DNA from: Candidatus Margulisiibacteriota bacterium
Lineage (GTDB): Bacteria > Margulisbacteria > Riflemargulisbacteria > GWF2-39-127
NCBI GenBank assembly: GCA_003242895.1
Contig: QKMY01000080.1
Location: forward strand, 1 to 39,691
Reading direction: 5' to 3'
Length of the DNA stretch: 39,691 nt
In this document: in pieces, positions 1 to 39,691 of the stretch
Position numbering within the stretch: the stretch's first letter is position 1
Layout: every line of letters starts with the position of its first letter
Notes under the pieces: model-generated
The model's input: only the letters and a program-made list of their open reading frames with translations
What the model was told of the DNA's origin: nothing
Databases searched by the model: none
Program-made: the position numbers and the translations under genes

Positions 1-1
1 A

Positions 2-106
2 CCTCACGATGGACACCCTTGTCTTGAGCTAATGGTTGGCACTATCAACCCCCATATCGGACTTTCACCGACTAGAAAGCGCCCATGCTGGGCGCACATA
101 AAATGA
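2..106 (+). other. Open frame running in from the left edge
   Basis: A plus-strand frame is open from the window edge for 34 codons and stops with TGA at 104-106, inside the palindrome at 98-137. The readable tail is rich in Pro, His and Cys (ending ..RPCWAHIK). The DNA is clearly more GC-rich than the surrounding genome and holds a perfect 7-bp hairpin at 79-95. It could be the C-terminus of a real gene or simply a repeat element that happens to be open. I do not recognise the family. Confidence 0.2.
79..95. repeat. GC-rich perfect hairpin
   Basis: GCGCCCA and TGGGCGC form a 7-bp perfect stem around a TGC loop. The hairpin lies just left of the large palindrome at 98-137, inside a GC-rich stretch unlike the surrounding genome. 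It may be part of a dispersed palindromic repeat or help terminate transcription entering from the left. Confidence 0.5.
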
Positions 107-137
107 GGGCATACCAATTGGTATGCCCTCATTTTAT
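98..137. terminator. 40-bp perfect palindrome, bidirectional terminator
   Basis: Bases 98-137 form a perfect inverted repeat with 20-base arms and no unpaired centre. Each arm has a GC-rich core (GAGGGCATACC) flanked by A or T runs, so on either strand the stem is followed by a short T tract. It lies between the open frame ending at 106 and the 3' end of the cheW-like gene, as expected for a shared terminator of convergent transcripts. Confidence 0.75.
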
Positions 138-158
138 AGTTTAATGTAAATACTTTTT

Positions 159-683
159 TTATCCTTTTAGTTCTTTAGCCTCTTTCGCTTGCATGGCCCG
201 CTTATTTGCCACTTCATGTAAATGATCTTTTTCCTGATTACTAAATATTTTGTGAACATCCAGAATAATAATAAGACGATCATCCAGCTTGCCTACACCT
301 TTTATAAAGTCCGAATCTATATTTGCTACTATAGGGGATGGCGGTTCGACAGATGAATGAGGGATTCTCAAAACCTCCGAAACGGCGTCAACAATCATTC
401 CAATAACAATACCGGTTATCTCGATGACAACAATTCTTGTTTCAGCGCTCATTTGTGTAACATCTAAACTAAACCGTTTTCTTAGATCAAGCACAGGAAT
501 TACTTTACCTCGAAGATTAATTATACCTTCGACAAATTCTTGTGTTTTAGGAACTTTAGTTATATTTTGCATTCTAATGATTTCTTGAACTGATTGAATA
601 TCGACTCCATATTGTTCACCAGCCAAGTCAAATACAACAAGTTGTTCAATTTCTGATATAACTAAATCTTTCTGTACAGACAT
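159..683 (-). CDS. cheW: CheW-type chemotaxis coupling protein
   Basis: This 174-residue protein is a single CheW domain, the scaffold that links chemoreceptors to the CheA kinase at the inner face of the membrane. The N-terminal part (residues 13-60) reads as a typical CheW start: LVVFDLAGEQYGVDI, then VQEII and a KVP turn. The GIINLRGKVIPVLDLR motif is near residues 53-68, and the domain closes with ILDVHKIF near 140-147. A charged tail of about 25 residues follows. An AAGGAGA ribosome binding site lies about 7 bases before ATG 683. No cheA, cheR or cheB is in the window, but a chemoreceptor is encoded at 20631-22811. A terminator-like hairpin at 794-822 suggests transcription separate from the kinase gene upstream. 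Confidence 0.93.
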   Translation of the reverse strand: MSVQKDLVISEIEQLVVFDLAGEQYGVDIQSVQEIIRMQNITKVPKTQEFVEGIINLRGKVIPVLDLRKRFSLDVTQMSAETRIVVIEITGIVIGMIVDAVSEVLRIPHSSVEPPSPIVANIDSDFIKGVGKLDDRLIIILDVHKIFSNQEKDHLHEVANKRAMQAKEAKELKG

Positions 684-793
684 TTATATCTCCTTTAACG
701 TTACCTTTAAATAAAATTACCTTAAAATTATCTACTAAATATAATATCAAATTTTTTTAAAAAAAGCTAATTTCATTATGAATATAGATTAAT

Positions 794-822
794 AAAAAAA
801 AAGCTGTCTATAATCCGCTTTT
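794..822 (-). terminator. Probable terminator of the histidine kinase gene
   Basis: On the minus strand AAAAGC and GCTTTT pair around a 12-base loop and run into a long T tract (the A run at 794-802). The stem is only six pairs and partly A/T, so the call rests mainly on position just downstream of the kinase stop and on the T run. The rest of 684-916 is AT-rich, with another small inverted repeat (AACTGT/ACAGTT) near 828-845. Confidence 0.5.
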
Positions 823-916
823 CAAATTAACTGTAAGTTAACAGTTTTTGATATCTATCTCTCTTATTAAGTATAACATACGATTAAGTAAAAATGATAT
901 TTAAAAATTAACACAT

Positions 917-2248
917 TCAACTATAGGCAACAGGAAAAGATAGAACAAATTTCGTCCCTAACATCTCTTTCGAAATCACATCAATAGTACCATCATGGGT
1001 GTCGATAATTTGTTTCGTTACTGACAGACCTATTCCAGAGCTCTTATCTAAGCCCTTAGTAGTAAAAAAAGATTCGAATATTCGGGAGGTATCAGATTCT
1101 TTTATTCCGATTCCGTTATCTCTCACCTCAACAAAAACACGGTCATTCTTGTAATATGAGTATACATCTATAATGCCATCATTATAGAAAATTGCCTGTT
1201 CAGCATTGATAATAAGATTCATAAACACTTGCACAAGCTGATTAAGGTCACCAGATATCTTGGGTAATTTTTCCTCATTTTTTATGGTAAGCTTAATCTT
1301 TCTAATCTGAAGAAAGTTTTTAATTATAGCTTCGGTCCTTCTCAATACATCTACAATACTGACCTTTTCAAATTTTCCTTCATCTTTTCTCGAATATGAA
1401 AGAAAATTAGTAACGACAGACTCCAAATGCGATACTGACATCTCCAATCCCTCTATTAAATTATTATGAGTTTTTCTTAACCCAAGCTTATCAAACAGGT
1501 TTGAAAGAAGGGAAACATAGCCTTTAATCCCAGTCATAGGATTTTTGATCTCGTGAGCAACACCGGTAATCAGCTTTCCCATCGCAGAGAACTTTTCGCT
1601 TTGGATCAATTGTGACTGTATTTGCTCAATCTTTTTTTCATTGTCTATGAGCTCGGAAGTTTCACGCTCAATTGCTTCCTCCAACTCCTTTTTTGCAATT
1701 GCCAGACTTGCATTAGAATCATTCAATGAGGCCTTCAAATCATGATTGTACAATATCCAGCTTAACTGCAACGAAAACATTTCAAGTAATTTAGCATATT
1801 CAAGGATGTTCCGGCAGGAAAGTTTACTGGCAATAACCAGTCCGATAATATTATTCAGCAATAAAACCGGAACGACAACAAATTCATTACCCATATCCTG
1901 GTAATTAACACCATAGTCGCTAAGCTTTTCGTCATCTTTAATTAAAATACTGGTTCTTTCCTCTTGAATAAAATGGAGAAAGTCGAGGGGATTAATGTTC
2001 TTATATAAGTTTTCTAATTTGCTTCTGATATATGTCTTTTCAACACGGTTCTTCTCCTGGTTAAAAATAAAAATACCTGCACTGTCAAGGTCCAGAATTT
2101 TAATGACTTCTTCTAAAATGTCATCAAAAGGCATTTCTTCATCTGAGAAACTAAGATAATGGCTTAGCATCCTATAAATCTTAAGAGCTGCGGAATCTTC
2201 TTCCCGATCATCAAATTTGGACGATTTATATGTTTCTTTTTTTTTCAT
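917..2248 (-). CDS. Soluble sensor histidine kinase with GAF-like domain
   Basis: A 443-residue cytoplasmic histidine kinase with no membrane segment. Residues about 40-170 look like a GAF sensor domain. A charged coiled coil (about 173-220) leads into a HisKA box, GVAHEIKNPMTG, with phospho-acceptor His232. The ATPase domain carries the N box (NLIINAEQA, Asn348), G1 (DNGIG 377-381), the F box (FESFFTTK) and G2 (GIGL 405-408). All catalytic motifs appear intact. The order of domains resembles NtrB/AtoS-like kinases. The NtrC-like regulator gene lies 171 bases upstream on the same strand, so the two are very likely a cognate pair. The signal sensed is unknown. No clear Shine-Dalgarno precedes ATG 2248. 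Confidence 0.9.
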   Translation of the reverse strand: MKKKETYKSSKFDDREEDSAALKIYRMLSHYLSFSDEEMPFDDILEEVIKILDLDSAGIFIFNQEKNRVEKTYIRSKLENLYKNINPLDFLHFIQEERTSILIKDDEKLSDYGVNYQDMGNEFVVVPVLLLNNIIGLVIASKLSCRNILEYAKLLEMFSLQLSWILYNHDLKASLNDSNASLAIAKKELEEAIERETSELIDNEKKIEQIQSQLIQSEKFSAMGKLITGVAHEIKNPMTGIKGYVSLLSNLFDKLGLRKTHNNLIEGLEMSVSHLESVVTNFLSYSRKDEGKFEKVSIVDVLRRTEAIIKNFLQIRKIKLTIKNEEKLPKISGDLNQLVQVFMNLIINAEQAIFYNDGIIDVYSYYKNDRVFVEVRDNGIGIKESDTSRIFESFFTTKGLDKSSGIGLSVTKQIIDTHDGTIDVISKEMLGTKFVLSFPVAYS

Positions 2249-2419
2249 ATTTCAAAACCAATCATTTGACAATCACAACATAAATTACGAAATATTAAGT
2301 TTTTCATTCAAGAAAATTAATTATTGATAATATATATTAATTAAAATTATATTAGAAGAATGACTTATAAAGTCTGTGAAATTAGATACCTAACTATATT
2401 ATTATACCATTGATTAATA

Positions 2420-3745
2420 TCAAGTTATACCTGAAAGAATTATGTCGATCTTTTTCTTACTCACACCAAGAATAGTGCTTATTACCTCTCTATTTCCACT
2501 ATGTTCAGCATACAAATCTGAGACCAAATGACCAACGAAATTATCTAAAAGCTCAGAATAGCAAAAATTCAGAGGTGGTTTCCTCTTTCTCGTATTAAGT
2601 ATTATATTTAAAGGAATTCTAGCAGACAATATATTTTCGCCTTTAGAAATCAACACCAACCTACTTATTACATTACTAATTTCGGCAGTATTACCCGGCC
2701 ACTCATAATTGTGGAGAATATCCCTGGCCTCAGGGGCCATTTTACAATTGCTACCAAACTCCTTATTATATTTATTCAAATAATAATCAATTATTAAAGG
2801 AATATCCTCTTTTCTCATACTTAATGATGGTATTGAAATTGTTGACTCATTAATATAGTGGAATAGTTCCTCATCAAAAGTTTTGTCCTGAATATTTTCG
2901 GGAATATCAACGGTTGTACTTAGTATGATCCGAATCTTAATCTCCGGATTAACAGGGCCCTTGAAGCGATCCTCTAACCAAGCGACTACTTTTCTCTGAG
3001 TAAATAGAGGCATCTTCTCAATATTCTTGATATACAACGTACCTCCGTCTCCAATCTTGAGAAATCCAATAGCCGGCATCTCGTTAAAATCTTTGTCTTC
3101 AAATACACGGCCAAAAAGCTCTTCTTCTAAAACTTGAGAAGAACTTGCACAGTTAACAACTTTAAAAGCCTCTTTATAATTACTATTCTGATATATAGAA
3201 TGAGCAATAAGATCATGCTCAGCACCTTTATTACCAGAAATCAACACGGTAGATCCTGTTCCGGAGACCTCTGAGATAAAAGATCTAATTGACTTAATTT
3301 CAACGCTTTCACCAATCAATTCCCCAAATTCATTTGATTCAACAATTTGATCCTGGATCTTATTGCTTTTATCCATAATGTGCTTCTTCTTAGAGATTTT
3401 GAATAAAATTTTTAACAAATCTTCCATTTCAAAGGGTTTAGTAAGATAATTTAATGCACCGAGCTTCATTGTACTTGAGGTAATATCAGAATTAATTGTA
3501 GCAGTAACCATTATCACATCAGTATCCGGCGCTATCTTTTGGATAATTTTTAATGCTTCAATTCCATTTAAACGAGGCATCCGTATATCTAGAAGAATGA
3601 TGTCAAAATGCTCAACATATAGACAATCAATTGCCTCTTGACCATCACTCAAAGCCGTCACATCATAATATTCCCGCAAGGCAAAGGTCAGAACCTGCCG
3701 AATACTTTTATCATCGTCAACGACTAAAATTTTTAATTTCTTCAT
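2420..3745 (-). CDS. NtrC-like response regulator with degenerate AAA+ domain
   Basis: A 441-residue protein with NtrC architecture. The receiver (1-120) has D10, D11, phospho-acceptor D53, T81 and K103. A sigma54-activator-type AAA+ region (about 141-375) and a Fis-type helix-turn-helix (about 408-440, SGNREVISTILGVSKKK) follow. The receiver and DNA-binding ends look functional, but the AAA+ core does not. The Walker A position reads GNKGAEHD instead of GxxGxGKE (171-178). The GAFTGA loop after EEELFG is replaced by unrelated residues. Walker B reads LYIKNI instead of LFLDEI. The FREDLFxR arginines are D and Y, and the sensor-II motif is WPGNTAEI rather than WPGNVREL. By family knowledge it should neither hydrolyse ATP nor contact sigma54, so I infer it acts as a simple phosphorylation-controlled DNA binder. 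AAGGAT precedes ATG 3745. The likely partner is the downstream kinase. Confidence 0.88.
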   Translation of the reverse strand: MKKLKILVVDDDKSIRQVLTFALREYYDVTALSDGQEAIDCLYVEHFDIILLDIRMPRLNGIEALKIIQKIAPDTDVIMVTATINSDITSSTMKLGALNYLTKPFEMEDLLKILFKISKKKHIMDKSNKIQDQIVESNEFGELIGESVEIKSIRSFISEVSGTGSTVLISGNKGAEHDLIAHSIYQNSNYKEAFKVVNCASSSQVLEEELFGRVFEDKDFNEMPAIGFLKIGDGGTLYIKNIEKMPLFTQRKVVAWLEDRFKGPVNPEIKIRIILSTTVDIPENIQDKTFDEELFHYINESTISIPSLSMRKEDIPLIIDYYLNKYNKEFGSNCKMAPEARDILHNYEWPGNTAEISNVISRLVLISKGENILSARIPLNIILNTRKRKPPLNFCYSELLDNFVGHLVSDLYAEHSGNREVISTILGVSKKKIDIILSGIT

Positions 3746-3889
3746 TATAAATCCTTGATTGCGCTAAGATATTTTTGACTCATTCGGGTATCCAACACAG
3801 AATAAACTAACAATTTAATAATAGAATTGTTTTGGCAAACTTTTCCAGATATCATTAAAATACCATCCCGGACCCATTGCTTTCATATC

Positions 3890-3918
3890 TTGCTATACTC
3901 AGTAAGTAATAATATAAT
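3890..3918 (+). promoter_or_regulatory. Sigma70-type promoter of leuS
   Basis: TTGCTA (3890-3895) and a perfect TATAAT (3913-3918) are separated by 17 bases, oriented toward leuS. The predicted start near 3925 gives a leader of about 65 bases. No T-box features are visible in that short leader. Confidence 0.72.
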
Positions 3919-3989
3919 AGTTGTGATATAAACTCAAGAAATTAAATCGATTCAATATCATAACATAAAGATAATGGCGGTGTTAAGGC

Positions 3990-6407
3990 GTGGAAACAGA
4001 AAACAAATATAATCATAGTGACATCGAATCAAAATGGCAGCGCTTCTGGAACGAAACCAGCGCTTTTAAATCTGAAATCAATGACCAGCCAAAGTACTAC
4101 ACACTTGAAATGTTCCCCTATCCTTCAGGAGATCTTCACATGGGCCATATGCGTAACTACTCTATAGGAGATGTTGTTGCGCGATTCAAAAGAATGAGCG
4201 GGTTTAACGTGTTACATCCAATGGGTTGGGATGCTTTTGGACTTCCGGCTGAGAATGCGGCAATATCCAGAAATATCCATCCTGCCGAATGGACTGATCG
4301 AAATATAGCCCGGATGAAAAACCAACTCAAATCACTTGGACTCAGCTATGACTGGGACCGAGAAGTTACCACCTGCAAACCTGATTACTACAAGTTCACT
4401 CAATGGATTTTCCTTAAATTATTGGAAAAAGGGCTCATCTATCAGAAAGAAGCCGCAGTTAACTGGTGTGAAAAATGCGGCACGGTCCTTGCAAATGAAC
4501 AAGTCAAAGATGGCAAATGCTGGAGATGCGACACAATAGTTGTACAAAAAGACCTTAAGCAATGGTTTATTAAAATAACAGATTACGCAGAAAGGTTACT
4601 GCAAGATATCTCGACACTTCAAGGATGGCCGGACAGCGTAAAAATCATGCAGACAAACTGGATCGGAAAAAGCACCGGAGTAGAAATCAATCTATTGGTA
4701 GAAAATGAAAACGAGTGCATAACAGTATATACAACAAGACCGGACACTGTCTACGGAATGACGTTTATGGTCCTGGCACCTGAACATCCGATAATCCCAA
4801 AACTCATCAATAATAAACCAAATAAATCTGATATAGAGCAATCCATACAGAAAATGAGAAACCAGAACAAAATAGAGAGAACTTCAGAGCTCTCTGAAAA
4901 AGAAGGGATTTTTACCGGCAGCTACGCAATCAATCCCGTTAATGGAAATAAAATAGCAATTTTCATAGCAAACTACGTACTCATGGATTACGGTACCGGA
5001 GCAATTATGGCTGTTCCTGCCCATGATACAAGAGATTTTGCTTTCGCTAAAAAATATAACATAGATATCATCGAGGTAATTAGTCCAACGGGACAGCAAT
5101 CTACAAACCTTACCGAAGCCTATGTCAACGAAGGAATAATGATTAATTCCACTCCATTTAATGGACAGAAGAGCTCAGATGCCCTTGGGAATATTGCAAA
5201 TTACATTGAAGAAAAAAACTATGGAAAAAAGACAGTCAATTTCAAACTCAGAGACTGGCTTATTTCACGCCAGAGATATTGGGGAGTTCCAATTCCAATT
5301 GTGCATTGCAACACCTGTGGCATAGTTCCAGTACAAGAAAAAGATCTCCCGATTACACTTCCACTTGATGTACAACCTATTGTAGGAAGCAAATCGGCGT
5401 TAGCAACTTCAGATAAATTTTTAAACACTACTTGCCCGATATGCGGCGAACCTGCACAAAGGGAAAGCGAAACTATGGACACATTCATGTGTTCTTCCTG
5501 GTACTTTCTTCGATATACCAGTCCTCAAGAAAACAGCTTGCCGGTTAATAAAGAGATGGCTTCATATTGGATGTCGGTTGACCAATATATCGGCGGCATT
5601 GAACACGCAATATTACACCTGCTATATTCCCGGTTTATCACAAAGTTTTTATATGACTGCGAAATATCTCCAGTAAGTGAGCCGTTCAAAAACCTCCTTA
5701 CCCAGGGTATGGTTATAAAAGATGGCGCTAAAATGTCTAAATCAAAAGGAAATGTAGTTGACCCGACAGAAATACTCGAAAAATACGGTGCGGATACTGC
5801 CCGGCTTTTCATATTATTTGCAGCACCGGCAGAAAAAGAATTGGATTGGAGCGACAGAGGCGTAGAAGGATCTTACAGATTTGTTAACCGTGTATGGAGA
5901 CTCGTCCAGAATAATATCAATGCTCCGGACAAGCCAGAAACAAGAAAACTGCTTACAATGCTTCATAAGACTGTTAAAAATGTAACTAACGATCTTCATA
6001 AATTCTCATTCAATACCGCTATAGCAAAAATAATGGAACTTACTAACTTAATGTACCAGGAAGAACTTACTAAAAACTCGCTTAGAACACTTGTACTGAT
6101 CCTCGGACCATTTATTCCTCATCTATGTGAAGAATTATGGAGCCAACTTGGGAATAATGAGCCTATGTATCTCCATCCATGGCCGGAGTACGATGAGAAC
6201 CTTGCCAAAGATGACGAAATCACAATAGTATTCCAAGTGAATGGTAAAATTAAGGACAAAGCTGAAGTACCAGTTGGAACAAATAATGAAGAACTGTTAG
6301 CTATTGCAAAGAACAGTAAAAAAATCCAAACCACAATTGGAGAAAAAAAAGTTATAAAAGAAATAGTCGTACCGAATAAGTTAGTAAATATTGTTGTTGG
6401 GAATTAA
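3990..6407 (+). CDS. leuS: Leucyl-tRNA synthetase
   Basis: This 805-residue class I synthetase charges tRNA-Leu. The HIGH signature appears as HMGH (50-53) within YPSGDLHMGHMRNYSIGDV. KMSKS is at 581-585. A zinc knuckle with CEKC (160-163) and CWRC (177-180) is present. The CP1 editing domain shows TTRPDTVYGMTFMVLAPEHP. Length is normal for bacterial LeuRS, with an anticodon-binding domain and a C-terminal end (KEIVVPNKLVNIVV) typical of the family. The start is GTG 3990: it is in frame with the conserved N-terminus, and the upstream ATG at 3974 is in another frame. The ribosome binding site is weak (GGCGGTG). It is transcribed from its own promoter and converges with the receiver gene at 6441. 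Confidence 0.97.
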   Translation: METENKYNHSDIESKWQRFWNETSAFKSEINDQPKYYTLEMFPYPSGDLHMGHMRNYSIGDVVARFKRMSGFNVLHPMGWDAFGLPAENAAISRNIHPAEWTDRNIARMKNQLKSLGLSYDWDREVTTCKPDYYKFTQWIFLKLLEKGLIYQKEAAVNWCEKCGTVLANEQVKDGKCWRCDTIVVQKDLKQWFIKITDYAERLLQDISTLQGWPDSVKIMQTNWIGKSTGVEINLLVENENECITVYTTRPDTVYGMTFMVLAPEHPIIPKLINNKPNKSDIEQSIQKMRNQNKIERTSELSEKEGIFTGSYAINPVNGNKIAIFIANYVLMDYGTGAIMAVPAHDTRDFAFAKKYNIDIIEVISPTGQQSTNLTEAYVNEGIMINSTPFNGQKSSDALGNIANYIEEKNYGKKTVNFKLRDWLISRQRYWGVPIPIVHCNTCGIVPVQEKDLPITLPLDVQPIVGSKSALATSDKFLNTTCPICGEPAQRESETMDTFMCSSWYFLRYTSPQENSLPVNKEMASYWMSVDQYIGGIEHAILHLLYSRFITKFLYDCEISPVSEPFKNLLTQGMVIKDGAKMSKSKGNVVDPTEILEKYGADTARLFILFAAPAEKELDWSDRGVEGSYRFVNRVWRLVQNNINAPDKPETRKLLTMLHKTVKNVTNDLHKFSFNTAIAKIMELTNLMYQEELTKNSLRTLVLILGPFIPHLCEELWSQLGNNEPMYLHPWPEYDENLAKDDEITIVFQVNGKIKDKAEVPVGTNNEELLAIAKNSKKIQTTIGEKKVIKEIVVPNKLVNIVVGN

Positions 6408-6440
6408 CATACCTGCAATGGATTTTTTCAGAGTATCTGA

Positions 6441-6818
6441 TTAATACTGCTTCATTTTTTCGAAAAGTATGCGATATACCCGATTAATGAGATCATCTAT
6501 ATCAAAAGGCTTTTCAATATAATCACATGCACCATGCTTCATCGCTTCATCAAGAATATATTTATCTTTTACAGCAGTTGCCATGATTACTTCAATCGAA
6601 GCATCTTGCTGTTTGATCAGCTTTAAGGTTGCGATACCATCGATACTGCCTACCATTCTCATGTCCAGCAGCACTAAGTCAATGTGATTTTTTTGAATTA
6701 TTCCTACAGCTTCTTCACCGCTACAAGCTTTGTAGATGTCATAATCCTCGCTAAAGATTGCCTCAATAGATTGTCTAATGATATGTTCATCATCAACAAT
6801 TAAAATAGAGTATTGCAC
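6441..6818 (-). CDS. Stand-alone receiver (CheY-like) protein
   Basis: A 125-residue single receiver domain with no output domain. Visible conserved residues are the acidic pair D9/D10, phospho-acceptor D52, T81 and K103 in the EKPF motif. All positions needed for phosphotransfer are intact. It starts with GTG at 6818, supported by AAGGTGG six bases upstream. The sequence (ATAVKDKYILDEAMKHGACDYIEKPF) resembles the receivers of NtrC-family regulators, including the one at 2420-3745. No kinase is adjacent. The partner could be the kinase at 917-2248, but this is inference. Confidence 0.88.
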   Translation of the reverse strand: MQYSILIVDDEHIIRQSIEAIFSEDYDIYKACSGEEAVGIIQKNHIDLVLLDMRMVGSIDGIATLKLIKQQDASIEVIMATAVKDKYILDEAMKHGACDYIEKPFDIDDLINRVYRILFEKMKQY

Positions 6819-7264
6819 TTTTACCCACCTTTTAGTTCAATTTTTTCATATTAAAAACGTATTTGTCAAGTACACTCAACAATTAGCTAAAAGAAACAAT
6901 CATTTCAGGATATTCTCCGTTTAAACATTTGCTACTACTATAGAATATCAATTATATAAATTATGACATCTTATAACACATACAGCAAACAATATTTAGC
7001 ACCTGTACGCACAACAAAAACAGGGGGCGGGAAAAACAGGGAAACAATCTGCAACCTCCAAAGAGGACCAGTTGCCGGATAAGGGAAGACATCGCAGATT
7101 AGAATCCATCGTCTTATTATTCACCCTTGGTCACTTTCGTCGAGTACAAAATTTGGACTTGTAAATAATTATTATTTTCTTATAAAATTATTATAGCTAA
7201 TTCTAGAAACGGGTAATCAATAAAAATAAACTGATTAACGATAAAATAAAAAGGAACCATAATC
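6819..7264. other. 446-base intergenic space with a stem-rich GC island
   Basis: This divergent gap lies between two receiver genes. Most is AT-rich, but about 7003-7150 is GC-richer with self-complementary segments: AATCTGC 7046-7052 with GCAGATT 7094-7100, GCAA 7051-7054 with TTGC 7072-7075, and CCTC 7055-7058 with GAGG 7063-7066 closing a CAAA loop. It could be a structured RNA or a dispersed repeat remnant. A weak promoter-like pair, TTGTAA 7159-7164 and TATAAA 7181-7186 (16-base spacer), points toward the gene at 7265. No convincing gene is present. Confidence 0.5.
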
Positions 7265-7627
7265 ATGAAAAAAAAGGTATTAATAATTGATGACGAAATG
7301 TCTATTCATTCCTCATTACAGTTTCTCTTCAATCAATATAACCTCGACGTACTTCATGCCTCGACAGCTCACGAGGCTATAAGAATATTGAAGGAAACAA
7401 AACCTGACCTGATTTTTATGGACTTCAAACTTCCGGAAACCAACGGGATTATTCTCACTCAAAAAATCCATTCCCATCCTGAGTATAAAGATATACCTAT
7501 AATAGGGATCACTGCGTATGCAACTGAAGACAATAGGCAGTTTGCACTAAATAACGGGATAAAAACTATTCTGGAAAAGCCCTTTGATCTGGTAGAACTT
7601 CAAAAACAAATCAATATTTATTTATGA
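7265..7627 (+). CDS. Stand-alone receiver (CheY-like) protein, first of tandem pair
   Basis: A 120-residue single receiver domain. It shows D9/D10, phospho-acceptor D53 in MDFKLPETNG, T83 in GITAYAT, and K105 in EKPF, so it is predicted to be phosphorylatable. AAAGGA lies about nine bases before ATG 7265. The next gene (7790) encodes a similar receiver sharing the TAYA(T/S)E signature after the conserved threonine. That suggests a local duplication or descent from hybrid-kinase-type receivers. Output is presumably by protein-protein contact, since there is no DNA-binding domain. The partner is unknown. Confidence 0.88.
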   Translation: MKKKVLIIDDEMSIHSSLQFLFNQYNLDVLHASTAHEAIRILKETKPDLIFMDFKLPETNGIILTQKIHSHPEYKDIPIIGITAYATEDNRQFALNNGIKTILEKPFDLVELQKQINIYL

Positions 7628-7789
7628 ACAAAACAAAGCCAGTCAACATTTCCCAACCACTATAATAAAATAAGCAGATAAACCTTCTCATTAAATTCCT
7701 CCTAAACAATCCCTTATTACCCCATTTTTGTTTCACTACATCTGTGATATACTTGTTATAAATTAAAAGAGTGGTTTATAAGTCGATAT

Positions 7790-8158
7790 ATGAAAAAAAA
7801 GATACTAGTCGTAGATGATGAACCGTCAATCGTTCAAACGCTTAAACTCCTTCTAGAAATGGAAGGATATGAAGTCTATACTGCCAATAATGGACAGGTA
7901 GGCTATGAAAAGGCAATGGAAGTTTTCCCTAACTTAGTAATCATTGATTTCAAAATGCCGATACTAGATGGTTGGGAAGCTACAAAACGCATGCGTCAAG
8001 TACCAGGGCTTGAAAACATTCCTATTTTAGGCAACACGGCATATGCGTCCGAAGAAAATATTATCCAGGGTATTGAGAGCGGAATTACAGAAGTTGTCAG
8101 GAAGCCTTTTAACATAGAAAAGCTGCAAAATCTTGTAAAACGTTATCTTGGTGAATAG
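7790..8158 (+). CDS. Stand-alone receiver (CheY-like) protein, second of tandem pair
   Basis: A 122-residue single receiver domain with D9/D10, phospho-acceptor D53 (IIDFKMPILDGWEAT), T83 (GNTAYAS) and K105 (RKPF). The DGWEAT stretch and the TAYAS motif are typical of receivers found in hybrid kinases and phosphorelays. The gene lies 162 bases after its neighbour and has no strong ribosome binding site before ATG 7790. It converges on ruvA with a gap of only six bases. There is no output domain. Its role in a phosphorelay or chemotaxis branch is inference. Confidence 0.87.
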   Translation: MKKKILVVDDEPSIVQTLKLLLEMEGYEVYTANNGQVGYEKAMEVFPNLVIIDFKMPILDGWEATKRMRQVPGLENIPILGNTAYASEENIIQGIESGITEVVRKPFNIEKLQNLVKRYLGE

Positions 8159-8164
8159 ATTTTG

Positions 8165-8779
8165 TCAATAATTCTTTATTCTCTGTAAAGCTACCTTAAT
8201 ACAATCTTCAGTACTTTTAATGGCCGAACGATCTTCCTCAGAAAAAGCATTGAGTGTTTTCTGGATTTCTCTAGAATTGTAGCCTAAAGACATAAGGGCA
8301 GAAACAGTATCGTTTTTGATTGATGTTATTAAATGATCTTTCGGTGAAATGATATCAACTTCAAATTCGGCAGAAACATTAGCTAGTTTTCCTTTGAGTT
8401 CCAAGATAAGACGAGCTGCAGTCTTCTTCCCGATACCAGGAGCAGAAGAGAGATAGAGCGCATCTCCATTTACAATAGCTTCAATTATCCTGTCAGTTTC
8501 CAGGTTTGACATCATAGTCATGGCACCTTTAGGCCCGATGCCGGAAATACTGATTAATTGTTTAAAGATTTCCTTATCTTTCTTTGATACGAAGCCATAA
8601 AGTGCTTGCCCATCTTCACGAAAATGGTGATAAATGTATACTTTTGTAAAATCAATGCCAGAAGGTAAACTCTTAATAAAGTTAGCGGAGACAAACACTT
8701 CGTAGCCAATTCCTCCAACATCCATAATTATAGAATCTATTTCAACCTCAATAATTTTTCCTTCAAGATAATATATCAT
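8165..8779 (-). CDS. ruvA: Holliday junction branch-migration subunit RuvA
   Basis: A 204-residue RuvA, which binds four-way junctions as tetramers and loads the RuvB motor. It has the N-terminal OB-fold (1-62) and the two helix-hairpin-helix motifs, SGIGPKGA (79-86) and APGIGKKTAARL (113-124). The C-terminal RuvB-contacting domain (about 155-204) contains the typical ALMSLGYNSREI. Length is normal. The start overlaps the ruvC stop by four bases (8776-8779), indicating translational coupling. AAGGAAT lies just upstream, inside the ruvC end. ruvB is not in the window. Confidence 0.96.
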   Translation of the reverse strand: MIYYLEGKIIEVEIDSIIMDVGGIGYEVFVSANFIKSLPSGIDFTKVYIYHHFREDGQALYGFVSKKDKEIFKQLISISGIGPKGAMTMMSNLETDRIIEAIVNGDALYLSSAPGIGKKTAARLILELKGKLANVSAEFEVDIISPKDHLITSIKNDTVSALMSLGYNSREIQKTLNAFSEEDRSAIKSTEDCIKVALQRIKNY

Positions 8780-9276
8780 CTTAAATATTCCTTAATTTTT
8801 TGTGATAATAAATATGATTCGGCATGACATATTGCAATTGCAAGCGCATCAGCAACATCATCAGGCTTAGGGACCTCTTTTAAACTAAGAAGAGCCCGCA
8901 CCATTGATTGGACCTGTTTTTTTTCGGCGCCACCCCATCCGCATACAGCTTGCTTCACCTGCAACGGCGTATATTCGCTAACAGGCAACCCATTCATGCT
9001 CACCGTAAGCTGTATTGCTCCCCGGGCCTCAGCTACGTTCATAGCTGTTTTGGTATTTTTGTTAAAAAACAGCTTCTCTATTGCGACAGCCTCAGGATGA
9101 GTATCTTTAATAATTACTGCAAGTTCCTGACTAATAATATACAAACGCTCAGAAACAGGAATACTACTCGGGGTTGTTATTTTACCATAGGCAACCGGTT
9201 CGATCCTATTCCCTATTTTGTTAACAATTCCATACCCTACTATCGCTATTCCAGGATCTATACCCAAAATTCTCAT
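8776..9276 (-). CDS. ruvC: Holliday junction resolvase RuvC
   Basis: A 166-residue RuvC endonuclease that cuts Holliday junctions symmetrically. The four catalytic acids are visible: D7 (ILGIDPG), E67 (AIEKLFF), D140 and D143 (PDDVADALAIAICH). Length is normal. It is the first gene of a ruvC-ruvA pair. There is no Shine-Dalgarno in front of ATG 9276. Instead a TATAAT box ends only six bases before the ATG, so the message may be leaderless. Confidence 0.96.
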   Translation of the reverse strand: MRILGIDPGIAIVGYGIVNKIGNRIEPVAYGKITTPSSIPVSERLYIISQELAVIIKDTHPEAVAIEKLFFNKNTKTAMNVAEARGAIQLTVSMNGLPVSEYTPLQVKQAVCGWGGAEKKQVQSMVRALLSLKEVPKPDDVADALAIAICHAESYLLSQKIKEYLR

Positions 9277-9619
9277 ATGACTATTATACTCATATAGTGT
9301 TCAAAATGATAGTTTGTCCTCTGACCGGGATATATTTATCATTTTTATTATCCCCAAATAAATCAATAAGCTTATATATACTTAAGATTTTATATCTGTA
9401 TTTTATAATATTAACAACCAATAAAATCAGAATCTTTTTTTTATAAAAAGAATACTAGCCATAATTGCATAAATCATTTATCATTGTGTTGCAAATACTT
9501 TTCAATTTTGTTTTTTTTGATATCATATTAGATGATCTCATATTTAATTTTAAGCATCTATTTATGCTTAATTGATAAGCATAACAATTTAATTTATATT
9601 TGTAAGGAAGGATGACAAA
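9277..9619. other. 343-base divergent intergenic region ruvC / glgB
   Basis: Very AT-rich. Apart from the TATAAT beside ruvC, the notable structure is near glgB: TAAGCAT (9551-9557) and ATGCTTA (9564-9570) form a 7-bp hairpin, and a third TAAGCATAA copy lies at 9577-9585. This is a possible operator or leader structure for glgB. No gene was found in it. Confidence 0.5.
9283..9288 (-). promoter_or_regulatory. Possible -10 box for leaderless ruvC transcript
   Basis: A perfect TATAAT on the minus strand lies six bases before the ruvC ATG, so the transcript would begin at or next to the start codon. No good -35 hexamer is seen 16-18 bases upstream, so promoter strength is uncertain. Confidence 0.4.
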
Positions 9620-11827
9620 ATGAATCCAACTACTGATTTAGCACCAGTCAAATCAATCATCAACTCTGACCACGGAAGGCCTAGCGATATATTAGGAGCC
9701 CATCCTATCAAATATGACTGGAGAAGTATGCACGTGATAAGAGCATACAGACCAGATGCTAAACAAATATTTGTAATTGACAAAAACAATCCTGACGTTG
9801 CCCATGAAATGCAGTCTGTCTACTACGAGAACTTTTTTGAAGTTGTCGTCGACATTCAGGAAAGCCCTCAATATTTCTTTAAGATTATAAACTACAACAA
9901 CGATGAGTATACGGTTGAGGACCCATATAACTTTCCGCAAATAATCGGAGATATGGACCTTCATCTTTTTGGAGAAGGCAATAATAACAAGGTTTATGAA
10001 ATTCTTGGAGCTCATCCGAAAACAATAAACGGGATTAGTGGCTATCACTTTGCCGTATGGGCACCTAACGCGGTAAGAGTCAGCGTTATCGGCGACTTCA
10101 ATTACTGGGACGGCAGATATCATCTAATGAACGTATTAGGCAATTCCGGAATCTGGGAGTTGTTTATCCCTGGAATCACAAACAATATGAACTATAAATT
10201 CGAGGTTAAAACAAAAGCAGGGCATCTGCTGGAAAAAGTTGACCCGTACGGCTATTTTAACGAAGTTCCACCAAAAACTTCATCAGTTACATATGACCTT
10301 AGCAACTTCGACTGGGATGATGAACAATGGATGTCAGCAAGAACAGAAGATGCATTCATGAAAGCTCCGATTTCAATCTATGAGGTACACCTTGGTTCAT
10401 GGATGAGGATACCGGAAGAAGAAAACCGATATTTAACCTACAAAGAATTAGCTCATAAGCTGGTGGATTATGTCTTAGAAATGGGTTATACCCACATTGA
10501 GCTTCTTCCAGTCGCAGAGCATCCCTTTTCCGGATCCTGGGGATATCAGATAACAGGTTATTATGCAGTAACCAGCAGATTCGGTGATCCTCACGATTTT
10601 ATGTACTTCGTTAATCACTGTCATAAAAATAACATTGGAGTTTTAATCGACTGGGTCCCTGGACATTTCCCAAAAGACGGGCATGGACTTGCTTATTTCG
10701 ATGGAACACCCCTCTATGAACATGAAGATCCTCGACTGGGGGAACATAAAGATTGGGGTACTCTTATATTTAACTACGGAAGGAACGAAATACGGAACTT
10801 CCTTATAGCGAACGCACTCTTCTGGCTCGACAAATATCATATAGACGGACTTCGAGTAGATGCTGTAGCATCGATGCTTTATCTGGATTATTCCAGGAAT
10901 GAAGGCGAATGGATACCTAATTACTTTGGCGGCAGAGAGAACCTGGAAGCTGTTCATTTCATCAGATTATTCAATAAACTTGCGCATCACTACTTCCCTG
11001 GAGTATTAACAATAGCGGAAGAGTCGACAGCCTGGGGAGGCGTATCTCATCCAACTTATACAGGAGGGCTCGGCTTCTCCTTAAAGTGGAATATGGGTTG
11101 GATGAATGATTTCCTTGAATACATCTCAAAAGATCCTATTCATAGAAAATATCACCACGAAATGCTTACATTTGCCCTACTCTATGCATTTACAGAAAAT
11201 TTTGTCTTAGTACTTTCTCATGATGAAGTGGTCCATGGAAAGAGATCTATTCTTGACAAAATGCCTGGCAATTTGGAAGAAAAGTTTGCGAATGCCCGGC
11301 TACTTCACGGATTCATGTGTGGACATCCTGGGAAAAAATTAATTTTCCAGGGGGCAGAAATCGGACAATGGACTGAATGGAATCATAATACCAGCATTGA
11401 ATGGCATCTATTACAATACGAACCACATCAAAAACTGCAAAAATTCGTCAAGGATATCAATAATCTATACAAAAATGAAACAGCGCTCCATCAAGTCGAC
11501 TTCCAGTATTACGGATTCGAATGGATCGATTTCCATGATTGGGAATCAAGTATTATATCGTTTATAAGAAAAGGTAACAATCCGGAGGATATTCTCGTAT
11601 TCGTATTTAATTTCACGCCTGTTCTAAGAGAACACTATCGCATTGGAGTACCTCAACAAGCTTTTTATAAAGAAATCATAAATAGTGACTCCGAAATATA
11701 TGGCGGTGGGAACAGAGGGAATAATGGCGGCGTACTTGCAGACAATTTTGGCACACATAATAGACCATTTTCAATCGACATAACGCTTCCTCCCTTAGGC
11801 ATGGTTATCTTCAAACCTATTCATTAA
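9620..11827 (+). CDS. glgB: 1,4-alpha-glucan branching enzyme
   Basis: A 735-residue GH13 branching enzyme that introduces alpha-1,6 branches into glycogen. It has the long two-module N-terminus (LGAHPIK near 23-29, then [21 protein letters not shown] near 130-150), as in the full-length E. coli type. The catalytic barrel shows nucleophile D414 (GLRVDAVAS), acid/base E467 (IAEESTAW) and D535 ([10 protein letters not shown]). A strong AAGGAAGG site precedes ATG 9620. Other glycogen genes (glgA, glgC, glgP) are absent here, so glgB stands alone, followed by a cyclic-nucleotide-binding-domain gene. The short stem-loop repeats upstream may be regulatory. Confidence 0.97.
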
Positions 11828-11846
11828 TATAACATTAAGCAAATTA

Positions 11847-11879
11847 AGTATTCCCCCCTCTTAAACCAGGGGGAATACT
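11847..11879 (+). terminator. Intercistronic stem-loop after glgB
   Basis: AGTATTCCCCC (11847-11857) pairs perfectly with GGGGGAATACT (11869-11879) around an 11-base loop. No T tract follows, so it may be a processing or 3'-protecting structure, or an inefficient terminator, rather than a classical intrinsic terminator. Confidence 0.55.
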
Positions 11880-11898
11880 ATAAAAAGAAGAATAAGCG

Positions 11899-12411
11899 AT
11901 GACACTGGAAAAGCTCTATTATACTGGTGATATTATATTCAAAGAAGGCGATCTCTCCGGCGAGATATATCTAGTCAAAGCCGGATGCGTCCAAATCTTT
12001 CAATTGCATCACGGTAAAGAAGTCGAAATCACAAAATTATATTCAGGCGATATTTTCGGCGAGCTAGCAGTTCTTGATAACAGTTACCGTAGCGCCACTG
12101 CAAGAGTAGTTGAAGATGCACTTATCAGCATCATTCCAAAAGAGGTTATTGCCGCTACACTAAAAAGCAATCCCATATGGGTAAATGCTCTAATCAGAGT
12201 ACTTACAACAAGACTCCGGGAAATGACAAAAAAGTATAACGAGCAAATTAGTGAATATCATCCCTTTAAGTACCTCAACTATCTTATAAAAAAGAAATTG
12301 GAACTCGGCACCCCTACAGAAAAAATTGTAAAAGAGCTGTCAATATTTCTTAATGACCCCGAATATAAGCAATTAAAAAGCATTCTTCAGCTGATAACGA
12401 AATCGGGTTAG
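11899..12411 (+). CDS. Cyclic-nucleotide-binding-domain protein without HTH
   Basis: A 170-residue protein with one CRP/cNMP-binding fold (about 5-110). The phosphate-binding cassette is recognisable: FGELAVLDNSYRSATARV, with E55 and R64 at the positions that contact cyclic nucleotide in CRP-family proteins. The C-terminal 60 residues are helical and charged and contain no DNA-binding helix-turn-helix. It is therefore not a CRP-type transcription factor as it stands, but could sense cAMP or another ligand and act through a partner. It lies 71 bases after glgB on the same strand, so a link to carbon storage is conceivable but unproven. The ribosome binding site is weak. Confidence 0.83.
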   Translation: MTLEKLYYTGDIIFKEGDLSGEIYLVKAGCVQIFQLHHGKEVEITKLYSGDIFGELAVLDNSYRSATARVVEDALISIIPKEVIAATLKSNPIWVNALIRVLTTRLREMTKKYNEQISEYHPFKYLNYLIKKKLELGTPTEKIVKELSIFLNDPEYKQLKSILQLITKSG

Positions 12412-12428
12412 ATGATACCCCTTTTAAA

Positions 12429-12530
12429 ACTCACCCTCTGTTGTATAGAGGCTTTCACTTTCTATTTTATTGTCAGGCGACGTTTCCCTCTCTTGCGAAG
12501 CGAAACAGCAAATTATTACGCCGGGTGAGT
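12429..12530. repeat. Stem-rich palindromic island (MITE-like or RNA)
   Basis: ACTCACCC (12429-12436) and GGGTGAGT (12523-12530) are perfect 8-base terminal inverted repeats around about 86 bases. Inside are CCTCT/AGAGG (12435-12439 with 12447-12451) and a GTTTC/GAAAC stem whose inner part is CTT-GCG-AAG. The island is GC-richer than its surroundings. This is the layout of a small non-autonomous repeat or a multibranched RNA. I see no coding capacity. Confidence 0.5.
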
Positions 12531-12625
12531 GGCGTTCCGTACAAGCATTTCACATTAAATTGATTACCCTACCCAACAACCGCAGAGAGAATGATAAAAA
12601 GCAGCATTATTCTGATTCGTATTAA

Positions 12626-12654
12626 TTGTCAAAAAGCTATAATAATGATAAAGT
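12626..12654 (+). promoter_or_regulatory. Possible promoter of the DUF1015 gene
   Basis: TTGTCA (12626-12631) and TAAAGT (12649-12654) are spaced by 17 bases, about 38 bases before the ATG. The -35 is good, the -10 only fair. Confidence 0.35.
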
Positions 12655-12692
12655 TATAGCGCGTAAAATGTAAAACAAAGAGAGGATTAATC

Positions 12693-14003
12693 ATGGTAGA
12701 TATTTATCCATTTAAAGGAATACGTTATAATCTCGACAAAACAAATAATGACATGAGTCTCGTTGCAACGGAACCATACGACAAAATAAGTCCGGACGCT
12801 CAAAATAAATACTATGAACAGAGTCCATATAATATTGTAAGGGTTATCCTTGGAAAAGATGAGCCAGGCGATACAGAAAGTTCAAACAAATATACCCGTG
12901 CAGCCGGTTATTTTTCTCAGTGGAAACAAGAGAATATCTTAATACAAGAGCAAGAAGCGTCAGTCTATCTCTATGAACAAATATATTCATTCGAAGGAAG
13001 CGAAACGAAATCAAGAAAAGCATTCATTTCTATGGTTAAAATAGAAGAATCCCCAGACGTAATAAGACCTCATGAAAATACGCTTTCAGGACCTAAGGCT
13101 GACCGGCTTAAGCTACTGCAAGCAACCGGAGCTAACCTGGAACAGATATTTGTACTTTATTCTGATGAAAACAACACGCTACAGAATAAACTCCAAACCG
13201 AATATAAAACACCAGCCCTTTTCTCTTATAAAGACGATTTCGAGGTAATCCACAAATTCTGGCAAATTACCGATACTGACCTCATATCCTACGTACAGAA
13301 AGAGATGAAAAACAAGGACCTCTTCATCGCCGACGGACATCATCGTTATGAAACCTATATTAATTATAAACGCGAACAAAAAGCTAAACACCCGGAAGCA
13401 AACGAACAACAGGCTTTTAATTTCTGCATGATGACTTTTATAGCGATGGAAGATCCCGGATTAACGATACTGCCAACGCATAGACTTATAAAAAATCTGG
13501 AAAAATTTGATAAAGATGATTTCCTTGCTGAGATTTCAAATAACTTCAGCATTACAAAATATATGGATGAAGCTAAATTTGTTACTGATATCAAAGCAAA
13601 TAAACATTCCTTTGGCCTGATTATTAATGGAGAAGAAAATCTTTTCCTTATCACCTTAAAATCTGAAGCGTTAATTGATAAATATATTGATCCTGCGCTT
13701 AAATCTAAATCGCTGGATGTCTCAATATTACACACGTTGATCCTCGATACCATTTTAGGTATTGATAAAGATAAGTTAGCACAGCAAACAAATGTCTTTT
13801 ATAAACGAAGTGCGCAGGGCACGATCAGAGAAGTAAAAAATAATAACTACCAATTAGGCTTTATAATTAATTCAACAGAAATCAACGAAGTTAAAGAAGT
13901 TGCCCGGGCAGGAGAACGTATGCCACAAAAATCTACCGACTTTTTTCCAAAGATTGCTTCAGGGCTAGTTATTGCAAATATATCGGCAGGAGAAGTTGTG
14001 TAA
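12693..14003 (+). CDS. DUF1015 family protein
   Basis: A 436-residue cytoplasmic protein of the DUF1015 family. Recognisable conserved pieces are the N-terminal PFKGIRYN and PYDKIS, the PHENT segment followed by GPKADRLKLL (near 127-143), and the DGHHRY motif at 214-219. The clustered His, Asp and Arg suggest an enzyme active site. To my recollection the family has no firmly established function for this subgroup, so none is assigned. It has a fair ribosome binding site (AGAGGA) before ATG 12693. The permease gene follows after 21 bases, probably in the same transcript. Confidence 0.85.
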   Translation: MVDIYPFKGIRYNLDKTNNDMSLVATEPYDKISPDAQNKYYEQSPYNIVRVILGKDEPGDTESSNKYTRAAGYFSQWKQENILIQEQEASVYLYEQIYSFEGSETKSRKAFISMVKIEESPDVIRPHENTLSGPKADRLKLLQATGANLEQIFVLYSDENNTLQNKLQTEYKTPALFSYKDDFEVIHKFWQITDTDLISYVQKEMKNKDLFIADGHHRYETYINYKREQKAKHPEANEQQAFNFCMMTFIAMEDPGLTILPTHRLIKNLEKFDKDDFLAEISNNFSITKYMDEAKFVTDIKANKHSFGLIINGEENLFLITLKSEALIDKYIDPALKSKSLDVSILHTLILDTILGIDKDKLAQQTNVFYKRSAQGTIREVKNNNYQLGFIINSTEINEVKEVARAGERMPQKSTDFFPKIASGLVIANISAGEVV

Positions 14004-14024
14004 CATCAAGAATAAGGTGGCCTG

Positions 14025-14795
14025 GTGAATGTTTTACTTTTAACTATCGCAGTCATCTTAATAGCTTTTTTTTCAAGCCTTACAGGTATAGGAGGCGGGA
14101 TTCTTTATCTGCCTCTTTTCGTCTTCTTCGGTTTTAATATATGGGAGGCAGCTTCGTTATCGATATTCCTAACTTTCGTAACTGCTTTAGTAACCTCAGC
14201 ATTTTTCTTTAAGCATGTTCACGTTACTTTAAAAACTATCTATCTATTAGAGTTATTCTCATTTTTAGGCGCATTTATCGGCGGATTATATTGCGTTTAC
14301 CTAGATCTCTATACTCTTTTCATTATATATATTGCTTATTCACTCTCTACATTGATCCTTTATAAAATTATCTTAGTATACCTAAAAAGCTCAACAAAAC
14401 ATTTTCTTCAAGAACTAACGGAGGCTTCTATTATCAATATGATCTTAGGAATACTCTACGGATTGACCGCAGTTGCCGGAAGTTCGATCAGGATTCCACA
14501 ATACTTTAAACGCTACCAGATACCATATAGAACAGCAATAGCAACCTCATCCCTATCCATGCTAATTGTATCCCTAGGTGCGCTTTCCGGTCGCCTGTTT
14601 CACCTTACATTTGATATCAAGCTAGCGGTTTTTTGCACGATGCTAATTCTATCTCCGGCAGCGTTAGGCGCTACATTAGCGCTGAAAGTCACAAGGAAGC
14701 TTATTATTAACGCAACCTATTTATTTTATAATATCATCGTCCTTACCAACTTTATTTTAGTAATCAAATTAATCAGTATGCACCTCGATCATTAA
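14025..14795 (+). CDS. TauE/SafE (TSUP) family membrane permease
   Basis: A 256-residue integral membrane protein with about eight predicted hydrophobic segments. It has the TSUP-family N-terminal signature LTGIGGGILYLPL (near 19-31) and its half-repeat near 145-160 (TAVAGSSIRIPQYF). Members move small anions such as sulfite or sulfonates across the inner membrane. The substrate here cannot be read from sequence. It starts with GTG 14025, four bases after AAGGTGG. It lies 21 bases after the DUF1015 gene, so the two are probably co-transcribed. Confidence 0.85.
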   Translation: MNVLLLTIAVILIAFFSSLTGIGGGILYLPLFVFFGFNIWEAASLSIFLTFVTALVTSAFFFKHVHVTLKTIYLLELFSFLGAFIGGLYCVYLDLYTLFIIYIAYSLSTLILYKIILVYLKSSTKHFLQELTEASIINMILGILYGLTAVAGSSIRIPQYFKRYQIPYRTAIATSSLSMLIVSLGALSGRLFHLTFDIKLAVFCTMLILSPAALGATLALKVTRKLIINATYLFYNIIVLTNFILVIKLISMHLDH

Positions 14796-14815
14796 AACAG
14801 CCAATTTATAGACAC

Positions 14816-14840
14816 AAAAAAAGCCCTATTTTAATAGAGC
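14816..14840 (-). terminator. Intrinsic terminator of the 49-codon gene
   Basis: On the minus strand GCTCTATT and AATAGGGC form an 8-position stem with one mismatch and a two-base loop, followed by seven T (the A run 14816-14822). It lies about 50 bases beyond the stop of the small gene at 14889. It also lies in the 3' region of the permease gene on the other strand. Confidence 0.7.
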
Positions 14841-14888
14841 CATAATTTCGACACAAATACTCTTTCTACTAAATATATGCATTTTTAT

Positions 14889-15038
14889 TTAATTTAAACC
14901 CATACTAACCTCTAATACTACAACACCTAAATCAACGCTGCATATTATTCTTTTCGTTCTATACATTTTAGAGTTAGTCTTCACCATCTTTTGGATCTTT
15001 TCTATGATTCTTTTCATTTCCTTATCAGTTAACATCAT
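14889..15038 (-). CDS. Small 49-residue protein, unrecognised
   Basis: A minus-strand frame from ATG 15038 (a second ATG follows directly at 15035) to TAA 14889 encodes 49 residues. The N-terminal half is basic and amphipathic (TDKEMKRIIEKIQKMVKTN), and the second half is a beta-like stretch (ICSVDLGVVVLEVSMG). Support for a real gene is an AGAAAGGGG ribosome binding site six bases before the ATG and an intrinsic terminator just downstream. I do not recognise the family. It has no membrane segment or signal peptide. It lies alone between a permease on the other strand and sbcC. Confidence 0.55.
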   Translation of the reverse strand: MMLTDKEMKRIIEKIQKMVKTNSKMYRTKRIICSVDLGVVVLEVSMGLN

Positions 15039-15280
15039 AGCCAACCCCTTTCTAAAATATATGTGTATTTATAAACTATATCGTTGTATCATCTGAAAAT
15101 CTTGCATCTAACTTCTCTGTTATCTTTGATGGAACAAAATAATTTTAAACTTTTACAATTACTATAGTTATCCGTTTTTGTTATTAACAATATACCCATA
15201 TTTGTACATTATTAAACCTAGTAACAGGTGCGGATACTCTAAATAGGAATGCTTTTTGAAGGCTAACGGAATTGGAGAAC

Positions 15281-15307
15281 ATACCGGAATCAACAAAACT
15301 TCGGTAT
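15281..15307. other. Bulged hairpin at the 3' end of sbcC
   Basis: ATACCGGAA (15281-15289) pairs with TTCGGTAT (15300-15307) with one bulged base. It lies immediately downstream of the sbcC stop on the minus strand. There is no T tract, so it is a weak terminator candidate. The rest of 15039-15311 is AT-rich, and I see no gene there apart from the ribosome binding site of the small gene. Confidence 0.35.
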
Positions 15308-15311
15308 ATCC

Positions 15312-18227
15312 CTAGATGGACAAAACATTATCAGTTATTGAGTCGAAGCTATCATCGTGAGAGATGAGAAATACCTGATCAAAATCCTCACATATTTTTG
15401 GCAATATTGACGCCAGATTATGCCGATGCATCTCATCAAGATTAGTTGTAGGTTCATCAAAGAAAGCAATACGCAGACTGGAAAAATATTGAATAAGCGC
15501 CATCCTGATAGCAAGAGCAACAGACATTTGTTCTCCACCGGAAAGCTGGCGAAACACCCGTTGCCGATCACGTCCCTTGTGATTATCAATTAAATACACT
15601 TCATACCCTTGTCCCCATAGAAGCTTCGCATGTTGTTGCGAAATGTTATGATAAATGTTCTCGGCCAGGTGAGATATCCGTTCTCGAAACATAGCAGCGA
15701 TTGGTTCTCCAATTTTTTCCAGAACTCTTCTCGACGTCTGAATGATCTCAAGCTTTTTCTTGATACTTTCAATCTCTTTTTCCCAGTTTTCTATATTTTT
15801 TTTGATCTCGATTATCATTCCGATGTCTCGTCTTAGTTGATCCCTTTCTTCGGAAAACAACTTAATTTTTTCCTCGTTTGCACTGGACTCCATAATAGAG
15901 CTATCTCGTTGTTCTTTCAAAGAATTATATTCATGTTCATTAAAACCCTGCTGGTTATCCTTAAGGATAATTTTTGTATTTGCTATTCGCTGGACCACTT
16001 CTTGTATTTTTGCTTTTAACTCAGCCGTTTCAGATTTATAAAGCGGATACTTCTGCGCATTGTCATTATGCTGCAGATAGAATTCATACTGCGACCTATT
16101 GTTATCGAGAATAGAATTCAATTGAGCAATTCTTTCGATATCCAGCTTAACGCTATCCCTTTGTAACTTCTTCGAAACAAAGGATTCGTCAAGAGCGAGG
16201 GTCTCCAGTTCGAGGGCTTTAAGCAGAACAGTCTCTTTCTCCAGGTTGATTAATTCGAGTTTTAGTTTCGCAATCTTTTGATCACAATCTTCTTTATATT
16301 TTTTGTTTATAGAAATATCATTAAACACGGCATTTCTTTTTTCCTGTAATTGGGAGAAATCAGTTTCTTCAGATTTTTTCGAGACAATATAGAAATCACC
16401 CATACTATTGCATAGTTCATTTAGAGCATCAAATTGAATGACAAAACTATCGAGGTGCAATTGATATCGATCAAAACTTTCCTGAATAGTTTGTGCAAAA
16501 GGAAACAATATATTTACTTTTTCTATCTGTTCAAGCAAATCCGTAACTTTCTTCCGGATAGGATCGTTCTTGATACTTTCTACATTTTTCTTAATCCTGG
16601 CATCTTTCTCTTCAAGGACCTTCTGCAGCTGAATTAAAGTGCGGTATTCTTCTTGCATTTTTTCAAGATGCGATTTGCTCAACTGTAGTTCATTGAACTC
16701 CTGTTGGGCTAAGTTAATTTTGGCCTCAAGTTGTTTCGACTGATCATTAACCATCACCTTAGCGTCTGATGACAAATTATTGCATTTCGTTTCAAAAAAC
16801 GGACACATTGCCTGTTCCAGCAAATTTTCATTATGTTTGTAGTCATCATATTTCGATTGAAGTATGGTTAGCTTCTCTCTGCATGACTCAAAACTGCAAT
16901 TTATTTGACCGGCAGTATCCAGTACCTTTTTGATTTCCTCAATACGGACCATTTGTTTTTGGATATCATTTGTTTCTCCTGATAGCATCTGGTTCTCATC
17001 AAAGACATTACGGGCTTTTTCTCGATACACTTGCATATCTTGTATTATCCGGTTGAATAATTCCAGGACCTCTTGTTGCTTCTTTATAACCTTTACCTGC
17101 TCTTCATGCTCGTTGAAAGCTGTTACACTGTTTTTCAACTTATTTTGGATTTCTTCACTTTTTGAGCTTTCCCTTATAATATCTTCATTAAGTTTATCGA
17201 ATTTATTTTTGGATTGAGAAGTTTTCTCTTCTTTTCTTACACGTAGAATATTAATCTTTTCCTGTAAGCTGTTTATATCATTATTTAAGCGACTGAAAAT
17301 CTCTTCTTGAGACTTTAGCTTATCAAGTTCTTTTCTGGCATTCACCACAGCAACGACGGATTGCTTATTCTCTTCACAGATTTTGACTGCAATCTCAGAT
17401 TTGTTGAGTAATATTTCTTTTTCATAAATCGTTTTCTCTAGATGGTTAAGCTCGATATTTGCAATATTCAGCTGTGAGGTTGATTGCTCAAGCACTATTC
17501 TTAGTTGCTCAAGCAGCAGGTATTTTTCTCCGACAGCGTTCTTTTTAGAAACCAGTTCAATTCTTTGTTTTTCAAGCTCAATAATGTGTTTATTAATATC
17601 GGCTAGTTTAGATGCTTTCTCGTTATAGTACTTCAGCGAAGTTGCTGCCTTGTCAATCTCATGCATCTTATCCTTGATCTGTCCGGAAAAATAAGTTTCA
17701 AAGTTACTTGATAATTTATTAGCTTTTTTGTACTGATCGATTTGCAGCAGCCGGTTGAAATGATTTTTTTTAGCCTCTATGGTCATCAAAAAAGGCTCCG
17801 TAAACTTACCCTGGTATACCCCAATAATCTGGGAAAAAATCTCTTTGAGCGAAAGTTCAACCGTATCGCCCAGGTTCTTTTTTAACCATGACTGGACATC
17901 GTCATTTCCATGGAGATCCAGCTCTTCGCCTGTTTCTTCATCTATTATAAAATAATTCTTCGATGTCCCGATGTTGCGCTGGATACAATAGACACGTTCA
18001 TCTCCAGCTTCAAACCAAAGCTTGATAACTGCTTTTTTTTCTCCGTAACGGATAAAATCGTCGATGACGTATTCAAGATTATTAAAAAGAACAAGGCCTA
18101 TACATTCAAAGATTGTGGACTTACCGACGCCATTATGTCCGCAGATGAAGTTAATACCCTCATAAAAATCAAAAGCGGCACTTTCATATGCTTTGATATT
18201 TTCTATATATAGCTTAACAATCTTCAT
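15312..18227 (-). CDS. sbcC: Exonuclease subunit SbcC (Rad50-like ATPase)
   Basis: A 971-residue SMC/Rad50-type ATPase. It partners SbcD (Mre11) to process DNA ends, hairpins and protein-blocked breaks. The N-terminal Walker A, GHNGVGKST, is at 30-38. Long coiled coils run from about 180 to 840. The C-terminal lobe has the LSGGEQ signature (895-900) and Walker B with D-loop (IAFFDEPTTNLDE). The hook region has Cys475 and Cys482 in MCPFFETKC, a CX6C spacing instead of the usual CXXC zinc hook. A second Cys pair (INCSFESC) lies nearby. sbcD is 70 bases upstream, and the gap contains a palindrome. Confidence 0.94.
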   Translation of the reverse strand: MKIVKLYIENIKAYESAAFDFYEGINFICGHNGVGKSTIFECIGLVLFNNLEYVIDDFIRYGEKKAVIKLWFEAGDERVYCIQRNIGTSKNYFIIDEETGEELDLHGNDDVQSWLKKNLGDTVELSLKEIFSQIIGVYQGKFTEPFLMTIEAKKNHFNRLLQIDQYKKANKLSSNFETYFSGQIKDKMHEIDKAATSLKYYNEKASKLADINKHIIELEKQRIELVSKKNAVGEKYLLLEQLRIVLEQSTSQLNIANIELNHLEKTIYEKEILLNKSEIAVKICEENKQSVVAVVNARKELDKLKSQEEIFSRLNNDINSLQEKINILRVRKEEKTSQSKNKFDKLNEDIIRESSKSEEIQNKLKNSVTAFNEHEEQVKVIKKQQEVLELFNRIIQDMQVYREKARNVFDENQMLSGETNDIQKQMVRIEEIKKVLDTAGQINCSFESCREKLTILQSKYDDYKHNENLLEQAMCPFFETKCNNLSSDAKVMVNDQSKQLEAKINLAQQEFNELQLSKSHLEKMQEEYRTLIQLQKVLEEKDARIKKNVESIKNDPIRKKVTDLLEQIEKVNILFPFAQTIQESFDRYQLHLDSFVIQFDALNELCNSMGDFYIVSKKSEETDFSQLQEKRNAVFNDISINKKYKEDCDQKIAKLKLELINLEKETVLLKALELETLALDESFVSKKLQRDSVKLDIERIAQLNSILDNNRSQYEFYLQHNDNAQKYPLYKSETAELKAKIQEVVQRIANTKIILKDNQQGFNEHEYNSLKEQRDSSIMESSANEEKIKLFSEERDQLRRDIGMIIEIKKNIENWEKEIESIKKKLEIIQTSRRVLEKIGEPIAAMFRERISHLAENIYHNISQQHAKLLWGQGYEVYLIDNHKGRDRQRVFRQLSGGEQMSVALAIRMALIQYFSSLRIAFFDEPTTNLDEMHRHNLASILPKICEDFDQVFLISHDDSFDSITDNVLSI

Positions 18228-18260
18228 TCATATAGCCTCGGATCAATTGTAAATAAGTGC

Positions 18261-18290
18261 TGTAAGGGCATAGCGCGCTATGCCCCTACA
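18261..18290. repeat. 30-bp near-perfect palindrome between sbcD and sbcC
   Basis: Bases 18261-18290 read as an uninterrupted palindrome around a GCGCGC centre (TGTA-GGGCATAGC-GCGCTATGCCC-TACA) with a single A/C mismatch at 18265/18286. There is no following T tract. It looks like a REP-type repeat or an intercistronic stem-loop that sets the sbcD/sbcC expression ratio. Confidence 0.7.
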
Positions 18291-18297
18291 AGTACAG

Positions 18298-19647
18298 TCA
18301 AAACAAAGTAGCTTGAAAATAATCATTATTACTACCTCCGCTCTTGTTTATCTCCGCTGAGACATTTTCGCCAGTATCGATAAGTGGAGGAGCTGTTGGT
18401 ATTGTTATTTCATTAACTTCCTGTTTTTTCTCATATAGGACCTTTGCCATATCCATACAGATTAACTCTTCCAGAAAAGCTTCCGGCTCATCCAATATCT
18501 TTTGTTTAAAATACATAATAAACTCAGCGAGATTGGGCACGACATCGCTATACTTCGGATCTTTCATAAGTTCTTCAGTTATAATAGCACGCTCTATTGC
18601 TGTTATAGATCCGGCAAATTGCGAGTATTTGATAGAGGTCTGTTCGGTTCCGGTATTATCAATTATCTCTATGTACAAAGCACCGACTTTTTCGAGTACA
18701 GCATTTCTAATGGTTTCGACATCTTGAGCTTTTAAAGAAAAATGTGATTGTCCCGTAAATAATATCCGGAGGAGGGGCGCTTGAAATAGACTAGCCTTGT
18801 GAACTATTTCGGCTATGATTTGATCGAGGTTTTCATTAATATGCTGTTTACCAGCGTCAAATGTCAGGCACAATGCATCCCTTTTTTTACTTTCGATGAA
18901 ATTAGCGACCTTATTCTTCCCGTCAACCTCAACAAAGTAAAATCCTTTTTTCTTACCTACCTCGCCCAAATCATAGTACTCAGGGGCACCAGGAATATAC
19001 ACTTTCCGGTCATACTCGTGATTGGAATGCTGATGGCCTAAAGCGAAATAATCATAAAGATGATAGAAAGGCTGCAATTGATCAAGAGAGAGCCTTCCGA
19101 TTTCTATACCTCCGATGCCACCATGCGCCATGAGGATGGTAAATCTATTATCCGCAACTATTTTTTCGCTCAGAGACGCTATCTTTTCACCAAGAGTATT
19201 CCCAAAATACCCAAGTCCATATATTTTTACAAACTCATCTTCATACACCATACCATTACATAATAAAGGATCATAAGCAGTAACAGAAAAATTACCCTCG
19301 GAAAAAACCGGTTTCAACAAATTTATGTATTTATTTTTGGCTAAGTAATGCATCCAGGAGAATCTATCCTGATAGAAAGCCTTGTCATGATTACCCTCTA
19401 TTGCGATAACCGTAATATTATTATTGTTAAGTCTCTTTAAATGTTTTACAACTGTCTCCAGAGTAAACGCGTTAATATTCCTTTTATTGAAAATATCTCC
19501 GCTTATTAGAAAATAATTAACTTTACGCTGACAAGCAACATCAACAATATTACTAAAACTCTTGTCAAAATCATGGAATCTTTCATCCAAACCGAATTGA
19601 TTGAAACCTAAATGCAGATCAGCGCAATGTATAAATGAAAAAGCCAT
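18298..19647 (-). CDS. sbcD: Exonuclease subunit SbcD (Mre11-like nuclease)
   Basis: A calcineurin-like phosphoesterase of 449 residues from the chosen start. Metal-binding motifs appear in family order: CADLHLG (8-14), SGDIFN, EGNHD, LMAHGGIGG and GHQH. The remaining 200 residues form the capping and SbcC-contacting region, with an acidic, low-complexity tail. The frame stays open upstream to 19755, but ATG 19647 puts the conserved FIHCADLHLG at the usual distance from the start. The 36 extra residues resemble nothing conserved. The ribosome binding site is weak. It is first in an sbcD-sbcC pair transcribed leftward, and diverges from the SH3 gene. Confidence 0.9.
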   Translation of the reverse strand: MAFSFIHCADLHLGFNQFGLDERFHDFDKSFSNIVDVACQRKVNYFLISGDIFNKRNINAFTLETVVKHLKRLNNNNITVIAIEGNHDKAFYQDRFSWMHYLAKNKYINLLKPVFSEGNFSVTAYDPLLCNGMVYEDEFVKIYGLGYFGNTLGEKIASLSEKIVADNRFTILMAHGGIGGIEIGRLSLDQLQPFYHLYDYFALGHQHSNHEYDRKVYIPGAPEYYDLGEVGKKKGFYFVEVDGKNKVANFIESKKRDALCLTFDAGKQHINENLDQIIAEIVHKASLFQAPLLRILFTGQSHFSLKAQDVETIRNAVLEKVGALYIEIIDNTGTEQTSIKYSQFAGSITAIERAIITEELMKDPKYSDVVPNLAEFIMYFKQKILDEPEAFLEELICMDMAKVLYEKKQEVNEITIPTAPPLIDTGENVSAEINKSGGSNNDYFQATLF

Positions 19648-19790
19648 AATATTACTCACACCAGACGACAGTTTAAACTCTTCTTTCGATAATATCATTA
19701 ATAAATAAAAACTTAAACCGGAAGACAGGTTCGAGTCAGAGCATTGAGTTGTCAATATTTTTTTGTTACTATTAGATAAGAGGTAAATAG

Positions 19791-20219
19791 ATGGCAGATA
19801 AAAAAAAATCTATTTCCAAAAAAAACAAAATACCTAAAATCACACAAACCGAATTTACTATGCTTACGGCTGATGAGCCGCCGTCTATAAAAATTTATTC
19901 CAGAAAAAAAAGGATACCTGTAAAATTATTGATAACAAGTTTATTAACTGCTTTAGTTATAATAGCTTTCTTATCCGTACCCTATTTAAAAAGCCCCCTG
20001 GATTTAAAGTCTGACAACAAAAAAAGTTATAAAACAGGAATAATTATTGTGGATGACACAGTTGTCCGAGAAGGAAATGGGATTGAATTCCCCCCAATAG
20101 CTAAGCTCAAAAGAGCCCAAACATTTGTAGTACTCAATTCGGAAGATGCCAAATGGATAAAAGTTAAACTGGATGAGGAACACGTCGGTTGGCTTGAAAA
20201 ATCAAAAATAATTTTTTGA
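19791..20219 (+). CDS. Membrane-anchored SH3-domain protein
   Basis: A 142-residue protein with a basic cytoplasmic N-terminus (about 1-44, rich in Lys) and one hydrophobic segment near 46-66 (LLITSLLTALVIIAFLSVPYL). An exported C-terminal domain (about 80-142) reads as a bacterial SH3 fold: VVREGNGIEFPPIAKLKRAQ, then WIKVKL and VGWLEKSKI. Such domains usually bind peptidoglycan or mediate envelope protein contacts. AGAGGT precedes ATG 19791. It diverges from sbcD and precedes the chemoreceptor by 411 bases. No partner is evident. Confidence 0.78.
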   Translation: MADKKKSISKKNKIPKITQTEFTMLTADEPPSIKIYSRKKRIPVKLLITSLLTALVIIAFLSVPYLKSPLDLKSDNKKSYKTGIIIVDDTVVREGNGIEFPPIAKLKRAQTFVVLNSEDAKWIKVKLDEEHVGWLEKSKIIF

Positions 20220-20630
20220 CCCATTATTCACCTCAAGCATAGCTTCCCGCTATATTTAAAATATTTTTATTACAACAATTCACAACAATATATATATTTA
20301 ATTGCAAATGCCATATAATAATATGATATAATAAATATGTTTACTTAAATTATAATAACAAATATATGAATTACTAATTGATTTTTGTAATTCCTGCAGC
20401 TTGAGGAGGTGTTTTCACCAATTACAGCTTTGACTCATAATACAGTTACGAATGGCGCAATATGCAAACGTTAGGCCATTCTCGTGAATTACTAATGATT
20501 AATAATTATAATAGCTCACAAAACCAAGATACATTTCCATCCCAAACATTTAATATTTTGCTGTAACTGTTTTTATTTTATACCTCTTTATAATCTTTTT
20601 TAGTTAAAACAATTCAAAAAGGAGTAAATA
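20220..20630 (+). promoter_or_regulatory. Chemoreceptor upstream region with structured GC island
   Basis: This 411-base space has AT-rich ends and an internal island. The 12-mer TGAATTACTAAT occurs at 20367-20378 and again at 20485-20496. Between the copies are two possible stem-loops. TGTAATT 20386-20392 pairs with AATTACA 20420-20426, capped by GGTG-TTTT-CACC. GAATGGC 20450-20456 pairs with GCCATTC 20475-20481. TATAAT at 20589-20594 could be a -10 box, but has only a poor -35. It could be a structured leader or a small insertion flanked by direct repeats. AAAAAGGAG precedes the receptor ATG. Confidence 0.5.
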
Positions 20631-22811
20631 ATGGCAAAAAAGGGTTCTCTTACACAAAAAATCACCGTATTCTCGTCTCTTCTCGTTTTGATTACAGCGG
20701 TATTAATCCTCGGTATCAATATTGTTTGGGACAACTACGCGTTACAGCAAGAACTTAAAGAATATCGTAAAACAACAGAAGCCGAAACACAAAAACACCT
20801 CAAAGATGTTGTCGAAATTGCATATGTTACCGTTGAAAAAATCTATAAAGATTTTTACGATAAAGATATGGCAAAAGGTGTCATAAGCAGTTTACGATTT
20901 GGTCCGGAAAAAAAGGACTATTTATGGATTCATACTAATACTGAAAAACCGATGATGGTTATGCACCCGATTATATCGGAACTCGATGACACTGATATTT
21001 CCGATTTTTATGATGTAAAAAAATTCGATAAAGTATTCTATAGAGGCGCAACCTATTCAAAAAACGATACACTCATTAAAGATAACATAAAACCAGTCAA
21101 CCTGTTTATAGACATGAATACTGAAGTTAAAACACATAAGGGAAGCGGTTTTGTCAAATACTACTGGCCGAAACCTGGAAAAGAGAAAAATACCGGTTAT
21201 GAAAAACTGTCCTATGTAAAGTTATTTGAACCTTGGGGTTGGGTTATTGGAACAGGCGTTTATATTGATATCATCGATGAACAAGCGGCTCTAAAAGTAA
21301 AAGAATTAAAGAAAAATATTACTAATAAAATAATAGTCGTCATTCTATTAACATTAATTATCATTATAATCGCAGTATATGCCGCGTACATTACTACAAA
21401 AAAAATCATAAAACCAATTGAAAAAATTAACAGCGTACTTCAACAACTATCCGAGGGTAATTTTGCAACATCTCTTGATGTAACAAGCACGGATGAGGTC
21501 GGAGAAATAGCTGACTCGGTTAGAGCGATGATAGAAAAATTAAGGGAACTCATTAAACTTGTCTCTGAATCTTCTTCCCGAGTCTTATCTGAGTTCAATT
21601 CTCTTCTCAGCACATCAAAGGAAACGAAGCAATCTGTCAACCAAATCGCATGTGCAATCAACGGGATCGCGGAAGGATCAGGAAAACAAGTAGAATCAGT
21701 TAAAAGCATTATCGTTGATATGGGTCTTATTATGAATGAAATTACTAATGTTGCAGAAGGTGCAAATCAACAGGTAAAAACAACTAAAAACACTGGAAAT
21801 ATTGTTAACCAAAATGATAGCGAGATGACCAATATTGCAAAAGCTGCCAAAAAGCAAACCGCTGATGTAGAAAATACAAAAAGAATAATAAATCAAATGT
21901 CACAAGCGATTGACCAGGTTACACACGAGACAACAAGCGTGTCACAAAATTCACTTCGCACGGCTGATATTGCTCAAGACGGAGAAGTAATTGTTTCAAA
22001 TACATTGGTTGCGATGGAGAAAATCAAAGAAACCGTATTAGATACTGCAAAAAAAATTACGGAACTCGGAGAAAGCTCATCTCAAATAGAGGAAATAATA
22101 GAAGTTATTGACAATATTGCTGAGCAAACCAACCTGCTAGCGCTGAACGCGGCTATCGAAGCGGCGCGGGCAGGAGAACACGGACGGGGATTTGCAGTTG
22201 TTGCAGACGAAGTAAGAAAGCTCGCTGAACGCTCTGGAACAGCAACAAAGGAAATTGCAACACTCATTAAAAAAATCCAGGAAGGAACTAATACTGCAGT
22301 TAAATCGATGAGAAGCGGGACTCAAGAAGTTCAAAAAGGATCGGAACTCGCTCAACAAGCAAAAGTGGCACTTAAAAATATTATCGATGCAGTGAAAAAT
22401 ACCGTAGATCAAATACAAAACATCTCTGCTGCTGCCGAAGAAATGTCCGCCTCTAGTGAAGAAGTGGTCAAAACAATGGATAATATTACGACAATTATCG
22501 AAACCAATACGAATGCAATACAGCAGTTAACTACGAGTTCGAAAGATGTTGTCTCTGCCATTGGGAATATACAGGTGATTTCTGAGCAGAATCAAAATGC
22601 TTCTGATAATATGAAAAACAAATATCAACAAGTTACAACCAAAATAACCGACATTTCAGGCATTTCGGAAGACAATTCTGCGTCGATAGAACAGGTTTCC
22701 GCATCTACTGAAGAAGTAACGGCTACTATGGAAACATTCACAGATAAAATACAGAGCCTCGAGTCAATGGCAAGAGATCTCGAAGATAATGTAAAAGTGT
22801 TCAATATTTAA
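20631..22811 (+). CDS. Methyl-accepting chemotaxis protein with Cache sensor
   Basis: A 726-residue transmembrane chemoreceptor. TM1 is near 11-33. A periplasmic single-Cache-type domain spans about 35-225 ([18 protein letters not shown], then [14 protein letters not shown]). TM2 is near 233-255, and HAMP near 255-310 ([19 protein letters not shown]). A long cytoplasmic helical bundle follows, with the highly conserved hairpin tip [19 protein letters not shown] starting at 510. That tip binds CheW and CheA. No NWETF-like CheR/CheB docking pentapeptide ends the protein (it ends KVFNI). The next gene encodes a periplasmic binding protein, a likely ligand-presenting partner. A CheW is encoded at 159-683. 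Confidence 0.95.
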
Positions 22812-22894
22812 CTCTTTAGGTTTGAGACTCCATACAAAGGGGGTGCTTGTACACATCAAGACAGAAATACTATTTTTTATAAAAGGAGTCGTTA

Positions 22895-24166
22895 ATGAGA
22901 AATAAAAATTTATTATTTGTTTTTCTTATGTTGTTATCAACATTAATATTACCAGCGTTTGCCGATACGGTAAAATTAGGAATAAACTACCCGAAAACAG
23001 GACCATATTCAGCAGAAGGACTTGACCAGATAAGGGCTGCAGAGATGGCAGTTGAGGAGATCAACAATGCCGGAGGCATCTTAGGGAATAAAGTCTCATT
23101 GGTAGTTCGTGATTCACAGTCCAAAGTTGATATCACAAATAAAAATGTTACTGACCTGATCGATAATGAAAAAGTCAAAATGGTATTCGGCGGTTCTGCC
23201 AGTAGTGTCGCCGTAGCTTCCGCCAAAATCTGCCAGGAAAAAGGAGTGCCTTTTTTTGGAACTCTCACCTATTCCAATGCTACGACCGTAGAGGACGGAC
23301 ACCGGCACACATTCAGGGAATGCTACAATGCCTGGATGGGCGCTAAAGTATTGGCATCCTACCTGAAACAGAATTTTGCCGGTAAAAAATATTTTTATAT
23401 AACGGCTGATTATACATGGGGCTGGTCCACTGAGGATTCTGTAAGAAAATTCAGCGGTACCGAAGATAAAAAGAAACACCCGGGGGTTCTTACACCTTTT
23501 CCGACTGCAGAAGGGAAAGACTTCAAAATAGCCCTGGAAAAAGCTGTAGCGGCTAATCCCGATGTGCTTGTCCTTGTAGAATTCGGTAAAGACATGACAA
23601 AGGCGGTCAGGCTGGCCAACCAGATGGGGCTCAAGAAAAAAATGAAAATTGTGGTACCTAATCTTACCCTGAGTATGGCTGAAGGTGGTGGACCGCAAAA
23701 CATGGATGGCGTAATAGGAGCTATCCCATGGACATGGCAAGTCCCGACAAAATACAATTATCCAAAAGGAATTGCCTTTGTTGATAAATTTACAAAAAGG
23801 TATAATAGATATCCAGACACTTCAGGTGCATCTGCATATACTATCGTGTATGAATACAAAGCAGCCGTTGAAAGGGCAAAATCTTTTGATAATGATGCTG
23901 TGATCAAAGCTCTGGAAGGTCACACATACCAGCTACTAAAAGACAAACAGACCTGGAGGGCTTTTGATCATCAATCGATTCAGACAGTGTATGCAGTCAA
24001 ATGCAAACCAATGTCAGCTGTACTGAAAGATGAGTATCAACTTGATTATTTTGAAATCATTGGGTCTATGACAGGTGACCAAGCTGCCCAGTCGAAAAAA
24101 GAATGGGACGCAGCACGAACTGCTGCTGGAAAGCCAACAAAACTCGAACCTCTTGCAGGCGAATAA
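22895..24166 (+). CDS. Periplasmic ligand-binding protein (Peripla_BP_6 type)
   Basis: A 423-residue substrate-binding protein of the branched-chain amino acid / amide / urea class. A signal peptide with cleavage after AFA (about residue 23) and no lipobox Cys implies a free periplasmic protein. The mature start VKLGINYPKTGPYSAEG and the AAEMAVEEINNAGGILG segment are typical of LivK-like folds, as is VKMVFGGSASSVAVASAKI. No permease or ATPase genes accompany it, and it directly follows the chemoreceptor by 83 bases with a strong AAAAGGAG site. I infer that it presents ligand to that receptor. Its GC content appears higher than that of neighbouring genes, so recent acquisition or high expression is possible. 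A strong terminator follows. Confidence 0.92.
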   Translation: MRNKNLLFVFLMLLSTLILPAFADTVKLGINYPKTGPYSAEGLDQIRAAEMAVEEINNAGGILGNKVSLVVRDSQSKVDITNKNVTDLIDNEKVKMVFGGSASSVAVASAKICQEKGVPFFGTLTYSNATTVEDGHRHTFRECYNAWMGAKVLASYLKQNFAGKKYFYITADYTWGWSTEDSVRKFSGTEDKKKHPGVLTPFPTAEGKDFKIALEKAVAANPDVLVLVEFGKDMTKAVRLANQMGLKKKMKIVVPNLTLSMAEGGGPQNMDGVIGAIPWTWQVPTKYNYPKGIAFVDKFTKRYNRYPDTSGASAYTIVYEYKAAVERAKSFDNDAVIKALEGHTYQLLKDKQTWRAFDHQSIQTVYAVKCKPMSAVLKDEYQLDYFEIIGSMTGDQAAQSKKEWDAARTAAGKPTKLEPLAGE

Positions 24167-24185
24167 GAATAGTACCAATTAATTT

Positions 24186-24216
24186 AAAAAGGCCTGTATT
24201 TTTACAGGTCTTTTTT
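24186..24216. terminator. Strong bidirectional intrinsic terminator
   Basis: GGCCTGTA pairs with TACAGGTC (one G-T wobble) around a TTTT loop, with flanking A5 on the left and T6 on the right. The stem ends in a T run on both strands. It serves the binding-protein gene on the plus strand and the long minus-strand gene block ending with manC. Confidence 0.9.
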
Positions 24217-24253
24217 CTTTAGTGCTCTATTCGTTTATTTCGAATTACTTGAT

Positions 24254-25318
24254 TCAAATAAGGTCGTCTCTGCCTTTAGCGGTTAACGCATCAAGTACTT
24301 CTTTCACTTTTTGAGCGCTATCTTTATGACATAACAGAATGACATCATCCGTCTCAACAAGAACAACGTCCTTAACACCGACTGCTGCAATAAGCTTATT
24401 TGAGAAGCCGATTACATTAGTAGAATCGACAGCTACTGAATCTGCCATTTGGAAGTTATTCCCATATTCATCAATCTCCATGATCTCATACAAAGATGAC
24501 CACGACCCAACATCGTTCCAACCGACATCAAGAGCTATAAGCATAATTTTATCCGCATGCTCCATAATCCCATAATCTATTGATATTGAATTCGTCTGAG
24601 GGTAAATATTGTTGATACTCAAGATTTCACGTTCCGTACCAATAGCATTTTGTATTGTACACATCTGATCAAACAATAATGGAATTCTATTCTTTAACTC
24701 AGCAAAAAATACTGCAGTTGAAAAAACAAACATACCACCATTCCAATAATAATCCCCGGAAGAAAGATATTGCTGCGCAGTTTCTTTCTGCGGCTTTTCA
24801 ACAAAAGCAATTACTTCTTGAATTTCTAGACTGCTCCTTCGGGTCTTAATATAGCCATAACCGGTATGGGGGCTGGTAGGCTTAATACCAAATACAACAA
24901 TAGACATGTGCAAACGAGCATATTCAAATGCCTTCCGCGCTTTATCCACAAAGGTTAGCTCATCTTTAATAAGTTGATCGGACGGAACCACCATCACAAC
25001 AGAATTACTATTTTTTTTCTGAATATAGGCCATTCCCAAGGATATTGCCGGACAGGTATTGCGGCCAATTGGCTCTATAATAATTTGATGTGAAGAAATC
25101 TTCGGAAGCTGCTCTTTTATTAAGTTAACTTGTGATTCAGTTGTAACTATATATATGTTATCTTCAGGCAACACTTTCGCTATACGATTATAAGTAATCT
25201 GTAAAAAAGACTCTTTGTTATCCAGAGATAAAAATTGTTTTGGAAAACCCTTCTTACTTTTGGGCCAAAACCGAGTACCTCGACCACCGGCTAAAATAAG
25301 TGCATAATTATTGTGCAT
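24254..25318 (-). CDS. manC: Mannose-1-phosphate guanylyltransferase
   Basis: A 354-residue nucleotidyltransferase making GDP-mannose from mannose-1-phosphate and GTP. The motifs are LAGGRGTRFWPKSKKGFPKQF (about 8-28), FVEKP, WNGGMFVF and DVGWNDVGSW, all typical of the GMP subfamily. The C-terminal phosphomannose isomerase domain of the bifunctional form is absent. The frame is open back to 25363, but ATG 25318 is chosen because the conserved nucleotide-binding motif then starts near residue 8 and AAAGGA lies about ten bases upstream. The start overlaps the end of galE by 11 bases, suggesting coupling. It is last in the long minus-strand block. Confidence 0.93.
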   Translation of the reverse strand: MHNNYALILAGGRGTRFWPKSKKGFPKQFLSLDNKESFLQITYNRIAKVLPEDNIYIVTTESQVNLIKEQLPKISSHQIIIEPIGRNTCPAISLGMAYIQKKNSNSVVMVVPSDQLIKDELTFVDKARKAFEYARLHMSIVVFGIKPTSPHTGYGYIKTRRSSLEIQEVIAFVEKPQKETAQQYLSSGDYYWNGGMFVFSTAVFFAELKNRIPLLFDQMCTIQNAIGTEREILSINNIYPQTNSISIDYGIMEHADKIMLIALDVGWNDVGSWSSLYEIMEIDEYGNNFQMADSVAVDSTNVIGFSNKLIAAVGVKDVVLVETDDVILLCHKDSAQKVKEVLDALTAKGRDDLI

Positions 25319-26306
25319 TTCCGTTATATCCTTTCGGATGAGTTTTACACCAGTTCCAAGCATGACTGATTATTGTATGCAGATCATTATACTTTGGATG
25401 CCAGTTTAATTCCGACTTTATTTTTTCTGAACTTGCTACTAGTCTTGCCGGATCACCAGGCCTTCTGCTCCCTGTTTTATAAACAATTTCACAGCCTGTC
25501 ACCTCTCGCGTAGCCTTGATAACCTCTAAGACTGAGTGTCCATTGCCATTCCCAAGATTATAATAACCACTGCTTTTACCTGACTGCAATGCTTCCAGTG
25601 CCAGAATATGAGCAGAGGCCAAATCGTTGACATGAATATAATCGCGTACGCAGGTACCATCATCAGTATCATAATCTGTCCCAAAAATAAAAATAGCATC
25701 CCGTTGCCCTTGTGCAACCTGAAGGATTAACGGAATAAGATGCGATTCAGGTGAATGATCTTCCCCTATCCTGCCCTCAGGATCGGCTCCGGCGGCATTA
25801 AAATAACGAAGGCACATGTGGCGGACCCCATAAGCTTTTTCGTAATCTTGAAGAATTTTTTCGAATATTAACTTTGTTTTCCCATAGGGGTTCGTAGGAT
25901 TGGTAGCTTCATCTTCCGTAATAGGAATACTAGAGGGTTCTCCATATACAGCTGCCGAAGATGAGAATACAATTTTCTTAACATCCATCTCGACCATGAC
26001 ATCGAGGAGATTAATGCTATTAACAATATTATTATGATAATATTTTTGAGGATTGGAGACAGATTCACCGACTTCAGAAAACGCTGCAAAATGGATAACG
26101 GCGTCAATTTTGTACCGGTGAAAAACTTTTAGGAGTTCTTCTCTGTTCCCAATATCAGCATGTATGATTTCCCCGCCCAAAACCGCTTCTTTATGGCCTT
26201 TGATAAGACTATCTATGACAACGGGATAATAACCCAGTTTTTGAAGTTCCAACACAGTATGAGAACCGATATATCCTGCACCACCAGTTACTAATATATG
26301 CTTCAT
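25308..26306 (-). CDS. galE: UDP-glucose 4-epimerase
   Basis: A 332-residue extended short-chain dehydrogenase that interconverts UDP-glucose and UDP-galactose. The NAD-binding TGGAGYIGSH is at 7-16. The catalytic YGKTK places Y141 and K145, with the SSSAAVYG serine region at 115-122. The substrate-side RRPGDPARLVAS is near the C-terminus. Length is normal. AGGAG lies eight bases before ATG 26306. With manC, which it overlaps, it probably supplies sugar nucleotides for envelope polysaccharide. Confidence 0.95.
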   Translation of the reverse strand: MKHILVTGGAGYIGSHTVLELQKLGYYPVVIDSLIKGHKEAVLGGEIIHADIGNREELLKVFHRYKIDAVIHFAAFSEVGESVSNPQKYYHNNIVNSINLLDVMVEMDVKKIVFSSSAAVYGEPSSIPITEDEATNPTNPYGKTKLIFEKILQDYEKAYGVRHMCLRYFNAAGADPEGRIGEDHSPESHLIPLILQVAQGQRDAIFIFGTDYDTDDGTCVRDYIHVNDLASAHILALEALQSGKSSGYYNLGNGNGHSVLEVIKATREVTGCEIVYKTGSRRPGDPARLVASSEKIKSELNWHPKYNDLHTIISHAWNWCKTHPKGYNGNAQ

Positions 26307-26440
26307 TCATTATACTCCTAACCTTCGATTGCTTAATCTTAAAATGTCCATGTATTACACAAAAAATATAACACAATTTCCAAACAGTAGCAACTTACGC
26401 AATATTATTGTAATGAAAATAAAACCTGTAATTCCAGTTA

Positions 26441-27688
26441 TTATTCTCGTACCTGACCATTTCCTTCAACGATATACTTTATTGTTGTTAGCTCGACTAA
26501 TCCCATTGGACCACGGGCATGAAGTTTTTGAGTAGAAATACCTATTTCAGCGCCGAAACCGAATTCCCCGCCATCGGTGAACCTCGTTGATGCGTTAATG
26601 ATCACAGCTGCAGCATCCGTATTATCGACGAATTTATTAGCTGTAGTAATATTCTCTGTTACAATTGCTTCTGTATGCTTAGTTCCATATTCGTAAATGT
26701 GATCAATCGCTTCGTCAACAGTATCAACTATTTTGACTGATATTATGTAATCAGAAAATTCAGTCCTGTAATCCTGCTCGGTTGCGGGTTCAACACTGTT
26801 ATCGATTATTCTCGTTTTTTCACATCCTTTAATAAGGACACCGGCAGCTTTGTACATCTCCAAAATTCCGGGAAGAAATAACTCTGCTACATCTGCATGT
26901 ACAAGAAGCGATTCTGCTGCATTACAAACAGATGGCCGCTGGACTTTTGCATTATACGCAATTGCTTGTGCTTTAACCAAATCTGCCTCGGCATCAACAT
27001 AAACGTGGCAGTTGCCGACTCCTGTTTCTATCACAGGAATAGTAGCGTTTTTAACGACATTCTGTATCAGTCCTGCCCCACCTCGCGGAATAAGTAAATC
27101 TACATACCCATTAAGTGTCATCAGCTCATTGACCGACGCCCTGTCAGTATCTTCAATAAGTTGAACTATCTCGGCTGGCAACCCATTTGCCAGAGCTGCT
27201 TCCTGAAGACACTCGATAATTACTTTGTTAGAGTTAAGAGCGCTACTGCTCCCGCGGAGCAATACTACATTGCCGGACTTCAGACATAATCCAGCTGCAT
27301 CTACCGTCACATTCGGACGCGCTTCATAAATTATTCCTATTACTCCGATGGGAACCCTTTGCTTCCTTATCTTAAGCCCATTTGGCCTTACCCATCCATT
27401 AATCAACTCGCCAATAGGATCAGGCAAATTCTTCACGATCATAAGACCGTCTACCATGCCATAAACCCGAGCTTCATCAAGTCGCAGTCGATCCTGAAGG
27501 GCTATCGTCATGTTATTGCTGCGAGCGTTATCCATATCGGTAGCATTAGCTGCGACAATATCGCCTTTACGCTTTATGAGCATATCAGCCATTGACTGCA
27601 AAACATTATTCTTAACATTTGTTGAAGCTACCGCCATAACTCTTGAAGCCTCGCGTGCACGCATAGCTTTATCTTTTACTTCGCTCAC
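26441..27688 (-). CDS. proA: Glutamate-5-semialdehyde dehydrogenase (gamma-glutamyl phosphate reductase)
   Basis: A 415-residue aldehyde dehydrogenase superfamily enzyme for the second step of proline synthesis, reducing gamma-glutamyl phosphate with NADPH. The active-site Cys255 lies in QRPSVCNAAES. Also typical are GVIGIIYEARPNVTVDA, LIPRGGAGLI and the C-terminal FGFGAEIGISTQKLHARGPM. It starts with GTG 27688, with AAGGAG nine bases upstream overlapping the proB stop region. The gap to proB is 13 bases, so proBA are one unit. The order proB then proA is the usual one. Confidence 0.97.
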   Translation of the reverse strand: MSEVKDKAMRAREASRVMAVASTNVKNNVLQSMADMLIKRKGDIVAANATDMDNARSNNMTIALQDRLRLDEARVYGMVDGLMIVKNLPDPIGELINGWVRPNGLKIRKQRVPIGVIGIIYEARPNVTVDAAGLCLKSGNVVLLRGSSSALNSNKVIIECLQEAALANGLPAEIVQLIEDTDRASVNELMTLNGYVDLLIPRGGAGLIQNVVKNATIPVIETGVGNCHVYVDAEADLVKAQAIAYNAKVQRPSVCNAAESLLVHADVAELFLPGILEMYKAAGVLIKGCEKTRIIDNSVEPATEQDYRTEFSDYIISVKIVDTVDEAIDHIYEYGTKHTEAIVTENITTANKFVDNTDAAAVIINASTRFTDGGEFGFGAEIGISTQKLHARGPMGLVELTTIKYIVEGNGQVRE

Positions 27689-27701
27689 TGAAAATCACTC
27701 C

Positions 27702-28475
27702 TTATACCAAAAACTTTGTGCCTACTTTTTCACCGCTAAAAATATCGAAGATAACGTTCTTTCGCCGTCCATTCGCGATAATAACATTGACACCTAAATC
27801 TACTGCTTTTTTTGCTGCGCAGACTTTTGAATACATACCTCCGGTGCCTTTGCCGGATGTGCTTGTACCGCAGCCATCCAACAATTGTGCAGAAATCTCA
27901 GATACCTCTGCAATCAACTCTGCATTATCAAACTTCCGAGGATCCATGGAGTATAGTCCATCGATATCTGTAAGAATAATAAGAGCATTTGCATTCACAA
28001 GCTCAGTTACATAAACAGACAAACTGTCATTATCACCGAATTTGATTTCGTCAACGACAACAGAATCATTCTCATTAATAATCGGGACTACCTTCCCATT
28101 AATTAATGTTAAGAGAGTATTCTGAGCGTTAATATAGCGTTCATTATGACTCAAACCATCATGTGTCAACAGTAGCTGCCCTATAGTAATACCTTTTACA
28201 GAAAAAAACCGGTTATATTCATTCATTAAAAGGCTCTGACCAATTGCTGCAACTGCTTGTTTTTCAGGAATTGATTTCGGTAGTATCCCTAACTTTTCGG
28301 AACCGCACACTTGAGCTCCGGAGGTTACGACACAAACTTCGATCCCTTTCAAGTGAATTGCTGCGATTTGTTCGACTAAATGCCGTAAATTATTCAGATC
28401 CAGCTTTCCATTTTCTTCTGTTAATATATTAGAGCCTATTTTAATAACAACCCGTTTATATTCCTTATACCTCAT
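27702..28475 (-). CDS. proB: Glutamate 5-kinase lacking the PUA domain
   Basis: A 257-residue amino acid kinase catalysing the first step of proline synthesis, phosphorylation of glutamate. It shows the ATP-site VVIKIGSNIL (9-18), TSGAQVCG (51-58), NENDSVV and the late GTGGMYSKVCAA segment. E. coli ProB is about 367 residues with a C-terminal PUA domain. Here the protein ends right after the kinase domain (GEKVGTKFLV). This is a known shorter form rather than a truncation, since the stop is followed at once by proA. AAAGGA lies seven bases or so before ATG 28475. Confidence 0.95.
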   Translation of the reverse strand: MRYKEYKRVVIKIGSNILTEENGKLDLNNLRHLVEQIAAIHLKGIEVCVVTSGAQVCGSEKLGILPKSIPEKQAVAAIGQSLLMNEYNRFFSVKGITIGQLLLTHDGLSHNERYINAQNTLLTLINGKVVPIINENDSVVVDEIKFGDNDSLSVYVTELVNANALIILTDIDGLYSMDPRKFDNAELIAEVSEISAQLLDGCGTSTSGKGTGGMYSKVCAAKKAVDLGVNVIIANGRRKNVIFDIFSGEKVGTKFLV

Positions 28476-28518
28476 AAACTTATTCCTTTATGTATTTTGA
28501 TAGAAGCCCTGGCAATAA

Positions 28519-29559
<1,041 letters not shown>

Positions 29560-29579
29560 TTAAAACTCCTTTAAAAGCA

Positions 29580-29607
29580 TAAGTCCCATGAATTATCATG
29601 GGACTTA
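29580..29607 (-). terminator. Perfect 12-bp hairpin between rpmA and obgE
   Basis: TAAGTCCCATGA pairs perfectly with TCATGGGACTTA around ATTA. On the minus strand it is followed by ATGCTTTT and then the obgE ribosome binding site. It is probably a partial terminator or processing site that lowers obgE relative to the ribosomal protein genes. Confidence 0.6.
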
Positions 29608-29636
29608 GCAATAGAAAATAATTAATTTAATTACAG

Positions 29637-29891
29637 CTATTCAGCAAGTACGCTTACAGCCTGCTTTACCTTAGATATCTTTTTAAACTCAACTCTACCA
29701 TCGATTAAAGCATATATTGTATAATCTCTGCCAAGTCCTACATTCACGCCCGGTTTTACCTTAGTACCTCGTTGACGTAGAATAATGTTTCCGGCTTTTA
29801 CCGCTTGTCCTCCGAATTTTTTAACTCCTAGATATTTCGGATTACTATCTCTTCCGTTTGATGAGCTTCCTTTTCCTTTTTTATGAGCCAT
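29637..29891 (-). CDS. rpmA: 50S ribosomal protein L27
   Basis: An 84-residue L27, located near the peptidyl-transferase centre. It begins [19 protein letters not shown] and continues with [19 protein letters not shown], the family hallmarks. There is no N-terminal extension of the Firmicutes kind cleaved by the Prp protease. In agreement, no prp (ysxB) gene lies between rplU and rpmA, only a 72-base gap. A GAGAGTGAG stretch upstream may be the ribosome binding site. Confidence 0.98.
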
Positions 29892-29963
29892 TCTAAACTC
29901 ACTCTCTTTCCATTATTAATATTATAACAGTCAAAAATACCGTTGTTGATTAGCTTAATTAAT

Positions 29964-30338
29964 TTATTTTGCTGCTACTTCTGCTGGTATGCCTATCTTT
30001 GAGGTTTCTTTCACTTCACTAATTGAACCAGCTTCGATTGTCTCTATCTTTACTTGTGATAATAGCTGTCTGTGTCCATTTTTTCTTCGATAGCCTGTTT
30101 TTCTCTTGAATTTATAGATAATTACTTTATCATCTTTTGCTGTTTCGATAAGTGTGCCCACTACTTTTGCATTTTCAACATATGGCATTCCGATAATTGG
30201 ATCACCCTCGCCAGCTAGTAATAATACTTTATTAAATTCTACTTTTGAAGAGTTCTCAGCTTCTAATTTTTCTATAAAGATCGTAGATCCTATTTTAACT
30301 TTATATTGTTTACTTCCAGTTTCAATTACAGCATACAT
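29964..30338 (-). CDS. rplU: 50S ribosomal protein L21 with C-terminal extension
   Basis: A 124-residue L21. It starts MYAVIETGSKQYKV and carries the conserved KFKRKTGYRRKNGHRQLLS, which binds 23S rRNA. About 20 residues beyond the usual end (SISEVKETSKIGIPAEVAAK) form an uncharacterised tail. The best ribosome binding site, AGGAGG, lies about 12 bases before ATG 30338, longer than ideal. A small stem-loop at 30369-30388 lies in the leader. The gene follows metF on the same strand by 60 bases. Confidence 0.97.
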   Translation of the reverse strand: MYAVIETGSKQYKVKIGSTIFIEKLEAENSSKVEFNKVLLLAGEGDPIIGMPYVENAKVVGTLIETAKDDKVIIYKFKRKTGYRRKNGHRQLLSQVKIETIEAGSISEVKETSKIGIPAEVAAK

Positions 30339-30368
30339 CTTCTTGACTTGCCTCCTAGGGTTATTTAT

Positions 30369-30388
30369 GTTCGCCAGCTAAGGCTAAC
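30369..30388 (-). promoter_or_regulatory. Leader stem-loop of rplU
   Basis: GTTAGCC and GGCGAAC pair (one mismatch) around a 6-base loop, about 30 bases before the L21 start codon. The position suits a ribosomal-protein autoregulatory leader, but I cannot confirm a known leader family. Confidence 0.35.
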
Positions 30389-30398
30389 ACCTCTAATA

Positions 30399-31283
30399 TT
30401 ATTTGTCAATACTTACTTCTTTTAGAATCTCGGCAATCACGTCTACCGCGCCCATTGTCATGAAATGCACACCCGCGCATTCTGGTTGAATCGCTTCGAT
30501 TGTTTCTACTGCAATTTCAATACCTTCTTTATAAGGATCTTTAGTATTTTCCATACGTCGAAGAATTGTCTCAGGAATAGAAACCCCCGGAACATTATCA
30601 TTGAGAAAATGAGCAATCTTAGCTGATTTAAGAGGAAAAATCCCGCCAAGTACCGAAACAGCAGGAGGAACTTCTTCTAAGAACTCAAGAAACTGATCAA
30701 TATCATAGATAGTCTGTGTCTGGATAAACTCAGCACCTTCGTTTATTTTTTTTTGAAGTTTGATTAATTGTGGTTCCTGAGGCTGGGCTCCATGATTAGC
30801 GACCACCCCAACGATAAAATCAGGAGATCCTTTTAATTCTTTTCCGGCAAAATCTTTGCCACCGGGCATAACTTGTTTCAGTAAATGGACTAGCTGAACA
30901 GAATCTATATCAAACACAGGCTTAGCAAACGGATGATCGCCACTTAACGGATAATCACCGGTTATCGCTAATATATTTTTTATACCAAGCGCACTCGCAC
31001 CTAATATATCTGATTGAAGAGCTAGAATATTCCTATCCCTGCAGGTTATCTGAAATATAGTCTCGAATCCCTGAGACTCTAATAAATGGCAAATAGCCAG
31101 AGCAGACATCCTCATGGTAGATCTTTGATTATCAGTAATATTAAAAGCAGAAACATATGTGCTTAACGCTTCTGCCTGATCAAGCAAATAATTATACTCA
31201 ACACCTTTGGGTGGAGATAATTCAGCGGTTACAACAAACTTTTTTGTTAGCAGGTCCTTATGCAGTCTACTTTTATACAGCAT
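30399..31283 (-). CDS. metF: Methylenetetrahydrofolate reductase
   Basis: A 294-residue MetF-type TIM barrel that reduces 5,10-methylene-THF to 5-methyl-THF. It shows FVVTAELSPPKG at 16-27, FNITDNQRS (about 47-55), LAITGDYP and the long C-terminal substrate region QTQTIYDIDQFLEFL. The sequence resembles the acetogen/anaerobe type that works with MetV. metV precedes it by 26 bases. AAGGAAA precedes ATG 31283. The methyl group formed could feed methionine synthesis or the Wood-Ljungdahl methyl branch; no other gene of that pathway is in the window. Confidence 0.94.
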   Translation of the reverse strand: MLYKSRLHKDLLTKKFVVTAELSPPKGVEYNYLLDQAEALSTYVSAFNITDNQRSTMRMSALAICHLLESQGFETIFQITCRDRNILALQSDILGASALGIKNILAITGDYPLSGDHPFAKPVFDIDSVQLVHLLKQVMPGGKDFAGKELKGSPDFIVGVVANHGAQPQEPQLIKLQKKINEGAEFIQTQTIYDIDQFLEFLEEVPPAVSVLGGIFPLKSAKIAHFLNDNVPGVSIPETILRRMENTKDPYKEGIEIAVETIEAIQPECAGVHFMTMGAVDVIAEILKEVSIDK

Positions 31284-31309
31284 ACTTATAGCTTTCCTTA
31301 TTGCTTTTG

Positions 31310-31957
31310 TCAGCTCTTACGTTCGGTATTAAATCTGGTGCGAATATTATTTTTGGAGTTATCCTTCGGAGGTTGATAGCTATTCAGAAAACTCAGTTTG
31401 TCCAGTTTCTTCAAGCGCTCATAAATCAGAAACCAGGCACAGTCATTATTTCTGTTTACTTCACATTTCCCTTCGGACGATCCTCCGCAGGGCCCATTTA
31501 AAAGATGTTTCGGACATCTCGTTACAGGACAGATATTGCCGGTTTTTGCCAATACACACTCTCCGCACATCGAACAGACTTTATCAAAAGTAGAAAGGTT
31601 TTTAATTTTTCCCAGAAATAGGCTGTTCAACCCCGGAACTACATAATTATCAATAACGCTATTAACTGCCTGTACCCCGGAACCACAGGCAAGTACAAGA
31701 ACTGCGTCTTCCGGAGTTAGAGAAGACTTCTTTAAATCTCTCTTAACTAAACGTTCATCACATCCGGTTGCAATAACAGCTGTTCCAGTTATTGTTTTCC
31801 CTGATGCGGCTAATTTTTCAGCCAGTTGAGCAACTTCTTTTTCTCCACCCGTTGCGCAGGAGGTCGCACAATCTCCGCAACCAACAACGAATATGGAGTC
31901 ACTGGCTTTTAGGGAATGTGCTATTTCTTCAAAAGGCTTTTGATCAGAAATTATCAT
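31310..31957 (-). CDS. metV: MetV-type zinc protein (partner of MetF)
   Basis: A 215-residue Cys-rich protein of the MetV / methylene-THF reductase C-terminal family. Cys motifs are CGDCATSC (27-34), then CSMCGEC and CPVTRCPKHLLNGPCGG, and a last GKCEVNRNNDCAW. In acetogens MetV forms a complex with MetF and supplies a zinc/electron-transfer partner. Order and spacing (26 bases to metF) match that pairing. No clear ribosome binding site precedes ATG 31957. A 72-residue acidic Cys protein is encoded 18 bases upstream. Confidence 0.9.
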   Translation of the reverse strand: MIISDQKPFEEIAHSLKASDSIFVVGCGDCATSCATGGEKEVAQLAEKLAASGKTITGTAVIATGCDERLVKRDLKKSSLTPEDAVLVLACGSGVQAVNSVIDNYVVPGLNSLFLGKIKNLSTFDKVCSMCGECVLAKTGNICPVTRCPKHLLNGPCGGSSEGKCEVNRNNDCAWFLIYERLKKLDKLSFLNSYQPPKDNSKNNIRTRFNTERKS

Positions 31958-31975
31958 ATGAGTACTATTTAATAA

Positions 31976-32194
31976 TTATTCTGTATCTACTTCTATATCG
32001 TAGTCATAATCAAAATCAAAGTCGACCTCAGCTGGTTCTTCAGACCCTGAGACAGCAAACTCTTTTTCTCTCCAATTAAATATTCTAGAGTTTCTCTCAA
32101 CTTCTTCTTGAATTTTTTCCAATGGTTTATTGTAGCAATCGGAACATGTGTCATATTCCAATCCATGGATGCATATTGTAATTTCTTCTGCCAT
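31976..32194 (-). CDS. Small acidic protein with CxH-CxxC motif
   Basis: A 72-residue protein I cannot assign to a family. It begins with C8, H10, C17 and C20 (CIHGLEYDTCSDC), a spacing suited to a single zinc knuckle. It ends in a strongly acidic tail of D, E, F and Y (EVDFDFDYDYDIEVDTE). A GAGGTGAG site six bases before ATG 32194 supports translation. It lies between tyrA (36 bases) and metV (18 bases) in the same direction, so it is co-transcribed. Its Cys/His content next to zinc-dependent MetV is suggestive only. Confidence 0.75.
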   Translation of the reverse strand: MAEEITICIHGLEYDTCSDCYNKPLEKIQEEVERNSRIFNWREKEFAVSGSEEPAEVDFDFDYDYDIEVDTE

Positions 32195-32230
32195 TATTTC
32201 TCACCTCAAATTAATTTTTTACCTAGGTAA

Positions 32231-33100
32231 TTATTTACTCTCACCATTGTGGGTAAGTTTTTTTCTTGTGCCTATCGCATTTTCAAAATAATCCAGCAAC
32301 TCTTTTTCTTTATTTAATTTTATCAGGCTTTCCATATAATTCAAATTATCTTTAAACGCGTTGATCATCAAAAGTATCTGATCTTTATTTGTGACACAAA
32401 CATCTTTTCCCCATAAAGACGGGGACGAAGAAACTCTTGTCGTGTCTTTAAAACCGGAAGCCGCAACCCTGAGAAAAATCGCAGAATTCTCGTGGGTCCC
32501 AATAGTATTGACAAGTGTGGCTGCCATTAAATATGGCAAATGACTAATAGCTGCAACGGCAAGATCGTGCTCATCAGGAGACAAATATTCAATCTTCATC
32601 CCTAGCTTTTCTATAAAATAATTCAATTTTATGATCTTCTGGTTATCAGGAGTCTTATAGGGCGTCAAAATAAATTTTGCCCCGTCAAACAAGTTTTTGT
32701 CCGCTGCATCGATACCGGATTTTTCAGAACCAGCCATAGGATGCCCGCCTATAAAAGTAACTCCTTCAGGAAGTGAATTACTAAGTTCATACACGATCTT
32801 CTTTTTGGTACTGCCAACATCGACGACAATGGCATCCGACCTTAAGTAAACAGAAATCTCTTTAACAATATCTGTTACCGAATCGATAGAAGTACAAACC
32901 ATAATCAGATTCGAATTTTTTATACTATTAATCAGGTCGGTAGTGCCTTCATCGATAATTCCTTTATCAAGCGCTTCTTTTATCGTTTCTTCCCTACGAG
33001 CATACCCAACTACCCTGGCTAATTTTTTGTCTTTTATTTTCCAAGCCAGAGAACCGCCGATTAAGCCTAGCCCAATAACAGTAACTTGATCTATCCTCAT
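32231..33100 (-). CDS. tyrA: Prephenate dehydrogenase
   Basis: A 289-residue NAD(P)-dependent prephenate dehydrogenase for tyrosine synthesis. The nucleotide-binding GLGLIGGS is at 10-17. GGHPMAGSEKSG and AISHLPYLMAATLVN hold substrate and catalytic residues. FKDTTRVSSSPSLW is another family block. It is monofunctional: neither a chorismate mutase domain nor an ACT domain is fused. aroH lies 26 bases upstream, so the two supply consecutive steps from chorismate. AGGGGG lies about six bases before ATG 33100. Confidence 0.94.
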   Translation of the reverse strand: MRIDQVTVIGLGLIGGSLAWKIKDKKLARVVGYARREETIKEALDKGIIDEGTTDLINSIKNSNLIMVCTSIDSVTDIVKEISVYLRSDAIVVDVGSTKKKIVYELSNSLPEGVTFIGGHPMAGSEKSGIDAADKNLFDGAKFILTPYKTPDNQKIIKLNYFIEKLGMKIEYLSPDEHDLAVAAISHLPYLMAATLVNTIGTHENSAIFLRVAASGFKDTTRVSSSPSLWGKDVCVTNKDQILLMINAFKDNLNYMESLIKLNKEKELLDYFENAIGTRKKLTHNGESK

Positions 33101-33126
33101 ATTATACCCCCTACCATTAATCTAAA

Positions 33127-33495
33127 TTAATCAGTCTTTTCAAGGTCAGGACGAAGTGCCTTTGCTTTTCTTAGATATATATGCCGTATTTCAGTCTGTT
33201 TTTTATCTGTGTTAATGTGCATAAGTATGCGGATACAACTTTTCAAACTTGGCTGAATCGGAACTTCCCGACTGCACAATAAAGGAACATCCCGCATTCC
33301 TATTTCTCTCGCAGCTACAGCAGGAAACTGCGCATCAAGGTCATCAGTCAGTGTGAAAAAGATACTTGCAATCTCTTCCAGATCTACTTCATTGGCAGAA
33401 ATTACTTCCAGCAATAACTCTTTGGTCGCAGCAACAATTGACTTTGCCAGGTTCTCTTCTACAGTTATTGCTCCTCGAATTCCGCGTACTCTCAT
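33127..33495 (-). CDS. aroH: Monofunctional chorismate mutase, AroH class
   Basis: A 122-residue AroH-type chorismate mutase (trimeric barrel class), making prephenate. It starts MRVRGIRGAITVEENL with R4 and R7, and has FTLTDDLDAQFPA. The late CIRILMH and the IRHIYLRKAKALRPDL tail match the B. subtilis enzyme closely in layout. Length is normal. GGAG precedes ATG 33495. It lies directly before tyrA, whose substrate it makes. Confidence 0.95.
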   Translation of the reverse strand: MRVRGIRGAITVEENLAKSIVAATKELLLEVISANEVDLEEIASIFFTLTDDLDAQFPAVAAREIGMRDVPLLCSREVPIQPSLKSCIRILMHINTDKKQTEIRHIYLRKAKALRPDLEKTD

Positions 33496-33545
33496 ATAAC
33501 TCCACTATTTTAATATAGTATTATTGGATACAAATATGGCAGATA

Positions 33546-34124
33546 TTATATGCTTTTCGTCACCATTTTACCATAGAAAACTTCACAATTCTCAACTAGC
33601 TTACTAAAGCATACATCAACATTAATTTTTTTTCCATACTCTATCTCAAGGGAGGTCGCTGTCGTGCTAATGTTGCCAGGCAAATCCAAAGTGTTACAGT
33701 TAAGACCGATTCCAGCAACTAAACCCTTAAGCACATTACCTTGTGTTATCGCCTCTACCAGCACCCCTGCAATTTTTTTGTCCTTAATATAGATATCGTT
33801 AGGCATTTGTATCCGCGCATCCAAGCCATAAGAATCTTTAATTACTTTTTGCACGGCTTTTGCAGAAAACAAAATTATTTTTTCAATATATGCTTTCTCA
33901 ATTTTGCCTCTATACTCCGGTTTAAGGATTATCGTCATGAAGATATTTTCTCCATCACAAGATATCCATTGCTTACCGCGCTGGCCTCTCCCGGCTGTCT
34001 GATGCGCGGTCCTTATTATTGAACCATGTTCAAAAATATTAATATTTTCTTTAGCATAGTCATTTGTCGAGTTAATTGAGTCAAAAAAAATATACGTATG
34101 ACCAAACATTATATAACCAACCAC
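33546..34124 (-). CDS. birA: Biotin-protein ligase, catalytic core only
   Basis: A 192-residue biotin--[acetyl-CoA carboxylase] ligase that adenylates biotin and attaches it to a carrier lysine. STND (19-22) and GRGQRGKQW (45-53) form the biotinyl-AMP site, and PNDIYIKDKKIAGVLVE follows. The usual KWPND reads QMPND here. There is no N-terminal helix-turn-helix, so it is a ligase without repressor function. The C-terminal cap is short. The start may be GTG 34124 or ATG 34109; the ribosome binding site does not decide. ahcY ends 14 bases upstream. Confidence 0.92.
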   Translation of the reverse strand: MVGYIMFGHTYIFFDSINSTNDYAKENINIFEHGSIIRTAHQTAGRGQRGKQWISCDGENIFMTIILKPEYRGKIEKAYIEKIILFSAKAVQKVIKDSYGLDARIQMPNDIYIKDKKIAGVLVEAITQGNVLKGLVAGIGLNCNTLDLPGNISTTATSLEIEYGKKINVDVCFSKLVENCEVFYGKMVTKSI

Positions 34125-34138
34125 TCCGACAAAAAGAA

Positions 34139-35539
34139 CTAATAGCGATAATGATCCGATTTGTAAGGGCCTTCAGCCGGCACTCCAATATAATCGGCTT
34201 GATCTTGAGTCAGCTTCGTTAATTTAACACCGATCTTCGCAAGGTGCAATCGAGCAACTTCCTCGTCAAGCTGCTTTGGAAGCATATACACTCCAGGTTT
34301 GTATTCATTTCTATTTTTCCATAGGTCTATTTGAGCTAATACCTGATTTGAGAAGGAATTTGACATGACAAAAGAAGGATGTCCGGTTGCACAGCCTAGG
34401 TTGACCAGCCTCCCTTCAGCTAAAAGGAAAATCTCATGCCCATCAGGGAAAATATATTTATCTACCTGCGGTTTTATGTTCACCAGCTTTATGCCTGGAT
34501 ATGAATTAAGTTTTGATACCTGTATCTCGTTATCGAAATGCCCGATATTACAGACAATAGCCTGATCTTTCATTTTTTCCATATGCGTTATCGTAATGAT
34601 ATCTTTATTACCTGTAGTCGTAACATAAATATCACCCCACCCAAGAGTGTCTTCAACTGTTGTTACCTCATACCCTTCCATTGAAGCCTGAAGCGCACAA
34701 ATCGGATCAATCTCAGTTACGATTACTCTTGCTCCGAGACCACGCAGGGACTTAGCACTTCCTTTACCTACATCGCCATAGCCGCACACAACGGCTACTT
34801 TACCCGCGACCATGACATCGGTAGCACGTTTAATGCCATCAACGAGCGACTCCCTACAGCCATAAAGATTATCAAATTTTGATTTTGTAACAGAATCATT
34901 GACGTTAATAGCCGGAACCAGCAACTCGTTTTTTTCCATCATTTGATAGAGTCGATGAACTCCGGTTGTTGTCTCCTCTGAAACGCCCTTCCAATCTTGC
35001 GCAACAACATGCCATTTTTGAGGGGTTTCTTTCAAGACTCTCTTAAGAAGGTTAAGAATAATACCTTCCTCTTCGCTAGAAGCTTCTTTGTCGAGGACTT
35101 TCGAATCATTTTCGGCCTTGTAACCAAGATGGATAAGTAAGGTTGCATCTCCGCCATCGTCAACGATAAGTTGAGGCCCTTTCCCTTCCGGAAACGCCAA
35201 AGCTTTCTCGGTACACCACCAGTAATCTTCTAAGGTTTCGCCCTTCCAGGCAAACACAGGTACGCCTGCTTTTGCAATTGCGGCAGCAGCATGGTCCTGA
35301 GTTGAAAAAATATTACAGCTGCACCATCTTACGTCAGCACCAATTGCGACGAGTGTTTCAATCAAAACGGCAGTCTGAATTGTCATATGAAGGGAACCGC
35401 TTACACGAACCCCTGCGAGAGGTTTCGAAGTGCTGAACTTCTCTCTGATCGCCATTAATCCCGGCATCTCTTTTTCGGCAATTTCAATCTCCTTACGTCC
35501 CCAATCGGCAAGAGATATATCTTTAATTTTGTAATCCAT
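34139..35539 (-). CDS. ahcY: S-adenosylhomocysteine hydrolase (adenosylhomocysteinase)
   Basis: A 466-residue NAD-dependent enzyme that splits S-adenosylhomocysteine into homocysteine and adenosine, keeping methyltransferases from product inhibition. It shows [42 protein letters not shown] and the NAD site [16 protein letters not shown]. The C-terminus PYKSDHYRY is canonical. The frame is open to 35587, but ATG 35539 has an excellent AGGAGG six bases upstream and gives the usual N-terminus ([18 protein letters not shown]). The upstream neighbour is a PfkB kinase that could consume the adenosine. Confidence 0.97.
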
Positions 35540-35651
35540 AATATCCTCCTCATTGAAATCCTGTGCTCTTACTCGCCATTCCGGCAAAATGAGCTAATGT
35601 ACTTATTATTTGTAATGTCCCGTCACTTCCTGGCAGGCTAAGCAGATCTAA

Positions 35652-36569
35652 TTATTCAAAAACATGATCAGTGAATGAAGTAAATGCCCGTAAGCTGTTA
35701 TAGCGATGAGCGACTTCTTCAATGGTTAACGTTTTGAGGCGGTTTAAACTAAAGGCCTCAACATTAAAAGATGACATTATCGTTCCTACGACTAATGCTT
35801 TCTTCAAATTCTCTTCAGTCATATCTTTCGTTTTAGCGACATACCCCATAAAACCACCGGCAAAGGTATCTCCGGCACCTGTAGGATCAGCCAGCTTATC
35901 GACAGGGAATGCAGGGCAGGCAAAAAACAGGTTGTCCCCAATAATCATTGAGCCATGTTCACCTTTTTTTACAATTACGTATTTCAAACCCTGGTTCAAA
36001 ACGGTCCTGGCTGCATTAATAAGATTGGACTCATTCGTATATTGCCTTAATTCCGCATCATTAATGAAAAGAATATCTACATTTTTGACAACTTCAGATA
36101 AAGCTTCCTTCTGGCTGTCAATCCAAAAGTTCATGGTATCCATAGCAACTAACTCCGGCCTGGATAATTTATTTAATACATCGAGTTGTAAGACAGGGTG
36201 AATATTACCTAGAAAAAGATATTTACTCTCCTGGTATTTAACGGGTATCTTAGGCACAAAGTCAGCAAAAACATTAAGCTGGGTGTCGAGGGTATGGGCT
36301 TGATTCATGTCGTTCTCATAATATCCGGCCCAACGAAATGTCTTCCCTTCAACTATCTCAAGACCTGAGACATCGATACCTCGAAGGGACAGGAAATCAA
36401 CATGCTCCTGAGGAAAATCATCACCTACTACGCCAACAAGGTTAACCGGACTATGAAAACTTGCAGACATACTCGCATGAACTGCACTTCCGCCAAGAAT
36501 ATCAGAATGCCCGCCATAGGGAGTCTTGATCGAATCAAGGGCTACCGAACCAACAATTAATAACGACAT
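35652..36569 (-). CDS. PfkB-family kinase, possible adenosine kinase
   Basis: A 305-residue ribokinase-fold kinase. It has the N-terminal LGGSAVHASMSASFHSPVNL, and the C-terminal DPTGAGDTFAGG at 228-239 forms the anion hole and catalytic Asp234. The frame is open back to 36608, but ATG 36569 has AAAGGAGG five bases upstream and gives the typical start MSLLIVGSVALDS. Sugar and nucleoside kinases share this fold. The position between ileS and ahcY suggests adenosine, the ahcY product, as substrate. That is inference from context; a generic sugar kinase is the alternative. Confidence 0.88.
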   Translation of the reverse strand: MSLLIVGSVALDSIKTPYGGHSDILGGSAVHASMSASFHSPVNLVGVVGDDFPQEHVDFLSLRGIDVSGLEIVEGKTFRWAGYYENDMNQAHTLDTQLNVFADFVPKIPVKYQESKYLFLGNIHPVLQLDVLNKLSRPELVAMDTMNFWIDSQKEALSEVVKNVDILFINDAELRQYTNESNLINAARTVLNQGLKYVIVKKGEHGSMIIGDNLFFACPAFPVDKLADPTGAGDTFAGGFMGYVAKTKDMTEENLKKALVVGTIMSSFNVEAFSLNRLKTLTIEEVAHRYNSLRAFTSFTDHVFE

Positions 36570-36631
36570 CGCTTCCTCCTTTAACTCAGGCCCAATCACA
36601 CAGAGCACCGAAATATCAAAACTAAATAGAA

Positions 36632-39394
36632 TTATCCATTAACTACACTATAACATCGGGGACACAGCCCTTCTTTCAGGGTATCCCATTTCCAGCATCG
36701 TTCGCATTTCTCGCCTTGTGCATGGCGTACTTCGATACTCTCATTTATTGATGAACTAATCAAGACGCTGCTTACAATAAAAAACTGAGCTAAATGCTTC
36801 CCGTACGGTAACGTTGCAGGAGTATTGATTATAATATGCGATTCAAGAGAACTGCCGATTTCCTTAGCAACCCTTGCCTTTTCAAGCTCGGCGTTCACTC
36901 TGCCCCGCAGCTCAAATAATTTCTCCCACCGGCTGATTAACTCTACATTTTTCCACTCATCTGCAGCAACCGCAAAATCCTGAAGGTGTACGCTCTTGCC
37001 ATCATTTCCAGGTAAGTATGCCCAAATCTCTTCAGAAGTATACGCCAGAACCGGAGCTACAATTGAAGTAAGGCTTTTCAGGATATGACTCATTACTGTC
37101 TGTGCACTTCGTCGAATAACCGAGTCTTTGCCTCCACAATATAAAATATCTTTTTTGATGTCTAAATATGAGGCAGAAAGCGTAACCACACAGAAATTAT
37201 AGATCGAATGATATACCTGATGGAACTCGAAAGTTTCATAACCCGATTCTACCCGATCAATCAGTTCGGCTAATTTAGCGAGCACCCATTTATCCAGTTC
37301 ATCCAGTTCTTTATAATCTATAGTATCAGTAACCGGATTAAAGTCATAAAGATTGCTGAGTAGAAACCGCTGTGTATTCCTAATCTTCATATACGAATCT
37401 TGAACTTGTTTAAGTATATTCGGGGAAATTGAGAGATCATTTCTAAAATCAGTCGATGAGACCCATAATCTGATAATATCGGCGCCACTCTGGTCAATTA
37501 CCTTGATAGGATCAACAACGTTACCTGATGATTTACTCATTTTTTTACCTTGTTCATCGACAGTAAAACCATGAGTAAGAACTGCTTTATAAGGTGCCCG
37601 GTCACGTTCTCCAACCGACATCAATAATGAAGAGTGAAACCAGCCTCTATGCTGGTCACTGCCTTCAAGATACAGGTCAGCCGGCCAACTAAGATCATAA
37701 TTGGACGATTCAAGCACTGCCCGATGGCTGCCGCCTGACTCCATCCATACATCCATAATGTCCTTCTCTTTGGTAAAAGCTGAACTTCCGCATTTCGGAC
37801 ATTGAAGATCTTTCGGGACCACATCAGCCGGAGAAGAGGTCAGCCACGCTCCGGTACCATTCTTTCTCACAAAGTCGACAATTATTTTGTTAAATCGGCC
37901 TGTCATAAGTATTTCGCCGCACTCACAATACAAAACCGGGAGCGGAATACCCCACGAACGCTGACGGGAAATACACCAGTCAGGGCGGTTCTCTATCATG
38001 CTCGTAATACGTTGCTCTCCCCATGAAGGAATCCAGTCCGTTTTCTTTATCTCTTCCAAAGCTTTAAAGCGAATCGTTTTGTCTTTTTCTGCGTTTTTCC
38101 CGAATTGCTGGTCCATGGATACAAACCATTGTTCAGTTGCCCGGAATATCACCGGGTTCTTACATCTCCAGCAATGAGGATAAGAGTGTTTCATCATCTC
38201 TAATTTTAATAATGTTCCATTCTGTTCCATCTTTTCTACTATCGGCTTATTTGCATCCCATACTCTCATACCGGCAAACTCAGGAACTTCCCCGGTGAAC
38301 TTCCCTTGAGCATCAACCGGCATGATCATCGGCAATTTTTTCTGAAGGCCTACGAGATAATCGTCATAACCGTGTCCCGGAGCAATATGGACGGTCCCGG
38401 TACCATCTTCATTCGAGACGTACTCGGCGGTTACAACAGGTGACGTCCTGTCAATAAAGGGATGCTTATAGATAATACCTTCCAACTGCCCGCCTTTGAC
38501 GGTTTCAATTATCTCATATGAACTCATCCCTATCTTTTCGGCTACACGGACTGTAAGATCTACCGCGACAATATATTTTTCCTGGGTTTCTTTGTTCAGG
38601 ATAATATTGTATTCATGCACGGGATGTACTGCTGCGGCAACATTAGCGGGCAATGTCCACGGAGTAGTTGTCCAAACCAGGATAGAAGACGTTCCGTCTG
38701 TAGTTAACCCTTTGAGTCCGGCAGGTACGCTTACAACAACGAATTTAACATAAACGGACGGCGATTTCTCATCTGCATATTCGATCTCTGCTTCGGCAAG
38801 CGCTGTTTCGCAATGCATGCACCAATGGATCGGTTTCCTTCCGCGGTAAATATACCCATTTTCTGCAAGCTCGCCAAACTGTTCAATTATACTTGCTTCG
38901 TATTCCGGGTTAAGCGTTAAGTATGGAGTATCCCAATAACCGAATATACCTAACCGTTTAAACTGCGTTCGTTGGATATCAACGTAACCAAGAGCATATT
39001 CCTTACATTTATCACGAAACCAGCCGATATCAGACTTCTTGTGTTCCAAACCCTGTTTCTTAAGGTCCTTCAACAGCTGTGTCTCAATAGGCAGTCCATG
39101 GCAATCCCATCCTGGAATGTAAGGGGAATGATACCCTTTCATCGTTTTGTATTTGACAACGATATCTTTAAGAATTTTGTTTAAAGCGTGACCCAAATGA
39201 ATGTTTCCATTCGGATAGGGAGGCCCGTCGTGCAAAATATACTTAGGTTTACCTTCATTCTTCTTAATAATTTTCTCGTATAAATTATCTTCCTGCCACT
39301 GATTAAGAATTATTGGTTCTTTCGCTGCCAAACCAGCTCTCATAGGCATATCTGTACGGGGCAGATTAAGGGTTTCTTTATAGTTATTTTCCAT
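36632..39394 (-). CDS. ileS: Isoleucyl-tRNA synthetase
   Basis: A 920-residue class I synthetase charging tRNA-Ile. The HIGH motif appears as HLGH (66-69) in YPNGNIHLGHALNKILKD. KMSKS is at 618-622. The editing domain shows WTTTPWTLPANVAAAVHP. The C-terminal zinc finger is CERCWKWDTLKEGLCPRC, typical of the bacterial IleS1 type. The frame is open to ATG 39415, but ATG 39394, with AAGGAAGAAGG just upstream, gives the usual N-terminus (MENNYKETLNLPRTDMPMR). It is the first gene of the long minus-strand block and has its own promoter with a leader of about 150 bases. Confidence 0.97.
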   Translation of the reverse strand: MENNYKETLNLPRTDMPMRAGLAAKEPIILNQWQEDNLYEKIIKKNEGKPKYILHDGPPYPNGNIHLGHALNKILKDIVVKYKTMKGYHSPYIPGWDCHGLPIETQLLKDLKKQGLEHKKSDIGWFRDKCKEYALGYVDIQRTQFKRLGIFGYWDTPYLTLNPEYEASIIEQFGELAENGYIYRGRKPIHWCMHCETALAEAEIEYADEKSPSVYVKFVVVSVPAGLKGLTTDGTSSILVWTTTPWTLPANVAAAVHPVHEYNIILNKETQEKYIVAVDLTVRVAEKIGMSSYEIIETVKGGQLEGIIYKHPFIDRTSPVVTAEYVSNEDGTGTVHIAPGHGYDDYLVGLQKKLPMIMPVDAQGKFTGEVPEFAGMRVWDANKPIVEKMEQNGTLLKLEMMKHSYPHCWRCKNPVIFRATEQWFVSMDQQFGKNAEKDKTIRFKALEEIKKTDWIPSWGEQRITSMIENRPDWCISRQRSWGIPLPVLYCECGEILMTGRFNKIIVDFVRKNGTGAWLTSSPADVVPKDLQCPKCGSSAFTKEKDIMDVWMESGGSHRAVLESSNYDLSWPADLYLEGSDQHRGWFHSSLLMSVGERDRAPYKAVLTHGFTVDEQGKKMSKSSGNVVDPIKVIDQSGADIIRLWVSSTDFRNDLSISPNILKQVQDSYMKIRNTQRFLLSNLYDFNPVTDTIDYKELDELDKWVLAKLAELIDRVESGYETFEFHQVYHSIYNFCVVTLSASYLDIKKDILYCGGKDSVIRRSAQTVMSHILKSLTSIVAPVLAYTSEEIWAYLPGNDGKSVHLQDFAVAADEWKNVELISRWEKLFELRGRVNAELEKARVAKEIGSSLESHIIINTPATLPYGKHLAQFFIVSSVLISSSINESIEVRHAQGEKCERCWKWDTLKEGLCPRCYSVVNG

Positions 39395-39479
39395 AAAGCC
39401 TTCTTCCTTTAACATTTTTGTGATTAATTATATATTTCAGCTACATTACTTCCAGATCAGAAAAACTCTCGCGACTGTA

Positions 39480-39533
39480 GATATCTTTATATCATAAAGT
39501 ATCCATTCTTTGTCATTCCAAGAATTATTGGAA
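39480..39533 (-). promoter_or_regulatory. Two hairpins in the ileS leader
   Basis: GATA-CTTTAT (39480-39490, one bulged base) pairs with ATAAAG-TATC (39494-39503). TTCCAA (39516-39521) pairs with TTGGAA (39528-39533). Both lie between the predicted transcription start and the ileS start. No T-box sequence is visible in the leader. The stems are A/T-rich and modest. Confidence 0.4.
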
Positions 39534-39547
39534 GTAATTCGCACAGA

Positions 39548-39576
39548 ATTATAACATACTCGCAATCTAACGCCAA
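39548..39576 (-). promoter_or_regulatory. Consensus-like promoter of ileS and downstream genes
   Basis: On the minus strand TTGGCG (39571-39576) and TATAAT (39548-39553) are separated by 17 bases, with TG one base before the -10 (extended -10). Transcription should start near 39541, about 147 bases before the ileS ATG at 39394. Confidence 0.78.
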
Positions 39577-39590
39577 GTTGATTGACGAGT
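39558..39590. promoter_or_regulatory. Inverted repeat overlapping the ileS promoter
   Basis: ACTCGCAATC (39558-39567) and GATTG-CGAGT (39580-39590, one extra A) are inverted copies bracketing the -35 hexamer and lying partly in the spacer. This is a plausible operator. No regulator gene is adjacent. Nothing else gene-like is seen from 39591 to the window end. Confidence 0.45.
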
Positions 39591-39691
39591 GCGAATCAAA
39601 TCATCTAAAATCTAACCGAAGCCGATAGTAATCTATCAAATCAAAATCTGACCAAGACATGAGCAAAAGCGAATATAGGTTAGGCGAACTA

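Follow-up and report, generated by a model that had tools for sequence, protein, structure and literature searches.

In the window (the whole stretch of 39,691 nucleotides that was analysed), the minus strand carries at positions 2420–3745 a gene for a dismantled NtrC-like response regulator of 441 amino acids plus stop, referred to below as the query, with a Rec-AAA+-lid organization. Its receiver domain (residues 6–114, positions 3404–3730) matches Pfam PF00072 (Response_reg) at 9e-28, its degenerate AAA+ core (residues 143–303, positions 2837–3319) matches PF00158 (Sigma54_activat) at 5e-24, and its AAA+ lid (residues 311–388, positions 2582–2815) matches PF25601 (AAA_lid_14) at 6e-19. With such E-values, homology is certain. 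The C-terminal helices, at positions 2423–2560, take the place of the Fis-type helix-turn-helix (HTH) of intact homologues. The frame is that of a real gene: 441 codons without a stop are expected with a chance of only ~6e-14 in neutral DNA of equal composition (a sequence-only reading of this DNA had already called the frame preserved), and the codon-position composition resembles that of the neighbouring genes. The AlphaFold model shows a confident fold (pLDDT 88), with the AAA+ core folded like those of NtrC1, FleQ and NtrX, and the nearest solved structures to the whole model are NtrX, NtrC1, NtrC4, LuxO, FleQ and VpsR.

From the alignment to the solved Aquifex NtrC1 (PDB 4l4u/1ny5, E ~1e-50), it is evident how thoroughly the motor has been dismantled. 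The P-loop GESGVGKE of NtrC1 has become GNKGAEHD (residues 171–178, positions 3212–3235), with the Gly changed to E176 and the Lys to H177, and the Walker B LDE has become IKN (segment 236–242, positions 3020–3040), with both acids replaced (K240 and N241). The former GAFTGA loop L1 (residues 212–226, positions 3068–3112) aligns as KDFNE plus a gap, and its model drops to a pLDDT under 50 at residues 216–220. In the former arginine-finger segment FDEELFHYI (residues 290–298, positions 2852–2878) D291 and Y297 stand for the arginines of FREDLYYR, so that both fingers are gone, and in the lid the sensor II motif WxGNVRE reads WPGNTAE, with A354 for the arginine. The sequence-only reading had listed the losses in Walker A, Walker B, GAFTGA, the FREDLFxR arginines and the sensor II arginine, every one of which is borne out here; the list was incomplete, however, since sensor I is lost as well (ATN in NtrC1, TTV in the query). 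The coordinated loss of every ATP and sigma54 feature is thus supported, and so is the proposed independence from ATP.

The receiver has kept its full set of key residues, namely D10, D11, the phospho-acceptor D53, T81 and K103, in agreement with its earlier description as intact. The next gene (917–2248, minus strand) encodes an intact soluble histidine kinase with Pfam HisKA and HATPase_c matches, in which no membrane or sensor domains were recognised; it is the probable partner, as had been suggested. The Fis-type HTH, in contrast, is not so clearly intact as had been claimed. Pfam HTH_8 gave no match in the query even at E ≤ 1, whereas it matched all 22 intact paralogues, and the recognition helix reads SKKKI where the same 22 have R-x-T-L. 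Helices are still predicted at the C-terminus (396–414, 419–426 and 430–440, pLDDT ~90), and the basic KKK in the last of them could still bind DNA. Of the earlier idea of a repurposed ATP-independent transcription factor, the motor loss and the independence from ATP stand, but with no support for an intact HTH "transcription factor" becomes only one option.

Since one rpoN and six sigma54 activators, all strong matches and intact, are present in the genome (3.35 Mb, 82 contigs, 100% complete), a loss of sigma54 cannot be why the motor disappeared. It also encodes a second atypical sigma54-activator-like protein (L121:5751-7067, G000:C1, minus strand), which like the query lacks GAFTGA and has a degenerate Walker B; unlike the query, it keeps Walker A and the sensor II arginine, and no receiver is recognised in its N-terminal domain. 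Downstream of the kinase lies a CheW-like gene (159–683, minus strand, Pfam CheW 1e-42), a putative functional link. Three lone receiver domains (6441–6818 on the minus strand, 7265–7627 and 7790–8158 on the plus strand) lie near the query and the kinase, forming a signalling cluster. Farther along, at 20631–24166, a methyl-accepting chemotaxis-type protein stands immediately before a periplasmic binding protein of the amino-acid/amide type; the two, named here from reading the sequence only, may form a sensor pair. A scan of the window for sigma54 promoters returned 12 matches against 14 expected, that is, no signal.

The query is not the only such protein in its phylum. When five motor motifs were scored in each homologue from 74 genomes of the phylum, 30 genomes were found to carry dismantled NtrC paralogues. 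In addition to the query, 27 full-length proteins retain none or one of the five motifs; all five are present in 61 homologues of that set. Three more genomes contribute a contig-end fragment (L153), a partly deleted version (L155) and a gene from which the AAA core is wholly gone (L154:5752-6561, genome G033), its receiver, lid and C-terminal helices being joined directly. The 27 full-length relatives have lost nearly all of their catalytic residues, with 11 of them keeping the Walker B Asp. The P-loop Gly before the Lys is Glu in every one, as it is in the query (28/28), and the Lys itself is kept in 25, where the query has His. The catalytic Glu has turned into Asn (19) or His (6) in 25 of the 27 and into Gln or Arg in the others; the query has Asn (N241). 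The recognition-helix core R-x-T-L is missing in all 28. Since the P-loop G, G and E (GxxGxE) are invariant in the 27 relatives, the dead loop seems to have been retained for structure; lid residue R311 is invariant too.

A 383-genome sample yielded, in its genomes from other phyla, no family members at E ≤ 1e-119, a strict threshold that would miss more distant ones. The best relatives of the query in that sample are NtrC-type frames of 451–496 aa and similar, and a search of genome contigs for close relatives returned three distant loci only. A degenerate sigma54-type AAA protein on a Thermodesulfovibrionales contig (L047:2761-4383) has the Walker B LKNIDKM, close to the IKNIEKM of the query, and has genes for a HAMP histidine kinase and for an intact response regulator-activator downstream of it.

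In the pairs measured, the dismantled family is under purifying selection. Three pairs of motor-dead relatives (the query itself not among them) gave dN/dS values of 0.12–0.19, whereas the intact paralogue gave 0.05 in the single pair that allowed both to be compared; these values are rough because the synonymous sites are near or above saturation. By region, constraint is strongest in the receiver (dN/dS 0.03–0.16) and persists in the AAA core (0.11–0.21), the lid (0.22–0.37) and the C-terminus (0.15–0.22). Sequence conservation within the family likewise peaks in the receiver, at 64% identity versus 45% in the intact NtrC compared, and the AAA core shows the reverse, at 35% versus 62%. This conservation pattern is that of a protein in which the input matters and the motor does not.

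Gene context in the relatives brings in a further component, a small all-helical protein of ~105 aa that we call X (for example L104:7784-8176), which matches no Pfam family and no solved structure (best E 1.1). X lies directly upstream of the dismantled gene in all 29 loci with context, including that of the core-deleted version, and the two co-occur in the same 30 genomes. At 15 loci, from families f6, f14, f27 and f28, the genes rpoN, intact ntrC, X and dismantled ntrC follow in this order on one strand, and two further loci of this kind are interrupted by contig ends. Several genomes of families f5, f8, f11 and f29 keep rpoN together with an intact NtrC-like gene and have the X-dismantled pair elsewhere. 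Such an operon points towards the sigma54 system and not away from it; as far as gene context in the relatives can tell, the dismantled family is tied to that system. At the query locus both X and the rpoN-ntrC neighbourhood are absent. Weaker X-like proteins occur in other families (for example L162:4173-4505) and, in the genome of the query, near a CheW gene (L161:7580-7918).

In relation to this family, the query sits on a long branch. To examine long-branch attraction, trees were built without the motif columns, on separate partitions and without the dismantled clade, and AU tests were run. In the careful tree, with the motor-motif columns removed, the query and its 27 relatives form one clade (support 98/96), and all partition trees place it with that clade: the receiver with support of 26, AAA+lid+C-terminus without motifs with 98, and lid+C-terminus with 72 (the last two overlap). 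The branch of the query lengthens from 1.6 to 2.8 when the clade is left out, and columns outside the tree agree, through the shared P-loop Glu and the Walker B Asn that the query has in common with 19 of the 27. All this speaks against the alternative that the query is a separate motor-dead paralogue of an activator of its own lineage, its resemblances convergent and its grouping due to long-branch attraction. That alternative draws on an AU test that did not reject the query with its own intact activator L006 (p=0.08), on a gene neighbourhood that differs from that of the family, and on families f2 and f3 of the same class, which show no such gene. Profiles built without the query also lean slightly its way: they score the query at 316 bits (dismantled) versus 337 (intact), an ambiguous result beside the >200 bits that separate the two scores for intact proteins of this genome and the >100 bits, in the opposite direction, for family members. 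A description of the query as a plain member of the clade is weakened by this profile test and by the missing X. Common origin is thus favoured by the sequence comparisons but not proven; we consider it fairly likely that the query is a deep, re-wired member of the family, and rather unlikely that it is an independent, parallel case. An independent origin would be compatible with either mechanism discussed below, and under neither origin does the query look like a pseudogene.

What, then, might a motor-dead NtrC do? Our leading proposal, to which we give an even chance, is that the query has remained functional as a motor-dead NtrC paralogue, which probably branched off early within the family, and that it most likely acts on intact sigma54 activators as a partner or antagonist without catalytic activity. 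From the adjacency and the intact sites, we infer that the kinase at 917–2248 most likely phosphorylates D53. The phosphorylated receiver would then alter association through the receiver, lid and C-terminal helices, and the protein would act with neither ATP hydrolysis nor a GAFTGA contact to sigma54. For a protein with neither nucleotide hydrolysis nor a sigma54 loop nor HTH contact residues, the simplest output would be contact with other proteins. The likeliest role would be that of a partner or antagonist, for example in mixed dimers or rings, a kind of activator assembly known from elsewhere, and not that of an enhancer-binding ATPase. The operon in the relatives suggests intact NtrC, RpoN and X as likely targets there, and the genome of the query offers rpoN and its six intact activators as possible ones. 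More tentatively still, and with somewhat less than an even chance, a duplicated NtrC may have become, in this phylum, a conserved pseudo-ATPase within the sigma54 system, a subunit switched by phosphorylation that tunes the intact ATPase together with X, the query being an early-branching, re-wired member with its own kinase.

The main rival, which takes up the sequence-only reading and which we judge doubtful, makes the query an ATP-independent, sigma70-dependent DNA-binding transcription factor like VpsR or R. capsulatus NtrC, with phosphorylation controlling dimerisation and DNA binding. Sigma70-dependent activators that lack GAFTGA have been described, and independence from ATP is reported for VpsR (PMC10274813); our model has VpsR and NtrX among its nearest solved structures, and the C-terminal helices are predicted with good confidence. 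The undetectable HTH_8, the R-x-T-L core gone from the query as from its 27 relatives, and the frequent location of these relatives within an rpoN-ntrC operon all weigh against this reading, which would apply above all to the query with its KKK helix. An improbable reading is that of a phosphate sink or receiver-only signalling protein with the remainder as a passive scaffold: the receiver is indeed by far the best conserved part and one genome does without the AAA core, yet a passive scaffold fits poorly with the invariant P-loop G, G and E and lid R311, or with dN/dS values that remain at 0.1–0.4 in the AAA core and lid. That the query is simply a decaying gene, as the loss of all motor motifs and the long branch might suggest, is very improbable given its open frame, gene-like codon composition, intact receiver and confident fold, and given the conserved motor-dead relatives, found in 30 genomes and under purifying selection in the measured pairs.

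Pseudo-enzymes that regulate active paralogues are well known among kinases. If the reading as a pseudo-ATPase subunit is true, a receiver-controlled pseudo-AAA+ regulator of sigma54 transcription would constitute a new layer of control. The phylum also offers a natural series in which the motor is intact, dead or, with the AAA core wholly deleted, absent, and which allows one to ask which parts of NtrC matter without ATP hydrolysis; it warns, too, against taking every Sigma54_activat match for a sigma54 activator. In the open-licence papers searched we found no complete motor loss retained across the families of a phylum in an rpoN-ntrC-X operon, and no pseudo-AAA+ paralogue with a receiver whose gene accompanies rpoN, an intact ntrC and the gene of a conserved small protein.

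Compared with the NtrC/AtoC-type sigma54 activators (bEBPs) such as Aquifex NtrC1 (1ny5/4l4u), the query has the same Rec-AAA+-lid-C-terminal-helices architecture from end to end (the fold comparison gives 30% identity to 4l4u), but it is without Walker A and B, GAFTGA, sensor I, the arginine fingers, sensor II and the HTH contact core. NtrC proteins without GAFTGA and ATP-independent ones are already known, and R. capsulatus NtrC, Caulobacter NtrC and VpsR share with the query the response-regulator architecture and the loss of the sigma54 loop. Caulobacter NtrC, however, depends on Walker A and B residues that it has retained, R. capsulatus NtrC depends on the binding of ATP, and VpsR needs no ATP (PMC10274813); unlike these DNA-binding proteins, the query is without the whole motor and the HTH contact core. 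In the relatives of the query, an intact and a dead paralogue occur in one operon; a possible parallel is offered by the paralogous activators HrpR/HrpS, FleQ/FleT and the VnfA paralogues, which act as hetero-oligomers (PMC4145663, PMC9542535). HrpRS and FleQ/FleT are without N-terminal regulatory domains (PMC9542535), whereas in the dismantled NtrC proteins the receiver is the best-kept part.
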